Assembly: GCF_002742335.1 (NCBI RefSeq) | Contig: NZ_MDGR01000007.1 | Coordinates: forward strand, 624,501-688,500 | DNA from: Reichenbachiella sp. 5M10 | GTDB taxonomy: Bacteria; Bacteroidota; Bacteroidia; Cytophagales; Cyclobacteriaceae | Direction: 5' to 3' | DNA: 64,000 nucleotides | Part shown: positions 1 through 64,000 of the stretch, piece after piece | Layout of the letters: each line of letters starts with the position of its first letter | Numbering within the stretch: the first letter of the stretch is position 1 | Program-made: the position numbers and the translations under genes | The notes under the pieces: model-generated | The model's database searches: none | What the model was told of the DNA's origin: nothing | Seen by the model: the letters and a program-made list of their open reading frames with translations, nothing else

Positions 1-1
1 C

Positions 2-319
2 CTTCAAGGAGAGTTGTGTTATGCCTATGCACGCGATTTTGAGAAATTTTCAAATTGTGGTACGCTCGAAAAAGCCAAAGCACACCTCGAAAAAAGCATA
101 GATCTGGGGCAGCAGCATTATACCCAGCCTTATTATGAACTGGCTCGCGTACTGCTAAGGCTGGAGGGCAGTGAGGCTTGTCTCGACTCTCTTCGAATAT
201 GTCGTGGAATTTTCTCCAGCGAATACCATACCCATGATTTTAGGGAAATAATGGACGCACCAGAGTTTGAGGAACTAAGAGAAGAAATTATAAAAATCAA
301 AAACGAAACAATCAACTAA
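2..319 (+). CDS. TPR-like protein, C-terminal part (5' end outside window)
   Basis: The reading frame is open from base 2, and the residues before the first possible TTG start (LQGEL) look coding, so the gene probably begins upstream of the window. The visible part has two helix pairs of TPR character: a segment with KAKAHLEKSIDLG, then one with YYELARVLLRLEG, followed by a charged tail EFEELREEIIKIKNE. This resembles a tetratricopeptide protein used as an interaction scaffold, but no specific family can be named. Its TAA stop overlaps the ATG of the next gene by one base, so the two are probably co-transcribed and translationally coupled. Confidence 0.6.
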   Translation, partial: LQGELCYAYARDFEKFSNCGTLEKAKAHLEKSIDLGQQHYTQPYYELARVLLRLEGSEACLDSLRICRGIFSSEYHTHDFREIMDAPEFEELREEIIKIKNETIN

Positions 320-1494
320 TGACTGAGGGAAAGATCAAAAAAGAATTTGAGCAGCTGGATATCGAACGGTTTCGGGCCACTGCGGCTGAAATAACGGAAC
401 GGGAAGACTTGACCCAAATGTCGGCCAAGCACTACCTCTACGAGATAGAACCGTTCTTCATGGAGCACAATAATGAAGTGACAGACCCTAACAAATCCTA
501 CTTGATTTTCGGAGAAGAGGATTTCGATCCCGTTACAGATGATCTTTACTATCACTGGGTGGATATGCAGGAGAGAAGGACGCTTTTTCGCCGATGGTAT
601 TTGGGGGCCGACACGAGTTATGACACGCTGTTTGAATACCACGATGACTACTACAAGAGTACGACGGTATTTTTCGGACCAGATCAGGTGAAGCCGATCA
701 AGATCGCCTACATCTATTTCCAAGACGGTTTGCCTCAGACCTATCATGAAGCGATCGAACACGGCGCAGTGACTAAGACCTATCGTGCTTCGAACGAGGG
801 GCAGCTGCTCGGGTATGAGATGAAGTCGGCTGAACAAAACTGGACGGTAGATTTCGAATATGATGAGTCTGGTGAAGTATTGGAGCGCATCTTGCAGCTC
901 CATATTGCCAGCGGTAGCGAAGTGCAGCTATTCAAACGGCCGGACGAAAGTCAAACTACTGAGTCAGTATTGGCGGAGGCCGAAGAGGTTCTCTATCTGG
1001 AGATCACCCGACAGATGCAAGCGTCCCTGCGCATCACTGACGAAAAGATCTATTGCATCCTCTTGGAGTACTGCATCCAAGGAGCGATACCGCCTACCAT
1101 AGGGATAGGTCTGGAGTCAGAGTACGATGCGGATTGTATGTTGGGCGCTCCCGATATGAAATATTTTTCGGAAGATGATGACTTGCTACAGGTCAGCTTC
1201 GACCACTCAGTCATCCAGGATGCTGACAACTATATCCGAAGAGAATATGACGAGATGGATATGAGCGACTATGATTACAGCGGTGCTAGTGACAATGCTG
1301 ATAGTCATTTTATACGTTGGGAAAACAAAGTCAAAGCCATGTATCTGCGTCTCTGTCAGCGACTCTACGATACGGACTTCTCTGCCAGCTTTGAGCGTAC
1401 GGACAATTTCATCGTCTATGCCTGCGATATCGATGCGGTGAATGACGATGAATTTTTAGCAGAGATGGAAGCTTACATCCAGAACAAAGCCTAA
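319..1494 (+). CDS. hypothetical protein, 391 aa
   Basis: A long acidic protein with no signal peptide or membrane segment, so probably cytosolic. I do not recognise the family. The N-terminal half has a distinctive block (YEIEPF, then TLFRRWYLGAD, FEYHDDYYKSTTV) that recurs in the broken gene immediately downstream, which shows that a tandem duplication happened here. The C-terminal half is rich in Asp, Glu and Tyr (DEMDMSDYDYSG) and ends in an amphipathic segment. The start ATG overlaps the stop of the preceding TPR-like gene by one base, suggesting an operon. No catalytic motif was identified and no function is proposed. Confidence 0.7.
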   Translation: MTEGKIKKEFEQLDIERFRATAAEITEREDLTQMSAKHYLYEIEPFFMEHNNEVTDPNKSYLIFGEEDFDPVTDDLYYHWVDMQERRTLFRRWYLGADTSYDTLFEYHDDYYKSTTVFFGPDQVKPIKIAYIYFQDGLPQTYHEAIEHGAVTKTYRASNEGQLLGYEMKSAEQNWTVDFEYDESGEVLERILQLHIASGSEVQLFKRPDESQTTESVLAEAEEVLYLEITRQMQASLRITDEKIYCILLEYCIQGAIPPTIGIGLESEYDADCMLGAPDMKYFSEDDDLLQVSFDHSVIQDADNYIRREYDEMDMSDYDYSGASDNADSHFIRWENKVKAMYLRLCQRLYDTDFSASFERTDNFIVYACDIDAVNDDEFLAEMEAYIQNKA

Positions 1495-1500
1495 TGGAGC

Positions 1501-1977
1501 ATGACGTTAGCAGCCTTATCCACAGCATTTAGTCAATTGGGTGAACCCTTTGATGCATTAAAAGAAGAAACGCTGGCGCAGGTTGGTTTAGTCAAAGTCC
1601 AAGCCAAAAATCCAGTCTATGACATTGAGCCATTTGCGACAGAGCACCAACAGCAGACGTTCAAGGGAGTGGATCGTGAGGGGTGTTTTAGTATGGACGA
1701 AACAGGCTCCGAGTATGGAGGTGCCTATACTTTTTGGATCGAAGAGGGTTTGCGCAAGCCCGTGTTTCGCCGCTGGCATCTGCGTGCCGACATTTACTTC
1801 GAGTCGGTTTATGAATATGGGGCCTCATATATCAAAAGTACGACGATTATCCCCTCTATGCTATTCTCAGCATGTTTTTGCAAATGTACAATTACCAATA
1901 CATGATCGAGCGAGCGACGAGTAAGTGAACCGAATCAACGGGTATTACTTGGTTATGCCAAAGTAAAACTTGGGTAA
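1501..1977 (+). pseudogene. decayed tandem paralogue of the 391-aa protein gene
   Basis: The frame starting at ATG 1501 encodes YDIEPFATEH, KPVFRRWHLRAD and YEYGASYIKSTTI, which match the block YEIEPFFMEH, RTLFRRWYLGAD and FEYHDDYYKSTTV of the preceding gene. After KSTTI the similarity stops and the frame ends at TGA 1903-1905. Continuing in the same frame past that stop, bases 1924-1977 read SEPNQRVLLGYAKVKLG, which resembles SNEGQLLGYEMKSAEQNW of the paralogue, then TAA. The gene therefore appears to have lost an internal segment, gained a stop and lost its 3' half. It starts only six bases after the intact copy. A short translated product from 1501-1905 remains possible. Confidence 0.65.
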
Positions 1978-2178
1978 ACAGCATTCTTCGCTCCTATGAA
2001 AAGTCCTCTATGTCTTTTTGTGCTTTTGTCGAGATTCGGTTACCTTTCTTTTTCTAGAAACTGTTTGGGGGGCTGTTCCTAGGCAAGCGACCTTCGGGGA
2101 GAAGTGAATTTTGGACCTTTACCCCTTGGGCCCCTGTCAGACGAACCGAAACCCCTTTTATACAAAACCATCGTACAA

Positions 2179-3951
2179 ATGACTGATCCAACTTCATATT
2201 TGTTTTTTACAGGAAAAGGAGGCGTGGGAAAAACTTCTTTGGCCTGTGCAACAGCCGTTGACTTGGCAGATGCAGGAAAAACCGTATTACTCGTAAGTAC
2301 AGATCCTGCATCTAATCTAAAAGATGTTTTAGACAGCCCAGTGGATGAAACGATCCAAACGATACGTGGGGTGGACAATCTTTATGCTATTAATATTAAT
2401 CCCGAATTTGCGGCCGAAGAGTATCGAAGAAGAGTCATAGAACTTATAGAGGGCATGGCTACAGAAGCAGAAATCAACAAAATCAGAGAAGACCTTTCGG
2501 GAGCTTGTACCACAGAGATCGCTTCTTTTGATGAGTTTTCGCGCTTTGTGTCTAGCGAATCCGAAGGAGAAAAATTTGATGTCATTATTTTCGACACTGC
2601 ACCCACGGGGCATACCTTGCGATTGCTCGAGTTGCCTGCGGCTTGGTCTAGTTTTACAGACGAAAATCCCGACGGTGCTTCTTGCCTTGGTCCAACCTCT
2701 GCACTTAAAAGTGGAAAAGCAAGGTATCATTTGGTTGTAGAAAGGTTGCGAGACGCTAAGCTGACGACCTTTAACCTTGTCTCGAGAGCAGAAAAAGCCT
2801 CTTTGAAAGAAGCCGCTAGGACAAGCAAGGAATTGAAGGAGTTGGGAATGACCAATCAACGGTTGCACATTAATGGGGTTTACAAAGCCATAGACAAACA
2901 AGATCCACTTGCAATTAGGATGGAGGATATGGCAGCCGAACAACTCCAAACGATTCCTCAGAACTTGGGCGGGTTGCCATTCACAAGCTATCCACTTTTA
3001 CCTTACAACGTACTGGGTATAGAAAAACTGCGCTCACTGTTCGATAGTGCATTGCAAAGAACAATTTCAGAAAAGATCGTTGCAGATGTCGCGGTATCTC
3101 CATCCGGTCTAAAAGGAATCGATCGCTTGGTTGCCGAACTTTGCCAAGAGCAGCAAAGTGGCCTTGTCATGACTATGGGTAAAGGTGGGGTAGGCAAAAC
3201 CATCGCCGCATCGGCCATTGCTGTGTTGTTGGCAAACAAAGGCTTTGAAGTCTTGTTGACCACTACAGATCCTGCCGCGCATATTCAGGATTTTATGGAT
3301 CAATTGGGCGAAATCCCCAAAACACTGACGGTAGAACGCATAGATCCTAAGGTAGAAACACAGCGCTATATGGAAAAGGTTTTGTCACAAAAAGGAAAGG
3401 GGAAATCGGAAGAGGCTAAAAAACTAATTCAAGAAGATTTAAAGTCCCCTTGCACTGAAGAAGTAGCCGTTTTTCATGCTTTTTCTAAAGCCATCAGTAT
3501 GGCAAAAAGACAGTTTGTGGTCATGGATACCGCACCTACGGGGCACACCTTGTTGTTGCTCGATACGGCCGGAAGCTATCATAGAGACATCATGCGAAAT
3601 AACCTGAACATGAGGCGCATAAAGACACCATACATGTCTTTGCAAGATCCCAAGCTAGCCAAGACCATTCTCGTGTCATTGCCCGAAACAACTCCAATGC
3701 GCGAAGCAGTTGCCCTGCAAGAGGACCTGAAAAGAGCAGGGATAAGTCCTTACGCTTGGTTAATTAACCAAAGTCTTTCTATGCATTCGGGTATTTCAGA
3801 TCCTTTGTTGAAAAGTAGAGCCAGTAATGAAACGGACGTTATACAGGCCATTCAGTCCAATCATGCCCAGAGAACCTTTGGGATTCCATTTGTCGCAGAT
3901 AAACAATTGCTTCCTGCCTTGTTAGAGGGATATTATGAATACTCAGAATAG
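2179..3951 (+). CDS. arsA: ArsA family arsenite-stimulated ATPase
   Basis: A 590-aa duplicated ATPase of the ArsA family, close to the usual length of about 580. Each half has a deviant Walker A motif GKGGVGKT (residues 12-19 and 334-341) and a DTAPTGHTL switch motif. Cysteines at 110 (ACTTEIASFDEF), 169 (ASCLGP) and 425 (PCTEEVAVF) correspond to the three metalloid-binding cysteines of the E. coli enzyme, so arsenite or antimonite stimulation is likely retained. Such ATPases energise the ArsB efflux pump. The ATG at 2179 is chosen because translation from the GTG at 2104 would add an unconserved Pro-rich extension. Unusually, no arsB, arsD or arsR lies next to it; an arsC-type gene is about 44 kb away. 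Confidence 0.9.
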   Translation: MTDPTSYLFFTGKGGVGKTSLACATAVDLADAGKTVLLVSTDPASNLKDVLDSPVDETIQTIRGVDNLYAININPEFAAEEYRRRVIELIEGMATEAEINKIREDLSGACTTEIASFDEFSRFVSSESEGEKFDVIIFDTAPTGHTLRLLELPAAWSSFTDENPDGASCLGPTSALKSGKARYHLVVERLRDAKLTTFNLVSRAEKASLKEAARTSKELKELGMTNQRLHINGVYKAIDKQDPLAIRMEDMAAEQLQTIPQNLGGLPFTSYPLLPYNVLGIEKLRSLFDSALQRTISEKIVADVAVSPSGLKGIDRLVAELCQEQQSGLVMTMGKGGVGKTIAASAIAVLLANKGFEVLLTTTDPAAHIQDFMDQLGEIPKTLTVERIDPKVETQRYMEKVLSQKGKGKSEEAKKLIQEDLKSPCTEEVAVFHAFSKAISMAKRQFVVMDTAPTGHTLLLLDTAGSYHRDIMRNNLNMRRIKTPYMSLQDPKLAKTILVSLPETTPMREAVALQEDLKRAGISPYAWLINQSLSMHSGISDPLLKSRASNETDVIQAIQSNHAQRTFGIPFVADKQLLPALLEGYYEYSE

Positions 3952-4222
3952 TGGTGTTTGAATTCGTCAGGAGAAAATCAAAAATGACGAATGGAGTATT
4001 ATGAAGATCGTCTCAACGCAAAGAGCCCTATTTGGACAGCCTATTTATACGAATGAACAGAGGTAGGATTTCACCTTAGGGTATGCACAGAGTGGAAAAT
4101 CATGGAGGTTTGGTCTGACCACCTTTTTGGAATCATTTTTTTAGTTGTCGTATCAATAACTACCTTAATAAATTATCGTTTATTAAATTGAACATTAATT
4201 AGGACGAAAAAAAACACATTCT

Positions 4223-6490
4223 ATGGCATTTGATCTCGATATGATAAAAAAGGTCTATTCTCAAATGGGGGATAGAATCAACAAGGCGAAGGAATTGACT
4301 GGTAAACCATTGACTCTTTCGGAGAAAATCCTCTATTCGCACCTCTATGATGGAGGTCCGACGGAGACGTATACGAGGGGGGAATCTTATGTGGATTTTG
4401 CGCCAGATAGAATCGCCTGTCAGGATGCGACCGCTCAGATGGCGTTGTTGCAGTTTATGCAGGCAGGAAAGCTCAAAGTAGCTGTGCCCACGACGGTACA
4501 CTGTGATCACCTGATCCAAGCTAAAATTGGTGCAGCTGCAGATTTACAAAACGCAATCAATACCTCTAACGAGGTATTCAATTTCCTTGATTCGGTATCG
4601 AGCAAGTATGGCATAGGTTTTTGGAAGCCAGGAGCAGGTATCATCCACCAAGTGGTACTGGAAAACTATGCGTTCCCTGGAGGACTGATGATCGGTACGG
4701 ACTCGCACACTGTCAATGCAGGCGGACTAGGAATGGTCGCAGTAGGCGTAGGAGGAGCAGATGCTGTGGATGTCATGGCAGGCATGGCTTGGGAATTGAA
4801 ATTTCCGAAGCTCATTGGCGTCAAGCTGACGGGGAAAATGAATGGTTGGACTTCTGCTAAGGACGTCATACTCAAAGTAGCTGGTATCCTTACTGTAAAA
4901 GGGGGTACGGGTGCTATCGTTGAGTACTTTGGCGAAGGAGCGAAAAACTTGTCATGTACAGGGAAAGGGACTATTTGTAACATGGGGGCAGAAATCGGTG
5001 CTACGACTTCCACCTTCGGTTACGACGATTCGATGGAGCGCTATCTGAGAGCAACGGGTCGTGCAGAAGTTGCTGACTTGGCCAATGGAATCAAGGAGCA
5101 TTTGACTGGTGATGCAGAAGTATATGCCAACCCCGAAAAATATTTTGATCAAGTGATAGAAATTGATCTTGATACACTTTCTCCTCATGTCAATGGTCCG
5201 TTTACGCCGGATTTGGCGACACCTATCGCTGAGATGGCCGAAAAAGCCAAAGCCAACGATTGGCCTACGAAAGTAGAGTGGGGCTTGATTGGATCGTGTA
5301 CCAACTCTTCGTACGAGGATATGTCTAGAGCTGCATCAATTGCCGAGCAAGCTGTCGCCAAAGGCCTCAAGCCTAAAGCGGAATTTGGAATCAACCCCGG
5401 ATCGGAGCAGGTGAGATATACCATCGAAAGAGATGGAATCATTGATACTTTTGAGAAGTTGGGTACCAAGGTATTTACCAATGCCTGTGGCCCGTGTATC
5501 GGTCAGTGGGATCGTGCAGGTGCCGACAAAAAGGAAAAGAATACCATCGTGCATTCTTTCAACAGAAATTTTGCAAAGAGAGCAGACGGCAACCCCAATA
5601 CCCATGCCTTTGTGACTTCACCTGAGATGGTGGCCGCTTTGGCGATCGCTGGAGATTTAGGGTTCAACCCCATCACAGATACTCTGACCAATGATCGGGG
5701 AGAACAGGTGAAATTGGACCCACCAAAGGGAGAGGAGTTGCCAAGCAAAGGGTTTGATGTAGAAGATGCAGGCTACAAAGAGCCGGCGGTAGATGGTACA
5801 GGTATCGAAGTGGCGGTAAGCCCCGATTCCAAGAGACTACAATTATTGGAGCCATTTGCCCCTTGGGATGGCAAGAACATCACAGGAGCGAAGTTGCTCA
5901 TCAAAGCACAAGGCAAATGTACGACAGATCATATCTCGATGGCCGGCCCGTGGCTGAGATTCAGAGGTCATTTGGACAATATCGCCAACAATACACTCAC
6001 AGGTGCTGTCAACGCATTCAACGGTGAGACAGACAGTGTCAAGAGCCAATTGGATGGAGCATACGGAGCAGTGCCTGATGTGCAGAGAGCGTACAAAGCA
6101 GCGGGTATCCCGACGATTGTGGTAGGAGATCAAAACTATGGTGAGGGTTCGTCGAGAGAACATGCGGCCATGCAGCCGAGACATTTGGGAGTGATCGCGG
6201 TGTTGGTGAAATCGTTTGCCAGAATCCACGAAACAAATCTCAAAAAACAAGGTATGTTGGGACTGACGTTTGCCAATGAAGCGGATTATGACAAAATCCA
6301 AGAGGACGATACGTTTGATTTTATCGATTTGACCTCTTTTGCACCAGGCAAACCGCTGACTCTCGTAGCGAAGCATGCTGATGGATCGGAAGACACCATC
6401 ATGGCTAATCATACTTACAATGCAGGACAAATCGAATGGTTCAAAGCGGGTTCTGCCTTGAACTTGATCAAGAAGCAAAACAACGCATAG
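4223..6490 (+). CDS. acnA: aconitate hydratase
   Basis: A 755-aa aconitase that interconverts citrate and isocitrate in the TCA cycle, using a [4Fe-4S] cluster in the cytosol. The cluster-ligand cysteines are visible at residue 359 ([11 protein letters not shown]) and at 422 and 425 (ACGPCIG). The C-terminal swivel domain carries [14 protein letters not shown], with the conserved active-site SSREH. Length and start ([19 protein letters not shown]) fit the mitochondrial-type aconitases common in Bacteroidota rather than the roughly 890-aa AcnA/IRP1 type. It stands alone, preceded by 271 bp with no clear gene. Confidence 0.95.
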
Positions 6491-6519
6491 ATCGAATTGA
6501 CGACCAATCTATTTTAGGA

Positions 6520-6551
6520 TTTGATTGGCGCATCATTTTTGTCTAAGTTTG
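6520..6551 (+). promoter_or_regulatory. predicted Bacteroidota-type promoter of greA
   Basis: A -33 box TTTG (6520-6523) and a perfect -7 box TAAGTTTG (6544-6551, TAnnTTTG) are separated by 20 bases, the usual spacing in this phylum. The predicted start of transcription is near 6557. That places the hairpin at 6577-6609 inside the greA 5' leader. Confidence 0.6.
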
Positions 6552-6576
6552 CGTACTAGATACTACAAAAAACAAG

Positions 6577-6609
6577 AAACGGTTTCAGAAACGAGACCGT
6601 TCTTTTTTA
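6577..6609 (+). terminator. terminator-like hairpin in the acnA-greA gap (possible greA attenuator)
   Basis: The arms AACGGTTTC and GAGACCGTT form a 9-bp stem with one mismatch around a short loop, followed by CTTTTTTATTTA. It can act as the intrinsic terminator of the aconitase gene. Because it lies downstream of the predicted greA promoter and about 20 bases before the greA start, it may also terminate part of the greA transcripts. Confidence 0.7.
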
Positions 6610-6628
6610 TTTATAAACATACTGAAAA

Positions 6629-7099
6629 ATGGCAATTTCATATTATACGGCAGAGGGATTGAAAAAGCTCAAGGATGAGCTCAATGACCTAAGAACAAAA
6701 GGAAGGACGGACATCGCAAAGCAAATTGCGGAAGCGCGTGATAAGGGAGACCTTAGTGAGAATGCGGAGTACGACGCAGCAAAGGATGCTCAGGGCTTGC
6801 TAGAGCTCAAAATTGCTAAGCTCGAGGTTGTCGTAGGAGATGCGAGAGTGATGGATGCGTCGCAGATCGATTTGACCAAAGTATCCGTGTTGTGTACTGT
6901 AAAGATCAAGAACGTCAAGAATGGTATGGAAATGAAGTACACGTTGGTGGCTGAATCTGAGGCAGATCTAAAGGCGGGTAAAATCTCAGTGGAGTCTCCG
7001 TTGGGTAAAGGGCTGCTTGGTAAAAAGGTAGGAGAGAAGGCGATTGTCAAGGCCCCCGCTGGAGACATTGAATTTGAAATCCTAGATATAGGAATGTAA
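6629..7099 (+). CDS. greA: transcription elongation factor GreA
   Basis: A 156-aa GreA. It enters the RNA polymerase secondary channel and stimulates cleavage of backtracked transcripts. The N-terminal coiled coil carries the conserved tip DKGDLSENAEYDAAK, including the acidic residues that coordinate catalytic Mg2+. The C-terminal FKBP-like domain has SPLGKGLLGKKVGE. Length and start match the family. It is the first gene of a short run with the HIT-family and WD40 genes, with a two-base gap to the next gene. Confidence 0.96.
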   Translation: MAISYYTAEGLKKLKDELNDLRTKGRTDIAKQIAEARDKGDLSENAEYDAAKDAQGLLELKIAKLEVVVGDARVMDASQIDLTKVSVLCTVKIKNVKNGMEMKYTLVAESEADLKAGKISVESPLGKGLLGKKVGEKAIVKAPAGDIEFEILDIGM

Positions 7100-7101
7100 G
7101 A

Positions 7102-7500
7102 ATGGCAAGTATATTTACGAAAATCATCAACCGAGAAATCCCAGCACACATTATTGCTGAGACGGATGATTTTATTGCATTTTTGGACATCAATCCTCTC
7201 GTAGAGGGGCATTGTCTCGCTGTACCAAAAGAGGAAATTGATTACATTTTTGACTTGCCTGATGAGACCATGTTGGGTTTGCATCGCTTTGCGAAAAAGG
7301 TAGCTAGGGGAATCGAGCAAGTGATCCCCTGCGAGCGAATCGGAGTGACTGTGATTGGCTTGGAAGTGCCACATGCACATGTGCACCTGATTCCTATACA
7401 AGTGATGGACGATATGAATTTCTCTCGTCCGAAGTTGTGCCCTGGATCGCAAGACTTGGCTCAAACGGCTATTAAAATCAAGGAAGCCATTTCGCTCTAA
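7102..7500 (+). CDS. HIT family protein
   Basis: A 132-aa histidine-triad nucleotide-binding protein. The active-site signature HAHVHLIP (H-x-H-x-H) is near the C-terminus, and the N-terminal FTKIINREIPAHIIAETDDFIAFLDINP is typical of Hint/YcfF-type proteins. These hydrolyse purine nucleoside phosphoramidates and related adenylates in the cytosol. The gene is two bases after greA and four bases before the WD40 gene, so the three are probably one transcript. The greA-HIT pairing is common in Bacteroidota. Confidence 0.93.
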   Translation: MASIFTKIINREIPAHIIAETDDFIAFLDINPLVEGHCLAVPKEEIDYIFDLPDETMLGLHRFAKKVARGIEQVIPCERIGVTVIGLEVPHAHVHLIPIQVMDDMNFSRPKLCPGSQDLAQTAIKIKEAISL

Positions 7501-7504
7501 ATCT

Positions 7505-8425
7505 ATGCCGTCTCTACCCCAAGTAGAAATTCGTAAAGTACACAGCTATACAGGGCACCAAGATGCAGTGTATACTTTGGAAGCCGGAGCGACAGACAAC
7601 TTGTTTTACTCTGCAGGAGGGGATGGACACATCATCGAGTGGGATTTGCATCACTTCGAGAGCGGGAGGCTTATCGCCAAAGTGCCTACCTCCGTTTACG
7701 CACTGTCTTATGTGCCGGAGTTAGACGTGTTGATTGTGGGGCAAAATTACGAAGGGATTCATCTCATTCAGCTCTCGGACAAGAAGGAACTCGGCTCGCT
7801 TAATCTTGGTAAACTGGCCATTTTTGATATTCAAGTATACAAAGGGCTCATACTGGTGGCGATGGCCGAGGGCGAGTTTTATATCATTGATTTCAAAAGT
7901 CTAAAGGTGCTCAAGCGTTCGGTTCTGTCGGAAAAAAACCTTCGAAAAATACTTGTGACAGAGCAGGGAAAGTGTCAGGTAGGAGTTAGCGACGGACAGA
8001 TCGTGACGATTGATCTCACAACTCATCTTATCGAAAATCATACTGTCGTTCATGACAATTCAGTGTTTGGGATGGCTTGGCATGCTCAGGATCAAGTGTT
8101 GCTGTCAGGGAGTAGGGATGCGAAGCTCAAATACTGGAAAGGGGTCGAGTTGTCCACTCTGGAAAGTATCAATGCACACATGTACGCGATCAACGATATA
8201 GTCTTTCGTCCCGATCATCAGTATTTTGCCACAGCCAGCATGGACAAGACGATCAAGGTGTGGGATTATGCACAGCGCAGACTCATCAAGGTGATAGACA
8301 AAGCACGGCACGGAGGACATTTGTCCTCAGTCAATAAACTGCTTTGGACTAAATTTGACGATTATTTGATTTCGTGTAGTGACGACCGCTCTATCTCCGT
8401 GTGGGATATTAATATTGCAAAATAA
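7505..8425 (+). CDS. WD40 repeat protein
   Basis: A 306-aa protein that is almost entirely WD40 blades. Diagnostic pieces are GHQDAVYTL...IIEWDL at the N-terminus, LLSGSRDAKLKYW in the middle, YFATASMDKTIKVWD and YLISCSDDRSISVWD at the C-terminus. The length fits a single seven-bladed propeller. No signal peptide is present, so it is a cytosolic interaction scaffold of unknown partner. It closes the greA-HIT-WD40 run. Confidence 0.88.
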   Translation: MPSLPQVEIRKVHSYTGHQDAVYTLEAGATDNLFYSAGGDGHIIEWDLHHFESGRLIAKVPTSVYALSYVPELDVLIVGQNYEGIHLIQLSDKKELGSLNLGKLAIFDIQVYKGLILVAMAEGEFYIIDFKSLKVLKRSVLSEKNLRKILVTEQGKCQVGVSDGQIVTIDLTTHLIENHTVVHDNSVFGMAWHAQDQVLLSGSRDAKLKYWKGVELSTLESINAHMYAINDIVFRPDHQYFATASMDKTIKVWDYAQRRLIKVIDKARHGGHLSSVNKLLWTKFDDYLISCSDDRSISVWDINIAK

Positions 8426-8589
8426 TGCGTATTATTGCATAGTAAGCCGTCTATAGAGTAAATAAACTACCAATTTTTACGTACTATATTTATGTAATTT
8501 AATTAAGTGGAGATCATTCGATTGAGTGGTTTGCGTTAATTAAACAACCTTGCAATACCATATTGTGGGGATGGTTAAAAGTTTAAATT

Positions 8590-9420
8590 ATGAAAATTAC
8601 TCCTCTAGAAATTAGACAAAAGTCTTTCGAAAAGGCATTTCGCGGCATCAACAAAGAAGAAGTTCACGCTTTTCTGATCTCCCTGTCCCATGAATGGGAG
8701 CGAATGCTTGATGAAAACAAAGATCTCAAAGGCGATATCAGCAAATTGGAGCAAGAAGTACAGAAACTTCGAGAAGTGGAGACCACTCTTTTCAGAACAC
8801 TGAAAACCGCAGAAGATACAGGTGCCAATGTCATAGATCAGGCCAATCGTACGGCTGAGCTTCATATGAAAGAAACTCAGATCAATACAGAAGCCATGCT
8901 CAATGAAGCTAAGAATAGAGCAAGAGCAATCCTAGATAAGGCGGAAGATCAAGCGAAAGAGATCATCGAAGAGATGAATAATGAGGTCAAAGAGCTAGAG
9001 GAAAATTACCGGATCATTGAAAACCAAAGAGATAATGTCGTGACGCAGCTTAAAATGCTCTCCAATGACGTCATGGCTCAGGTAGATAAGGTGAGACACC
9101 AAGAGTCAGGGATAGAAGCACATCTCAAGAAGGTCAAACAGATGCTACGGGATACAAGTGAGCGCGTCGAGAGCAAGGCGGAGGAGATTAATTTCGATGC
9201 AGATGAATTTAAACGCCCTGAGCCAGTAGCAATTCCCAAAGCAAAACTCGAGATGCCTGACGATGGTTTTGGCTTCTCAGAAGCGGATAAGAAACAAGTG
9301 AAGAAAAACTACATCTCGGATAAAAATCCAATCGCTCGTGAGTCTGTTCCCAAGGCGAAGAATACAGAAAAAAGACCAGTGAACAAGGACCTTTCTTTTT
9401 TTGATCAATTAGACGATTAG
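8590..9420 (+). CDS. DivIVA domain protein
   Basis: A 276-aa cytosolic coiled-coil protein. The start MKITPLEIRQKSFEKAFRGINKEEVHAFL matches the DivIVA/GpsB N-terminal membrane-curvature domain (ITPLDIxxKxF...GY/F..eV..FL). Residues from about 35 to 190 are a long heptad-rich coiled coil, followed by a charged linker and a short conserved end DLSFFDQLDD. In Gram-positive bacteria this family marks poles and division sites; in Bacteroidota the role is less clear. The folB gene begins four bases downstream. The 164-bp upstream gap holds AT-rich sequence with TTAATTAA-type inverted pieces but no convincing promoter. Confidence 0.88.
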   Translation: MKITPLEIRQKSFEKAFRGINKEEVHAFLISLSHEWERMLDENKDLKGDISKLEQEVQKLREVETTLFRTLKTAEDTGANVIDQANRTAELHMKETQINTEAMLNEAKNRARAILDKAEDQAKEIIEEMNNEVKELEENYRIIENQRDNVVTQLKMLSNDVMAQVDKVRHQESGIEAHLKKVKQMLRDTSERVESKAEEINFDADEFKRPEPVAIPKAKLEMPDDGFGFSEADKKQVKKNYISDKNPIARESVPKAKNTEKRPVNKDLSFFDQLDD

Positions 9421-9424
9421 TTAG

Positions 9425-9781
9425 ATGACCATAAAGCTTGAGGGGCTTGATTTTTTTGCGCATCACGGATATTATGCGCAGGAGAGAGAGATAGGCAATA
9501 AATACACGATAGACGTAGAAGTAGTACTGAATGATCCAATACAAATTGATGATGATAATTTGGGGGCTACAGTCAACTACGAGATCGTATATAGTATTGT
9601 TGAGCAAGTAATGAAAGTACCCACTAAACTGCTCGAAACACTGTCTCAAAAAATCAATCAACAGATAATCCAAGAGTTTCCATATATCGTATCAGTGCAA
9701 ACTACCGTGAGTAAACATAACCCGCCGATCAAAGGAGTCTGTCACAAAGCCTCCGTCACACTCAAGACAGAGAGCCGCTAG
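9425..9781 (+). CDS. folB: dihydroneopterin aldolase
   Basis: A 118-aa FolB, the folate-pathway enzyme converting 7,8-dihydroneopterin to 6-hydroxymethyl-dihydropterin and glycolaldehyde. The sequence shows GLDFFAHHGYYAQEREIGNKY, ATVNYEIVYSIVEQVM, and KHNPPIKG near the C-terminus with the usual catalytic lysine region. Its TAG stop (9779-9781) overlaps the stop of the convergent IscA-like gene by four bases (CTAG). Confidence 0.92.
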   Translation: MTIKLEGLDFFAHHGYYAQEREIGNKYTIDVEVVLNDPIQIDDDNLGATVNYEIVYSIVEQVMKVPTKLLETLSQKINQQIIQEFPYIVSVQTTVSKHNPPIKGVCHKASVTLKTESR

Positions 9782-10080
9782 ACAGTTTCAGGTTTGTTGA
9801 AACTGAATCCTCTAGCGTCGGCTTCTTCCACAAAATCTACCTCAAGGCCAATCAAATACATGACGTGTTTCTTGTCTACGACGACTGGTATTTGTTCGAT
9901 GGTGTAAGATATGTCGCTTTCATTGGGCTTGTCAAACCCTATCACGTACCCCATTGCACCACATCCACCACCTTTGATTCCAATGCGCAACGAGTAGTCT
10001 GCAGGAATGCCTTTGTGATCCATGATGTTTTGGACTTCTTCAAGTGCTTTTGGAGTGATGCTTACCGGTTCTATATCCAT
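9778..10080 (-). CDS. HesB/IscA-like protein lacking the C-terminal CGC motif
   Basis: A 100-aa A-type carrier-fold protein (ITPKALEEVQNIM..., LRIGIKGGGCGAMGYVIGFD, MYLIGLEVDFVEEADARGFSFNKPE). Canonical IscA/ErpA/SufA proteins have three cysteines, one central and a CxC pair near the C-terminus. Here only the central Cys40 remains, and the chain ends right after FNKPETV with no CxC. Iron-sulfur carrier function in the usual geometry is therefore doubtful, although similar shortened homologues seem to occur in related genomes. The start at 10080 (MDIEPVSITP) is preferred over an upstream start at 10107, which would overlap the predicted promoter region. Confidence 0.82.
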   Translation of the reverse strand: MDIEPVSITPKALEEVQNIMDHKGIPADYSLRIGIKGGGCGAMGYVIGFDKPNESDISYTIEQIPVVVDKKHVMYLIGLEVDFVEEADARGFSFNKPETV

Positions 10081-10094
10081 GAATTGTTTACTGC

Positions 10095-10122
10095 TTTGAT
10101 AAGGCAAAATTACTTATTTTTG
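10095..10122 (+). promoter_or_regulatory. possible divergent promoter region
   Basis: On the plus strand TTTG (10095-10098) and TATTTTTG (10115-10122) are separated by 16 bases, slightly short, and would serve the gene at 10148. On the minus strand CAAAATTA (10105-10112) reads TAATTTTG and could be the -7 box of the IscA-like gene, but no good -33 box was seen for it. Confidence 0.3.
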
Positions 10123-10147
10123 AATTACACTTTAAAAGAATTTCTCG

Positions 10148-10669
10148 TTGGAAGCACTTATTGAATTTGGGAAAATTATCCTACCGGCTGGCGCAGTACT
10201 TTACGCCATGTTTTTGGTCGTCAGACTATTTGTAAGAAAAGAGTACGATAGCAAGCTTATCGATATCAAATTGAAGAACACAGAGTTGGTGTTGCCCATT
10301 CGTTTGCAGGCCTATGAGCGTATCTGTCTGTATCTCGAGAGGATCACCCCAAAAAACTTGATTGTCCGATTAAACGTTGGACAAATGAGTGCTGCTGAGT
10401 TTCATCAGGTCATACTCAACGAAGTGCGGGAAGAATTTTCTCATAACCTTTCTCAGCAAGTCTATATGAGCATACAGGCGTGGGAAGTAGTAAATTCTGC
10501 GATGGAGGAGATCGTGATGATGGTCAATGACTGTGCAGGGACAATGAACGAAGATGCTACCAGTATGGATTTGGCACGCAGTGTATTTGAAAAAGTAATG
10601 GAGAGAGAACATTTGCAGGTGGATTACGCGCGTGCATTTGTGAAGGAGGAGATTCAACAGAACTTTTAA
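10148..10669 (+). CDS. conserved hypothetical membrane-anchored protein, 173 aa
   Basis: One N-terminal membrane helix (about residues 8-27, IILPAGAVLYAMFLVVRLFV) is followed by a soluble helical domain. I recall similar proteins with the start MEAL.EFGKIILPA as conserved hypotheticals in Cytophagales, with no known function. The start codon is TTG. It is chosen because it gives this N-terminus, and no ATG is available before the membrane segment. The YkvA-like gene follows after ten bases, suggesting co-transcription. Confidence 0.75.
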   Translation: MEALIEFGKIILPAGAVLYAMFLVVRLFVRKEYDSKLIDIKLKNTELVLPIRLQAYERICLYLERITPKNLIVRLNVGQMSAAEFHQVILNEVREEFSHNLSQQVYMSIQAWEVVNSAMEEIVMMVNDCAGTMNEDATSMDLARSVFEKVMEREHLQVDYARAFVKEEIQQNF

Positions 10670-10679
10670 ACCAGATAGG

Positions 10680-11093
10680 ATGATTAAAGAAAAAGTATTT
10701 AAAAAATATAAAGCCAAGGCGGAAAATTTGCTCAAAGACAACGACCGTGTCAACGGTCTGATGCAGGTCACTGCAGATAAGTTGAGAGGAATTGTCGCTA
10801 GCAATGAAAAACTAAAAGACTTGGTCGAGAAAATCCAAGTGTTTTTGAGAATGGTGAAAGCACAATTTACAGGGCAATACAGGGAACTGCCGTGGCGGAC
10901 CGTTTTGCTGTTGGCTGCAGCGATGCTGTACTTTGTGACGCCATTGGATATGATTCCTGATTTTGTCCCGGCACTAGGTCTGACGGATGATCTTGCGATA
11001 GTGTTTTGGGTATACAACAGTCTGAAAGAGGATATCGAACGATTTCGGGATTGGGAAAGTACGTTGGCTTTAGAGTTGGACGATGAATCCTAA
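10680..11093 (+). CDS. YkvA/DUF1232 family protein
   Basis: A 137-aa protein with the DUF1232 core: RELPWRTVLLLAAAMLYFVTPLDMIPDFVPALGLTDD, containing the characteristic YFVTPLDMIPDF and LGLTDD motifs. Length is typical. The central hydrophobic stretch (about residues 77-95) suggests membrane association. Function is unknown for the family. It overlaps the next small gene by 11 bases. Confidence 0.88.
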   Translation: MIKEKVFKKYKAKAENLLKDNDRVNGLMQVTADKLRGIVASNEKLKDLVEKIQVFLRMVKAQFTGQYRELPWRTVLLLAAAMLYFVTPLDMIPDFVPALGLTDDLAIVFWVYNSLKEDIERFRDWESTLALELDDES

Positions 11094-11262
11094 GTGGCTC
11101 AACAGACTCGGTGTAGCTGGAGGGTTTCTACTGATTTTTTTGGCTACTACCGAATTCTTACGCTCTTATCGGTTGGGGGATCCCAAATGGATGTATCTGG
11201 TGATGGTTTTTGGGATGCTGATCGTTCTTACCTCATCTTTTTTCGGAAAAAGAAGACGATGA
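11083..11262 (+). CDS. small membrane protein, 59 aa
   Basis: ATG 11083 opens a 59-codon frame ending at TGA 11260-11262. The product has two hydrophobic helices (VAGGFLLIFLATTEFL and MYLVMVFGMLIVLTSSFF) and a basic tail FGKRRR, as expected for an inner-membrane hairpin with positive-inside ends. It overlaps the YkvA-like gene by 11 bases, a typical coupled arrangement. No family is recognised. The codon pattern and hydropathy make it a credible gene despite its size. Confidence 0.6.
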   Translation: MNPKWLNRLGVAGGFLLIFLATTEFLRSYRLGDPKWMYLVMVFGMLIVLTSSFFGKRRR

Positions 11263-11335
11263 TTCTGCTTTTCTGACTCCCTTATTTTCTTAATTTTACG
11301 GCTTGTTTTGTCCAAAGCTAAAACGCTATTTATAA

Positions 11336-13750
11336 ATGAAGATTTCACTTAATTGGTTAAAGGAATATATTGATCTGGAAGAAGGGGTAGAAGATATCTC
11401 ACAAACCTTGACCAATACAGGGTTAGAAGTAGAAGGAGTAGAGGAAGTCGAAGAAATCAAAGGAAGTTTAGCAGGACTTGTGATCGGCGAAGTGAAGAGC
11501 TGCGTACCACATCCTGATGCGGATAAATTAAGCCTTACTACGGTAGATATTGGAGAGGGAGAATTGTCTCCGATCGTTTGTGGCGCTCCCAACGTGGCGG
11601 CAGGTCAAAAGGTCGTGGTAGCTACAGTAGGAGCTACGCTATACCCAGGAGAGGGGGAGCCTTTCAAAATCAAAAAAGCTAAAATACGTGGAGAGGTGTC
11701 TCTAGGTATGATCTGTGCCGAAGATGAAATTGGCTTGGGGAGTTCGCATGACGGGATCATGGTGCTCGATACCGACTTGGCCAACGGGACACCTGCTGCG
11801 GAGTATTTCAACCCGACCGTAGATACGGTCTTTGAGATAGGGTTGACCCCCAATAGGGCAGATGCAGCGTCACATTATGGGGTAGCTCGAGACCTAAAAG
11901 CCGCCTATGAGCGCTCGACGAAGTTTCCTGACTTGTCGACATTTGCAATCGACAATACTTCGCGTCCTGTTGAAGTAATCGTGGAAAATTCTGAAGCATG
12001 CCCAAGGTACTCTGGCTTGACTATATCCAATGTCAAAGTAGCGGAATCACCAAAATGGCTCAAGGCAAGACTCAATAGTATTGGGCTCGCTCCGATCAAT
12101 AACATCGTGGATGTGACCAACTATGTTTTGCACTCCTTGGGACAACCAATGCATGCTTTTGATCTCAGTCAGATCAAAGGAGATAAAATAATTGTAAAGA
12201 CACTGGAAGAAGGGACGCCTTTTTTGGCGCTAGATGAAAAGGAAAGGAAGCTGTCTTCTAAGGATCTGATGATTTGCAATGCTTCAGAAGGGATGTGCAT
12301 AGCAGGGGTGTTTGGCGGGATAGATTCGGGTGTCAAAGAGACTACAACAGATGTTTTTTTGGAGTCTGCTTATTTTTCGTCAGACTATGTAAGAAATACA
12401 GCAACTCGGCACAGTTTGAAAACCGATGCATCGTTTCGATTTGAGCGTGGGACAGATCCTCGCATGACAGTAGATGCACTTAAGTGGGCGGCTCTATTGA
12501 TCAAAGAACTTGCAGGAGGCGAAATCAGCTCGGAAATTGTGGATGTGTACCCAGAAGAGATTCTAAATCAAAGTGTCGTCATGTCCTATAAGAATATTGA
12601 TCGCCTGATAGGAGTGTCATTGCCAAAAGAAAAGATCAGAAGCATTTTGGAACATCTGGATATTCAGGTGGCCGAAGTGTCAGAAACTGGGTTTGTGGCG
12701 GTTGTACCCCCGTATCGCTTTGATGTGACGCGTGAGGCCGATGTGATCGAAGAGATTCTAAGAATCTATGGGTACAACAACATTGGGTTGGGAGCGTATT
12801 CCACTGCGGGATATTTGGCTCATTTTCCAGCTCCGGACAAAGAGAAAATACAAGAGAAGACAGGTCTGTACCTTTCGGCACTTGGTCTCAACGAAATTAT
12901 GAGCAATTCGCTCACGAATCCTGACTATGTAGCCAAAGGAGGTGTTTGGTCTATGGATCACAATGTAGAGGTGCTCAATAAGTTGAGTGAGGAACTTGGG
13001 GTGATGAGACAAACTTTGGTTTTCTCAGGCTTGGAATCACTCAAGCACAACATCAATAGAAAGCAGACCAATCTCAAGTTTTATGAGTTTGGACGTGTGT
13101 ATCACAAGGTAGAAGACAAGTACAAAGAGACGCCTCAATTGGGGTTGTTTTTTACTGGGCAGCAATCCGAGGAGAGCTGGAGTGTGGATAAAAAGTCCGT
13201 TGATTTTCACGACATGTCTGCCGTGGTTCATAAATTATTGGATAAATTTAGTGTGCTGGATTTTGATTCGATTCCTTCTGAAAACCAAGTGTTTGAGTAC
13301 GGTTTGGATATTAGGGTGAATGGAGTGGTCTTGGTGAGTTTTGGGAAACTAAAAGCCAAGTTGACGAAGATCATTGGAGTGAATCAGGAGGTCTTTTTCG
13401 CTGAGTTCAATTGGACGAAGATGCTCAAGCAGTATGGAAAGACAAGCTTGTACAAAGAGGTTTCGAAGTTTCCAGAGGTCAGAAGAGATTTGTCGTTGGT
13501 GATCGATAAGGATGTACAGTTTAATCAGATCATGGAACTTGCCAAGACCGAAGGTAGAAAACTGGTCAAGCGTATCAATGTATTTAGTGTCTACGAGGGG
13601 GAGAATATTGGAGAAGGGAAGAAATCATACGCTTTGAGTTTTATCCTTCAAGATGAAAAGAAGACACTCAATGACAAAGTGATAGACAAGACGATGAATG
13701 CCTTGATGGCCAGTTTTGAAAAGAATTTGAATGCAATAATAAGAAAGTAA
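11336..13750 (+). CDS. pheT: phenylalanyl-tRNA synthetase beta subunit
   Basis: An 804-aa bacterial-type PheT, of usual length, which pairs with PheS to charge tRNA-Phe. Domains in order: start MKISLNWLKEYIDL; an OB-fold tRNA-binding domain (about residues 40-150, with CGAPNVAAGQKVVVA); B3/B4 editing domain (about 210-400, with VTNYVLHSLGQPMHAFDL); B5; a catalytic-like core; and the C-terminal ferredoxin-like anticodon-binding domain (KFPEVRRDLSLVIDKDV). pheS is not in the window. The coiled-coil gene before zapA starts one base after its stop. Confidence 0.96.
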   Translation: MKISLNWLKEYIDLEEGVEDISQTLTNTGLEVEGVEEVEEIKGSLAGLVIGEVKSCVPHPDADKLSLTTVDIGEGELSPIVCGAPNVAAGQKVVVATVGATLYPGEGEPFKIKKAKIRGEVSLGMICAEDEIGLGSSHDGIMVLDTDLANGTPAAEYFNPTVDTVFEIGLTPNRADAASHYGVARDLKAAYERSTKFPDLSTFAIDNTSRPVEVIVENSEACPRYSGLTISNVKVAESPKWLKARLNSIGLAPINNIVDVTNYVLHSLGQPMHAFDLSQIKGDKIIVKTLEEGTPFLALDEKERKLSSKDLMICNASEGMCIAGVFGGIDSGVKETTTDVFLESAYFSSDYVRNTATRHSLKTDASFRFERGTDPRMTVDALKWAALLIKELAGGEISSEIVDVYPEEILNQSVVMSYKNIDRLIGVSLPKEKIRSILEHLDIQVAEVSETGFVAVVPPYRFDVTREADVIEEILRIYGYNNIGLGAYSTAGYLAHFPAPDKEKIQEKTGLYLSALGLNEIMSNSLTNPDYVAKGGVWSMDHNVEVLNKLSEELGVMRQTLVFSGLESLKHNINRKQTNLKFYEFGRVYHKVEDKYKETPQLGLFFTGQQSEESWSVDKKSVDFHDMSAVVHKLLDKFSVLDFDSIPSENQVFEYGLDIRVNGVVLVSFGKLKAKLTKIIGVNQEVFFAEFNWTKMLKQYGKTSLYKEVSKFPEVRRDLSLVIDKDVQFNQIMELAKTEGRKLVKRINVFSVYEGENIGEGKKSYALSFILQDEKKTLNDKVIDKTMNALMASFEKNLNAIIRK

Positions 13751-13751
13751 A

Positions 13752-14048
13752 ATGGCTGATAACCAACTGAGATCAGAACTCAACCAACTCGAAAGGAAGT
13801 TGGTGCTGTTGTTGAATGATTATAAAAAGAAAGAATCAGAAGTCTCTCTACTGCGAGACGAAAACGATAGATTGCGGGCTCAGATTGAAGAAAGGAACAG
13901 CCAAATTGATAACTTTCAAAATCAAGATAAAATTAGTAAAATTGTGAATGGCATGGTAGTGGACGAAAATGACACTGATGCGTTAGGCAACTTGCTGAAT
14001 GAATATATAAAAGAAGTTGATAAGTGTATCGCTCAACTGAGTGAATAA
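13752..14048 (+). CDS. small coiled-coil protein upstream of zapA
   Basis: A 98-aa protein that is mostly a parallel-type coiled coil (about residues 5-58: LNQLERKLVLLLNDYKKKE..., LLRDENDRLRAQIEE) with an acidic C-terminal helix. It lies one base after pheT and nine bases before zapA. The arrangement of a short coiled-coil protein followed by ZapA is conserved in Bacteroidota, and by analogy it may act in division like ZapB, but that is inference from position and coiled-coil character only. Confidence 0.75.
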   Translation: MADNQLRSELNQLERKLVLLLNDYKKKESEVSLLRDENDRLRAQIEERNSQIDNFQNQDKISKIVNGMVVDENDTDALGNLLNEYIKEVDKCIAQLSE

Positions 14049-14057
14049 AGAGTCTCA

Positions 14058-14342
14058 ATGACAGAATTATCAATAAAAATAAAGATTGGAAGCAGAGAAT
14101 ATCCGATGAAGGTACCGGCCGAAGAAGAGGCTAGGATACGTGAAGCGGGTAAACGAATAAATGAAAAGCTGAGGTTTTATCAAGAGCAATTTCAGATCGA
14201 TGATAAGCAAGACCTCTTGGCAATGGTAGCCATAGACAGTTATGTCCAGCTACTGCAGTCATCCGAAACTCGACAAGTGACGGATGAAACCGCTATGGAA
14301 CATATTAGTAAACTCAATCAGCTGATTTCAGATGCCCTTTAA
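14058..14342 (+). CDS. zapA: cell division protein ZapA
   Basis: A 94-aa ZapA, which bundles FtsZ protofilaments at the division ring. The N-terminal LSIKIKIGSREYPMKVPAEEEARIREAGKRINEKL matches the family, followed by a C-terminal helix (LLAMVAIDSYVQLLQ). The 65-bp gap to rny is too short for a 6S RNA gene, which often sits beside zapA in other bacteria. Confidence 0.9.
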   Translation: MTELSIKIKIGSREYPMKVPAEEEARIREAGKRINEKLRFYQEQFQIDDKQDLLAMVAIDSYVQLLQSSETRQVTDETAMEHISKLNQLISDAL

Positions 14343-14407
14343 TCTTTGTATTCATTTCTAAATAGTGTCCCGATTGCTCCTGCCATGATTAATTATATAT
14401 ATACATC

Positions 14408-15970
14408 ATGGAAAGTACAATTTATATTGTCATAGCTCTGGGTGGGTTCTTAGTAGGATTCGCTATCAGCAAATTTTTGGCTAAACGAGCCGAAGGTAAG
14501 AAAATAAACGAAGCAAAAAGTAAGGCGGAAATCATCCTGAAGGAAGCTACGATAGATGCGGAAAACATAAAAAAAGAAAAAGCCATAGAGGCCAAAGAGC
14601 GGTTTTTGAAACTCAAATCTGAGTTTGAAGAAGAGACGACTCGCAAGAAAAATCAAATCATAGCCAACGAAAATAAGGTCAAGCAAAGAGAGGGAAACAT
14701 CTCTAAGCAGATCGAACAGAATAAGCGTGCTGAGGCAGAGTTAGAAAGCCAAAAGGAAAACCTCGAAGCGCAGATGGAGATCGTCAAACGCCGCAAAGAG
14801 GAACTCGACAAGCGAAAGGAAGAGCAGACCATAGCGTTGGAAAAGATTTCTAACCTGTCCGCGAGTGAAGCGATAGAGCAGCTCAAAGAGACGCTAAAAG
14901 ACGAAGCAAGGACCAAAGCATCCTCACACATCAAGGATATCATCGAGGAAGCAAAACTGACGGCTACCAAAGAAGCCAAGAAGATTGTGATCCAGACAAT
15001 CCAGCGAACTGCTACTGAGCATGCAATCGAAAATTGTGTGTCAATATTCAACATCGAAAGCGACGATATCAAAGGAAAGATCATCGGTAGAGAAGGTCGA
15101 AATATTCGCGCGCTCGAAGCGGCGACTGGAGTGGAGATCATAGTTGATGATACACCAGAAGCAATCATTATTTCTGGGTTTGACCCGGTGAGACGCGAGG
15201 TGGCGAGGTTGTCCCTTCATAGACTCGTGACTGATGGACGCATCCATCCAGCACGTATCGAAGAGATCGTAGCAAAGACGACCAAGAATATCGAAGAAGA
15301 GATCGTAGAGATCGGTGAGCGTACCGTGATTGATCTTGGAATACATGGGTTGCATCCAGAGCTAATCAAGATGGTCGGACGTATGAGATTCAGATCATCC
15401 TATGGACAGAACTTGCTGCAGCACTCGAGAGAAGTGGCAAAGTTGTGTGCTACACTAGCTTCCGAATTGGGTTTGAATGCCAAGTTGGCTAAGCGTGCAG
15501 GGCTTCTCCATGACATTGGGAAAGTATGGCCTGAAGAGCCAGAGCAGCCACACGCTATCCTGGGAATGGAGCTAGCCAAGAAATACAAAGAGAACAAAGA
15601 GGTATGCAATGCCATCGGTGCGCACCATGATGAGATAGAGATGACTTCATTGATCTCGCCGATCGTACAGACCTGTGATGCGATCTCAGGGTCTAGGCCA
15701 GGAGCTCGACGTGAAGTGATGGAATCATACATCAAGCGTCTCAAGGACTTGGAAGCTTTGGCGTTGAGTTTTGATGGAGTACACAAGTGCTATGCAATCC
15801 AAGCGGGGCGTGAATTGCGTGTCTTGGTCGATGCAGACAATGTGTCTGATAAGCAGGCGGGTGATTTGTCCTTTGATATCTCATCCAAGATCGAAAATGA
15901 CATGCAGTATCCAGGGCAGATCAAGGTGACGGTAATTCGTGAAATGAGATCGATCAGTTACGCAAAATAA
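14408..15970 (+). CDS. rny: ribonuclease Y
   Basis: A 520-aa RNase Y, the membrane-anchored endoribonuclease that initiates mRNA decay. Domains: an N-terminal membrane helix (about residues 4-22), a long Glu/Lys-rich coiled coil (about 30-190), a KH domain ([22 protein letters not shown], about 215-285), and an HD domain with GLLHDIGKV and AHHDE around residues 365-420. Length and order match the family. It ends the pheT-zapA-rny run and is followed by a strong terminator. Confidence 0.96.
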
Positions 15971-15987
15971 GGTTTTGAAGTGCAATG

Positions 15988-16023
15988 AAAAGCCCTTCTC
16001 ATAGATATGAGAAGGGCTTTTTT
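15988..16023 (+). terminator. intrinsic terminator after rny
   Basis: A near-perfect palindrome, AAAAGCCCTTCTC paired with GAGAAGGGCTTTT around ATAGATAT, followed by further T. It is symmetric, so it could also stop readthrough from the minus strand. Confidence 0.9.
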
Positions 16024-16057
16024 ATACCTGTTTGGTGGATCTTTCCGTATTTCAAGG

Positions 16058-16164
16058 TTCATTGTTCGATATTCGTCATTGGGTCTTTAAAGTAGCCACC
16101 TATTATGGGGATTTGAGGTGATATTTAACCGATTGGAGTAATGAATATCGAATGCTCAATGTCG
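16058..16164. repeat. degenerate copy of the dispersed ATTCGATATTCATT-type repeat
   Basis: Two related pieces face each other: TTCATTGTTCGATATTCG (from 16058) and, read on the minus strand from 16164 to 16140, a 25-mer beginning CGACATTGAGCATTCG. The latter matches 23 of 25 bases of the element at 26980-27011. The same repeat family is therefore present at this site and twice near 27-29 kb. The rest of the 15971-16215 gap holds only the terminator. Confidence 0.55.
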
Positions 16165-16215
16165 ATTAGTATCCCAAGTTTACAGACTGATCCGTTTGGG
16201 TTTGTAGAGAAACCC

Positions 16216-17451
16216 TCATTTGCTTCCCATTTCCTTGATCATTTTGATGGAGATAAGAGCGAGCACTAGTCCCACTAACCCGATGGTACTCCAGATGAAG
16301 TATATGTTTTCAAACAGGCTTGTAGACTTCTGGGTAGTCGGAGTGTTGTCTGAGATACGGTGGATCGCGGAGAGGTGAGTGAGTGCTAGCTCGCTAGGAA
16401 TCTGATCTATAAACGCCGCAAGGTCATAGTTGGGTGCATGGAGATTTCGGTCACCAAATTTGATTTGGTAGGAGTGCTCAGGAGACAGGTTGATGATGGC
16501 GTATTGATTCAGAAAAGAGCCTGTGACCTTCGATATTTGGAGTGCTTGATTGTCTTGGTTATTGATTTTGAGGAGTAGCTCTTGGGCTTGAATGTTGCCC
16601 AGGTTTATGGCCCTGCTACCTGAGGAACTGAGCGTTGCACTGCCGATCTGTTGCAGTATGTGGCTAGTTTGATTTTTGTTGTTTGTGTTCTTTTTTTTGA
16701 GGAATACCTGAATGTCTCTTGCGTAGTAGTCAGCTCCTTTGACCTCCAATTGGAGGTTTTCTAGGTAGGTGGTGTCTGGCAGAACCAGCCTGACGTAGGA
16801 GTGGTTGGCACTGTCGAGTTGACTCACGATAGGGAAGTCAAAACTCGTAGTGCGTCCTTTTTTTACCTCAGTGGCGTAGTATCCTACTTTCAAGATATGT
16901 ATTGGGTCCTTTAGGTTGTCATCAATCTCTAACTTGAAATAGGGGTAATTGCTGAGTGGAAAACGAAGGACATTCGAATCTGTCGTATGGTCAGCGCTAT
17001 GCATCGACTGTAGCAGGTAGTCATTTTTGATGGCAAACCATTTCTTTTGGTCATGGCTACCGCTCAATCGGGCTCGCTTTTTTACCTCGGTGTTTTCGAC
17101 GATGATGTGCACTTCAGTGATCGCCTGCTTTGTGTGGTTTTGGAATATCAGGTAAGACGTGCTGTCTTCTGGGTTTTCGCGCTGCGTGATGTCATAGGTA
17201 TGGAACGATCGATGAGAAGCACGAGCGGCCTCTTGCTGGATCAAATACGGCTGTTGTACACCTTTTTCATCATATATTCTCAAATCAGTGAGGTCACTGT
17301 TGGCTTTTCCGAGCAGCTCGGGCGACAATAGGAGTTTATGAAACCCACTGGTCGAAACAGGGGCTACCTCTGCGCTATGCGTGAAATCTTGTGCATAGAT
17401 CACCGAGGTACATAGCATGCAGATTGCCCAACTAATCTTTCTTTTCATCAT
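16216..17451 (-). CDS. DUF3999 family protein
   Basis: A 411-aa protein with an N-terminal signal peptide (start MMKRKISWAICMLCTSVIYAQ, cleavage after the Gln-containing region), a long beta-rich extracytoplasmic part, and one C-terminal membrane helix (about residues 383-403, IYFIWSTIGLVGLVLALISI). This fits DUF3999 (YgbK-unrelated, periplasmic) proteins, which are usually encoded beside a DUF2339 membrane protein, as here: its ATG overlaps the 3' end of the upstream DUF2339 gene by 20 bases. Function is unknown; the pair probably forms one envelope complex. Confidence 0.78.
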   Translation of the reverse strand: MMKRKISWAICMLCTSVIYAQDFTHSAEVAPVSTSGFHKLLLSPELLGKANSDLTDLRIYDEKGVQQPYLIQQEAARASHRSFHTYDITQRENPEDSTSYLIFQNHTKQAITEVHIIVENTEVKKRARLSGSHDQKKWFAIKNDYLLQSMHSADHTTDSNVLRFPLSNYPYFKLEIDDNLKDPIHILKVGYYATEVKKGRTTSFDFPIVSQLDSANHSYVRLVLPDTTYLENLQLEVKGADYYARDIQVFLKKKNTNNKNQTSHILQQIGSATLSSSGSRAINLGNIQAQELLLKINNQDNQALQISKVTGSFLNQYAIINLSPEHSYQIKFGDRNLHAPNYDLAAFIDQIPSELALTHLSAIHRISDNTPTTQKSTSLFENIYFIWSTIGLVGLVLALISIKMIKEMGSK

Positions 17452-19810
17452 CTTGAATTATGAATTTTAGTTTTTGATATAGAAATGAGACCAACAATAG
17501 AATCACTCCTAGGAGTATAAATGATATGATTTTTCCTGTAGAGTTTCCCGCTAGATCGTAGAAGAACAACTTGAGGGTCGTGATGGAGAATATAACCAAA
17601 GACGCCAAACGGAGTGTTTTAAGTTTAAACTTCATACCCAAAATCATCAGTACCAAAGCAGAAAGAGCCCACACGATAGGATAGGCATGCTTGACCGCAT
17701 GTGTATAGGCGATCGAGGTTCCGGTGTCTCCCGTGTTGTGTTGGCTGAGGACTGAGAGGTGTCCTATCTCTGTTGAGCATACGAAAAGAGAAACGAATGC
17801 GAGTATCCAAAGTGCAATGGTGCCGTTTTTGGATTTGAACCCGAATTCGAAATGAATCTCTCGGTAGAGATGGATGAGTATCAGGATGAATTGCACGAGC
17901 AAAACATAATGTGCAAAGTACCCTGTGGATGCCGCGCCTTGGCTAGCCAAATAATGATCTCTGGCCATGGAGATGTGATGTAGGTAGGCGGTCAAATACG
18001 AAATCACAATGGCCACAGATAGGCCAGCTATTACTTTGCGCTGTAGGTCGCTTGGTTTGAAATGCTGATAGGCAATCAGAGCCAGTACAAAGCTATAGTT
18101 GAATATACCTAGCAGGATGAGTCTAAGTGAGTGTGCCATCTCGAATTTGTAAAACTGATAGTCAAGCTCTAGAAATAGACCACCATATACGACCAAAATG
18201 AAAAGTACCTTGACATAAAGGGGTTTCCATACCAGCTGTACTTTTGGGATTACAAAATCGGGCTGTCCTTTCATCAAGCGGAGCGTGGCGAAAAGAGCTC
18301 CCATGGATACGAAAGAAGTGACAAAGGTCTTGTTCAAAAATAGGCGCAAAGGCGTGTCTGAGTACATGATGTAGTCTTGTTGCCAATCGATCAGTAGGCT
18401 TACTACCATAAGTAGAGAAATGAGGACAGAGGCCAAGTTCATGAGTTTGATCTGGGACTTCTGAGCGAGCCATAGTAGTAGTACACTTTCGAGTGCCCAA
18501 AACAAGGTGATGAAATTCCCTTTGAGTTGGATTGGAGCGGCTAGTGTCAAAAATGTGAGGACAAGTCCGATCAATAGATAGATGAGGTTTTTGTCTATGT
18601 CTTTTCGCTTGTATAGCGCATAGGCAAATCCAAAATTGAATAGCGCAACCAGACCTGTGAATAGTCCACTGTACAATCCGTCTTTGTAGCCCTGTGAGAG
18701 AGCAAGGCCAAAGCCAAAATAGATGGAGGAATTACTCAAAAGCATTCCGATTTCAGGCCATTTGAATGCTCTTTTGTTTTTCACATTGTAGACAATGCTC
18801 ATGACAAAGAAGATCAGGTAAAAGGCTGTGAGAAACAGGAATAGTTCTCCGTTTGCTGTGGTGACGTAGTTGAGCTCATTATTGATATAAACACCCGAAA
18901 ATAAAATATAAGTAAACCCATAGGTGAGGTAATTGACGATGTTCCATTTCTTGAAGTAAACCAAAGTCAACATGCCGACATCAAGGATCAATATATAGGC
19001 GAACAGCGTGACTATATCTCCCGAACCTGTGCTGATAAAAAACGGAGTGCCAAAACCTCCAATGAGCGCCAATGCAGCCAGGGATTTGCGGTCATAGGAG
19101 ACCGAAAGTAGGACGCCAAATGCGGTGATCAGTACCATGATGACAAACGCAGCGGCCTGAGGCAGCAGGCCATACTGATGAAATGCCAAGGCAATCGTGA
19201 AATATAAGACGGCCAAAGCACCTCCAATGAGTATGGAACTGAATTTAGCGAAGGAGTGCCTGAGATAATGAGCCAACCCAATCATAGCTCCACCGATCAA
19301 TACACCAATGGCGACTCTCAACCCTTCGGTGATGACACCACTGTCAATCCCTAGTTTGACAAGGAAGCCCATGCCTATCACGAATATCACAATACCGATT
19401 TTGCTCAATAGATTTTCTCCAATGAACCGCTCTAGGTCAGGGTTTCGCTCCATGAATGACGGTTTAGGGGGCTGAGCTGCTTTCTTAGGCTCGACTGTTT
19501 TGGGCTTGGCCACTTCAGTGACGGCCTCCTTTTTGATTGCCAATGGAGGGACCTTTTCTTGGATCTCTTGCGGTTTTTGTTTTGCTTCTTCAGGGACAGG
19601 TTTTGCGAGCTTGTGCTCATGTGCCCTGCTAGCTATGATGTCTTTGGAATCGATCGGGGGCTTGAGAGTCTTGTCCAAAGCAGGAGAGCCATGGCCTTGC
19701 AATTCACGCTTTAGTTCTTCTAGTTTTAGGTCGAGTTGTTTTACATGCCCCTTGAGGCTGTATACCATCACTACCAGTACAATCAATAATATAAGGGCTA
19801 TTACCTCCAT
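17432..19810 (-). CDS. DUF2339 polytopic membrane protein
   Basis: A 792-aa protein. An N-terminal membrane helix and short coiled coil are followed by a Lys/Pro/Glu-rich linker (about residues 45-120), the conserved ERNPDLERFIGENLLSKIG, and more than twenty hydrophobic helices. This is the layout of the DUF2339 family. Activity is unknown. It overlaps the DUF3999 gene, supporting a two-gene operon transcribed on the minus strand. Confidence 0.85.
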   Translation of the reverse strand: MEVIALILLIVLVVMVYSLKGHVKQLDLKLEELKRELQGHGSPALDKTLKPPIDSKDIIASRAHEHKLAKPVPEEAKQKPQEIQEKVPPLAIKKEAVTEVAKPKTVEPKKAAQPPKPSFMERNPDLERFIGENLLSKIGIVIFVIGMGFLVKLGIDSGVITEGLRVAIGVLIGGAMIGLAHYLRHSFAKFSSILIGGALAVLYFTIALAFHQYGLLPQAAAFVIMVLITAFGVLLSVSYDRKSLAALALIGGFGTPFFISTGSGDIVTLFAYILILDVGMLTLVYFKKWNIVNYLTYGFTYILFSGVYINNELNYVTTANGELFLFLTAFYLIFFVMSIVYNVKNKRAFKWPEIGMLLSNSSIYFGFGLALSQGYKDGLYSGLFTGLVALFNFGFAYALYKRKDIDKNLIYLLIGLVLTFLTLAAPIQLKGNFITLFWALESVLLLWLAQKSQIKLMNLASVLISLLMVVSLLIDWQQDYIMYSDTPLRLFLNKTFVTSFVSMGALFATLRLMKGQPDFVIPKVQLVWKPLYVKVLFILVVYGGLFLELDYQFYKFEMAHSLRLILLGIFNYSFVLALIAYQHFKPSDLQRKVIAGLSVAIVISYLTAYLHHISMARDHYLASQGAASTGYFAHYVLLVQFILILIHLYREIHFEFGFKSKNGTIALWILAFVSLFVCSTEIGHLSVLSQHNTGDTGTSIAYTHAVKHAYPIVWALSALVLMILGMKFKLKTLRLASLVIFSITTLKLFFYDLAGNSTGKIISFILLGVILLLVSFLYQKLKFIIQDDEKKD

Positions 19811-19883
19811 AATTTGTTAGGTCAAAATCGAAATTGGGTTGAATTTATGTGTTGTCAAAGACTGCAATTGGGGGCTATGATTT

Positions 19884-20675
19884 TTACAACCCCAGTGACT
19901 TGCGATACTGCTTTCCGAGGATGGTCGTGATCAATTTGAGCGGTAGGATTTTCATGAAGGCAAAGGCTACTCGGTTCATGAATCCAGGCACGTAGTTGTG
20001 CTTGCCAGTGACGAAGCAGTGTATGGCTTCTCGGGTAGCGGTCTGTACAGGCATGAGCCATTTTTGGAGATCTTTGAACCCCTCACTGGCAGTCATGTCA
20101 GTGACGATCCCACCGGGACTAAATACACTGAGGGTTAGCTCAGGGTTTTTGATTTCTAAGGCCACACTGTTGATGAAATTGGTGATGAAGCCTTTGGTAC
20201 CAGAGTACAGCGCTTGGTAGGGTGTAGGGTAGTGAGCTGCTAGGCTGGAGATGACCATGATCTTGCCGGGTTTTTGTGTCTGTTCGAAGTGCCGGACAAA
20301 GTGGCTGGCGAGTTTGGTCGTACTGATTACGTTGAGGTTGAGGATTTGAGCGATTTGTGACTCTTCTAGTTGGGCATGCTCACCGAGGTAGGTCATGCCG
20401 GCATTGAGGATTGCACCGTGAAACCCCTCCTTGGCAGTGCATTGCTCTGCGACCCGATGTGTCTCCTCGGGATGTGTCAGGTCAGCTGTGATTGTAGATA
20501 CTTCGACACCTGATGTGTTTTGGATCTCTTCTTGAAGTGCAGCCAACCGGTCCGCTCTCCGCGCAACCAAGATGAGGTTGGCTTGATGCTTAGTCGCCAG
20601 GTATTTGGCCATTTCCAATCCTAGACCAGAGGAAGCTCCAGTGATCAATATCCATTTGTGGGAGAGTGTTGTCAT
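19884..20675 (-). CDS. short-chain dehydrogenase/reductase
   Basis: A 263-aa SDR. The nucleotide-binding motif GASSGLGLEMA is at the N-terminus, followed by NAGMTYLG, the catalytic SSLA (Ser), and YSGTKGF (Tyr-x-x-x-Lys). It probably reduces a ketone or oxidises an alcohol with NADP(H), since an Arg pair (ARRADRL) follows the second strand. The substrate is unknown. The start at 20675 (MTTLSHKWILITGASSG) is chosen because translation from 20726 would run through the glnS terminator hairpin. Confidence 0.88.
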   Translation of the reverse strand: MTTLSHKWILITGASSGLGLEMAKYLATKHQANLILVARRADRLAALQEEIQNTSGVEVSTITADLTHPEETHRVAEQCTAKEGFHGAILNAGMTYLGEHAQLEESQIAQILNLNVISTTKLASHFVRHFEQTQKPGKIMVISSLAAHYPTPYQALYSGTKGFITNFINSVALEIKNPELTLSVFSPGGIVTDMTASEGFKDLQKWLMPVQTATREAIHCFVTGKHNYVPGFMNRVAFAFMKILPLKLITTILGKQYRKSLGL

Positions 20676-20708
20676 AGGTTGTGCATTTGCATTCGCTAAG
20701 ATGAAATA

Positions 20709-20739
20709 AAAAGGCGCACATTGCAAGTGTGCGCCTTTT
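20709..20739 (-). terminator. intrinsic terminator of glnS
   Basis: A perfect 12-bp stem, AAAAGGCGCACA with TGTGCGCCTTTT, around a 7-base loop. On the minus strand it lies about 20 bases after the glnS stop and ends in a T run. Confidence 0.9.
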
Positions 20740-20760
20740 CTGTATTTTGACTATTGGTGT

Positions 20761-22428
20761 TTAGCCGTTCTTTTTGGCCCAGTTGTCTCGTAGTGTCACC
20801 GTACGGTTGATTGTAGGTTTGCCTGCTTCGGAATCCTTGTCGATGATGAAGTAGCCCATGCGCTCAAACTGAAACTGTGTGCCTGGAGCCATGTCTTGGA
20901 CCGATGGCTCAGCGACGGCATTGGGCATGATGGTCAGCGACTCAGGGTTCAGATGGTTGCGGTAGTCGTCCTCGATCGTGTTCAAGTTTTCGGTCATGAA
21001 CAATCGATCGTAGAGTCTAACCTCTGTTTGTATCCCTTTGGCTGCATCCACCCATCCGAGTGTTCCTTTGACTTTTTTGCCTGTATTATCTTGTCCGCTT
21101 TTGGTTGCGGGATCGTACTCACAGTAGACTTCTTCGATCTCACCAGCTTCATTTTTCTTGAATCCTGTACACTTCACGATGTAAGCGTATTTGAGGCGAA
21201 CCTCTCTGTCTGGTCCTAGACGGAAAAACTTCTTGGGGGGCTCTTCCATGAAATCGCCACGCTCGATGTAGATCTCACGTGAGAATGGGATCTTGCGTTT
21301 GCCTGCTGATTCGTCTTCTGGGTTGTTGACTGCATCGAGTTCTTCGGTTTGTCCCTCAGGGTAGTTGGTGATGATCAGTTTGATCGGATCCAATACGCCG
21401 AGTACCCGGTTGGCTTTCTTGTTCAAGTCCTCACGCACGCTGAATTCCAGCAAAGCCACATCACTGATGCCGTTGCGCTTGGCTACCCCGATCTTGTCTG
21501 CGAAGCTGCGGATAGACTCAGGAGTGTACCCTCGTCTGCGGATGCCCGAGATAGTAGGCATGCGGGGATCGTCCCAGCCATCTACATGGCCTTCCTCTAC
21601 GAGTTCGCGAAGTTTTCTTTTGCTGACGATGGTGTAGCCCAAGTTGAGTCGGGCAAACTCCGTCTGCTCAGATTTGTATATGCCTAGGTTTTCGATAAAC
21701 CAATCGTACAGTGGCCTGTGTGCTGCAAACTCCAGCGTACAGAGTGAGTGCGTGATCTTCTCCAACGAATCAGATTGCCCGTGAGCAAAATCATAGGTAG
21801 GGTAGATGCACCATTTGTCACCGGTACGGTGGTGTGCCATTTTTTTGATGCGGTAGATGACTGGGTCACGCATCTGCATGATTGATGAAGTCATGTCGAT
21901 ATTGGCACGGAGTACGTGCGACCCTTCGTCACATTTGCCGGCCTTCATGTCTTCGAATATCTGGAGGTTTTCTTCCACTGATCTGCTTCTGAAGGGGCTC
22001 GGTTGACCCGGTTGGTTAGGTGTACCTCGTTGAGCACTGATCTCCTCAGCGGACTGGTCGTCGATGTAGGCTTTGCCTTCTCGGATGAGTTGGACTGCAT
22101 AGGCGTACAACTGGTCAAAATAGTCCGAAGCGTAGTATTCTCTGTCGCCCCAGTCATAGCCGAGCCATTTGATGTCTTCTTTGATCGAGTCGACGTATTC
22201 GGTGTCCTCTTTTTCAGGGTTGGTGTCGTCGAATCGTAGGTTGCAAAGTCCGTTGTATTTTTCGGCTAGACCGAAATTCAAGCAGATAGACTTGGCATGT
22301 CCGATATGGAGATATCCATTGGGTTCGGGAGGGAAACGAGTATGCACACGCGATTCGTTTTTTCCTTCCTTGATGTCTTTTTCGATCATTTGCTCAATGA
22401 AATTGAGCGGTTCCTTTTCGGTACTCAT
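20761..22428 (-). CDS. glnS: glutaminyl-tRNA synthetase
   Basis: A 555-aa class I synthetase that charges tRNA-Gln directly. The signature RFPPEPNGYLHIGHAKS (HIGH at residues 41-44) and the KMSKS-equivalent VSKRKL are present, with the GlnRS-type anticodon-binding beta-barrels at the C-terminus. Length and start match E. coli GlnRS. Its presence implies direct glutaminylation rather than sole reliance on GatCAB. It is followed by a strong terminator; rpe lies 72 bp upstream on the same strand. Confidence 0.96.
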   Translation of the reverse strand: MSTEKEPLNFIEQMIEKDIKEGKNESRVHTRFPPEPNGYLHIGHAKSICLNFGLAEKYNGLCNLRFDDTNPEKEDTEYVDSIKEDIKWLGYDWGDREYYASDYFDQLYAYAVQLIREGKAYIDDQSAEEISAQRGTPNQPGQPSPFRSRSVEENLQIFEDMKAGKCDEGSHVLRANIDMTSSIMQMRDPVIYRIKKMAHHRTGDKWCIYPTYDFAHGQSDSLEKITHSLCTLEFAAHRPLYDWFIENLGIYKSEQTEFARLNLGYTIVSKRKLRELVEEGHVDGWDDPRMPTISGIRRRGYTPESIRSFADKIGVAKRNGISDVALLEFSVREDLNKKANRVLGVLDPIKLIITNYPEGQTEELDAVNNPEDESAGKRKIPFSREIYIERGDFMEEPPKKFFRLGPDREVRLKYAYIVKCTGFKKNEAGEIEEVYCEYDPATKSGQDNTGKKVKGTLGWVDAAKGIQTEVRLYDRLFMTENLNTIEDDYRNHLNPESLTIMPNAVAEPSVQDMAPGTQFQFERMGYFIIDKDSEAGKPTINRTVTLRDNWAKKNG

Positions 22429-22500
22429 AGGCTTACTTATTAAAGCGCAATTTTAGAGAATAAAATCTTGATGTCGTTCGGGTCAGGTGGTTCTTCCTCC

Positions 22501-23160
22501 TTAGAGGCTTTTCATCTGGCGGATGGTTTCTTTTGGGTCTGGAGTGTTGTATATCCCTGAACCCGATACGATGATGTCTGTGCCCGCATCGATGACTTGT
22601 TTGATGTTGTCTAATTTGACGCCACCGTCGATTTCGATCTCGATGTGCTCAAGGTGCTTTTGGATCAGTAGATTTTTGAGACGAGCGATTTTGTCTAGGG
22701 TCGAGGGGATCAAGCTTTGTCCACCAAAGCCTGGATTGACAGACATGATGAGTACAAAATCTACATCGGGTAGGATGTCCTCGATCGCAGACAGTGCAGT
22801 GTGTGGGTTGAGGACGACTCCTGCTCGCTTGCCTAGGCTCTTGATGAGCTGGATGCTACGGTGCAAGTGAGGACATGCTTCGACATGGACACTGATCCAA
22901 TCTGCCCCTGCCTCAGCAAAGGCCGGTATATATTGGTCTGCGTTTTCGATCATCAAATGCACATCGATGGGCAGCTGGGTGCACTTTCGGATGCTGTTGA
23001 GTACCAGGGGTCCGATGGTGATGTTGGGTACGAAATGGCCGTCCATCACGTCATAGTGAATCACGTCGGCTCCACCAGCTTCTACCAATTGGATGTCTGC
23101 GCCGAGCTGAGAAAAGTCTGCAGAAAGTATCGATGGGGCTATTTGAATCTGTTTTTGCAT
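22501..23160 (-). CDS. rpe: ribulose-phosphate 3-epimerase
   Basis: A 219-aa TIM-barrel enzyme interconverting ribulose-5-phosphate and xylulose-5-phosphate in the pentose phosphate pathway. Motifs: APSILSADFSQLG, HYDVMDGHFVPNITIGP, HLMIENAD, VLIMSVNPGFGGQ, EIDGGV and SGSGIY. These include the metal-binding His and Asp residues. A -7 box TATATTTG (23176-23183 on the minus strand) lies 16 bases upstream of the start, but a clear -33 box was not found. Confidence 0.96.
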   Translation of the reverse strand: MQKQIQIAPSILSADFSQLGADIQLVEAGGADVIHYDVMDGHFVPNITIGPLVLNSIRKCTQLPIDVHLMIENADQYIPAFAEAGADWISVHVEACPHLHRSIQLIKSLGKRAGVVLNPHTALSAIEDILPDVDFVLIMSVNPGFGGQSLIPSTLDKIARLKNLLIQKHLEHIEIEIDGGVKLDNIKQVIDAGTDIIVSGSGIYNTPDPKETIRQMKSL

Positions 23161-23301
23161 GTGTTAAATTTTGTGCAAATATATAGGTGACGTACCTTTT
23201 CTCATTTATTAAAATCCACTTTCTTCTATTCCCTATTTATTTAGTTAATTTGCGCTCTCAAAGGGATGAGTGAATAATTCATCCTTTTCTATTGTAACTA
23301 T

Positions 23302-24993
23302 ATGAAGTCCTTAGGAATAAAAAGAAAGACCAAAAAAAAGTACAAACCGATTCTGAAAAATGCCAAAACCTGGCCGGTGATGCAGATGGCAAAAAAGCGG
23401 AAGGAGTTTGTGCAGTTGGTGACTGAGGAGAGTTACGATAATTTGCTCGAATTGAGAAGGGGCAAATCGTTGCGCGAAGAGCTGGAAATGACCATTTTTC
23501 GCGAAAAACAGCGAGTCAAAAACAACCCCTGGAAGGTCGACCCTGCCGATGATTTTGCGTATTGGGAGGAACAACACGAAAAACTCATGCAGGTGGAGAA
23601 CCTGCCCGAAGAGGAAAAAGATGGGGCGCTCCGAGGTATTCTCCGAGACATCGTCAGCCGCTACAGCAACGAGATCGCTGGTAATTTCATCCATTCACAT
23701 TACAACGTGACCCGGACTTTGGTGACGATTGGTTTTAGCCGATTGCTCAATGCTGCACGTGTCAAAGGCCCTTGGTCTATTTTTAGCAATCAGCTGGACT
23801 TGGATGACAAGATTCATATCAAGGGACGCACGGATGAACTGCGCAAGTTGGCTAAAATTGGCACTGTCGTGATGGTGCCGACCCACTATAGCAACATGGA
23901 TTCGGTGTTGATTGGTTGGGTGATCCAGCATTTGGGCCTACCGCCATTCATCTATGGAGCGGGACTCAATCTCTTCAATCTCAAAATATTCGCCTACTTC
24001 ATGAACAGTGTGGGGGCATACAAAGTCGATCGACGAAAGAAAAATCCACTGTACCTGGAGACGCTCAAGTCCTACTCGACCATCGCGATTCGCGAAGGCT
24101 GCCACAGTTTGTTTTTCCCTGGAGGGACGCGTTCGCGCAGTGGCAAGATCGAGAAGCAATTGAAACTAGGTCTGCTTGGTACCGCTATTGAGGCACAGCG
24201 CCAAGTGTTTCAGTCCGAGGAGGACGATCAAAACAAAGTGTTTATCGTGCCCGTCACGATCAATTACCACTTTGTGCTCGAAGCTCCTAGTTTGATCAAT
24301 GATTACCTCAAACGCAAAGGGCAGCAGCGATACTATGAGGAAAACGACGAATACACGACCTCCTACAAGATCTCTAAGTTTTTGCTCAAGTTCTTTACCA
24401 AAGGGTCGGATATCTCTGTGTCGATAGGTGATGCGCTCGATGTACTGGGCAACCGTGTCGATACCAAAGGAAATAGCTTGGACAAAAATGGTCAGGTGAT
24501 TGATATCAAGGATTATTTCAAGTCCAATGGGGAGGTCACCGAAAACCATCAGCGTGAACAAGAATACAATCGCATACTAGGGAGGCAGATTGTCAAAGAG
24601 TTTCACAAACACAACCGGGTGTTTTCTAGTCACATGGTGGCGTATGTAGCGTTTCGTATGTTGGGGAGAATACACAAGCACTTGGACCTCTATGGCTTAT
24701 TGAGACTGCAAGACGAAGATTTGATCATTCCCTACGAGGACTTCAAAAAACAGTTCGTCGTAGTGCTCAATGCGCTCAAAAAATTGCAAAAGCAACAAGA
24801 AGTGGGCTTGGCAGATCATTTGTTTATGGACGTGGATGAGGTGATCACCCATGGTTTGAAAAACGTCGGGATGTATCATGCCTCGCTCCCAGTGGTCAAA
24901 AACAAAAAAGGGAACATTGAAGTGCAGAGCATGAATCTGCTCTATTTTTACCACAACAAACTCTTAGGCTATGAGCTCGAAAACCTCTTCTAA
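23302..24993 (+). CDS. PlsB-like glycerol-phosphate acyltransferase family protein
   Basis: A 563-aa acyltransferase with the block I motif HYSNMD (H195-D200, H-x4-D), then a glycerol-phosphate-binding type region, block III FFPGGTRSRSG (271-281) and block IV IVPVTINY. It resembles PlsB/GPAT acyltransferases but is shorter than E. coli PlsB (about 800 aa). The gene overlaps gpsA by 23 bases. Because GpsA makes sn-glycerol-3-phosphate, the overlap supports a role in the first acylation of phospholipid synthesis. In the upstream gap a GGATGA/TCATCC hairpin (about 23264-23284) precedes the start. Confidence 0.82.
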   Translation: MKSLGIKRKTKKKYKPILKNAKTWPVMQMAKKRKEFVQLVTEESYDNLLELRRGKSLREELEMTIFREKQRVKNNPWKVDPADDFAYWEEQHEKLMQVENLPEEEKDGALRGILRDIVSRYSNEIAGNFIHSHYNVTRTLVTIGFSRLLNAARVKGPWSIFSNQLDLDDKIHIKGRTDELRKLAKIGTVVMVPTHYSNMDSVLIGWVIQHLGLPPFIYGAGLNLFNLKIFAYFMNSVGAYKVDRRKKNPLYLETLKSYSTIAIREGCHSLFFPGGTRSRSGKIEKQLKLGLLGTAIEAQRQVFQSEEDDQNKVFIVPVTINYHFVLEAPSLINDYLKRKGQQRYYEENDEYTTSYKISKFLLKFFTKGSDISVSIGDALDVLGNRVDTKGNSLDKNGQVIDIKDYFKSNGEVTENHQREQEYNRILGRQIVKEFHKHNRVFSSHMVAYVAFRMLGRIHKHLDLYGLLRLQDEDLIIPYEDFKKQFVVVLNALKKLQKQQEVGLADHLFMDVDEVITHGLKNVGMYHASLPVVKNKKGNIEVQSMNLLYFYHNKLLGYELENLF

Positions 24994-26026
24994 GAAACTG
25001 GTAGGAGTCATCGGGGCGGGTAGTTTTGGTACTGCCATCGCCAATATCCTTGCGGAAAAGAGCAATGTATTGCTCTATGTACGGGATGAAAACAAAGCCA
25101 AAGAGATCGCTACCACGAGAGTGAGCTCCTCGCAAAAGATAGAAGAGAACATAGAAATCACCACCAATCTCGCCGATATCGGCAATCGCTGTGAGATTAT
25201 ATTTCCCATTGTGCCTTCGGCTAATTTTCGAACCATGATTCGAAAGTTGGCTCCATACCTCAAACCGTATCACGTATTGATCCATGGCACCAAAGGATTG
25301 GACCTAAACATACCCGAGGGAGAAGTACTCAGCAAGGAAAATCCGCTGTCTCGCAAATACGTGCGAACTATGAGTGAGGTCATACTCGAAGAGACCTCTG
25401 TACTGCGGGTGGGGTGTCTGGCGGGGCCTAACTTGGCCAGGGAAATTCAAGAACGACAACCGGCTGCTACTGTCGTCGCGAGCCACTTCGAAGAAGTGAT
25501 TGATGAGGGACAGAAGTTGCTCAAAAACGACCGGTTCATGGTCTATGGGAGCAATGACCTGATTGGAATCGAATTTTGTGGCGTGCTCAAAAACATCATT
25601 GCGATCGGTTCTGGTGCCGTCAGTGGCATGGGCCTGGGAGAAAATACGCGTTCACTGCTCATCAGTCGTGGCATGGTAGAGATGATCCACATCGGCAATG
25701 CCCTAGGAGGCAATACCAAGGCTTTCATTGGGCTGGCGGGCGTGGGAGATTTGATTGCGACCTGTAGTTCTAGCTTGAGTAGAAACTATACGGTAGGCTA
25801 TCGATTGGCCAAAGGAGAGACCATCGATGAGATCAAAGCCTCGATGGAAGAGGTCGCCGAAGGTATCAATACGACGATCATCATCAAGCAATTGGCCGAC
25901 AGCCTCAATATTCGAGTGCCCATCACAGAGACCCTGCACAAAATCATCCACGGCAAGATGACAATGGCCGAATCACACACCTACTTTATGAAGTTTCCGT
26001 TTCGTGCGGAGATTGATTTTATTTGA
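24971..26026 (+). CDS. gpsA: NAD(P)-dependent glycerol-3-phosphate dehydrogenase
   Basis: A 351-aa GpsA that reduces dihydroxyacetone phosphate to sn-glycerol-3-phosphate for phospholipid synthesis. The dinucleotide-binding GAGSFGTA starts at residue 15. Other motifs: HGTKGLD, AGPNLARE, GVLKNIIAIGSGAV (with the catalytic Lys) and GLAGVGDLIATCSS. Length is typical. The start lies 23 bases inside the acyltransferase gene in another frame, a common sign of translational coupling. The 182-bp gap after it holds no recognisable gene. Confidence 0.96.
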   Translation: MSSKTSSKKLVGVIGAGSFGTAIANILAEKSNVLLYVRDENKAKEIATTRVSSSQKIEENIEITTNLADIGNRCEIIFPIVPSANFRTMIRKLAPYLKPYHVLIHGTKGLDLNIPEGEVLSKENPLSRKYVRTMSEVILEETSVLRVGCLAGPNLAREIQERQPAATVVASHFEEVIDEGQKLLKNDRFMVYGSNDLIGIEFCGVLKNIIAIGSGAVSGMGLGENTRSLLISRGMVEMIHIGNALGGNTKAFIGLAGVGDLIATCSSSLSRNYTVGYRLAKGETIDEIKASMEEVAEGINTTIIIKQLADSLNIRVPITETLHKIIHGKMTMAESHTYFMKFPFRAEIDFI

Positions 26027-26208
26027 GTCGTAGCGTCTGCTAGGTGTGGTGTGGCGTAGGATTATCTGATCGACAGGGCTGTATAGCAACTGCTATTGCT
26101 CAAATAGCGAGATATCATGAGTACCCTTCGAATAAGTACAATTGGTAAATAATGCCTGATTGGCCAACAACTATAGAAGATATATTACAAATAGTAGACC
26201 GTACTAAG

Positions 26209-26703
26209 ATGAGAAAACTTGTTATTTTATTTGTGTGCTTTATTTTGGTTGTAAGTTGTGATTCTGAGAGTGCTTTAGAAAGTGACTCTCAAGCTACAGG
26301 CCCTGATTCAACGTTCGAATTTTCTTTCAGAAACAAGGAAGAAGCAGATTTATTGAATCCTAATACTGATGGATATTATTCTCATGAGCAGGTCAGAGTT
26401 TATTTGGACCCAGAAAGGTCACAGGATATTACTACACAATTTACAGGGGATAGGGACTTTGTTATACCTCCAGAAACATCAGGTTCACAATGGTACTGGG
26501 TTTATCTTGACGCAAGTTTGAATGGGAATGTTGGAGATGTTAGTTACTACCTTCAATTAAGTGCCATCGATGTTGATACTATAGTTGCTAAAACAAGAGA
26601 GCGAAACGCTTGGCCTGAAATTTATTATTTGGAATACAATGGGGTAATTCTCTTTGATGATTTAGAGAGTAAAAGGTTGTGGGACGGTGTTATTTACAAA
26701 TAG
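26209..26703 (+). CDS. hypothetical lipoprotein, 164 aa
   Basis: The ATG at 26209 gives a lipoprotein signal peptide MRKLVILFVCFILVVSC, with Cys17 as the lipidation site, followed by a Ser/Asp-rich linker. The mature part is beta-rich (FEFSFRNKEEADLLNP, VRVYLDPERSQDITTQF, WYWVYLDASLNGNVG). I do not recognise the family. It is likely exported to the outer membrane or periplasm. The frame is open further upstream, but those residues are not signal-like. A palindromic array begins about 70 bp after its stop. Confidence 0.7.
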   Translation: MRKLVILFVCFILVVSCDSESALESDSQATGPDSTFEFSFRNKEEADLLNPNTDGYYSHEQVRVYLDPERSQDITTQFTGDRDFVIPPETSGSQWYWVYLDASLNGNVGDVSYYLQLSAIDVDTIVAKTRERNAWPEIYYLEYNGVILFDDLESKRLWDGVIYK

Positions 26704-26774
26704 AGGAGAGCGTAGCAATCCCTTCTCAAAAGTGCCGTTTAGGACGCCTGGAGAGGGTTTTTATCCTTCTTTTT

Positions 26775-26862
26775 GAAACACGTGTGTTTGATCGATCAAA
26801 CACACGTGTTTCGAGCGCCAAACACACGTGCTTCGACGGTCAAACACACGTGTTTGTTTTGA
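26775..26862. repeat. CACGTG-centred palindrome plus 22-bp tandem repeats
   Basis: Bases 26775-26812 are a perfect 38-bp palindrome. The core CAAACACACGTG occurs three times in direct orientation at 26797, 26819 and 26841, exactly 22 bp apart, and once inverted at 26779-26790. The 10-bp linkers vary. The array lies in a 576-bp gene-free stretch (26704-27279) that also contains the repeat at 26948-27056 and the G-free leader. It could be a regulator-binding array or form a large cruciform or RNA hairpin; it has no T run. Confidence 0.85.
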
Positions 26863-26947
26863 CGAGTACTTGTAGTCGGTTCATCCGCAACTTTTAGCTC
26901 TCAATGTTGATCTCTTTGCTCTTCCCTTAGTGCCCACCAAGACCAAA

Positions 26948-27056
26948 GGATTGGTCGGTATTTTGGGGGCTACAAATCAACATTCGACATTGAACATTCG
27001 GTATTCATTATTCAAATGATAGGAACTATGAATCTTGAATAATGAAGTGCTCTCCC
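26948..27056. repeat. direct repeat copy A (109 bp) with internal inverted repeat
   Basis: Nearly identical to 28728-28829: two mismatches and one 7-bp indel (CGACATT). Inside it TTCATTATTCAA (27004-27015) and TTGAATAATGAA (27035-27046) form a perfect 12-bp stem around a 19-base loop. The two copies flank the FISUMP lipoprotein gene. A further degenerate copy lies near 16.1 kb. Confidence 0.9.
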
Positions 27057-27187
27057 TGTGTTTGGTTCGAGTCCCCTCACGAAACTCTGCCTCTAATGCG
27101 AATATTTTTCGCTTGGAATATCAATATTTATACTTGAATAAATTACTTTCACGGTATGCAAGAGCGAACACAGCCCTCTTGCTTTAG

Positions 27188-27274
27188 AATCAACCATAAC
27201 CAACCAAAATCAACCACCTAACCATCCCATTCTCTACTACCAAACATTTTCATTTTCAACCACAATAAACACTA
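27188..27274 (+). other. 87-base G-free leader before the FISUMP lipoprotein gene
   Basis: From 27188 to 27274 the plus strand has no guanine at all; it is mostly A, C and some T, with repeated AACCA words. It ends five bases before the ATG at 27280. An RNA of this composition would be nearly unstructured, consistent with a highly accessible leader. A weak -7-like TATACTTG lies further upstream. Confidence 0.6.
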
Positions 27275-27279
27275 GGATT

Positions 27280-28356
27280 ATGCGCCTTACTCAAAATTTT
27301 TATGAACTCATGACAAAGACCTCTCAACTCCTGCTGCTCGCTATCATGACTACTCTCATGGTCGCCTGTGGCGGTGATGACGATAGCGATGGAGACGATG
27401 TAGTCCCTTCGTGTGACGACTTCTCAGCCAGCGCAGTACGTACAGCTGCCAATGAAATCCAACTGACCATCACTGAGGGATCAGCTCCCTATGCCTACAC
27501 CGTCACCTACCAGGGAGGGGCGACTCAGGACGGAGAGACCAGCCAATCACCCGTCACCATCGCTCTCACAGAGACCGCAGAGGCACAATCCATCACCGTC
27601 ACCGACGAGACAGACTGCAGCGCGACCGCTGAGCTAGCCGCCTGTGCACTCACCGCTACTGCAGTAGCTTCGGACGGGGAGATCACACTCACTGTAGCAG
27701 AGGGTACCACTCCCTACACCTATGTGATCACCTATGCAGGAGGCAGCACACAGGAGGGACAGTTCACAGACGAGAGCGCGACGATCACTGCGGATCAGTC
27801 CGAAGACGCCACCCTCGTACTCACCGATGCAGACTTCTGTACCACAGAGACTACAGTGAGCGCAGACGACTTGACGTCCCTACTCGATACCCGAGACGGA
27901 CAGAGATACCAAATCGTCACCATCGGCACACAGACCTGGCTCGCAGAAAACTTCAACTACGACTACACCGGATCGCTATGCTACGATGACGATGCAGCCA
28001 ATTGTGAGGAATACGGCAAACTATACACTTGGGCAATGGTAATAGAAGATGATTTCGCCCCAGAGGGATGGAGGGTTTGCACTAAAATCGATGTAGAAAC
28101 CTTAGAGACTGAAATTGGGGCTAACCCAGGTGAAAAGCTGAACCCAGGAGGTACAAGTGGCTTTAATGCAGTTCAGGGGGGAGCATATTATGAAGAATTA
28201 TTTCTAGGAAAAGATACTGATGCCTATCATTGGACAATCACAGAAATTGATGAGTTAGAGGCCAATTACTTTAATATACAGGCAGATAATGACGTGCTTT
28301 TTGATAGAAAACTGAATAAAGAAGCCTACATGTCCACCCGGTTAGTGAAGGAATAG
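27280..28356 (+). CDS. FISUMP-domain lipoprotein with two SprB-type repeats
   Basis: A 358-aa surface lipoprotein. The signal peptide ends LMVACGGDDD, with lipidation at that Cys and an acidic tail favouring surface export in Bacteroidota. Two tandem repeats follow (ITEGSAPYAYTVTYQGG and VAEGTTPYTYVITYAGG, each ending with a Cys-containing strand). The C-terminal third is the Fibrobacter major paralogous (FISUMP) domain: DTRDGQRYQIVTIGTQTWLAENF, YGKLYTWAM, APEGWRVCT. Start could instead be Met11. Base composition changes near 28,020, from GC-rich with many CAC/ACC codons to AT-richer, suggesting a replaced 3' part. The product is probably an adhesin-like surface protein. Confidence 0.8.
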   Translation: MRLTQNFYELMTKTSQLLLLAIMTTLMVACGGDDDSDGDDVVPSCDDFSASAVRTAANEIQLTITEGSAPYAYTVTYQGGATQDGETSQSPVTIALTETAEAQSITVTDETDCSATAELAACALTATAVASDGEITLTVAEGTTPYTYVITYAGGSTQEGQFTDESATITADQSEDATLVLTDADFCTTETTVSADDLTSLLDTRDGQRYQIVTIGTQTWLAENFNYDYTGSLCYDDDAANCEEYGKLYTWAMVIEDDFAPEGWRVCTKIDVETLETEIGANPGEKLNPGGTSGFNAVQGGAYYEELFLGKDTDAYHWTITEIDELEANYFNIQADNDVLFDRKLNKEAYMSTRLVKE

Positions 28357-28446
28357 TTATAAAATTAAGTTCAGCTATGGTCGAGGTAAATTCTGAGAGA
28401 AGAAATACTGTTTACAATAGATATTATTCTAATATGTAGTTTTCAA

Positions 28447-28641
28447 TTGTTAACGATTGCAAATTTATTTGCTAACGCCCCTGTTTTCGATGGAACTACA
28501 AGTTCACAAAGTATAGGGTCTGATAATATTGATCCTTACACAACGACCATAGTTGTTCAATTTGACCAAGTTATAGAAGAGCAAGCTGTCGCTAATGTTT
28601 CAATACCCCAATCATCCTCGTCACAGACGAGGATGCTGTAG
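28447..28641 (+). pseudogene. possible fragment of an Ig-like surface protein gene
   Basis: A 64-codon frame whose middle (APVFDGTTSSQSIGSDNID, TTTIVVQFDQVIEE) resembles the start of a bacterial Ig-like strand pair, for example the ...TTIVVTFSEPI type. The frame runs into a perfect 10-bp inverted repeat CATCCTCGTC/GACGAGGATG (28613-28635) and then stops. There is no signal peptide or clear ribosome site. It is best read as a leftover gene piece within the 529-bp region 28357-28885, which otherwise contains only repeat copy B. Confidence 0.35.
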
Positions 28642-28727
28642 TAGAGCATTTGCAATGCGTTCAAAAGCAGGGGGAAGGAGATAAATACACAAGCAATATA
28701 CTTTCTGATATTTACTGTGGTGGATAT

Positions 28728-28829
28728 GGATTGGTCGGTATTTTGGGGGCTACAAATCAACATTGGACATTCGGTATTCATTATTCAAATGATAGGAGCT
28801 ATGAATCTTGAATAATGAAGTGCTCTCCC
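28728..28829. repeat. direct repeat copy B (102 bp)
   Basis: Matches 26948-27056 with two mismatches and a 7-bp deletion. It keeps the 12-bp stem arms TTCATTATTCAA (28777-28788) and TTGAATAATGAA (28808-28819). Recombination between the two copies would remove about 1.8 kb including the FISUMP gene. Confidence 0.9.
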
Positions 28830-28885
28830 CTCTGGTCTGAGTGTCGACTAAGATCAGAGTTTTTCCCGTAAGCCTTACCCTCAAA

Positions 28886-30124
28886 TCAGGCTACCTTTTC
28901 CATCGCTTCTATCCGCTGCTGTAGGCTGGGGTGCGAGTAGTTCACGAAGACATAGGCTGGGTGTGGAGTCAGGTTGCCTAGATTGGTAGCGGTGAGCTTT
29001 TTGAGGGCGCTGATGAGTGGTTGACGGTCGTAGGTGCGTACGGCATATTCGTCTGCTTCGTACTCATTTTTTCTACTCAGTAGATTCATCAAGATACCGA
29101 TGACGGTTGAGACTGGCGAGAACAGCATGCCGAATGCCAGTACGTTGATGTGCATGCTGGTGGAGTTGGCTCCTAGCGCCCAGGACACTTCGGAGCTAGA
29201 GATCATCAGCGAGAGCAACCATAGCATGAAACCAATTTGAGCCACACTCAGGATCATAGACCAGACGATGTGTTTCTTCTTGTAGTGCCCTACTTCGTGG
29301 GCGAGTACGGCGACTAGTTCTTCTTCGCTGTGTTGATCGATGAGTGTGTCGTAGAGGACTACTTTTTTCTTTTTGCCTAGCCCGCTAAAGAACGCATTGG
29401 CTTTGGAGGAGCGTTTGGAGCCATCGATCACAAAGATGCTGTTGAGTGAAAAACCAACTTTTTGGCTGTAGTCGGTGATGGCGTCTCTGAGGCTTCCTTC
29501 ACCCAGGGGTGTGAGCTTGTTGAATAGCGGGATGATCAGAGAAGTGTAAAACATGTTGAGGAATACCATCAGTATGGCTGCCACGAGCCAGAAATAGAGC
29601 CAGAACGTCTGTGGGAATAGCGCGACGAGCGCAATGAAGATGCTGACAATCAGTCCGCCGATGAGGACAGTCATGAGCCAGCTTTTGAGTTTGTCTAGGA
29701 CGAAAGTTTTGGGCGTGGTTTTGTTGAAACCGAATTTTTGTTCGATCACGAAGGTGCCGTACAGGTCAAAAGGGATGCTCATCAAGTCAGAGACAAAGTA
29801 CAAAATGCCAAAGAAGTAGAGTGAAGCGAGGTATTCTACGGGAGCGATGGCACGTACTTGTGCATCGAGCCATCCGAAGACACCAAACCAGAGTAGTGCC
29901 AGCATGACCACAAAACTCACAGTAGAGCTGAGCAAGGAGAAGTTGAAGACGGCCGTTTGGTAGCGTTGCGATTCTTGGTATTTCTGTTTGTCGTAGATGC
30001 CTTCGAGTGCTGTAGGGATAGGTTGTTTTCTGCTGCGGTTGTTGAGGATGCCAAGGGTCTTGGCAAACACAAAGTCAAAAAGGGTGATGCCAAGGATGAG
30101 GTAGAGTATCGTGTCGCTGTTCAT
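28886..30124 (-). CDS. M48 family zinc metalloprotease (Ste24/CAAX protease-like)
   Basis: A 412-aa integral membrane protease. The zinc motif HEVGH is at residues 276-280, with the third ligand in NEYEADEYAV near residue 350. Multiple membrane helices in the N-terminal 200 residues and the order FVIDGSKRSSKANAFFSGLGKKKKVVLYDTL match the Ste24/CAAX prenyl protease 1 type. It probably degrades or processes membrane proteins. A -7-like TACTTTTG (30142-30149, minus strand) lies just upstream. Confidence 0.93.
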   Translation of the reverse strand: MNSDTILYLILGITLFDFVFAKTLGILNNRSRKQPIPTALEGIYDKQKYQESQRYQTAVFNFSLLSSTVSFVVMLALLWFGVFGWLDAQVRAIAPVEYLASLYFFGILYFVSDLMSIPFDLYGTFVIEQKFGFNKTTPKTFVLDKLKSWLMTVLIGGLIVSIFIALVALFPQTFWLYFWLVAAILMVFLNMFYTSLIIPLFNKLTPLGEGSLRDAITDYSQKVGFSLNSIFVIDGSKRSSKANAFFSGLGKKKKVVLYDTLIDQHSEEELVAVLAHEVGHYKKKHIVWSMILSVAQIGFMLWLLSLMISSSEVSWALGANSTSMHINVLAFGMLFSPVSTVIGILMNLLSRKNEYEADEYAVRTYDRQPLISALKKLTATNLGNLTPHPAYVFVNYSHPSLQQRIEAMEKVA

Positions 30125-30163
30125 ACGGAGTGATTTGGTACAAAAGTAAAGAAAGAACGGCAG

Positions 30164-31489
30164 CTAGTGCTTCCTTTCTCCATCGAGCAGTACCCAAGCG
30201 TTGTGTCCGAGGTAGTCCCAGGGGACATGAGCTAGGTCTACGCTAGGGTCAATCAGTGTTTTGTAGGGGCCTTGGTTGATGCGCAAACGACTCTTTTGGC
30301 AGTAGACCTGTGGGTCCGAGACTCCTTTGGCGAGGTATTCTTGGTGTAGAAACTGGGCAAATTGCCAAGCAAAATCAGGGTGAGCGGAGACCTTGTGGGA
30401 TTGTTTGCTCGTGAGATAGTCCTTTTTTCTGACACTAAACTCTTGGCCTGTTTGGCTATCGACGACCTTGAAAGATGCCGATCCTGAACGTGAACGCAGC
30501 ATCATGCGCCAGCTCAGTCGGTGGCCTTCTTCTGTCCAGAGTACATCTCCCTCGATCCAGTGATGACGTAGGGGGAGATAAATTTGCCAGGCAAAGTATG
30601 CGGTGAAGAGGTAGAGTACCCAAGAGGGGGTAGATACTTGGGAGGGCTGTTTGTCGGGGCCTTTCTTGAAAAAGAACTTTCGTATCTGATCCGGCTCGAA
30701 AAAGAAGATCGCCAATGCCACCATCATGTAAGGGAAGATGCCGATTTGGAAAATAACCGAGTTGAAGAGGTTGAAACCAATCAGTGCGGCAAATGCAATT
30801 TTTCGTGTACGCTTCCACAGCAGCAACGGGCTGATCAGTCCGTCAAAGACAATGCCTGAGTAGGTGATGAGGTATTGAAACCAAGGCGTGACGAGTAGGT
30901 CCCCGATGATGGGATAACTGGCCTTGCTGGCAAACTTGTACTGGATGAAGTCTCCCGAGATCCAGCTGTCGGAGAGTTTGGCCACAGAGGCAAAAGTAAA
31001 CACGATGAAAACTTGTAGAACGAAGAAAAGTCGGTACCAGTTGGGCATGTATTCTTGGACGATCCCTGTGCGCTGGCTGTCCAGTGACAATCGGTACTGC
31101 GGGTTGATCATCGCCATGAACCAACATAGAAGCACGGCGAAATAGTAGTGGTTGTTGTAGCTGGTCTTCTGCATGAAGTAGCATCCAGACCAGAGAAGGG
31201 CCAAAACCAGTGAGCTCCAACGGTAGCGGTATCCAGCTGCGACCATCAAGCTTGCTACACCCATGACCACATAGTAGTAGTACATCCCATGACCCGGAAG
31301 GGGGGAGAGCCAGTTTGTCCAGATGAAAGGGAAGTGCATCGAAGGCTCAATGAAGACTCGACCGACCCAGCCAGTAGCGATCGCTCCGAAGGATTCGACG
31401 GCCATCAGTAGTCCAAACAGGACTCTGAATACGACGATGGGGCTGTTGTCAATGGGTTTGAAAAACTCGTTGCGGAGTGGGGTTGGCAT
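30164..31489 (-). CDS. HTTM (vitamin K-dependent carboxylase-like) membrane protein
   Basis: A 441-aa protein with about six to eight membrane helices in the N-terminal 310 residues. It shows the horizontally transferred transmembrane domain pattern: IVVFRVLFGLLMAVESF, FMQKTSYNNHYYFAVLLCWFMAM, and later a soluble C-terminal part with WRMMLRSRSGSASFKV. These proteins resemble the gamma-carboxylase fold; their bacterial substrates are unknown. It begins six bases after the PorP/SprF gene on the same strand, so the two are probably co-transcribed. Confidence 0.8.
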   Translation of the reverse strand: MPTPLRNEFFKPIDNSPIVVFRVLFGLLMAVESFGAIATGWVGRVFIEPSMHFPFIWTNWLSPLPGHGMYYYYVVMGVASLMVAAGYRYRWSSLVLALLWSGCYFMQKTSYNNHYYFAVLLCWFMAMINPQYRLSLDSQRTGIVQEYMPNWYRLFFVLQVFIVFTFASVAKLSDSWISGDFIQYKFASKASYPIIGDLLVTPWFQYLITYSGIVFDGLISPLLLWKRTRKIAFAALIGFNLFNSVIFQIGIFPYMMVALAIFFFEPDQIRKFFFKKGPDKQPSQVSTPSWVLYLFTAYFAWQIYLPLRHHWIEGDVLWTEEGHRLSWRMMLRSRSGSASFKVVDSQTGQEFSVRKKDYLTSKQSHKVSAHPDFAWQFAQFLHQEYLAKGVSDPQVYCQKSRLRINQGPYKTLIDPSVDLAHVPWDYLGHNAWVLLDGERKH

Positions 31490-31495
31490 GGAGGT

Positions 31496-32533
31496 CTAAA
31501 ACATGTAGGGCACCGGGCATTTGAGTTCGCGAACGTCACGCGAGGGTTTGCGGGGGTCTCCCAATTTGAAGGTGTAAGTGATCGATACTTCGTGTGCTCC
31601 ACCGCTATTGATTCCGAGACTGGAAAGAGTGTAGTCAAAGCTATAGCCAAAGGTGACTTTCTTTTGGGTGACGCCAAACATGAAAATGAGCGATTCAGAA
31701 TTGCTGCCACTTCCTTTGGGGGTCTTGAGTGGAATCCCACGGTACCACATTCCGAAAATCACCGGTTGTAGTGTGAAGTACATGCCTAGATCCAGTTGGT
31801 CAAATTCCCCTTGATTGCGATAGTTGAAGGTTGGAGAGATACTTCTTTCCATGCCTTTGGCTGTTTCTCCTTTTTTGTAGGGGGTATTGAGGGGGATTTT
31901 GTATCCGCCATGGATGGATAGTTTGCGTGGCAGAGGGCTGCCATTGCCGATGAAGGATTGGTCTGGTTCGCGGAGGTGATGCATCGCTGCACCGAGCCAG
32001 ATACGCTTGGAGTAGACGAGCCCGCCTAAGGCCAAGTCGAAGTATCGGATTTTTCCAGAACTGTCAAATTGTTCGGCAGTAGGGTTTCCATTGGGGCCGT
32101 TGGAGTCGATTTGATCACCAAAGGTGAGGCGGTTAAAGTTGAGGTCTCTAAAAGTGTAGGATGCTTCGATCGCAGGGCGAAACGTCCATTTGTAATTGAC
32201 GTCCACTTGGTAGGCATACTGTAGCGCGATTTCGGTTGATGTGAGGCCTGCGATTCCTTCTTTGTCAGAAGTGATCAACAGCCCCACACTGCTGTTTTTT
32301 TCGTCGAAATTGTTGTCCGCATAAGCCGAAAAGGTCTCGAAGCTAGCATCGATAGAAGGCCACTGACTCCGGTAGTTGAGTCCTGCCCGACCTTGCTGGT
32401 TGATTCCTGCCAAAGCGGGGTTGAGGTACAGTGGAGCCGCATAGTATTGTGAAAACTGCGGATCTTGCCCATACGAATCCTCTGGAATGAATAGCGCTAC
32501 GACGAAGAGCAAAAAGAAGATTTTTTTCAACAT
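31496..32533 (-). CDS. PorP/SprF family type IX secretion membrane protein
   Basis: A 345-aa outer-membrane beta-barrel protein. The signal peptide MLKKIFFLLFVVALFIPEDSYGQ is followed by the hallmark DPQFSQYYAAPLYLNPALAGINQQGRAGLNYRSQWP and a repeating amphipathic-strand pattern. PorP/SprF paralogues are usually encoded beside a large protein with a gliding-motility C-terminal domain and help secrete or anchor it at the cell surface. Such a gene is divergent from it here (32740), which makes that protein the likely partner. Confidence 0.92.
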   Translation of the reverse strand: MLKKIFFLLFVVALFIPEDSYGQDPQFSQYYAAPLYLNPALAGINQQGRAGLNYRSQWPSIDASFETFSAYADNNFDEKNSSVGLLITSDKEGIAGLTSTEIALQYAYQVDVNYKWTFRPAIEASYTFRDLNFNRLTFGDQIDSNGPNGNPTAEQFDSSGKIRYFDLALGGLVYSKRIWLGAAMHHLREPDQSFIGNGSPLPRKLSIHGGYKIPLNTPYKKGETAKGMERSISPTFNYRNQGEFDQLDLGMYFTLQPVIFGMWYRGIPLKTPKGSGSNSESLIFMFGVTQKKVTFGYSFDYTLSSLGINSGGAHEVSITYTFKLGDPRKPSRDVRELKCPVPYMF

Positions 32534-32739
32534 TGAAAATTGTTATTCGAGACTACACCTGCTTTAATAGAATCGATGCAAAATAGAAAATATTGCAGCA
32601 ATAAAGAAAGGTTTTATTTTTTGTTGACATCTATGGTATAGAAATGTCTTTTTTTCTCGTTACTTCAAGGAATTGCCTTATTTTTAGGCGGAATTTGATT
32701 ATTTAAACATTTGAATTCATTCGCATTTTGAGACCGGTG

Positions 32740-35700
32740 ATGATAGAAACGTTTGTACAAAGAATGGGACGCGTGTGTTACGGATTGTTCGTGATTTCCC
32801 TGTGCTTATGTGCAGGCTCCATTTCTGCCCAAAACCAAAATTATTCGGAGTACAACTGGTTCTTTGGCAATTCTGTTACTTCCATGACTTTCAACAAGTC
32901 AGATGCCCGAGCACAGTTGGATCAGGTACAGGTCACACCTTATGGGATTGGTGGAGGAGCGGTGATTTCGAATCCAGTGACTGGAGACCTACTCTTTTAT
33001 ACCGATGGAGAGCGGATCTATGATGCCAATCACGACCCACTGCCAGGCAACCCCTTGTTGAATGGAACTCCTTCGATCAATCGGTCAGCGGTGGTTTTTC
33101 CTCTGCCGTATTCTACTGGACAGTATTATGTCTTTACCAATTCGGGTGCCGCAGGAGTGAGCGAAATTCAATACACGATTGTTGATCGTACGATGACCGG
33201 CAATGCCCTAGCTGGGGAGCCTACTCTCGGAGATGTGGCCTCTCTCAACAACCCGACAGGGTTGGTAGATCCCTCTGAGGCCATGGCGATCATCAAGCAA
33301 GATTTGGACAACTACTGGCTGATCTCACAAAACAGTGCCACACTAGCCTATCAAGTTACGTCCCTCAATAGCACAACCGGAGTGGGGACAACCACCTCCT
33401 TTGCAATTGGCTCGGTCACCAACCCCGCGTACGAAGCAGCGAGTTTTGCCTATGATTCCATTCATGGGCGTCTGGCCATTGCTCCTAGAGCTTCCAATCG
33501 CAACGTGTACGTTTTTGATTTTGATGTGGTGACTGGCACCATGAGCTTCAATCGCTCGATTCTCAATACAGGAAATAGTGATGGAGCAGGTGAGGCCGTC
33601 TATGATGTGGCGTGGTCTCCGAGTGGTGATCAATTGTATATTTCACGTTTTGGAGGAGCTGGTGAATTTGGTGATTTGTATCAGTTTGACTTCAATGACC
33701 CAATAGAAACGGTCAATTCGATATTGTTTCAACCGGTATTTCGTAGCTATGGTATACAGCTCGCTCCAGATCAGAATATTTACCACCTCTATCAGCAGAC
33801 GAGTAGCGATGCGATAGAACTCGGGCGAATCACCGAAGCAGACAGTACCTATCATGCAGACAGTGCCTTTTTCAACGTGGGCTATGACAGTTTGGCTTTT
33901 GACCCGTCAGGGATCAATGGATGGCAGTTTCCAACTTTTGCTGCGCCACATTTCGAAAGTTTCGATTCTGTGGGCTTTGTGTTTATGGATACCTGTACAC
34001 GCCAAAGCACTAAGTTCTTTTCGGTTGTCCAACCGACTCCTGAGAGCTACCGTTGGGATTTTGGGACGGGAGATTCATTGAGAGGGCCTGCACCGGTGTA
34101 TACCTTTGATATGGCGGGGACTTACGCTGTCTCCTTGACCGTGACGCTCAACGGCATAGAGGAGACATATACACGGATGGTGACCATCAACGAAAACGAC
34201 ATGACCATCGATCTAGGGATGGATACGGTACGCTGCCCGGGAGAGGTGTTTACATATGATGCGGGCGATGGGGGCATTAGTTATGCTTGGAATACCGGTG
34301 AAACAACGCAAAGCATCGACGTAGATACGACTGGGGTGTTTTCGGTAGCGGTGGAGACGGCAGCAGGCTGCCTCAACTATGGCTATGTGCAAGTGGTGAC
34401 ATACGAGGACGCTTCGCAGTTTAGAAATCAATGGTACTTCGGAGAGATGGCAGGTATCGACTTCAATGATCCCGCAGGTACCTCGGCTATCACGGATGCC
34501 AACCTTATCAATTCTCCGCAAGGGGCCTCATCAGTCTCTGATCTCAACGGAGAACTACTCTTCTATACCGACGGGGTGACCGTGTGGAACAAAGAACATC
34601 AAGTCATGCTCAATGGAGACAATATAGGTGGAGACAATACTTCGATGCAGGGCGTGATGATCATGCCTCTGCCTGGGGATACGACGACTTTTTACATTTT
34701 CACCAGTGATCCTGTGTATGGGGACAATACCTACGACATGCGTTATACAGTGGTCGATATGCGGAGAGATTTGATGCGTGGAGCTGTCGTACAAAAGAAT
34801 ATGCCATTTTTCACGAATAGTTCGGAGCGTATGACCGGACTGGGCTTGGGACAAAACATGTCCTGGTTGATCACGCACGAGTATGGCAACAATCAGTTTC
34901 GGTCGTATCGTCTGTTGCCTAGCGGAATAGGCGAACCGATCACGTCCTCGGCAGGGAGTGTGCTGCGTTTTGACGAGGAGAAGAATGCCACAGCGGAATT
35001 GCAAGTCGCTCAGTCGGGCAACTATATTGCCATGGCCGTCCAAGAAACAACCGAGAATTTCATCGAACTCTTCGAAATCGATAGTCTGACAGGAGGGGTC
35101 GAGCAGATTGCTAAAATAGACATTGAAGAGCCTGTGCCTGCGCTGATTTACGGCGTAGAGTTTTCGTCTGGGACAGAGCGACTCTACGTGAGTACCAATT
35201 CGAATGGTTCGAAACTCTTGCAGTACGATCTGGACAGCATCCAGGCCCCGACTGCTGAGGCGGATATCATGGCGAGCAAATTTGAGCTGGGAGCGAATGC
35301 TACGCTGCAATATGGGGCGCTTCAGACGGGGGCAGATGGAATCATCTATTTGGCGATTGATGGACAAACAGCCGTAGGTACGATCAATAGTCCAGCTGCG
35401 GATGATATGAGTGCAGGCTTTGTGGAGGATGGTTTTGATTTGGAGGGACGAACCAGTCGTTTGGGTTTGCCCAACTTTGCGCAGACAGTTCCACTGGTAG
35501 CGATGGAGCCTGGGATTGCCTATACCAATGCTTGTCTCGGTCAGGAGACGGTGTTTGATGGGACGGGGACATCCATTATTGATACCTATTTGTGGACTTT
35601 TGATGACGGCACTTTGGCAGATGTAGAAGATACGGTACATACCTACAATTTGGCAGATACCTACAACGTGACTTTGCAAGTTGTCAATCGCTGTGGTTTG

Positions 35701-37959
35701 GATACGACGTTTACAGCGGCGGTTCCTGTTTTTGCTATTCCAAGTGCACCTACCGTATTGGATGCGGCGACACTTTGCGAGGGGCCGGTGACATTGGCTG
35801 CATGGCCTAGAGATACAGCGGCGTTCACTTATACTTGGTCGACGGGAGAGACGACTCGTGAGATCACGGTAGATGAGGCGAGTTTTGTTTCGGTATTCAT
35901 CACCGATACGACGGGGTGTCAGTCAGACCCTAGAGATTCTTTTGTGGATGACACGACTCCTATTGTCAATATTGGTCCTGACCAGTTGATATGTCAAGAC
36001 GTGGTGTTTGGACCTTTGGATGCAGCCAACCCAGGCTCAGAGTACACTTGGACGCTCAATGGAGCACCTGTGGGCAACGGACTGAGTACACTGGATGTAG
36101 ATACGAGTGTGCCAGGGACCTACGTGTATGAGGTAGAGGTTGTAGACTTGTTCAATTGTAGCACGGTGGATGACATAGAGCTGACGGTTCAGGCGGGACC
36201 GAGCTATTCTTATGGGACGGTTGCAACTACGGGGTGTGGTGCCACGGATGGAGCGATTCATATCGATATCACTGATGCAGGGAGTTTTACTTATAGTTTG
36301 GCGGGACCAGTTTCGATCCCATCGACCGCTATCGCAGGACCATCTGGAGATACACAGTTGTCCAATGCCCTAAGCGGAGGAGCCTATACCATCAATGTCA
36401 CCAATACGGTCAGTGGCTGTGACAATCCTGAAGTGGCTACAGTCGCAGATGGAGGGACTTTTACACTGGGAGTCACACCAGTACCAGGGTGTCCAGGAGA
36501 TGGAACCCTCGATGTGACTGTCAATGCACCTATTTCTGCGGGTGTAGATTATGAGCTTTTTGACCAAGCTGGGGTGTCTATTTTTGCTTCTACGGCGACT
36601 TTGGATGCGTTGAATCAATTTTCGATTACGAACCTAGATTCGGGAACCTACGCTTTGGTAGTGGAAGGTTTTGACGGAGTGAATACCTGTACGGGGACGT
36701 TGGATGATATCCAGTTGGACGGCAATGAGCGTGCGGACTTCCTCGTCGATGCGCAATATATCTGTGGGACTGAAGGTCAAATTGGGATTCTCCCAGTGAC
36801 TGTCAATGCGGCAGACCCTATCCTATATACATGGACAGGTCCGAGTATAATAGGCTCTGCCCAAGGCGACTCTATCGTCGTAGCTACTGCGGGAAGTTAT
36901 TTTGTGACTTCATCGGGGACTGGGTATTGTGATTATACCCAAGAAGTCGTCGTGACTCAAAATGCTCTGCCTACGGTAGCCATCAATGTCCAAGGCAATG
37001 AATGTGACGGTTCGCTGATCTTGCAGGCGGACATTACGAATACCCTAGTAGGGAATCCAGCCTATGAGTGGAGTACAGGTAGCCTAACCTCTCAGATCTC
37101 TGTCAGTGCGACGGACACCTACACGGTGACGGTACTGGATCAAGGTACGGGGTGTACGAGCAGTACAAGTAGAGACGTATCGGTCTACGATGATTTGACG
37201 GTGTTCGTAGTGGCTGATCCCAACTGTGACGACAATGCGGAGGTGTTTTTGAGTGCATATGCGAACATCACGGAGGATGTGACATTCACTTGGACCGATC
37301 TAAGTGGGGCAGTACTTCCAACAACGAGTGCGGAGATATCTATAGCGGAAAGTGGCAATTATTCGGTGCATGTAGTCTCTGATGTGAGTGCTTGTGAGGC
37401 CGATGCGAGTATCGATGTATCAGTGATTCCGATTGAGGAGGATCAGCTGTTGCTCTCGCCCAATGCCTCATTTTGTAGTGAAGATGCCGACCCACAAAAC
37501 AACCAAGCTTACTTGGACCCAGGCTTTTTTAGTTCGTACGAATGGACGGTCATCAACGATACGCAAATCCTGAGTACCGACCGTATCTACATCACGAGTG
37601 ATGCTGGGATATATGAAGTGACCTTAGGCAATGGCTTTACGTGTATACGTGATGTAGTGGAAGTGTTTGATAATTGTGCGCCGATCATCCATGCACCCAA
37701 CGCCTTTGCTCCGAATGGTGTCAATGACACTTTCTTTGTCTATCCGAATGATTATGTAAGTGATTTTGAGATCAAAATCTATTCGAGATGGGGGGAGTTG
37801 GTGTATCAGTCATCAGATCTCAATTTTCATTGGGATGGCTACTACCGAGGGCAACTGCTTCAGATGGGTACTTATGCTTATGTGATGACCTTTGAGAGTT
37901 CTCTCCAGCCTGAGCGCGGCAAGATAGTACAGCGTGGAGGGGTCATGATTGTTCGTTAA
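32740..37959 (+). CDS. giant secreted protein with gliding-motility C-terminal domain
   Basis: A 1739-aa secreted protein, signal peptide ending GSISAQ. The N-terminal module (YNWFFGN, GDLLFYTDGERIYD, FPLPYSTGQYYVFT) is repeated around residues 560-900 (NQWYFGE, GELLFYTDGVTVWN, MPLPGDTTTFYIFT). A PKD-type domain follows each copy (ESYRWDFGTG..., DTYLWTFDDG...). The C-terminal half is made of Ig-like and SprB-like repeats. The last 85 residues (APNAFAPNGVNDTFFVYP, IYSRWGELVYQS, GTYAYVMTF) are the type B type IX sorting signal. ATG 32740 is chosen; TTG 32728 or ATG 32764 are possible. It probably acts as a surface adhesin or motility protein with the neighbouring PorP/SprF. Confidence 0.9.
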   Translation: MIETFVQRMGRVCYGLFVISLCLCAGSISAQNQNYSEYNWFFGNSVTSMTFNKSDARAQLDQVQVTPYGIGGGAVISNPVTGDLLFYTDGERIYDANHDPLPGNPLLNGTPSINRSAVVFPLPYSTGQYYVFTNSGAAGVSEIQYTIVDRTMTGNALAGEPTLGDVASLNNPTGLVDPSEAMAIIKQDLDNYWLISQNSATLAYQVTSLNSTTGVGTTTSFAIGSVTNPAYEAASFAYDSIHGRLAIAPRASNRNVYVFDFDVVTGTMSFNRSILNTGNSDGAGEAVYDVAWSPSGDQLYISRFGGAGEFGDLYQFDFNDPIETVNSILFQPVFRSYGIQLAPDQNIYHLYQQTSSDAIELGRITEADSTYHADSAFFNVGYDSLAFDPSGINGWQFPTFAAPHFESFDSVGFVFMDTCTRQSTKFFSVVQPTPESYRWDFGTGDSLRGPAPVYTFDMAGTYAVSLTVTLNGIEETYTRMVTINENDMTIDLGMDTVRCPGEVFTYDAGDGGISYAWNTGETTQSIDVDTTGVFSVAVETAAGCLNYGYVQVVTYEDASQFRNQWYFGEMAGIDFNDPAGTSAITDANLINSPQGASSVSDLNGELLFYTDGVTVWNKEHQVMLNGDNIGGDNTSMQGVMIMPLPGDTTTFYIFTSDPVYGDNTYDMRYTVVDMRRDLMRGAVVQKNMPFFTNSSERMTGLGLGQNMSWLITHEYGNNQFRSYRLLPSGIGEPITSSAGSVLRFDEEKNATAELQVAQSGNYIAMAVQETTENFIELFEIDSLTGGVEQIAKIDIEEPVPALIYGVEFSSGTERLYVSTNSNGSKLLQYDLDSIQAPTAEADIMASKFELGANATLQYGALQTGADGIIYLAIDGQTAVGTINSPAADDMSAGFVEDGFDLEGRTSRLGLPNFAQTVPLVAMEPGIAYTNACLGQETVFDGTGTSIIDTYLWTFDDGTLADVEDTVHTYNLADTYNVTLQVVNRCGLDTTFTAAVPVFAIPSAPTVLDAATLCEGPVTLAAWPRDTAAFTYTWSTGETTREITVDEASFVSVFITDTTGCQSDPRDSFVDDTTPIVNIGPDQLICQDVVFGPLDAANPGSEYTWTLNGAPVGNGLSTLDVDTSVPGTYVYEVEVVDLFNCSTVDDIELTVQAGPSYSYGTVATTGCGATDGAIHIDITDAGSFTYSLAGPVSIPSTAIAGPSGDTQLSNALSGGAYTINVTNTVSGCDNPEVATVADGGTFTLGVTPVPGCPGDGTLDVTVNAPISAGVDYELFDQAGVSIFASTATLDALNQFSITNLDSGTYALVVEGFDGVNTCTGTLDDIQLDGNERADFLVDAQYICGTEGQIGILPVTVNAADPILYTWTGPSIIGSAQGDSIVVATAGSYFVTSSGTGYCDYTQEVVVTQNALPTVAINVQGNECDGSLILQADITNTLVGNPAYEWSTGSLTSQISVSATDTYTVTVLDQGTGCTSSTSRDVSVYDDLTVFVVADPNCDDNAEVFLSAYANITEDVTFTWTDLSGAVLPTTSAEISIAESGNYSVHVVSDVSACEADASIDVSVIPIEEDQLLLSPNASFCSEDADPQNNQAYLDPGFFSSYEWTVINDTQILSTDRIYITSDAGIYEVTLGNGFTCIRDVVEVFDNCAPIIHAPNAFAPNGVNDTFFVYPNDYVSDFEIKIYSRWGELVYQSSDLNFHWDGYYRGQLLQMGTYAYVMTFESSLQPERGKIVQRGGVMIVR

Positions 37960-38034
37960 ATGATTATTTTTCAGAGTGTTATGGGTTTGGCATGGTAAAT
38001 GATTGTTTGGGGGGAGCAACAATTGAATAGTTTT

Positions 38035-38403
38035 ATGGAAAAGTATTTTTCGAAAAGTGTTTTATGGATTTCGGTACTGATGCTTTCGGCTTCTTTTCAG
38101 CCGGCTCAGTTGAAGTTTTTGCCAACTTCGTTGAAAATCACAGTTTTGAATGAATTGGGAAATCCCTCGCCTGGTACTGCAGTGACTCTATACGGCTCCA
38201 AAGAAGATTACAGAGCCGAGCTCAATCCGATTGCGCCGACAGATACGACGGACGAAGATGGACGTGTGGTGTTCAAAAAATTGGATCCAAAGCAGTATTA
38301 TATCCACGCTATCAAAGAAGATAAAAGCAACATCGGTGCGGGAGTTTTGACATCAGAACTCCTCGAAGGCCGAATCAATAAAGTAAATACGATCATTGAA
38401 TAG
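38035..38403 (+). CDS. exported hypothetical protein with CNA-B-like fold, 122 aa
   Basis: The ATG at 38035 gives a signal peptide (MEKYFSKSVLWISVLMLSASFQPA). The mature part (LKITVLNELGNPSPGTAVTLYGSKEDY...TDEDGRVVFKKLDPKQYYIHAIKED) has the strand and turn pattern of the carboxypeptidase-regulatory/CNA-B-like beta-sandwich found in SusC and adhesins. No enzyme motif is present. Its stop overlaps the next gene's TTG start by eight bases. Confidence 0.7.
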   Translation: MEKYFSKSVLWISVLMLSASFQPAQLKFLPTSLKITVLNELGNPSPGTAVTLYGSKEDYRAELNPIAPTDTTDEDGRVVFKKLDPKQYYIHAIKEDKSNIGAGVLTSELLEGRINKVNTIIE

Positions 38404-38938
38404 AGAAAAATTGGTGGCTGAGATCATAAGTTATGACTCGACACATGTAGAGGAATTGGAGTATAAAAGGAGGTTTTTGGACCTCCTTTTTCATGTAGAT
38501 TGTTTTGAGCGAAGCTTGTCTCATGGACACATCACAGCGTCTGCTTGGGTGCTGCACCCAGAGGAGGAATCCGTAGTGCTACTGCATCACAAGAAACTGA
38601 ATCGATGGCTACAGCCTGGTGGGCATGCCGATGGAGATGAAGATGTGGTGCGTGTCGCCTTGAAGGAGCTGGAAGAGGAAACAGGACTGACAGATGTCGA
38701 TTGGTTGAGAGAAGGGATTTTTGATTTGGACATTCATAGGATACCTGCACGCAAGGCGGATCCAGCACATGAGCATTATGATGTACGTTTTGCTTTCGTG
38801 GCACGTCAGCCCGATCAGCTCCTCAAAAACGAAGAGTCCAATGAGCTGGCGTGGATACCTCTAACCGAACTGGAAAGCTATGTAGATGGAGAAGCTTCTA
38901 TTTTGCGTATGCGAGACAAGAGTCTAGCACTTCGCTAG
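38396..38938 (+). CDS. NUDIX hydrolase
   Basis: A protein of about 180 aa with a NUDIX box GGHADGDEDVVRVALKELEEETGL. The catalytic KELEEETG replaces the usual REx2EExG Arg by Lys. The flanking WLQPGGH and the later DVRFAFVA fit the family. It probably hydrolyses a nucleoside diphosphate derivative; the substrate is not evident. The TTG start overlaps the upstream gene; a downstream GTG at 38413 (VAEIISYDS) is an alternative. The stop lies one base from the stop of the convergent BatC-like gene. Confidence 0.88.
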   Translation: MNREKLVAEIISYDSTHVEELEYKRRFLDLLFHVDCFERSLSHGHITASAWVLHPEEESVVLLHHKKLNRWLQPGGHADGDEDVVRVALKELEEETGLTDVDWLREGIFDLDIHRIPARKADPAHEHYDVRFAFVARQPDQLLKNEESNELAWIPLTELESYVDGEASILRMRDKSLALR

Positions 38939-38939
38939 A

Positions 38940-39887
38940 CTACCAATCCGGTTTGCCATCGTCCTGCTGTTTGGTAGGACGTCTTTGGTTTTGTTGAATG
39001 TATTGTATCTCACCATTTTTGAGAGCTTCCAAAATCATTTTGGCTTTCTCTTCGGAGATATTCATTTCTTGGAGTTTGTCTGCAGTACTTGGTTTGGGAG
39101 GTGTCTGACCTTCTTGGTCTTCGCCTTCCTCACCTTCCTGAGGTTGAGTTTGCTGCTCCTCTTCATCGCCTTCTTTTCCGTCTTCATTTTGCGGCTCTTG
39201 CTGTTGGTCTTGAGGATTCTCTTCGTCGTTGGGTTCGCCTTGCTCTGAATCTTGATTTTCTTGTTCTTGGTTCTCAGAGTTCTCTTTCTCTGATTCACTT
39301 TTTTCTCCGTCTTCGTTCTCTTTTTCTTCGGAGTCTTCTTGTTCAGACTCGTTTTGGTCTCCGTCTTTCTTTTCGTCTTCTTTTTGATCTTGATTTTCTT
39401 GATCTTGGTTTTGCTCGTCCTGGTTTTGGTTGTCAGGGTTCTCTTGTTCTTGGTCTTTTTGTTCTTCCAGTTTTTTCTTGAGCAGCTCGTAGTTGTAGCG
39501 AGAATCATCGTTGGTAGGGTCTGCCTTCAAGGAGGACTTGAAAAAGTTCAGTGCCTTTTCAAGTGTTTTTGGGTCATTTGACAATATGCCGAGTTGTTGA
39601 TAAGCGACTGATTTCAAGTGTTTGTCCTTGGACAAGATCAGCTTGAGGTATTGGTTTTGCGCATTTTCTTTGTCATCCATCTGCAAGTAGCTATGCCCGA
39701 GGTTGAGCACTACTTTTTCATCTTCGATGTGCATAGAATCGATGAGGTAGGAGAATTTCTCAGCGGCCAATGGGAAGTCTCCTTTGAGGTAGGCTTTTTC
39801 TCCTTCCTTTTTGAGGGAGTTGATCTTAGCGATATCTTGATCTCCGATACTGACCCAAACCAAAAGTACCAATAGCCAATTCATCAT
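38940..39887 (-). CDS. BatC-like TPR protein with acidic low-complexity region
   Basis: A 315-aa exported protein: an N-terminal hydrophobic segment, three TPR-like helix pairs (about residues 25-135: GEKAYLKGDFPLAAEKF, VVLNLGHSYLQMDDKENA, KALNFFKSSLKADPTND), then about 120 residues made almost only of Glu, Gln, Asp, Asn and Lys. It ends in a conserved-looking segment (ADKLQEMNISEEKAKMILEALKNGEIQYIQQ). This is the layout of BatC of the aerotolerance (Bat) operons. Its start overlaps the BatB-like stop by four bases (ATGA type), so the two act together. Function is unproven. Confidence 0.75.
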   Translation of the reverse strand: MMNWLLVLLVWVSIGDQDIAKINSLKKEGEKAYLKGDFPLAAEKFSYLIDSMHIEDEKVVLNLGHSYLQMDDKENAQNQYLKLILSKDKHLKSVAYQQLGILSNDPKTLEKALNFFKSSLKADPTNDDSRYNYELLKKKLEEQKDQEQENPDNQNQDEQNQDQENQDQKEDEKKDGDQNESEQEDSEEKENEDGEKSESEKENSENQEQENQDSEQGEPNDEENPQDQQQEPQNEDGKEGDEEEQQTQPQEGEEGEDQEGQTPPKPSTADKLQEMNISEEKAKMILEALKNGEIQYIQQNQRRPTKQQDDGKPDW

Positions 39888-40852
39888 ACTGTTAGTGTTT
39901 TTGTTTTTACCAATAGATCAATGAGTAGGAGTAGGAGGGCTAGTGCGAGGAAGTAGTAGTACTTGTTGGCTGAGACGTCTACTTGTTTGGCATCTCTGAG
40001 TTCGCCCTCGATGTCTCCGATGGTGTTGATGAGTCTTTCTACATCGTTTCGCTTGTCATTGATTTCAAAATAACTTCCGTCTGTCGCTGTAGCGAGTTGT
40101 TTGAGAGATACAGGGTTGAGTTTCGATATGACATCTTGTCCTTGGTTGTTTTTCTTGAAGCCATTGCGTGTCATGATTTTGCTGCCGTGAGAGGTGCCTA
40201 TGCCGAGGGTAAATAGCTTGATGCCTTTGTCTTCTATTTTTTTGGCGATGGACTCGGTGTTTTCACCGAAATCTTCTCCATCACTGATGAGTATGATGAT
40301 CTTGGATTTTTGACGCGTGACAGAGCTTTCTTCGTCGGTGATTTTTTCTAAAGCTAGGCCGAGTGGAGGGCCAAAGTCCGTGCCCGTGTTGGGGACAAGG
40401 TTGGTATTGAGTGTCTCAATGAACAGGTTGAGGGCGCTTTTGTCGTAGGTCAATGGGCACTGGATGTATGCCTCATTGGAAAACATAATCAACCCAATGC
40501 GGTCAGAGTTGAACGCTTCGACGATCTCCTTGAGTTCGAATTTGATTTTTTCTAGTCGGCTGGGCTGCACGTCAAAGGCGTTCATGGATTCGGAGAGATC
40601 CACACACATGAAGATGTCCTTGCCGATGGACTTGACTTCTTTCTTGGTTTGGCCAAAAGAAGGCCCCATGAGCGCAGCAATGAATAGTCCAAAATAGGTG
40701 CTTCTCAATAGGATTTTGTAGAAGACACGGCGGTACCCAGAACGCAACGCTCTAGCCGCACGAATGGTACGGGCCAAATAGGCCAAATAGAATAGCGCAA
40801 AGAGCGCAATGAAGATCAATTCGAGGGTACCGAGTGTACCTGTCCATACCAT
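39884..40852 (-). CDS. BatB-like von Willebrand A domain membrane protein
   Basis: A 322-aa protein with two N-terminal membrane helices, a VWA domain (about residues 85-285) and one C-terminal helix (YYFLALALLLLLIDLLV). The metal-ion site is intact: DLSES (D-x-S-x-S), then TDFGPPLG and SDGEDFG. This is the BatA/BatB pattern. The usual partners moxR, DUF58, batA and batD are not adjacent; upstream lies an unrelated Ig-like protein gene, so this is a reduced Bat locus. Confidence 0.82.
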   Translation of the reverse strand: MVWTGTLGTLELIFIALFALFYLAYLARTIRAARALRSGYRRVFYKILLRSTYFGLFIAALMGPSFGQTKKEVKSIGKDIFMCVDLSESMNAFDVQPSRLEKIKFELKEIVEAFNSDRIGLIMFSNEAYIQCPLTYDKSALNLFIETLNTNLVPNTGTDFGPPLGLALEKITDEESSVTRQKSKIIILISDGEDFGENTESIAKKIEDKGIKLFTLGIGTSHGSKIMTRNGFKKNNQGQDVISKLNPVSLKQLATATDGSYFEINDKRNDVERLINTIGDIEGELRDAKQVDVSANKYYYFLALALLLLLIDLLVKTKTLTV

Positions 40853-40878
40853 ATGCTGTTGCCAATTTTAGAACCAAA

Positions 40879-40909
40879 CAAATATAAATAGCCAAGCGCC
40901 AAGACCCAA
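40879..40909 (-). promoter_or_regulatory. predicted promoter of the batB-batC pair
   Basis: Read on the minus strand: TTG (40909-40907), 20 bases, then a perfect -7 box TATATTTG (40886-40879). The start of the BatB-like gene is 27 bases beyond. Confidence 0.5.
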
Positions 40910-40961
40910 TTGCAGCGTCCTATTTAACAAATTTTAGCATTCGTCAATATACCGCAGACGA

Positions 40962-42833
40962 CTAGATCTCGGTGAGATTGAGAAACAGTATTCCTGTGGG
41001 TTCGACTCCCGCTTTTTGGGCTTTCTTTTTGGCTTTTTGCGTTCTTTTTTTGATGAAGTTCAAGCTCTTATACTTGCTGTAGTAGCTCTTGAAATTGAGC
41101 TTGTCTTGTACCATCCATTGTTCGTAGGTAGCGAGGTTGTCTCTGAATTCCTTGTTTTCCAAATTGGGACTGTTGGGGGATTCGATTTTGTACTCGTTGA
41201 GGATGGCTAGGATGTACATGAGCTTTTGCTGAAGGATGAAGGTTTGTTCTCGAATCGAGCCAAACTTGCCTAGGTCGTTGAAACCAAAGGCGTTGATACC
41301 GGTAGTGATGGCTGCCATGATACCGACGAAAGGTACCAGTTCGCTGGCCGTCGAACCGTCCTCAAAGACATTGCCACTGGCTGTATATACGGCCAAAAAC
41401 ATGGAGGTCACGGAGAGACCTTTTTTGAGACTTTGTACTTTGTTTTCTCGGTCTTCCATCTGTGTATGGATCTGAGACAGCAGCTCGATGAGGTGGACAG
41501 CATCATTGCGGTAGTCGAGGTAGGTCTCGTAGGTGACTTCTGTGTTTTCGCGGTGTTCTACGGTGATGGTGAAGGCTTTTTGATCGACATAGCCATGTGG
41601 GTCTCGTACGACGAGGAGCATGTCAAACTTGCGAGGCTGCATTTCTATTCCTACGATATCAAAACTGGGAGTCCAGTGGATGGATAGGAGATTGTTTTGA
41701 AAGTCCCATACCATGCCTTCGGGTGCTCCGATGATGTCTACTTCTAGGTCGGAGAATTGGTCGTTTCCATCTTGAATGAATACTTTTTTGTCCAAGGTGA
41801 TGCCTTCGTACAATTTTTCATTTTGTAGGTTGAGGATTTTTGGAGGTTCGTTTCGGATGCTTTTTCGGACCAAAAAAGTCTTGGAAATGGTGTTTGGGTT
41901 TTCGGGCCCTCGCTCGGTCACCTCCACGGTGACTTCCATAGGGAAGTAGCTGCGTAGGCGGTGGATTTCGTCACTGTTGACTTTCCAGGTGAATAGGCCC
42001 TTTTCGGAGAGTCTTGGGTTTCCTATTTTGCTGGGGATGATGAGTCTGTATAGGAGTGAATCATGATCCATATCCTGGGCAGAGAGGTCGATGGAGAGTT
42101 GCTCACCATCACTGATGTAGTACTCGTCGAGCACGGGAAACTTGAAGTAGGGCAGGTGGTTGTTGCTGCTGAGCGCAAAGAGTAGTACTTTCTGTGTTTT
42201 GATGTTGTTTTTGTTTTTCGCGACAAGCGTCAAACGATAGTATTTTTCATTGATTTGATCCTGATTGGGAGACCATTTCAGTTTGAGACTGTTTTTGGTC
42301 GTGTCCAGTTTGACGTTATGCAGTGACTTGAGGTCAATGTTTTCGTTGAAGTAGTAGTCTAGTGTGACGTCTGAAGAGTCGTTGGTCAGGGTACTGTGAG
42401 CACGAACATCTAGGTGGAAGTCCATGGTGGGGTTGATGCGGTAGACTCCATTTTGTAAGGTAGCACTGCTTTTGATGTCAATGACCGGCGCAGTGTTGGG
42501 CTGCTGCAGCATGACGAATAGGGATTGAGCATCGACCATGGTGTCATCTACATAGAGGTAGAATGTAATGGCTGTGTTGGGTTGGTTGTAGTAGGCTGGG
42601 ACGGCCCAAGAGAAGCGAAGTTGATCGTCAAGAGTAGCTCCTTCGGGTGCATTTTGCATGCTGACTGTGCCGGCTTGTGTAGTTTTTTGGATTTGAAATT
42701 GTACCGTTCGGCCTGCCTGTGTGACGATGAAGTTGTTCTCGAGAATGAGTTTGAGGCTATCGTTGCTTTGAGCGGACAGGAAATTCGATAAAAATAACAG
42801 GTTGATTAATGCGAGTAATCTAAATTTTATCAT
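40962..42833 (-). CDS. large exported protein with cadherin-like/Ig repeats, 623 aa
   Basis: Start at 42833 gives signal peptide MIKFRLLALINLLFLSNFLSAQ. Residues about 25-440 hold several cadherin-like or He-PIG type domains (APEGATLDDQLRFSW, LSIDLSAQDMDHDSLLYRLI, IIGAPEGMVWDFQNNLLSIHWTP). After about 450 there is a helical stretch, a hydrophobic segment (SELVPFVGIMAAITTGINAFG) and a basic tail (KKRTQKAKKKAQKAG). It has no type IX sorting domain. It is probably periplasmic or outer-membrane associated. No named family is recognised for the whole chain. Confidence 0.7.
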   Translation of the reverse strand: MIKFRLLALINLLFLSNFLSAQSNDSLKLILENNFIVTQAGRTVQFQIQKTTQAGTVSMQNAPEGATLDDQLRFSWAVPAYYNQPNTAITFYLYVDDTMVDAQSLFVMLQQPNTAPVIDIKSSATLQNGVYRINPTMDFHLDVRAHSTLTNDSSDVTLDYYFNENIDLKSLHNVKLDTTKNSLKLKWSPNQDQINEKYYRLTLVAKNKNNIKTQKVLLFALSSNNHLPYFKFPVLDEYYISDGEQLSIDLSAQDMDHDSLLYRLIIPSKIGNPRLSEKGLFTWKVNSDEIHRLRSYFPMEVTVEVTERGPENPNTISKTFLVRKSIRNEPPKILNLQNEKLYEGITLDKKVFIQDGNDQFSDLEVDIIGAPEGMVWDFQNNLLSIHWTPSFDIVGIEMQPRKFDMLLVVRDPHGYVDQKAFTITVEHRENTEVTYETYLDYRNDAVHLIELLSQIHTQMEDRENKVQSLKKGLSVTSMFLAVYTASGNVFEDGSTASELVPFVGIMAAITTGINAFGFNDLGKFGSIREQTFILQQKLMYILAILNEYKIESPNSPNLENKEFRDNLATYEQWMVQDKLNFKSYYSKYKSLNFIKKRTQKAKKKAQKAGVEPTGILFLNLTEI

Positions 42834-42991
42834 GAGTCTTTCGGTACAAAAATGTTTTGCTTCGTGAGTATGTTTTTTTCGAAGCACTACTAAGAAAAAA
42901 TTATGCCATTTTGGTGTGGTTTGGTGAATGGTGGGGATGTTCTAGTTCATGTTGTTTGCTAAATGATCAAATATCTGGGGGTTGGGTGATT

Positions 42992-43990
42992 TTAGGTATT
43001 GAGCCAATGCCAAAATTTTTGTACGATGTTGGCGCTCTTTGGTTTTTTTTGGCTGGATGTTTTAGGGGTGGCTTTCTTTTTTTTGACGACCTGGCTTTTG
43101 GGAGCAGTGGACACCTTGGATTGGTAGTATTGTGTCTTGGCCTCTTTTTCCTTTTTGAGCTTGTGGGCGAGTTGTTTTTTTTCTGCCTGTTCTTTTCGTC
43201 TGCGTTCTGCTTCTACGCTGTTGATTTGCGGTTTTTTCCTTTGTTGGTTCTTTGTTCGGTTGTTGCGTCGCGGTTTGCGAGAGCTTTCACGTGAGGGACC
43301 ACTTGTGTAGAGGATGGTGTCTGGATCGAGAGGTTTGTTTTTTGCTTCTGCCTTTTTCTTGGCGATTTCTTCTGGGGTCTTGGGTTTAGGCAATTCTATT
43401 TTTCCTTTGATCGTCAAGCCTTGTAGCGGTTTGGCTTTGGCCGCTCGGATCAGTTGTACGGACTCGTCGTGTGCGGCCAATTCTGCACGTGCTTCGATGA
43501 ATGTGCCGTCTTCTTGCTCTATTGGCTCGTATTCTTTGGGTTCCTCTTCGTTTTGAGTTGTGGTATCTTGTGTATCGGATCCAGCGAATGTCTCCTCTGT
43601 TTCCTCAGGCTCTTGCTCTTGTATTATAGAATCCAGGCCTTCTTCGATTTCTTGGGAGGGGTGTGTTTCTTCAGGTATGGGAGGGTTTTCGTTAGCAGTG
43701 GGGTCTACCGTAGGGCTGTCTTCTATGGGTAGGGGGGCTGCTGTAGCAGCGACGTGCTGTTCGTCAATCGCGGGGTTGGTAGCTACAGTTTCAGTGACGG
43801 GGATGTCCTGCCCATCGATTACGGGTGTTTCCTCTTTGGCAAACTGAAAGGCTTCCTGAACGAGTGCCACTGTTTCTTCGGATAATTTGGAGTTGCTCCC
43901 TTTGGATACATCAATCCCTTTTTCGGTTAGGAACTTGGAAAGTTGCTTGGGCGTTAGTTTTATTTTTCTTGCTAGGGAACTCAGTCTCAT
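42992..43990 (-). CDS. protein with IF2-N-like N-terminal domain, 332 aa
   Basis: The N-terminus RLSSLARKIKLTPKQLSKFLTEKGIDVSKGSNSKLSEETVALVQEAF matches the small helical IF2_N domain seen at the start of Bacteroidota translation initiation factor 2. The rest is disordered: a Glu/Pro/Thr-rich acidic middle and a Lys/Gln-rich basic end (KKKKATPKTSSQKKPK), closing with VQKFWHWLNT. No GTPase domain is present, so it is not IF-2 itself. A nucleic-acid- or ribosome-related role is inference from the domain and basic tail. Confidence 0.72.
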   Translation of the reverse strand: MRLSSLARKIKLTPKQLSKFLTEKGIDVSKGSNSKLSEETVALVQEAFQFAKEETPVIDGQDIPVTETVATNPAIDEQHVAATAAPLPIEDSPTVDPTANENPPIPEETHPSQEIEEGLDSIIQEQEPEETEETFAGSDTQDTTTQNEEEPKEYEPIEQEDGTFIEARAELAAHDESVQLIRAAKAKPLQGLTIKGKIELPKPKTPEEIAKKKAEAKNKPLDPDTILYTSGPSRESSRKPRRNNRTKNQQRKKPQINSVEAERRRKEQAEKKQLAHKLKKEKEAKTQYYQSKVSTAPKSQVVKKKKATPKTSSQKKPKSANIVQKFWHWLNT

Positions 43991-44021
43991 ACTTCAATCG
44001 GTCGTGGCATTATAGATAGCA

Positions 44022-44050
44022 CAAATATAATGGTCGAATAAAAAAATCAA
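44022..44050 (-). promoter_or_regulatory. predicted promoter of the IF2-N-like gene
   Basis: On the minus strand TTG (44050-44048), 18 bases, then TATATTTG (44029-44022), a perfect TAnnTTTG box about 30 bases before the ATG. Confidence 0.5.
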
Positions 44051-44060
44051 GGCCAATAGA

Positions 44061-45131
44061 CTAAGTAGTATCGAAAGAAGACAAGAAAAAGGGGTGATTT
44101 TTTAGTTCTTTTTTCTGATTTGGGGTCAAATGGTTGTCTTTGATGATGATATCGATCGAAAGAGGTTTTTTGGCACGACCGATAAGGCCAGGTCGAACGC
44201 TGGATAGGAGTGTGCGAAGTGGGGATTTTTTGTCCGCTAGAATCATCGCGGTGTAGGTTCCTGTTTTGGCCAGAAGGGTCTCAATCCATGGTGCAAGAAT
44301 ATGCTCATGACCAGGTCGTATGTAGAGGTAGTCTAGAGCAAGGAAGCGATAGTTGCGGCAGATCAGTCGATTAAAGAGGGGGAGTTTGCCGAGGATGTTT
44401 AGGAGTATTTTGCCCGAAAGGGCGGGAAGACTGTGTACGATCCAAGATTCAGGGTTGGCTTGTGCGCCTGCGAGGATTTGTCCTGATGCGTCACGGACGA
44501 CGTAGTATTGCTCTCGGTAAAATAGATTCTCAGTAGAGTAGGAAGAGTAGCGGGCGTAGTAGGTATGTAAGAGTTTTTTTACCTCTTCGTGATCGATGGA
44601 GTCGATTCGCTGGCAGTTGAGCCGCTCCTTTGGGAAGAGGCGACCAAGCATGTGTGTGTTGAAACTTCGAATTTTTTCAAAGCCAAATTCTTCGCACAAG
44701 AGGGCGGATCGGACATTGTTGGGGTCGACATAGGCATAGAAGTAATTGGGATGGGATGGATTTGGCATGATTTCTTGCCCAGACAGCACGCTGTGCACTT
44801 CTGTTTTGATGCTGTTTTTTTTGGAGTGGACGGTCGTTTTGCGGTGATTGACACGCAGCTGGTCCAAAAAAGAGAAATAGCGTACGTAGAAACTAGTGAC
44901 GGGCTGTTGGTCGAGTCTGCTGCTGCGCTCACAAAAGCAGCAAACGCCCAAGGTGCGGTGTGATTTGGAGAGGGATAGCAGGTGTGGTCGAGTGATATGG
45001 CTGAGTTTGTCACGTGTGGACAATTGCTGGTAGACAGGAGATTCATTGGGCGTACCGATTCGATTTTGGGCGAGTAGTGCTTTGGCTTCTTCGCCTATGG
45101 ATTGGCTGATATGTAGTAGTCGTAGGGGCAT
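44061..45131 (-). CDS. GNAT-like N-acetyltransferase (tentative), 356 aa
   Basis: The central part (YFYAYVDPNNVRSALLCEEFGFEKIRSFNTHMLGRLFP) resembles the late strands and the N..S..L.E..GF motif of GNAT acetyltransferases. The C-terminal half (QYYVVRDASGQILAGAQANPESW..., ALDYLYIRPGHEHILAPWIETLLAKTGTYTAMILAD) looks like a second GNAT lobe. Both are consistent with a tandem-GNAT protein. The acyl-CoA-binding glycine motif is not obvious, so activity is uncertain. It stands alone between minus-strand genes. Confidence 0.5.
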   Translation of the reverse strand: MPLRLLHISQSIGEEAKALLAQNRIGTPNESPVYQQLSTRDKLSHITRPHLLSLSKSHRTLGVCCFCERSSRLDQQPVTSFYVRYFSFLDQLRVNHRKTTVHSKKNSIKTEVHSVLSGQEIMPNPSHPNYFYAYVDPNNVRSALLCEEFGFEKIRSFNTHMLGRLFPKERLNCQRIDSIDHEEVKKLLHTYYARYSSYSTENLFYREQYYVVRDASGQILAGAQANPESWIVHSLPALSGKILLNILGKLPLFNRLICRNYRFLALDYLYIRPGHEHILAPWIETLLAKTGTYTAMILADKKSPLRTLLSSVRPGLIGRAKKPLSIDIIIKDNHLTPNQKKELKNHPFFLSSFDTT

Positions 45132-45339
45132 GAAGGGGGTAAATGTTGCTAGGCTCTGTTTTGTGATATATCGTGTCGAATATAAAGTATCGTTTTCAAA
45201 GTTTCTAAAAAGAAGGATAAAGGGAAGCTGTCATATGTTGATCAGTCATATGGAACTATTCTCGCTACGACGGGGTTGAAACAGTGATTTGCGCAAGTCG
45301 CACATTGATAAAAACTATAATTCAATCCAAATAAACACG

Positions 45340-45885
45340 ATGAAAGTAGAGCAAGGACAAAAAGCACCTGATTTTAACGTACAAGATATTTATGGCAAGA
45401 CAGTGCGACTGTCGGATTTTAAGGGGAAGAAGGTGCTCTTGAGTTTCTTTAGGGATGTGAGTTGTCCTTTTTGTAATTTGAGGGTGCGAGATCTCTCCAA
45501 TCGGCGTGAGCAACTGGAGGCAGAGGGGCTTCAGATGATTTTCTTTTTTGAGAGCTCGGCGGAGGTATTGACCAACAGTCTTTTGCATCAGAAGGCTTCT
45601 CCGATACCTTTGGTAGGAGATCCTGACAAGGCCATCTATGCGCAGTATGGTGTCGAATCATCAGCGCTCAAGATGATGAAGACGTTTTTTCAAACTGGTG
45701 CGATATCGGCCATGAAAGATGGTGCAACGATAGAGGTGGCACAGACCAAAGATAAAGCGAGTATGACTTTGATTCCTGCAGACTTTTTGATCGATGAAAA
45801 ACAAATGCTTCATACTGCTCACTACGGGGGACATATTCGTGATCATATCACGGTCAGCGAATTAGAAAAATTTGTAAAGTCTTAG
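45340..45885 (+). CDS. AhpC/TSA-family peroxiredoxin-like protein
   Basis: A 181-aa thioredoxin-fold protein (GQKAPDFNVQDIYGKTVRLSDFKGKKVLLSFFRDVSCPFCNLRVRDL). A CPFC motif at residues 42-45 replaces the usual peroxidatic T-x-x-C, as in the peroxiredoxin-like subgroup of AhpC/TSA proteins. The C-terminal TLIPADFLIDEKQMLHTAHYGGHIRDH fits this subgroup. Likely a cytosolic thiol peroxidase or disulfide reductase. The ATG 45340 start matches the conserved family N-terminus. Confidence 0.85.
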   Translation: MKVEQGQKAPDFNVQDIYGKTVRLSDFKGKKVLLSFFRDVSCPFCNLRVRDLSNRREQLEAEGLQMIFFFESSAEVLTNSLLHQKASPIPLVGDPDKAIYAQYGVESSALKMMKTFFQTGAISAMKDGATIEVAQTKDKASMTLIPADFLIDEKQMLHTAHYGGHIRDHITVSELEKFVKS

Positions 45886-45930
45886 TAGCTTGTTGGTTTG
45901 AGGAGGCGCTAGGCGTCAAACTGACAGACT

Positions 45931-47406
45931 ATGGAGATGAGAATTAGACAGGTCATATATCTTTTGTTGGGACCAGGCGCTGTACTGGTTTTGTGGGTAA
46001 TGGGTCGGCCAGAGACCATGACCGAAGAGGCTTTTGCGGTGCTGTGTGTGACGGTGTGGATGGCGAGTTGGTGGGTGACCGAAGCTGTACCGATTGCTGT
46101 GACAGCCCTGCTGCCTATTGTTTTGTTTCCAATGACTGGAGCGATGGATATTGCATCGACGACTGCTGCGTTTGGACACAAATATGTCTTCTTGTATTTG
46201 GGAGGTTTTGTGTTGGCTATTGCCATCGAACGCTGGGGGCTACACCGTCGCGTCGCTTTGTTTTTGATCCATTTGATTGGGACCAATGTACAAGGTATAG
46301 TATTGGGGTTTATGGTTGCGACGGCTTTTTTGTCTATGTGGATCTCCAATACGGCCACCTCTGTGATGATGCTGCCTATTGGTATGGCGATTGTGTCGCA
46401 GTTCAAACACAATGCCGGTGAAGATCATCCCGATACCCAGCGCTTTGGCAAGGTACTCATGCTGGCGATCGCATACAGTGCATCGATAGGAGGAGTGGCT
46501 ACTCTGATCGGTACACCGCCCAATCTAGTGCTAGCTGGTGTGCTCGAACAAACCTATGGTGTGAAGCTGAGCTTTTTTCAGTGGTTGCAGCTTGGGTTAC
46601 CGATATCGGTATTGCTGTTGGTAATCTGTTGGTGTTATTTGACTCATCATGCTTTTCGCTTTTCGCAAAAATCATTTCCAGGAGGTAGAGAGGAAGTCAA
46701 CCGTATGCGTGGTGCCCTGGGCAGGATGAGTACCGAAGAAAAGCGCGTACTCGTGGTGTTTGTGTTGACCGCTTCGGCGTGGATGTTTCGTTCGCTGTTG
46801 CAGCGATGGGTTCCGGCACTCGATGATACGATCATCGCGATGATAGCTGCTTTGGTGCTGTTTGTGATTCCCGCTGGTAGTGAGAACCGAAGATTGATTG
46901 TGTGGGAAGAAGCGGTGAAGTTGCCTTGGGGTATTATTTTACTCTTTGGGGGAGGCATGGCGTTGGCCAAGGGGTTTGCTGTGACGGGACTTGCTCAATG
47001 GATCGCTGCGCAAATGACTCAGCTAGACGGGGTTTCTTTGTTGGTGCTGATACTGATCCTTGTGACGATGGTCAACTTCCTCACAGAGGTGACTTCTAAT
47101 CTAGCTACTACTGCGATGCTCCTGCCTGTGCTTGCACCGATGGCGCTGGCGTTTGACCTGCATCCATTGATGATCATGGTGCCTGTGACGATCGCCGCAT
47201 CTTGTGCCTTCATGTTGCCCGTGGCTACCCCACCCAATGCCGTAGTGTTTGGGGCAGGATATCTACAGATCAAAGATATGCTGCGAGCGGGCATCTGGCT
47301 CAATTTACTGTCTGTTTTGTTGATTACCCTGTTTGTTTACTTTCTGCTTCCTCATGTTTGGGGTATTGATCCCCATGTTTTTCCTGTGGATTTCATGAGG
47401 GAATAA
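45931..47406 (+). CDS. SLC13/DASS family anion symporter
   Basis: A 491-aa transporter with about a dozen membrane helices. The paired DASS signatures are present: SNTATSVMMLPIG in the first half and TSNLATTAMLLPVLAPMA in the second, with GTPPNLVLAGV and ATPPNAVVFGAGY after them. These form the sodium and substrate sites for dicarboxylates such as succinate; sulfate-type substrates cannot be excluded. It is followed after three bases by a 50-codon frame. Confidence 0.92.
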   Translation: MEMRIRQVIYLLLGPGAVLVLWVMGRPETMTEEAFAVLCVTVWMASWWVTEAVPIAVTALLPIVLFPMTGAMDIASTTAAFGHKYVFLYLGGFVLAIAIERWGLHRRVALFLIHLIGTNVQGIVLGFMVATAFLSMWISNTATSVMMLPIGMAIVSQFKHNAGEDHPDTQRFGKVLMLAIAYSASIGGVATLIGTPPNLVLAGVLEQTYGVKLSFFQWLQLGLPISVLLLVICWCYLTHHAFRFSQKSFPGGREEVNRMRGALGRMSTEEKRVLVVFVLTASAWMFRSLLQRWVPALDDTIIAMIAALVLFVIPAGSENRRLIVWEEAVKLPWGIILLFGGGMALAKGFAVTGLAQWIAAQMTQLDGVSLLVLILILVTMVNFLTEVTSNLATTAMLLPVLAPMALAFDLHPLMIMVPVTIAASCAFMLPVATPPNAVVFGAGYLQIKDMLRAGIWLNLLSVLLITLFVYFLLPHVWGIDPHVFPVDFMRE

Positions 47407-47409
47407 GGG

Positions 47410-47562
47410 ATGTCGAAATTGCTTTTTGATATTCCTTATTCCGACCGTTTAGATCCTGTTTTAGAAAGATGTGAGGGGTCGCTACATCACAAAAGCATTG
47501 ACGAATTTTGGGCCATGAATCTCGCAGTGATTTTGGATCAATCTCTCAGAAATACAGAGTGA
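47410..47562 (+). CDS. possible small protein, 50 aa
   Basis: ATG 47410, three bases after the transporter stop, opens a 50-codon frame (MSKLLFDIPYSDRLDPVLER..., ending LDQSLRNTE). Composition is protein-like and soluble, with mixed charged and hydrophobic residues. There is no recognised family. The position suggests translational coupling to the transporter. It is too short to be confident, and it could be chance. Confidence 0.3.
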   Translation: MSKLLFDIPYSDRLDPVLERCEGSLHHKSIDEFWAMNLAVILDQSLRNTE

Positions 47563-47596
47563 TCCTATGTGGCGGTCGATTCACAAAGCGACAAAC

Positions 47597-47626
47597 AAAA
47601 AAGCTCGGCACATGCCGAGCTTTTTT
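47597..47626 (-). terminator. intrinsic terminator of the tRNA operon
   Basis: AAAAAAGCTCGGCA and TGCCGAGCTTTTTT form a symmetric strong stem six bases beyond the 3' end of tRNA-Pro(GGG). On the minus strand it ends in a T run. Confidence 0.9.
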
Positions 47627-47631
47627 GTTTG

Positions 47632-47705
47632 TCGGGATGACAGGATTTGAACCTGCGACCCCTCGCCCCCCAGGCGAGTACTCTACCGGACTGAGCCACA
47701 TCCCG
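47632..47705 (-). tRNA. tRNA-Pro (anticodon GGG)
   Basis: A 74-base cloverleaf with acceptor CGGGATG/CATCCCG, anticodon stem CTCGC/GCGAG with loop CTGGGGG, and T arm GCAGGTTCAAATCCTGT. CCA is not encoded. Last gene of the four-tRNA operon. Confidence 0.95.
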
Positions 47706-47781
47706 AAACTATGAAAAGGTTCTTTTCATGAGGCTGTAAATTTATAGTGATCGAAGGCTAATCTACAAGCGAAATGAAAAA

Positions 47782-47808
47782 GAAAAAGCCACTCTAGAGA
47801 GTGGCTTT
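47782..47808 (-). terminator. hairpin between the two tRNA-Pro genes
   Basis: AAAGCCACTCT pairs with AGAGTGGCTTT, and the minus strand continues into TTTTCT. It resembles an intrinsic terminator located between tRNA-Pro(TGG) and tRNA-Pro(GGG), so partial termination or a processing signal is possible. Confidence 0.7.
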
Positions 47809-47813
47809 CAAAG

Positions 47814-47888
47814 TCGGGGCGGCAGGATTCGAACCTGCGACCCCCTGGTCCCAAACCAGGTACGCTAACCGGACTGCGCTACGCCCCG
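47814..47888 (-). tRNA. tRNA-Pro (anticodon TGG)
   Basis: A 75-base cloverleaf with acceptor CGGGGCG/CGCCCCG, anticodon stem CCTGG/CCAGG with loop TTTGGGA, and T arm GCAGGTTCGAATCCTGC. Discriminator A; CCA not encoded. Confidence 0.95.
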
Positions 47889-47924
47889 AAACCGACTGCC
47901 ACCGGTTATTGTTGGCAATCTTTG

Positions 47925-47998
47925 TGATCCGCTCAGGACTCGAACCTGAAACCTACTGCTTAGAAGGCAGTTGCTCTATCCAGTTGAGCTAGCAGACC
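47925..47998 (-). tRNA. tRNA-Arg (anticodon TCT)
   Basis: A 74-base cloverleaf. Acceptor GGTCTGC pairs with GCGGATC with two G-T wobbles; anticodon stem ACTGC/GCAGT with loop CTTCTAA; T arm TCAGGTTCGAGTCCTGA. Discriminator A. Confidence 0.93.
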
Positions 47999-48011
47999 GT
48001 GATCATTTTTG

Positions 48012-48100
48012 CGGAGAGAGGGGGATTCGAACCCCCGGAACGGTTTAACCCGTTCGCATGTTTAGCAAACATGTGGTTTCAGCCACTCACCCACCTCTCC
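48012..48100 (-). tRNA. tRNA-Ser (anticodon GCT)
   Basis: An 89-base class II tRNA with a long variable arm (GAACGGGTTAAACCGTTC). Anticodon stem CATGT/ACATG with loop TTGCTAA, T arm GGGGGTTCGAATCCCCC, acceptor GGAGAGG with TCTCTCC and discriminator G. It is the first gene of the tRNA operon. Confidence 0.95.
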
Positions 48101-48158
48101 GGGACAATAATCTCCCTCGTTTTCCTTGAAGTTTTGTGTACCTCTCAAAAACGAGATG

Positions 48159-48191
48159 CAAATATAGCATAACAATTTCGAGAACTGCAAA
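48159..48191 (-). promoter_or_regulatory. promoter of the tRNA Ser-Arg-Pro-Pro operon
   Basis: On the minus strand TTTG (48191-48188), a 21-base spacer and TATATTTG (48166-48159) match the Bacteroidota consensus exactly. Transcription would start near 48152, giving a leader of about 50 bases before tRNA-Ser. Confidence 0.7.
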
Positions 48192-48263
48192 GCGGAATTG
48201 AAAAATAGGCCAAAAAAAGAGAGAATATTTTATAAGCCTTTGATTCCGTTGATTTTACTGTTC

Positions 48264-48605
48264 TTACAAAATTTCGAGTACGTTTTCAGGTGGTCGTCCG
48301 ATGATCGCTTTTCCATTTTTGATCACAATCGGACGTTCGATCAAAATTGGGTTTTGGACCATGATATTGATCCATTCCTCGTCGTTGTGTTTTTGGTTTT
48401 TATATTGCTCTTTGAATATTTTTTCACCTTTTCGGATGAGCTCTAGAGGAGTGAGACCGAGCAGCGATAGGACCTCTGACAATTCCTCCTTGCTTGGTAC
48501 GGTTTTGAGATATTCGATGATTTCGATATCCTCGTTGTGTTCTTGGAGTAGGGAGAGGGTGTTTCTGCTTTTTCCGCAGCGGGGGTTGTGATATATTTTA
48601 GTCAT
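48264..48605 (-). CDS. arsC: ArsC-family arsenate reductase (glutaredoxin type)
   Basis: A 113-aa protein of the ArsC/Spx/YffB fold. Cys10 in NPRCGKSRNTLSLL is the active-site position, and the substrate-site region IERPIVIKNGKAIIGRPPENV is intact. Arsenate reduction with glutathione/glutaredoxin is the family role, though housekeeping members of this group may act elsewhere. The gene overlaps the upstream UMF1 transporter gene by eight bases. It is not linked to arsA at 2.2 kb. Confidence 0.85.
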   Translation of the reverse strand: MTKIYHNPRCGKSRNTLSLLQEHNEDIEIIEYLKTVPSKEELSEVLSLLGLTPLELIRKGEKIFKEQYKNQKHNDEEWINIMVQNPILIERPIVIKNGKAIIGRPPENVLEIL

Positions 48606-49902
48606 TTGTAGTTTGTTTGGTGGGGCCTTGGAGCTGGGTAGTGATCAAGGTCACAAGCCCTATACCAAAGAAGATCGTCATGAATAGGATAGAATTTCTC
48701 ATCGTGCCTGTGAGGCTGAGGATGTATCCGTAGGTGAAGGTCCCCAGTACGGTGGCGAGCTTTTCAGTCACGTCGTAGAAACTAAAGTAAGACGCGGTAT
48801 CTCTGGTGCCTTCTGGGATGAGTTTGGAGTAGGTCGATCGAGAGATGGATTGGATCCCTCCCATGACGAGTCCAAGCAATGCTGCCAAGCCATAGAAGGC
48901 AGTCTTGTCGTGGATCAAATAGGCAATCACACAGATGCTGAGCCAGATCACTACAGCGATGATGATTGAGGTCTTGTTTCCTTTTTTGCTGGAGATCCCC
49001 GAGAAGAGGTAAGCCCCCGCTATGGCCACCAGTTGGATGATGAGGATGACAAGAATCATCTCGACGGATTCCATACCGATCTCTTGTGCAGCGAATAGTG
49101 GAGCGAGGAGCATGACGGATTGGACCCCCATGCTGTAGAAGAAGAAGGACGAAAGGAACCGTATTGAATGAATGTTTTGTTTGAGATTTTTAAAGACTTT
49201 TTGGAGTTCTCGAAATCCTGAGCTGAGGACTGCGGAGGTGATTTTGTTTTTGGTCGGTTGATCTTTGAGTTTAGCGAAAGCGATATGAGCAAAGCCAAAC
49301 CACCACAGCCCGACGATGAGAAAGACGAATTTGGTGGCACTCCCTGCTCCGTCAAAACCAAAGGTCTCAGGCATCTGGACGAGTACCAAACTCACGATGA
49401 GCAAGAGGACACTGCCAATGTATCCCATGGAGAATCCCCGAGCACTGACTTTGTCCATCATTGATTCTGAGGCGATTTCAGGTAAAAAAGCGTTGTAGAA
49501 TACTACGGAAGAAGCATAGCCGATGCTAGCGGTCATTGCTAGAAGGATGCCGAGCTCGATGTTGCTCCCGTCGAAAAAGAACAAGCCCATGCAGGCCACC
49601 GATCCGAGATAGGTAAAGAAGCGCATGTAGGATTTTTTGGCACCTCGGTAATCTGCGATCCCAGATAGGACGGGGTAGAGCAGTACCGCGACCAAAAAGG
49701 AGAGAGAGATCGCATAGGAATAGAGTACAGAATTTTCGATTTGGAGACCGAAGAACTCGACAAGTGAACCTCCAAAAGCAGCTTCGGTGGCATTGGTGTA
49801 ATAAATTGGAAAAATGGCCGTAGTGACGATGAGGTTGTACACTGAATTGGCCCAGTCATAAGAGCACCATGCGTTGATGGTTTTTTTGTCGTCTAGATTC
49901 AT
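48598..49902 (-). CDS. UMF1-type major facilitator superfamily transporter
   Basis: A 434-aa protein with about twelve membrane helices. The start NAWCSYDWANSVYNLIVTTAIFPIYYTNAT and the loop YNAFLPEIASESMMDKVSARGFSMGYIGSVLLL match the Atg22/UMF1 family of MFS transporters, which in eukaryotes export amino acids from vacuoles. The bacterial substrate is unknown. It probably forms an operon with arsC. Confidence 0.88.
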   Translation of the reverse strand: MNLDDKKTINAWCSYDWANSVYNLIVTTAIFPIYYTNATEAAFGGSLVEFFGLQIENSVLYSYAISLSFLVAVLLYPVLSGIADYRGAKKSYMRFFTYLGSVACMGLFFFDGSNIELGILLAMTASIGYASSVVFYNAFLPEIASESMMDKVSARGFSMGYIGSVLLLIVSLVLVQMPETFGFDGAGSATKFVFLIVGLWWFGFAHIAFAKLKDQPTKNKITSAVLSSGFRELQKVFKNLKQNIHSIRFLSSFFFYSMGVQSVMLLAPLFAAQEIGMESVEMILVILIIQLVAIAGAYLFSGISSKKGNKTSIIIAVVIWLSICVIAYLIHDKTAFYGLAALLGLVMGGIQSISRSTYSKLIPEGTRDTASYFSFYDVTEKLATVLGTFTYGYILSLTGTMRNSILFMTIFFGIGLVTLITTQLQGPTKQTTND

Positions 49903-50027
49903 GACGCCAAGATATTTAATTTTGCTCGTAAAGGGGAGGAGTCAATTTTAAATTAGAATTAAAACTACTCGGATATGGATTTTCTTAATTTGTCAGTAAT
50001 ATTGAGCCCAAATTATATCAGCTAAAA

Positions 50028-50228
50028 ATGAGCAGTCAAACACGATCTACTTTAAAACTAATCGCCATCGTCATCGTCCTATTGATGGTACTCATGCAAC
50101 TCAATGTCGTCATTATCCCTTTCCTGGTTACGTACAAGTTTTGGATGATGGTAGGGGCATTTGTGATTCTACTGATTGCTTCTACCTGATTGCTTCTAGT
50201 TTTGGAGGAGGTAGTGTCGTTGGATGAA
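50028..50228 (+). CDS. small membrane protein, possibly frameshifted
   Basis: ATG 50028 opens a frame with two hydrophobic helices (LKLIAIVIVLLMVLMQLNVV and PFLVTYKFWMMVGAF). After Phe45 the frame turns polar and Cys-rich (CDSTDCFY) and overlaps the convergent hydrolase gene. Removing one T from the TTTT at 50160-50163 would instead continue hydrophobically (FVILLIAST) and stop at 50188-50190, just before the hydrolase stop. A one-base frameshift or sequencing error is therefore likely. Function unknown. Confidence 0.5.
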
Positions 50229-51185
50229 ATCTACCAGCCATAATTGTACGCTGTCCTTTTGACTTGGAGTAGCTTGACGAAAGGCGTGGCCTGTCCCCTC
50301 TAGTTCATGAAATTCATACGGGATACCGAGTGTGTCTAGTCTTTCTTTCAAGGCGATAGATTGAGGGAAGGGGACGATCTTGTCGATGTTGCCGTGAATG
50401 ATGAGCGTCGGTGGCGCTTGTGCCGTAATGTACTGCATCGGCGAGTAGGTTTGCATGAATTGGACCGCTTTGAGACTGTCACTCCTTGGATCAAAGCCAA
50501 ACAGCTGACGCGTAATGTCCAGCTCTGAACGAATAGCCGTAGGGGCTTTTTCGAGCAAGGACTGGAGACTGTCGAGCATTTGTGATTGGTAGAGAAGCTC
50601 CAGGTCTGAGGGGCCGTATACGTCGATTACGTAGTTGATGTGTGGTATTTCTAGTTCCAACGAAAAATCTTGTGGTTGCCCATAGGCAGCCATCATTGCG
50701 ATGTGTGCCCCAGCTGATTCTCCCATCAATCCCAAATTGTCCATGTCCAAACCATAGGTGTCTGCGTGCTCCTGTATCCATATCAGTGCCGAATAAGCGT
50801 CCAATACACAACCTGGAAAAGGTGAATGTGTACCATCAGCTAGTGTATAGTCAGGAGAGATGATTGTATAGCCTCGATTGCGCAGGGTGTTGATGGCTCC
50901 ATGGTAGCGGTTGACATTCAGTGCTTCTTTGCGTCCCATGACCCATGCTCCTCCATGAAAATATACCACGACAGGTGACTCGTCATGTACGACAGTTGTA
51001 GGCAAATAGATGTCCAATTTGTGCGTGTCACTATATTGGATATGGTGTAGTACTTCGCCCTGTAAGATGGGCGCCTCGTTGGCAATGAAAAAATAAGCCA
51101 GCCATACTATCACCAATCCAGATGTGGTCAACGCCAGGATGACTATGGCCTTGAGTCGCTTTTTTAGTTTGTCGCTGAGAGGCAT
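50196..51185 (-). CDS. alpha/beta hydrolase (esterase/lipase type)
   Basis: A 329-aa serine hydrolase with an N-terminal membrane anchor (about residues 12-34), oxyanion motif HGGAW (77-81), nucleophile GESAG (Ser157), and a C-terminal catalytic region with IIHGNIDKIVPF and GTGHAF (His). It resembles the hormone-sensitive lipase/BD-FAE group. It starts 12 bases after the flavin enzyme gene on the same strand, so it may act on the product of the adjacent cluster, for example by removing or transferring an acyl ester. That link is inference from position. Confidence 0.85.
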   Translation of the reverse strand: MPLSDKLKKRLKAIVILALTTSGLVIVWLAYFFIANEAPILQGEVLHHIQYSDTHKLDIYLPTTVVHDESPVVVYFHGGAWVMGRKEALNVNRYHGAINTLRNRGYTIISPDYTLADGTHSPFPGCVLDAYSALIWIQEHADTYGLDMDNLGLMGESAGAHIAMMAAYGQPQDFSLELEIPHINYVIDVYGPSDLELLYQSQMLDSLQSLLEKAPTAIRSELDITRQLFGFDPRSDSLKAVQFMQTYSPMQYITAQAPPTLIIHGNIDKIVPFPQSIALKERLDTLGIPYEFHELEGTGHAFRQATPSQKDSVQLWLVDFIQRHYLLQN

Positions 51186-51197
51186 GATTGATAGAGC

Positions 51198-52871
51198 TTA
51201 TGCATTGGAGAGGTTGTATAGCCACAGTGCTTCGATATCTGCTTTGATTGCAGGATCAGGCAATAGGCCTTTGTCTGGTGCCGTATCTATTTGATTTAGA
51301 TTCATGGTATAGGGATCGACAGGCATGTCTATCGGTGTCCCATGTACTGCATGGCTTATGTGTCTAAATAGCTCCGCTGCGAAGTTTTCGATGACTCGAA
51401 TATTGCTGGTTAATTTGTCGAGGAGTTCTGGAGTTTCATACTGTATTTCCAATCCATGGTGAAAATCACGCAAGCATGCCAAGTCAAAGGGGTCGACATA
51501 GCGATCGGCAATTGGATGAGTGTCGTGGGGCCTCCAAGCGATGAATAGGTCTTGGACTTTTTGATTGAGGATTCCTACTTGTCTACCGAGACTATCAGGG
51601 TTGGCAAACAGTGTTTTGAGTACGCGCAAGTTGGTGTAGCCCTTGTTGGTGAAAAGTAGGGTAAAAAAGGACCAATAGACTGCCCAATCCCAAAATATCT
51701 TGGCAACCATGATCTGGGTGTTGCCCATGAGCTGATACTTGTCCAGATAGGTTGGTATCCAATGTTCGAAGATGCCGAAGTGTGTTTTTTCATAGACATC
51801 CGCATGGATGAATATTGGCTCACCTGCTAAGTCACGTGTGATCAGGTCGGTGATCCAACTGTTGTTCATAGAAATGAAATCTGTACCAGGAGAGTATAGC
51901 GGGTCCAAGAATACGCCCGAGTCTCCAGTGACAGCCCATCGATCTTCGGAGTAGAGTTTGCCGCTGTGGTGGGAGTAGTGTTTGAGAAACAAGAAGTCAA
52001 GTACGTCGTCCTTGCGTGGGCCAATCTTTTCGAAGGCTTGGGGTTCATTTTTGCGTATCCATTCGAAGGCCTTGTCCTTGGTGTTGTATTCTGTAAAGTC
52101 GTGGAAGCGAGGGTCTGCTACGATCCCAACACTGGTGTTGCCTGAAGAGAGTGGGATGAACCATAGCCAGTAGCCAGTATCCATCAGGTGTACCGTACCG
52201 AGTCGTCTTAGTCCAGGTTTTAGCGTGGCGGACCATGCAGAGTCAGCGGCCCATTCCTGTACATCGATTTCGCCTTTGATGCGAAACCATGCGGCATTGA
52301 TGTTGTGATCGACAGGTTTTTGAAATCCCATCTGTCGTTTGAGGATAGCACCTCGGCCGGTACAGTCGACGGTCCATTTGGCTTGGACGGTATGTTCTTG
52401 CCCAGCGATCGTATAGGTGACCGTATGCAATGGGGTGCCAAATTCTACCGATTTGACACGGCACCCGAGTTGCAATTCATTGCCAGCTGCTTTTGAGCGT
52501 TGGATGAGTTCGTTTTCGAAACTGCCTCGGTCTAGTTGGTGACTGGGGACGGGGAGACGTTCTCTCGGTCCGAGCTCTACTCTTCTGGAGAGGTTGTCTT
52601 TGTGCTGGGGCGAAAAGAAAAATCGCAGGCCGTGCTTGGGGAGCTGTTTTGCGTCAAGATAGTCCTTGAGATTGAGCACTTCTCGCAGGTAGTAGGTACC
52701 TAGTTCGACGGTGGATTCACCGACTTTGTGTGCAGCATTGGGAGCTTCGTTTTTGCGCTGCTCGAGTATCAATATGGATATGTTGGGGTTCTCTTGTTTC
52801 AATTGCAAGGAAAGTGTCAAGCCAGCTAGGCCACCTCCCATGAGGATTACATCATATTGATCGTTAGTCAT
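51198..52871 (-). CDS. flavin-dependent halogenase-like oxidoreductase
   Basis: A 557-aa FAD enzyme. The N-terminal GGGLAGLTLS dinucleotide motif, the VGESTVELG block equivalent to the halogenase GEATVP, and GYWLWFIPLSSG, close to the W-x-W-x-I-P motif, place it in the tryptophan-halogenase-like superfamily. Some flexirubin clusters carry such enzymes for ring chlorination or oxidation. The first Trp of the motif is Tyr here, so halogenation is uncertain and a hydroxylase role is possible. It is divergent from the dialkylresorcinol genes. ATG 52871 is preferred to the TTG at 52889. Confidence 0.78.
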   Translation of the reverse strand: MTNDQYDVILMGGGLAGLTLSLQLKQENPNISILILEQRKNEAPNAAHKVGESTVELGTYYLREVLNLKDYLDAKQLPKHGLRFFFSPQHKDNLSRRVELGPRERLPVPSHQLDRGSFENELIQRSKAAGNELQLGCRVKSVEFGTPLHTVTYTIAGQEHTVQAKWTVDCTGRGAILKRQMGFQKPVDHNINAAWFRIKGEIDVQEWAADSAWSATLKPGLRRLGTVHLMDTGYWLWFIPLSSGNTSVGIVADPRFHDFTEYNTKDKAFEWIRKNEPQAFEKIGPRKDDVLDFLFLKHYSHHSGKLYSEDRWAVTGDSGVFLDPLYSPGTDFISMNNSWITDLITRDLAGEPIFIHADVYEKTHFGIFEHWIPTYLDKYQLMGNTQIMVAKIFWDWAVYWSFFTLLFTNKGYTNLRVLKTLFANPDSLGRQVGILNQKVQDLFIAWRPHDTHPIADRYVDPFDLACLRDFHHGLEIQYETPELLDKLTSNIRVIENFAAELFRHISHAVHGTPIDMPVDPYTMNLNQIDTAPDKGLLPDPAIKADIEALWLYNLSNA

Positions 52872-53053
52872 TGCGTTTTGTTTGTTCAAGTTTTGATTGT
52901 TCCTTGTTTGGACGGCTTAAATTTAATTTAACTATTAAGATCACCCACATTTAATTTTAGAATCTCAATTAAATATATTGCAAATATTTACCGAAGCTTA
53001 CCTATTATTAAGGTGCGGGATGAGGCGCACAAGGAGGAGCAAACAACAAACTG

Positions 53054-53527
53054 ATGAAATTTTTGATCATGTATTGGGCGATGTTTTTCGCCATGAATTT
53101 CGGCCCTGGATTTGATGCCAAACAGGTATACCAAGCATTGGAAGGAGATTCGATGGAGAAGATTCAGGCAGCTTTGAAGGTGCTAGGTCAGGAGCCCGAT
53201 ACGCCTAAAAATCGAGCCTACATCGGTGCACTGACAGCCAAGGAAGCAGGATTGCTCAAAGGTGTAGGGGACAAGGTGCGGGCGTTCAAGACAGGAGCTG
53301 AGATGCTCGAGACGGAGATAAAAAATGATCCAACACAGGTAGAGTTTAGGTTTTTGCGACTAGCGATACAAGAGGAGAGTCCAGCGATATTGGGCTACAA
53401 AGACAACATAGAAGAGGACAAGGCCATGATAGTCGATTATTATTCTAAGTTGCCTTCGACACTTCGCAAGCAAATCAAACATTATGCTGCCACGTCGGAG
53501 TATTTGACTGTGGATGACCTTCGCTGA
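53054..53527 (+). CDS. conserved hypothetical exported protein of the DAR cluster, 157 aa
   Basis: A short hydrophobic N-terminus (MKFLIMYWAMFFAMNFGPG) may be a signal or anchor. The rest is helical and TPR-like (YQALEGDSMEKIQAALKVLGQ, AYIGALTAKEAGLLKGVGDKVRAFKTGAEMLE, VEFRFLRLAIQEESP). I recall similar proteins beside flexirubin genes, with no known activity. It is the first gene of the plus-strand cluster, 19 bases before the DarA-like gene. Confidence 0.7.
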   Translation: MKFLIMYWAMFFAMNFGPGFDAKQVYQALEGDSMEKIQAALKVLGQEPDTPKNRAYIGALTAKEAGLLKGVGDKVRAFKTGAEMLETEIKNDPTQVEFRFLRLAIQEESPAILGYKDNIEEDKAMIVDYYSKLPSTLRKQIKHYAATSEYLTVDDLR

Positions 53528-53546
53528 TTAGAACCCAATTGATTTA

Positions 53547-54449
53547 ATGAAAAAAGTACTAGCCATCAACTATTCCCAAACCGGGCAACTGGATGAAATC
53601 ATGGAGCGATTTTTATCGCCGATGGTTGGCGTGGATGTAGATAGAGTCAAGATTCAGCTCAAAGTGCCATACGGTTTCCCCTGGGACAGTGATCGGTTTT
53701 TTGAAGTCATGCCTGAATCAGTCATGGAGGAGGTCGTCGAGTTGCAGGATTTTGACTTGACACACGATGCGTACGACTTGATCGTATTGGGGTATCAGCC
53801 ATGGTTTTTGTCCCCCTCCATACCGACTACTTCTTTGCTCAAGCATGAGAAATTCAAAGCAGTGATACAAGGGAAACCAGTAGTCACAGTCATCGGCGCG
53901 CGCAACATGTGGCTCAATGCACAGGACAGTATCCGGGCTTTGCTCTCCGCAGCAGGTGCGAGACAAGTAGCCAATATACCCTTGATTGATCGATCCAATA
54001 ACTTGACCAGTGCTGTTTCTATATTGCATTGGATGCTCAATGGCAAAAAGACCCGGCCGATGGGGATATTTCCCAAGCCGGGAGTGAGTGATGAGGATAT
54101 TTGGCAAGCGGATCGCTATGGCGCTTTCGCTAAAAAAGCGTTAGAAACAGGTGAGTATGACGATCTTCAGCGTGACGTATTGTCGCTCGATGAAATTCGA
54201 ATTCCTACCAATATTTTGTTCATAGAAATGAGAGCCAAAAAGCTCTTTCGGATATGGGCACGTATCATCAAGAAAAAAGGAACAACTGTAGCAAAGAGAA
54301 AGAGGTGGTTGGTAGGGTTCAAGTACTATTTGATTTTTGCACTATTTGTAGTGTCACCTATAGTACTTGTGATTTTTAATTTATTTTTAAGACCCTTTGA
54401 GCTCGGTTCCATTAAACGGAAAAAAGAGTATTATTGCGGGGTTAACTGA
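53547..54449 (+). CDS. darA: DarA-like dialkylresorcinol condensing/aromatising enzyme
   Basis: A 300-aa protein. The start MKKVLAINYSQTGQLDEI is a flavodoxin-like phosphate loop (Ser10, Thr12, Gly13), followed by the block MPESVMEEVVEL and LGYQPWFLSPSIPTTSLL. A hydrophobic C-terminal helix (about residues 257-283) probably anchors it to the membrane. This matches the proteins named DarA in Bacteroidota dialkylresorcinol and flexirubin clusters, thought to aromatise the ring formed by DarB. The adjacent DarB-like gene, nine bases downstream, supports the call. Confidence 0.75.
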   Translation: MKKVLAINYSQTGQLDEIMERFLSPMVGVDVDRVKIQLKVPYGFPWDSDRFFEVMPESVMEEVVELQDFDLTHDAYDLIVLGYQPWFLSPSIPTTSLLKHEKFKAVIQGKPVVTVIGARNMWLNAQDSIRALLSAAGARQVANIPLIDRSNNLTSAVSILHWMLNGKKTRPMGIFPKPGVSDEDIWQADRYGAFAKKALETGEYDDLQRDVLSLDEIRIPTNILFIEMRAKKLFRIWARIIKKKGTTVAKRKRWLVGFKYYLIFALFVVSPIVLVIFNLFLRPFELGSIKRKKEYYCGVN

Positions 54450-54457
54450 CAAGAAAG

Positions 54458-55600
54458 ATGCCGGAAGTTTATATTACGAGAACGTCAAGTTTTTTGCCCA
54501 ATGATCTGATCAGCAATGAAGAGATGGAAGATTATTTGGGCTATGTCAATGGCGCAAAATCAAGATCAAAAGCCATTGTATTGCGAAACAATAAGATCAA
54601 GGGGAGATACTATGCGATCACCAAGGATGGAGTAGCGACACATACGAATTCGGAGATGGTCTCTTTGGCCATCAAAAGGTTGTTTGAGAGAAATCCAGAA
54701 GAAATAAAGGAGGTAGACCTTCTCTCTTGTGGAACCTCTACACCCGATCAGATGATGCCTTCACACGCGGTGATGGTGCATGGGTGGCTACCAGAGATGG
54801 ATTCGATCGAAGTGGTGTCTCCGTCAGGTGTGTGCTGTTCGGGAATGCATGCACTCAAGTACGCCTACATGGCCATCAAAATAGGGGATAAGAAAAAAGC
54901 GATCACGACAGGGTCGGAGCGTTTGTCTCGTGTATTGAGGTCTGAGCAGTTTGAAGATGAAGTGAAGCATCTTGTGGAGCTGGAACAAAACCCCATTGTA
55001 GCATTCCAAAAGGATTTTCTACGTTGGATGCTCTCGGATGGTGCAGCTACGTTTCTACTAGAGGATCAACCTAGCGAGGATGGGACGAGCTTGCGCATCG
55101 AATGGATCGACGGGATATCCTATGCCAACCAGGAAGAAGCTTGTATGTATATGGCTTCTGAGAAAAAGGAGGACGGCACACTCAAGAGCTACATGGACTA
55201 TGCACCAGAGGATATCATGCACGAGTCTGTCTTGACGATCAAGCAGGATACTCGTTTGCTGGATAAGAATATTGTGGCTTTGGGATTCAATCATTTGATT
55301 AAAATACTGAAAGAAAAGAATCAAGATGTAAATGAGGTAGATTACTTTTTGCCTCACTTGTCGAGCTTCTTCTTCGAAGATAAAATAGCAGATATCTTGG
55401 AGTCTAATGGTATGGGGATCCCAAAGGAAAAGTGGTTCACCAACTTGGACAAGAAAGGGAACGTAGGGGCAGGGTCGATTTACCTCATGGTGGACGAACT
55501 GATCCAGAGTGGCAAACTTAAGAAAGGACAGAAGATACTCTTGGCAGTGCCTGAGAGTTCTCGATTTTCTTATGTGTTTTGCTATCTGACGGTCTGCTAA
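54458..55600 (+). CDS. darB: DarB-like ketosynthase III
   Basis: A 380-aa KAS III-type thiolase-fold enzyme. The nucleophile is in SGVCCSGMHALKYA (Cys126 or 127); His300 (LPHLSSFFFEDK) and Asn335 (GNVGAGS) complete the triad. DarB enzymes condense a beta-ketoacyl thioester with an enoyl or second acyl thioester and cyclise it to a cyclohexanedione that becomes a 2,5-dialkylresorcinol. The gene is tightly linked to the DarA-like gene and to the BtrH, transporter and ACP genes downstream. Confidence 0.8.
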   Translation: MPEVYITRTSSFLPNDLISNEEMEDYLGYVNGAKSRSKAIVLRNNKIKGRYYAITKDGVATHTNSEMVSLAIKRLFERNPEEIKEVDLLSCGTSTPDQMMPSHAVMVHGWLPEMDSIEVVSPSGVCCSGMHALKYAYMAIKIGDKKKAITTGSERLSRVLRSEQFEDEVKHLVELEQNPIVAFQKDFLRWMLSDGAATFLLEDQPSEDGTSLRIEWIDGISYANQEEACMYMASEKKEDGTLKSYMDYAPEDIMHESVLTIKQDTRLLDKNIVALGFNHLIKILKEKNQDVNEVDYFLPHLSSFFFEDKIADILESNGMGIPKEKWFTNLDKKGNVGAGSIYLMVDELIQSGKLKKGQKILLAVPESSRFSYVFCYLTVC

Positions 55601-55624
55601 ATGCATACTAAACTCACCTAAACG

Positions 55625-56026
55625 ATGAAAAAAGAAGATATCCCCCAAGATGAAGGCCCTCTCAAGAATGTGTTGAGAGAAGTGGTCTATGCCAAGGACG
55701 AAGAAGGAAAGTACACCTCCGCCCTGAGTCAGGGCTGGGACGTGAAGAAGGATGCACTTGACAATGCTTGGGATGATGTCAACGAAAAAATAGAGGAGGC
55801 CAAGCAGGCAGTCCTCAATGGGGAGAAAAGCCCAGTATATTACTACAAAGAAAAAACGCTGATGGATATGCCAACAATCACTGGGTACACTGGTTTTTGG
55901 GCTATCACAGTCAAGCGGCATTTCAAACCGAGTGTGTTCAATAAATTAAGTGAGGCCAAATTGGCAAAGTATGCCAAGGCTTTTGATGTCACTATCGAAG
56001 AATTAAAATCCCCTGACCTATCGTGA
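55625..56026 (+). CDS. DAR-cluster hypothetical protein, 133 aa
   Basis: A soluble, charged, mostly helical protein (LREVVYAKDEEGKYTSALSQGWDVKKDALDNAWDDVNEKIEEAKQAVLNG, then SPVYYYKEKTLMDMPTITGYTGFWAITVKRHFKPSVF and a C-terminal helix). I recognise no enzyme motif. The gene lies between the DarB-like and BtrH-like genes and overlaps the latter by four bases (GTGA), so it is probably an accessory subunit of the pathway. An HTH-like end (LAKYAKAFDVTIEELKSPD) resembles the last helices of Xre-type regulators. Confidence 0.65.
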   Translation: MKKEDIPQDEGPLKNVLREVVYAKDEEGKYTSALSQGWDVKKDALDNAWDDVNEKIEEAKQAVLNGEKSPVYYYKEKTLMDMPTITGYTGFWAITVKRHFKPSVFNKLSEAKLAKYAKAFDVTIEELKSPDLS

Positions 56027-57036
56027 TCAACGAATTCAATCATATCCAATCTGCACACTGTGAAAACGGAGTGACGACTAGCCTGTTCAAACACCATGGC
56101 ATTGATTTCATCAATGAACCTTTGGCATTTGGAATCGGCTCAGGTCTCTTCTATATCCATATCCCTTTCATGCAGGTGAATGGAGGACCAGCACTGTCGT
56201 TTCGTACCATGCCGGGAGCGATATTTCAGCGTACAGCCAAAGCACTCAACGTCAAGGTGAAGCGCAAAAAATTTAGATCCGAAGAAGCCGCGGATGATTA
56301 TTTGAAGAAATTGATCGATGAGGGCAAGCCTGTAGGATGTCAGGTGGGGGTGTTTCATTTGCCGTATTTTCCTAAGGAATACCGCTTTCACTTCAATGCG
56401 CACAATCTGATCATCTACGGTTATGAAAACGGTGAGTACTTGGTAAGTGATCCAGTCATGGAAGGGACCAATCGGTTGACTACTGAAGAACTGAATAAAG
56501 TGCGTTTTGCGAAAGGTGCTCTTGCCCCAAACGGGCACTTGTACTACCCTGAAGCAATAGGTACGGTGACGGACGAAATGCTGCGCAAAGCTGTCGCTAC
56601 AGGTATCAAACGAAATGTAAGAGATATGCTTCGGATTCCGGGCAATATTGCCGGGGTATCAGGGATCAAGTATACTGCTGGTAAAGTACGCAAGTGGAGA
56701 GACAAACTCGGCGTGCGCAAGGCAGGGCTGTACCTTGGGCAGATCGTGCGTATGCAGGAGGAGATCGGTACAGGAGGAGGTGGTTTTCGATTCATCTACG
56801 GAGCCTTCTTGGAGCAAGCGGCGGAGATCCTGCAAAACGATCAGCTGATGGGTATCTCTGAAGACATCACAGCAGCAGGAGACATGTGGAGAAATACTGC
56901 TGTGCAGATGGCGGGTATCTACAAAGGCCGCATCACCGAACAAAAGGATTTTGATCAGACTGCTGACATGATGATCGATATCTACCACAAAGAAAAGGAA
57001 ACCTTTGCCAAGCTAGGCAAGATCAAACTCAAGTAA
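56023..57036 (+). CDS. BtrH N-terminal domain acyltransferase-like protein
   Basis: A 337-aa protein with a BtrH-type, papain-like N-terminal domain: Cys13 (AHCENGVTTSLF), His127 (FNAHNLIIYGY) and Asp143 (VSDP) form a likely catalytic triad. The C-terminal half fits the DUF4872 helper domain. BtrH transfers an acyl group from an acyl carrier protein to butirosin; by analogy this enzyme may transfer an acyl chain between the cluster ACP and the resorcinol or another acceptor. The start is GTG 56023, overlapping the preceding gene; the stop overlaps the ABC ATPase ATG by one base. Confidence 0.8.
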   Translation: MINEFNHIQSAHCENGVTTSLFKHHGIDFINEPLAFGIGSGLFYIHIPFMQVNGGPALSFRTMPGAIFQRTAKALNVKVKRKKFRSEEAADDYLKKLIDEGKPVGCQVGVFHLPYFPKEYRFHFNAHNLIIYGYENGEYLVSDPVMEGTNRLTTEELNKVRFAKGALAPNGHLYYPEAIGTVTDEMLRKAVATGIKRNVRDMLRIPGNIAGVSGIKYTAGKVRKWRDKLGVRKAGLYLGQIVRMQEEIGTGGGGFRFIYGAFLEQAAEILQNDQLMGISEDITAAGDMWRNTAVQMAGIYKGRITEQKDFDQTADMMIDIYHKEKETFAKLGKIKLK

Positions 57037-57788
57037 TGCCCGCGATAGCACACATCAATATCTCCGAGATGAGCAAGCGATATCCTCGTGCAATGGAGGA
57101 GAGTCTCAAGCGTGTATCTATTCATATCGATGCAGGAATGAAGTACGGTTTGCTTGGGCCCAATGGTGCGGGTAAAACGACTTTGATTTCGATCATGTGT
57201 GGGTTTTTGGAGCCGACAAGTGGTGAGGTGATCTACCGTACTCAGGATGGAGGTGCTGTACTTGGCAAAGAACTAAAGACTATGATTGGGTTTGTGCCAC
57301 AGGAATATGCGATGTATGGGGAACTCACTCCATTACAAAATTTAGAGTATTTCGGTGCGCTCTATGGAATGTCATCGGAGCATATTCGTCGGCGGAGTAG
57401 AGAACTGCTAGAGGTACTCGGGTTGTCAGAAGTCGCCAAGAAACCTACCCGGGATTTTTCGGGAGGGATGAAGCGTCGAGTCAATTTGGCCATTGGAATC
57501 ATTCATGATCCTGCTATCTTGTTTTTGGATGAGCCTACAGTAGGGGTAGATGTGCAGAGCAAACATGCGATCATTCGCTTTTTGAATGAATTGAACAACC
57601 AAGGAACAACGATCATCTATACCTCGCATCACATGAATGAGGCACAGGAGTTTTGTGACGAGCTGGTGCTGATAGATCATGGGAGTATCGTTGCTCAAGG
57701 AAAAACCACAGAGTTGCTAGACAAGCACAAGGCAGAGGATTTGCATTCCATGTTTATCGAATTGACGGGAGAGGAGTATCGCAACTAA
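57036..57788 (+). CDS. ABC-2 type transporter ATP-binding protein
   Basis: A 250-aa ABC ATPase with Walker A GPNGAGKT (residues 41-48), Q-loop FVPQE, signature FSGGM (141-145), Walker B ILFLDEPT (161-168) and H-loop TSHHMNEA. Its position one base from the permease gene and inside the biosynthetic run suggests export of the lipid product to the outer membrane. It is coupled to the BtrH-like gene by a one-base overlap. Confidence 0.9.
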   Translation: MPAIAHINISEMSKRYPRAMEESLKRVSIHIDAGMKYGLLGPNGAGKTTLISIMCGFLEPTSGEVIYRTQDGGAVLGKELKTMIGFVPQEYAMYGELTPLQNLEYFGALYGMSSEHIRRRSRELLEVLGLSEVAKKPTRDFSGGMKRRVNLAIGIIHDPAILFLDEPTVGVDVQSKHAIIRFLNELNNQGTTIIYTSHHMNEAQEFCDELVLIDHGSIVAQGKTTELLDKHKAEDLHSMFIELTGEEYRN

Positions 57789-57789
57789 T

Positions 57790-59064
57790 ATGTTCAAATT
57801 TTTAATTTCTATAAAAAAGGAACTGATCATTTTGCTCAGTGACAAACTCGGCTTGACGGTCATGTTTGTGATGCCGATGTTGCTCGTATTTATCATTACG
57901 ATCATTCAGGATAGTGCTTACAAGATTGTCAACGAAAACAAGGTGAGTATCCTCGTTTCCAATCAGGATGAAGGAGAGCAAGGGGGAGAATTGGTCCAGC
58001 TGTTGGTCGAATCGGGTTTCTTCATGGTCGAGCAAAACGATGCGTTAGAGCAAGACGCCTTGAAGGCAAGTCTAATGAGCGATGACAAATTGACGGCTCT
58101 ATATATCCCGAAGGCATTTAGCGAAAGCATGAAGGGCAAAGCAAATCATGTCAGCAGTACAATGATGTCCCAGCTGGGGGTCATGGAGTATGACCGTGTC
58201 GTACAGGTGACTGCTCCCAAGATCGCATTGTATATCGACCCGATCCTACAAGAGACATTTTCTGCATCTATTTCTCGGATGTTGTCATCCTATCTCAAGC
58301 TCATCGAAAACAAATTGATGATAGAGTCGGTCTATGTATTGATGGAACAGGATTTTGATGAGGAAGCGCTGATGAGTGAGATGCAGGCCAATCCCATCGA
58401 GATTGAGCGACATACCGCTTCGCTCTCAGACAAAGAAATATTGCCGAATTCGACTCAGCACAATGTTCCAGCATGGACGCTATTCGCCATGTTTTTCATG
58501 GTAGTATCATTAGGGACTAATGTAGTCAAAGAACGTATCAATGGTAGTTTTATGCGTCTAAAAACCATGCCGACTAGTTTTTTGATGGTACTGATGGGCA
58601 AGATGCTGGTTTACGTAGGGGTCGCGATGCTGCAGATTGCAATGATCTTTGGGGTGAGCATGTTGGTCTTCCCGTGGTTGGATTTGCCGCAGCTGGTCAT
58701 GCCCGACGCGATGGGGGCGTTTTTTGTAGTTGTGCTCTTATCGAGCATGGCAGCTGTGAGTTTCTCATTGATGATCGGTACGTTGGCACAGACGCTGGAG
58801 CAGTGTATCGGGATGGGAGCGATATCGGTGATCATCTTTGGTGCGATCGGAGGGATCTGGGTGCCGACCTTCGTGATGCCTGGTTATATGCAGGCCCTTA
58901 CGGCGATTTCACCCCTGCATTGGTGCTTAGAGGGCTTCTACATTTTATTTTTAAAAGGAGGGAGTTGGAAAGAACTATTTCCTATTATTGTATACATATC
59001 TGTATTCGTACTGGTGTGTCAAGGCATCATGTTGAGCAGATTACGAACGGAGAAATTACTCTAA
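57790..59064 (+). CDS. ABC-2 type transporter permease
   Basis: A 424-aa permease with one N-terminal helix, a large extracytoplasmic domain (about residues 45-225) and five to six C-terminal helices (SLGTNVVKERINGSFMRLKTMPTSFLMVLMGKMLVYVG..., GAIGGIWVPTFVMPGYMQALTAISPLHWCLEGFY). The SPLHWxLeGF motif is typical of ABC-2 (YhhJ/DrrB-like) permeases. It is the membrane part of the cluster exporter. Confidence 0.88.
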   Translation: MFKFLISIKKELIILLSDKLGLTVMFVMPMLLVFIITIIQDSAYKIVNENKVSILVSNQDEGEQGGELVQLLVESGFFMVEQNDALEQDALKASLMSDDKLTALYIPKAFSESMKGKANHVSSTMMSQLGVMEYDRVVQVTAPKIALYIDPILQETFSASISRMLSSYLKLIENKLMIESVYVLMEQDFDEEALMSEMQANPIEIERHTASLSDKEILPNSTQHNVPAWTLFAMFFMVVSLGTNVVKERINGSFMRLKTMPTSFLMVLMGKMLVYVGVAMLQIAMIFGVSMLVFPWLDLPQLVMPDAMGAFFVVVLLSSMAAVSFSLMIGTLAQTLEQCIGMGAISVIIFGAIGGIWVPTFVMPGYMQALTAISPLHWCLEGFYILFLKGGSWKELFPIIVYISVFVLVCQGIMLSRLRTEKLL

Positions 59065-59074
59065 ATTATTAGTC

Positions 59075-59341
59075 ATGGATAAGGATACACTCAAAATAGA
59101 GTTGAAAGAAAAGATAATTCAGTACCTCAATTTGATGGACATGAAGCCTGAGGATATCAAGGATGATGAACCACTTTTTGGTCCTGAATTAGGGTTGGAT
59201 TCAATTGACTCTATCGAGATGGTCGTGTTGCTCGAAAGAGAATATGGTATCAAAATCAATAACCCGACAGAGGGCAGAAAGATATTGGTGGATGTCAACG
59301 TGATGGCCGATTATATCTTAGCCAACTCGACCAAAATATGA
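59075..59341 (+). CDS. acyl carrier protein (DarC-like)
   Basis: An 88-aa carrier protein. The phosphopantetheine site is Ser43 in GLDSIDSIEMVVLLEREYGI. The preceding acidic LMDMKPEDIKDDEPLFGPEL is typical of dedicated pathway ACPs rather than the fatty-acid ACP. It presumably carries the growing chain for the KS pair and for DarB. Its TGA overlaps the ATG of the ketosynthase gene. Confidence 0.9.
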   Translation: MDKDTLKIELKEKIIQYLNLMDMKPEDIKDDEPLFGPELGLDSIDSIEMVVLLEREYGIKINNPTEGRKILVDVNVMADYILANSTKI

Positions 59342-60537
59342 CCAAAGTGTATGTGACCGGTATGGGGGTGGTTTCGGCGATTGGCAACAATGTCGCGGAA
59401 AATCGCCAAAGCTTGATCGAGGGCAAGACGGGTCTCTGCAAAAACGCACAATATTTTTCTTCAAAGTACACGGAGAGCCACCCTTTCGGGGAAGTCAGAC
59501 TCTCGGATGATGCGCTGCGTAGCAGTCTCACCACTCACGATACTCATGGATTGACACGCACTGACTTGCTGGCTTTTAGGGCATTTGAGGAGGCGATTCA
59601 TGACGCTGGCTTGACTGCCAAAGAGTGGTCCAACCCTAAGACTGGTTTGATTTCGGGGAGTACAGTGGGAGGCATGGTGCTTACTGATCAAGTCTTCGAA
59701 GATGGCAGTTTGCGTGCACAATCCAAGGAGTTTTTGGAGTCATACGACTACTGCTCGCATACACTGCGACTGATAGAGTCCTATCAGATACAGGGAGTGA
59801 CAGATACCATCAATACGGCCTGTTCTTCGTCGGCCAATGCCATCATGCTCGGAGCTCGATTGATCCGGTCGGGACGAGCTCAACGGATGATTGTCGGCGG
59901 TACGGATAGTTTGGCCAAGTTTACAGTCAACGGGTTCAATTCGCTACAGATACTGTCTGATGAATTGTGTCAGCCTTTTGATGAAAATCGAAAAGGTCTG
60001 AACCTAGGGGAAGGAGCAGCCTACCTCGTACTCGAATCGGCAGAGCTCGCAGCTGGCAAGAGGATCTATGGTGAAGTAGCCGGCTATGGCAATAGCAATG
60101 ATGCCTATCATGCCTCATCCTTGTCCGAAGATGCGGTAGGCGTATTGGCCGCCATGGAGGCTGCACTCGTGGAAGCAGGCTTAGCTCCTGATCAGATAGA
60201 CTATATCAATGCTCATGGTACAGCTACGGGCAACAATGACCTGACTGAGATTACAGGGTTTGACAAGTTGTTTGCACAGCTACCACCTTTCAATTCGACC
60301 AAGTGCTATACAGGGCATACTTTGGCAGCCGCTGGAGGAATAGAAGCCGTGTACAGTTTGCTTAGTATCAGTCATGGGGAGTTGTACCCTGGGTTGCACT
60401 GTCAGGAGCCGATCGCGCCTGTGGGGCAGTTGCCGATTGCAAACTACCAGTCTCAACAAGAAATCAATGCTGTTCTTTCCAATTCCTTTGGATTTGGCGG
60501 CAACTGCACCTCTGTGGTGTTTACCAAAGTGAAATAA
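59338..60537 (+). CDS. beta-ketoacyl-ACP synthase (KAS I/II type)
   Basis: A 399-aa ketosynthase with an intact triad: Cys162 (NTACSSSANAI), His293 (NAHGTATGNND) and His327 (CYTGHTLAAAGG). It performs decarboxylative chain elongation on the cluster ACP. It is directly followed by a catalytically dead homologue, so the two probably form a KS-CLF heterodimer, as in aryl polyene and type II polyketide systems. Confidence 0.93.
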   Translation: MTKVYVTGMGVVSAIGNNVAENRQSLIEGKTGLCKNAQYFSSKYTESHPFGEVRLSDDALRSSLTTHDTHGLTRTDLLAFRAFEEAIHDAGLTAKEWSNPKTGLISGSTVGGMVLTDQVFEDGSLRAQSKEFLESYDYCSHTLRLIESYQIQGVTDTINTACSSSANAIMLGARLIRSGRAQRMIVGGTDSLAKFTVNGFNSLQILSDELCQPFDENRKGLNLGEGAAYLVLESAELAAGKRIYGEVAGYGNSNDAYHASSLSEDAVGVLAAMEAALVEAGLAPDQIDYINAHGTATGNNDLTEITGFDKLFAQLPPFNSTKCYTGHTLAAAGGIEAVYSLLSISHGELYPGLHCQEPIAPVGQLPIANYQSQQEINAVLSNSFGFGGNCTSVVFTKVK

Positions 60538-60538
60538 A

Positions 60539-61576
60539 ATGTACATCAAAGCTGTCACCGCGATATCCCCACAATTGACTACTGATACAGGCCTTTTCGA
60601 AGGCCGGGTACGTGTTTTGGAGGGGAACAAATATTTTGCTGCCGAACCGAGTTATGTAGAGATGATCCCCAAGGCATTGCTACGACGAATGAACAAGGCT
60701 GTACGGATGGGAGTAGGGGCGGGTCTGATGACTCTCAAGGACCGAATGAGCCAGGATGGGGTGATCCTCGGTACGGCCAATGGAGGGATTGACGATAGTT
60801 TTAAGTTTCTCCAGCAGATACTCCAGTACGACGAAGGGACCTTGACGCCTACCAACTTCGTGCAGAGCACCCCCAATGCCGTGGCAGGTAGTCTTGCGAT
60901 GATGTCCAAAAACACTGGGTACAACAATACCCATGTGCATTATGGGTTGGCTTTTGAGATGGCATTGCTGGATGCTATGATGCTGTTCGAGGAGGGAAAG
61001 GCTCAATCGCTACTCGTAGGTGCACTTGAGGAGATCTCTGATCACAACTACAACATGGATCAGCAAGCTGGTTGGTTCAAGATGAGCGAAAGCTCATCTG
61101 CTGACTTATTGGATGGCGATACAGAGGGCACTGTCAAAGGAGAAGGAAGTACAATGTTGGTCGTGGACATGGATCCAAAAGGTGCTTTGGCGCAAATTAT
61201 GGCGGTGGAGCAGTATAGTTTTGTGGATTCAGTGCAGCTGCAAGGAAGTATTCAATCATTGTTGGACCAGGAGGGGGTTGAAGCGTCTGAAGTAGCGCTG
61301 ATGTTGGGACTCAATGGGGACAATCGCCATGACGGATGGTATCGTGAGGTTCAATCGGCGATGTTTCCAAGTCAGACCACCTATAGTTTCAAAAATCTCG
61401 TGGGCGAGTATCCCACCGCGACTGCTTTTGCCGTTTGGCTCGCTGTACAGTTGTTGAATCGCAGTGAAGTCCCCGCGGAGATGGTGTATGCGGGACAGCA
61501 CACACCTCCCAAGTACATTCTCATTTACAATCACTACAAGGCCAAGCAGCACAGCTTGATTTTAATGCGAGCTTGA
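60539..61576 (+). CDS. ketosynthase-like chain-length-factor homologue without catalytic residues
   Basis: A 345-aa protein with the thiolase-fold N-terminal half of KAS enzymes (LGTANGGIDDSFKFLQQIL, TPTNFVQSTPNAVAGSLAM). The segment NTHVHYGLAFEMALLDA sits where the nucleophile loop should be and has no Cys; no NAHGT follows, and GEYPTATAFAVWLA replaces GHTLAAAG. All three catalytic residues are therefore lost. That, the reduced length and the position one base after the active KS favour a chain-length-factor role. It is the last gene of the cluster. Confidence 0.78.
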   Translation: MYIKAVTAISPQLTTDTGLFEGRVRVLEGNKYFAAEPSYVEMIPKALLRRMNKAVRMGVGAGLMTLKDRMSQDGVILGTANGGIDDSFKFLQQILQYDEGTLTPTNFVQSTPNAVAGSLAMMSKNTGYNNTHVHYGLAFEMALLDAMMLFEEGKAQSLLVGALEEISDHNYNMDQQAGWFKMSESSSADLLDGDTEGTVKGEGSTMLVVDMDPKGALAQIMAVEQYSFVDSVQLQGSIQSLLDQEGVEASEVALMLGLNGDNRHDGWYREVQSAMFPSQTTYSFKNLVGEYPTATAFAVWLAVQLLNRSEVPAEMVYAGQHTPPKYILIYNHYKAKQHSLILMRA

Positions 61577-61641
61577 TATTTGGGTTTGTCAGGAGTTTTT
61601 TTTGGTGTGTTTTTCTTAATAGTTGATTAATGAGAGTCTCT

Positions 61642-61935
61642 ATGAAAAATATACTAGTAGTATGGGCGGTGTTTTCGTTGCTGTCGTGTCACGAGGACGT
61701 TTCGAAAGATCAATTGAACACCCCAGTTTCTGATTTTATTTTGGCGCATTATAGTGATGATGATACGAGTATTTATTTGCGTGAAATTTATTCGAACGAA
61801 GAACATTCCAATTACTCTAGAATTGGAGGCTTTGTCACAAACCGAAACGTTTGTCATAGAATTTTACCGACCCTTTATCTTTCAAGACGGGGTGTGATAA
61901 GTGATGTTTTCAATGTTATTCATGGTAAAGCTTAG
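61642..61935 (+). CDS. small lipoprotein, probably frameshifted
   Basis: ATG 61642 gives a lipoprotein signal MKNILVVWAVFSLLSC, then a polar region up to about residue 54. The current frame ends SRRGVISDVFNVIHGKA, which looks less coding. The +1 frame from 61802 reads NIPITLELEALSQTETFV..., ending in FQDGV and a stop at 61892-61894, and looks more like real protein. A one-base frameshift near 61,790-61,805 is therefore suspected. No family recognised. Confidence 0.45.
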   Translation: MKNILVVWAVFSLLSCHEDVSKDQLNTPVSDFILAHYSDDDTSIYLREIYSNEEHSNYSRIGGFVTNRNVCHRILPTLYLSRRGVISDVFNVIHGKA

Positions 61936-62000
61936 GTTACATGTAGAAAAGGGGGCTTGTTGTCTCTGGAATAGTCTCAGACTCAATATGGGGTTTTCGG

Positions 62001-62483
62001 TCAAAATTTCTTCCATTTCATTTGGAGCAAAGAGTCCTGTTTGTTGATGGTCAAAGTCAGGATTCCAGAGTAGTAGAGAGAGCGTACAGAGTATCCCCCC
62101 CCCCCCCCCTCCCCCATGGTTTCAGAGAGGTAGTTTTTGGCTTCTAGTTCGTGTTGGCCCCAGTTGTGATGAGAAAGAGAAGAGGTGTAGGGCCACCAGT
62201 TTGACCAAATAACAATGGGCGTGAGAAATACCAACAGCTGATTGCGAAGAGTACGTCCAACGAATAGTCCATGCAGAGAGGGGGCTGACTTGTTCCAAAA
62301 TGACACTTTTTCCGGGATGTTTTTATTAGGTTTTTGTCTGAGGTAGAGGAAAAGGAAGAAGATGTACAGTACGGAGGAACTGTGAACTGATATTGTGCTC
62401 CATACCCTATACTCCGTGATTAGTAAAATGCCGAACAGCCAGAAGGCGGTGGAAAATAGTAAATAAATAGAGCTGTTTTTCAT
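62001..62483 (-). CDS. hypothetical membrane protein with a poly-G tract, 160 aa
   Basis: Three hydrophobic segments: SIYLLFSTAFWLFGILLI, SSVLYIFFLFLYL and LLVFLTPIVIWSNWWPY. The C-terminal 45 residues are soluble and contain a Gly run encoded by a 15-base homopolymer (62095-62109). Downstream of the tract the frame reads YSVRSLYYSGILTLTINKQDSLLQMKWKKF, which looks coding, so the gene is in-frame in this sequence. A change of one base in the tract would alter or truncate the end. The protein family is unknown. Confidence 0.6.
   Translation of the reverse strand: MKNSSIYLLFSTAFWLFGILLITEYRVWSTISVHSSSVLYIFFLFLYLRQKPNKNIPEKVSFWNKSAPSLHGLFVGRTLRNQLLVFLTPIVIWSNWWPYTSSLSHHNWGQHELEAKNYLSETMGEGGGGGYSVRSLYYSGILTLTINKQDSLLQMKWKKF
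62095..62109. repeat. 15-base C/G homopolymer tract
   Basis: Fifteen consecutive C on the plus strand, then T and five more C. It lies inside the minus-strand membrane protein gene. Tracts of this length are prone to slipped-strand mispairing and to sequencing error. Confidence 0.85.
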
Positions 62484-62720
62484 GTTTCTAATGTAGTAAA
62501 TGACTTCTCAAATCAGGAGGAAAAGGGCCTTGTTAACGCTAGAAATCTTCACTATTTCAGTCAATTTGTTTCTGGTTTGGTCAATCATCCCACATCTCTC
62601 CACTTTTCCTTGTTTTTCGTGATTTTCTACGTTTTTTCTCGATAGGGCTACATGTCGTGTGTGTATGGAGTGTTGTTTTTTGGTCGAAATATTCTTGTTT
62701 TGGGTGATTTTTGTAGTCTT

Positions 62721-62760
62721 GTGGTAAAAAGTGGAGTAATGTGGTGAATTGTGTAGAAAA
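62721..62760 (+). promoter_or_regulatory. predicted MraZ operator at the mraZ promoter
   Basis: GTGG occurs at 62721, 62731 and 62741, and GTGT at 62751, exactly 10 bases apart. MraZ binds repeated TGGG- or GTGG-type boxes with one-helical-turn spacing just upstream of its own gene. A possible promoter overlaps: TTG (62695-62697), 16 bases, TAGTCTTG (62714-62721). Binding here would fit autorepression of the dcw cluster. The rest of the 320-bp gap (62484-62803) is T-rich with no gene. Confidence 0.6.
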
Positions 62761-62803
62761 TGTTTTAGGTTTGTAGTGGTGGTTTATATTTTTCTATAAC
62801 TCT

Positions 62804-63247
62804 ATGGCTTTTTTTACAAGCGAATATGAGTGTAAGTTGGATGCTAAGGGTAGGTTGGCCTTACCTGCAAAGATTAAGGCAAACCTACCCGAGGTGTCTG
62901 GCAATGAGCTCGTTGTGATGAAGGGTTTTGACCCGAACTTGGTGGTGTACACCATGCTTGAGTTTAAAAAAATTCAGAGCAAGTTCGCTGCATTGAGTGA
63001 TTTTGATGCCGCCCAGAGAAGATTGAAAAGAAACTTTTTCCGCAGTGTTGCTCCCGTAGAATTAGACAGTGCCGGACGTATATTGATTCCGAAAGCATGG
63101 ATAGATCATGCCAAACTGGAGAAGAACGTTACGATCATTGGAATGGGTAGCACAGTGGAGATCTGGAATCCCGACCTGTATGACGATTATCTGATTGCCG
63201 ACAGTGAGGAGTTTTCGGATTTGGCTAAAAAATTCCTTGATGAATGA
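62804..63247 (+). CDS. mraZ: transcriptional regulator MraZ
   Basis: A 147-aa protein with two AbrB-like SpoVT/MraZ domains: YECKLDAKGRLALPAKIK near the N-terminus and PVELDSAGRILIPKAWIDHAKL in the second half. MraZ is the first gene of the division and cell-wall cluster and represses it by binding repeated boxes upstream; such boxes are seen at 62721-62760. Its TGA stop overlaps the rsmH ATG (ATGA). Confidence 0.95.
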   Translation: MAFFTSEYECKLDAKGRLALPAKIKANLPEVSGNELVVMKGFDPNLVVYTMLEFKKIQSKFAALSDFDAAQRRLKRNFFRSVAPVELDSAGRILIPKAWIDHAKLEKNVTIIGMGSTVEIWNPDLYDDYLIADSEEFSDLAKKFLDE

Positions 63248-64000
63248 GTGAGTATCATAACCCTGTAATGCTGAGTGAATGTATCGAGGGGTTGGATATC
63301 AAATCGGATGGAGTTTATGTAGATGTCACCTTCGGTGGAGGAGGTCATAGCCAAGAGATTCTTAAAAATTTGAGTGCCAACGGACAGTTGTTTGGTTTTG
63401 ATCAAGATGATGATGCCAAAGCAAATGCCGATCAAATAGAGAATCGTTCTTTCACATTTGTGCAAGCCAATTTTAGGTATCTCAGAAAATACCTCAAGCT
63501 ACACGGGATTACTCAGGTAGATGGCATACTGGCAGATCTAGGAGTGTCGTCGCATCAGTTCAATACGCCTGGTCGTGGTTTTTCTACCCGATTTGATGGG
63601 CCTTTGGACATGAGAATGGATACATCGCAGGATTTGTCTGCCAAAGAGGTCCTCAACGAATACGAGGAGTCTTCTCTTCATAAGATATTCGGACAGTATG
63701 GCGAAGTGAAAAACGCGAAGACTTTGGCGAATGCCATCGTCAATGCCAGAGGTCAACGTTCGATTGATACGATCGGTGAGTTTCTGGATGCGATTCGAAA
63801 ATTGGCTCCACGAGGAAGAGAAAACAAGTACTTCGCACAGGTTTTTCAGGCGATCCGTATAGAGGTCAACGAAGAACTGAAGGCGTTGGAGGAGTTTTTG
63901 GTACAGAGTACCGAAGTCCTCAAAGAGAATGGAAGATTAGTCGTCATGTCCTACCACTCGTTGGAAGACAGGATGGTGAAAAACTATATAAATAAAGGGA
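63244..64000 (+). CDS. rsmH: 16S rRNA (cytosine1402-N4)-methyltransferase RsmH, 3' truncated by window end
   Basis: ATG 63244 overlaps the mraZ stop and opens a frame that is still open at base 64000. It reads MSEYHNPVMLSECIEGL, VDVTFGGGGHS (SAM-binding), FGFDQDDDA, ILADLGVSSHQFN and GFSTRFDGPLDMRMD, all hallmark RsmH/MraW motifs. It methylates N4 of C1402 in 16S rRNA. About 252 codons are visible of an expected roughly 300. It continues the dcw cluster beyond the window. Confidence 0.95.
   Translation, partial: MSEYHNPVMLSECIEGLDIKSDGVYVDVTFGGGGHSQEILKNLSANGQLFGFDQDDDAKANADQIENRSFTFVQANFRYLRKYLKLHGITQVDGILADLGVSSHQFNTPGRGFSTRFDGPLDMRMDTSQDLSAKEVLNEYEESSLHKIFGQYGEVKNAKTLANAIVNARGQRSIDTIGEFLDAIRKLAPRGRENKYFAQVFQAIRIEVNEELKALEEFLVQSTEVLKENGRLVVMSYHSLEDRMVKNYINKG

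Follow-up and report, generated by a model that had tools for sequence, protein, structure and literature searches.

The operon at 53054-61576 very probably serves to make and handle the 2,5-dialkylresorcinol part of a pigment of the flexirubin type, and the polyene half would come from a second locus in the same genome, judging from gene families, gene order and the comparison of related genomes. Flexirubin, which is yellow-orange, is a familiar pigment in this bacterial group, and the cluster most likely belongs to a two-locus flexirubin pathway of an ordinary type that has been documented before, not to a new lipid system. By the window we mean the whole 64,000-nucleotide stretch analysed, positions 624501-688500 of contig C7 in a genome of 4.64 Mb.

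The dialkylresorcinol operon

The plus-strand run from 53054 to 61576 forms a compact operon, in which the gaps between neighbouring genes, from DarA to the ketosynthase-like protein, range from -4 to +24 bases (ORF coordinates). Families were called by NCBIfam cut-offs for DarB, DarG and DarH and by Pfam gathering scores for the ABC ATPase, the ABC-2 permease and the acyl carrier protein (ACP). The genes of the operon, followed by its minus-strand neighbours, are:

53054-53527, plus strand: conserved 157-aa protein at the operon head, with a hydrophobic N-terminus and an all-helical model
53547-54449, plus strand: DarA, dialkylresorcinol condensing enzyme, a flavodoxin-like domain with C-terminal hydrophobic helices, named by position and published pairing
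54458-55600, plus strand: DarB ketosynthase III (NF053539, 621 bits, cut-off 550)
55625-56026, plus strand: DarG, flexirubin type (NF053545, 184 bits, cut-off 170)
56023-57036, plus strand: DarH, BtrH-related acyltransferase (NF053550, 456 bits, cut-off 300; BtrH_N and DUF4872)
57036-57788, plus strand: ABC transporter ATPase (PF00005)
57790-59064, plus strand: ABC-2 permease (PF12698)
59075-59341, plus strand: acyl carrier protein (PF00550; LDSID motif)
59338-60537, plus strand: beta-ketoacyl-ACP synthase of the Cys-His-His type (PF00109/PF02801; TACSS, HGTAT and GHT kept)
60539-61576, plus strand: ketosynthase-like protein of the chain-length-factor type, without the catalytic Cys (PF13723, Ketoacyl-synt_2; alignment to the neighbouring ketosynthase)
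51198-52889, minus strand: CmlS/PltA-like flavoprotein with WxWxIP and KxGLRF, a candidate halogenase and a dialkylresorcinol-linked accessory in some lineages
50196-51185, minus strand: alpha/beta hydrolase (BD-FAE/Abhydrolase_3, Pfam)

Every member that the first-pass annotation had read from this run (DarA-, DarB- and BtrH-like proteins, ABC ATPase and permease, ACP, ketosynthase and a Cys-less ketosynthase homologue) lies in place, with NCBIfam, Pfam or motif support for all but DarA, and the halogenase-like flavin enzyme it had placed beside the run is present as well. Its assignment of the genes to the DarA/DarB dialkylresorcinol type, of the flexirubin kind, is borne out by DarB, DarG and DarH, all of which score over their cut-offs. 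By its NF053539 score, DarB belongs to the DarB family of dialkylresorcinol enzymes. A search of the genome with the same model returned this one protein over the cut-off; the other matches scored 22.6-38.8 bits against 550, and a second DarB elsewhere was rejected.

We compared 100 dialkylresorcinol loci, taken from 20 of the 38 DarB-carrying genomes described below and from 80 named loci, of which 96 were distinct after removal of four duplicates. Because the 80 named loci were the best among at least 576 relatives, the sample leans towards close relatives, and genes were counted as in place only over loci with enough flank. On this basis DarG was in place in 88 of 89 loci, DarH in 84 of 85, the ABC ATPase in 82 of 83 and the ACP in 67 of 69, with a same-strand ketosynthase in 50 of 65 and a ketosynthase-like gene in 35 of 65. 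From DarA to the ABC permease a single order runs through 70 of the 71 loci long enough to judge, indicating that the exporter is a standard part of the operon. The possession of its own exporter, which the first-pass annotation took for a distinguishing feature, does not set the cluster apart: a permease follows DarB in 73 of 74 loci. In the Taishania locus (L069) only DarA and DarB were visible. The nearest named relative by DarB, among the matches listed, is Reichenbachiella agariperforans (90% identity); its locus L035 has the gene order of the window, and the species is represented twice, L117 and L035 having identical DarB DNA. Genomes G253, G329 and G384 carry the genus label of the window's genome, and G329 shares its DarB DNA with R. 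agariperforans, which is why we call the genus Reichenbachiella.

Neither NCBIfam nor Pfam gave DarA a match at E<=0.01, and since no curated model matched, its name rests on position and homologues. It lies upstream of DarB, within 4 kb and on the same strand, in 86 of the 87 distinct loci that extend 3 kb or more on that side; the lone miss is L107, where DarA has the other orientation. In an alignment of 26, the homologues were 39-74% identical to the window protein. The AlphaFold model (pLDDT 92.3) matched flavodoxin/WrbA-like folds in the PDB, so that position, alignment and fold agree on a DarA next to DarB. The receptor structures at the top of these PDB matches are, as one title says and we presume for the others, flavodoxin-fusion constructs.

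The 157-aa gene at the operon head, overlooked by the first-pass annotation, lies upstream of DarB in 70 of the 83 distinct loci that extend 4 kb or more on that side. Its product fell into none of the Pfam or NCBIfam families at E<=0.01; the AlphaFold model is all-helical (mean pLDDT 93.8) and a PDB search with it gave no match with E<=0.001. A family-less first gene of the operon is a mildly new point.

Homologues of the alpha/beta hydrolase, 55-57% identical, stand beside the operon in the three other Reichenbachiella (R. agariperforans being represented by both L035 and L117); outside the genus we found only matches of 26-30%, at three loci, and a role of this protein in the pathway is doubtful. 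On the 3' side, the operon is followed here by mraZ. This downstream neighbour is not conserved: mraZ and DarB are 2.2-2.7 Mb apart in genomes G253 and G384, and in G329 they are on separate contigs.

Polyene genes at a second locus

A search of the genome with the ammonia-lyase family led to two places, C7:1.42 Mb and C7:3.147 Mb. Only the protein at C7:3146938-3148428 reached the FlxA cut-off (NF053541, 756 bits against 700), giving the genome one FlxA. The gene belongs to a second locus at about 3.136-3.160 Mb on the same contig, with 2.47 Mb between FlxA and DarB. A FlxB ketoreductase is encoded there too (391 bits, cut-off 340), together with three ketosynthases of 404, 369 and 392 aa, a ketosynthase-like protein of 311 aa with 29% identity to that of the window, ACPs, a FabA-like protein, an AMP ligase, an AcpS-like protein, a methyltransferase, a glycosyltransferase, a polysaccharide deacetylase, LolA and an MMPL-acyltransferase-methyltransferase fusion (the exporter). 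The locus further holds an acyltransferase-like protein (288 aa), a dehydratase-like protein (142 aa), a thioesterase-like hotdog protein, a Trp_halogenase-type flavoprotein that is shorter than the 51198-52889 protein, and a 196-aa protein without a family. Pfam matches cover the FabA-like protein, the acyltransferase within the MMPL fusion, the AMP-binding protein and LolA. Proteins without a family match were named by reading of the sequence; among them, the 142-aa and 288-aa proteins had no NCBIfam match at E<=1e-20. Taken together, the locus contains the ketoreductase, dehydratase, ketosynthase, acyltransferase, CoA ligase, exporter and LolA of a polyene pathway.

The first-pass annotation had described the window's cluster as lacking reductive enzymes. 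This is correct for the operon itself and fails for the genome, where FlxB, the FabA-like protein and a further dehydratase-like protein are found at the second locus. The search it had proposed, for ketoreductase, dehydratase, acyltransferase and ammonia-lyase genes, recovered FlxA, FlxB, the FabA-like protein and an acyltransferase at that place, as its own alternative of polyene genes at a second locus had anticipated.

A type III PKS at 4.556 Mb (L003) was set aside as a part of the pathway, there being no flexirubin gene in the 3.2 kb examined. By reading, the ORFs there comprise a chalcone-synthase-like gene, a methyltransferase and a UbiA-like gene.

The flavoprotein beside the operon

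The 51198-52889 protein carries GGGLAG, WLWFIP and KHGLRF. We take GxGxxG, WxWxIP and a KxGxxF lysine region to be the motifs of flavin-dependent halogenases of the CmlS/PltA type, and on that understanding the protein has the motifs of this class. Its score with the curated CmlS model was low, 61 bits against a cut-off of 900. PltA and CmlS are among its PDB matches, as distant ones; the best was 3nix, titled Flavoprotein/dehydrogenase.

Homologues with 48-81% identity occur in 11 of the 96 distinct dialkylresorcinol loci (83 of which have at least 3.5 kb upstream), lying between DarA and DarB in six of the 11, and two further loci have a shorter relative (25-28%). WxWxIP is kept in all 11 and the lysine motif in ten, the frame being truncated in L120. 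Within Reichenbachiella the flavoprotein was found in all four genomes with DarB and in none of the four without it; this tie to dialkylresorcinol loci within the genus is mildly new. Of four other family members with DarB, three have the flavoprotein and one (G371) has none.

A Streptomyces plasmid FAD enzyme beside DarA/DarB-like genes was considered as a relative and rejected, with no significant similarity (best E 0.078). The best plasmid homologues, from Janthinobacterium (38%) and Gloeothece (35%), had no annotated dialkylresorcinol genes within 17.5-kb stretches whose gene table is incomplete.

Where chlorination of flexirubins is known, it affects the polyene ring (PMC3992019, available text), and the word stem "halogen" is absent from the main text of that paper. 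The Azoarcus polyene cluster includes a halogenase gene, as stated in the available text of PMC3949708. Among the papers searched, none describes in its title or the opening of its abstract a halogenase paired with dialkylresorcinol or flexirubin in Bacteroidota. As a tentative and rather unlikely reading, the long CmlS-like flavoenzymes might be dedicated partners of dialkylresorcinol operons in several Bacteroidota lineages, halogenating the resorcinol ring. If so, halogenation of flexirubins would extend beyond the polyene ring and, in some of them, include the resorcinol half.

A probable single pathway from two loci

DarB and FlxA were counted in two samples of relatives. Of the 192 genomes in the order sample, 17 had DarB over its cut-off and 24 had FlxA over its own; 15 of the 17 also had FlxA over the cut-off, and the other two (G139 and G167) had partial FlxA matches below it. 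The family sample gave DarB in 22 and FlxA in 51 of 390 genomes, with both in 21, the exception being G522 (81% complete), which has DarB and no FlxA match at E<=1e-150. Over both samples FlxA accompanies DarB in 37 of 38 genomes, two of them by partial matches (Fisher p 2e-14 for the order and 8e-20 for the family, relatedness ignored). The family sample had 30 genomes, and the order sample nine, with FlxA over its cut-off and no DarB over its own, showing that the polyene locus can exist alone. In the window's genus, DarB occurs in four and FlxA in five of eight genomes. Among the 37 distinct genomes with both, the two genes lie on different contigs in 21 and on one contig in 16 (the window's included); in six of the latter they are separated by 4.7-5.9 kb and in the other ten by 49 kb to 4.3 Mb.

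These counts bear on what the operon makes. The first-pass annotation had favoured a non-pigment dialkylresorcinol lipid. In such a reading the operon would make a free lipid, serving as membrane lipid, antioxidant or signal, exported by its own ABC pair and independent of any polyene. Chitinophaga pinensis darB and darA did yield a dialkylresorcinol in a heterologous host (PMC3992019), and dialkylresorcinol signalling has been proposed in Dyadobacter (PMC9606717), according to the available text of both papers. However, the presence of FlxA and FlxB at a locus 2.47 Mb away and the near-constant company of FlxA and DarB led us to reject this reading; DarG moreover passes a flexirubin-specific model, and relatives with FlxA about 5 kb from DarB possess the ABC pair as well. 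A free lipid is accordingly very improbable. The genome could instead make two products, an aryl polyene lipid and a separate dialkylresorcinol that are never joined, in keeping with the distance between the loci and with how common polyene loci without DarB are. Set against this, DarB without FlxA occurs in a single genome of the 38, and six relatives hold both genes within 6 kb; the results from Reichenbachiella strains given next also count against two unjoined products, which we hold to be very unlikely.

The available part of PMC10752948 tabulates the antiSMASH regions of six Reichenbachiella strains and contains no gene analysis. Flexirubin tests reported there are positive only where both kinds of region are tabulated. 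ABR2-5T, BKB1-1T and R. agariperforans, all positive, each combine an arylpolyene region with a resorcinol-containing region elsewhere; the negative strains are R. faecimaris, with the arylpolyene region only, and WSW4-B4T and R. versicolor, which lack both. The comparison relies on a KOH test, which is no structure proof; ABR2-5T and BKB1-1T are named as positive in the text, and three of the six results come from older literature (columns 4-6, assigned to strains by table numbering). DarB and FlxA of G253 and G329 fall inside the tabulated regions of BKB1-1T and R. agariperforans, and FlxA of G384 and G302 inside those of ABR2-5T and R. faecimaris, matched by coordinates only except for G329. 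For G384, the position of DarB is lower than the end listed for its resorcinol region, whose start looks misprinted.

A flexirubin pathway divided between two loci is hence not the little-described system that had been supposed. As far as the available text of PMC3992019 goes, C. pinensis has darB-darA (Cpin_6850-6851) and flxA-flxY (Cpin_1853-1877) at separate loci and Flavobacterium johnsoniae a single 37-kb flexirubin cluster, a distinction also stated in PMC6767994. The present genome resembles C. pinensis in its two loci, with polyene-locus genes of similar kinds and DarA/DarB at the other, a comparison made by kind of gene (the C. pinensis-labelled loci of our sample are the MAGs L062 and L107). 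It shares with F. johnsoniae the combination of DarA/DarB and polyene genes, which there form one cluster and here two loci, and with ABR2-5T, BKB1-1T and R. agariperforans, which are other species, the pair of separate arylpolyene and resorcinol loci. In arcuflavin of Azoarcus sp. BH72 a dialkylresorcinol is likewise joined to an aryl polyene and the polyene loci are physically unlinked, but hydroxybenzoate (XanB2 type) takes the place of tyrosine as the starting unit of the polyene; the same source, in its available text, reports dialkylresorcinol clusters in 16 of 39 genomes, nine of these 16 within or adjacent to a polyene cluster (PMC3949708).

For the joined flexirubin-type pigment, published DarA/DarB work suggests that DarB and DarA would form the ring by condensing two acyl intermediates derived from fatty acids, with the ACP and ketosynthase carrying or supplying the acyl chains. 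By comparison with C. pinensis, the second locus (FlxA, AMP ligase and the ketosynthase, ketoreductase and dehydratase set) would convert tyrosine to a 4-hydroxyphenyl polyene acid. An acyltransferase would then join the polyene acid and the dialkylresorcinol as an ester; this is most plausibly DarH, a candidate we chose from its BtrH-like family, and the C. pinensis authors proposed FlxW as the ester-forming enzyme (PMC3992019, available text). The ABC pair, the second-locus exporter and LolA may move the product towards the outer membrane.

Our results remove a candidate new lipid system, as the genes that seemed missing are at the second locus and the exporter is standard in the operon. Since DarB and FlxA are often far apart, as in ten of the 16 single-contig genomes, reading each cluster on its own can make a single pathway look like two with separate products.

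Head and downstream edge of the operon

window 53054-53527, conserved 157-aa protein at the operon head
window 62804-63247, mraZ, a short way downstream of the operon

The 157-aa protein gene occupies the head of the dialkylresorcinol operon in 70 of the 83 loci with at least 4 kb of upstream flank. Its product matched no Pfam or NCBIfam family; the predicted structure is a confident, all-helical model, with which a PDB structure search returned no match at E<=0.001.

At the other end, mraZ closely follows the operon here, but two further genomes from the genus have it 2.2-2.7 Mb away from DarB, and a third has the two genes on separate contigs. The interval between 61576 and 62804 may therefore contain the edge of a rearrangement, or an assembly join.

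Ketosynthase-like genes at other loci

L034:7406-9289, (-), 627-aa protein with a DarB-like ketosynthase
C7:4554945-4558154 (own genome), type III PKS-like gene locus, read from ORFs

The 627-aa protein carries a C-terminal haem-oxygenase-like region (Haem_oxygenas_2 score slightly under its cut-off), and its gene has as neighbours one for a DUF6999 protein and one for a fatty acid hydroxylase. Among relatives, DarB-like frames that are 578-658 aa long and score under the DarB cut-off (NF053539, 550 bits) recur, with 6 matches in the order sample (192 genomes) and 28 in the family sample (390 genomes). Separately, the ORFs suggest that a methyltransferase accompanies the type III PKS-like gene, with a divergent UbiA-like gene.

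Halogenase-like flavoprotein

window 51198-52889, halogenase-like flavoprotein
L120:14257-15657, (-), halogenase-like gene, split, in relative G359

Dialkylresorcinol operons in several genera carry a linked halogenase-like flavoprotein (11/96 loci). In G359, the copy sited between DarA and DarB is split into two pieces that lie on different stretches. The flavoprotein at 51198-52889 is possibly a halogenase acting on the resorcinol ring.
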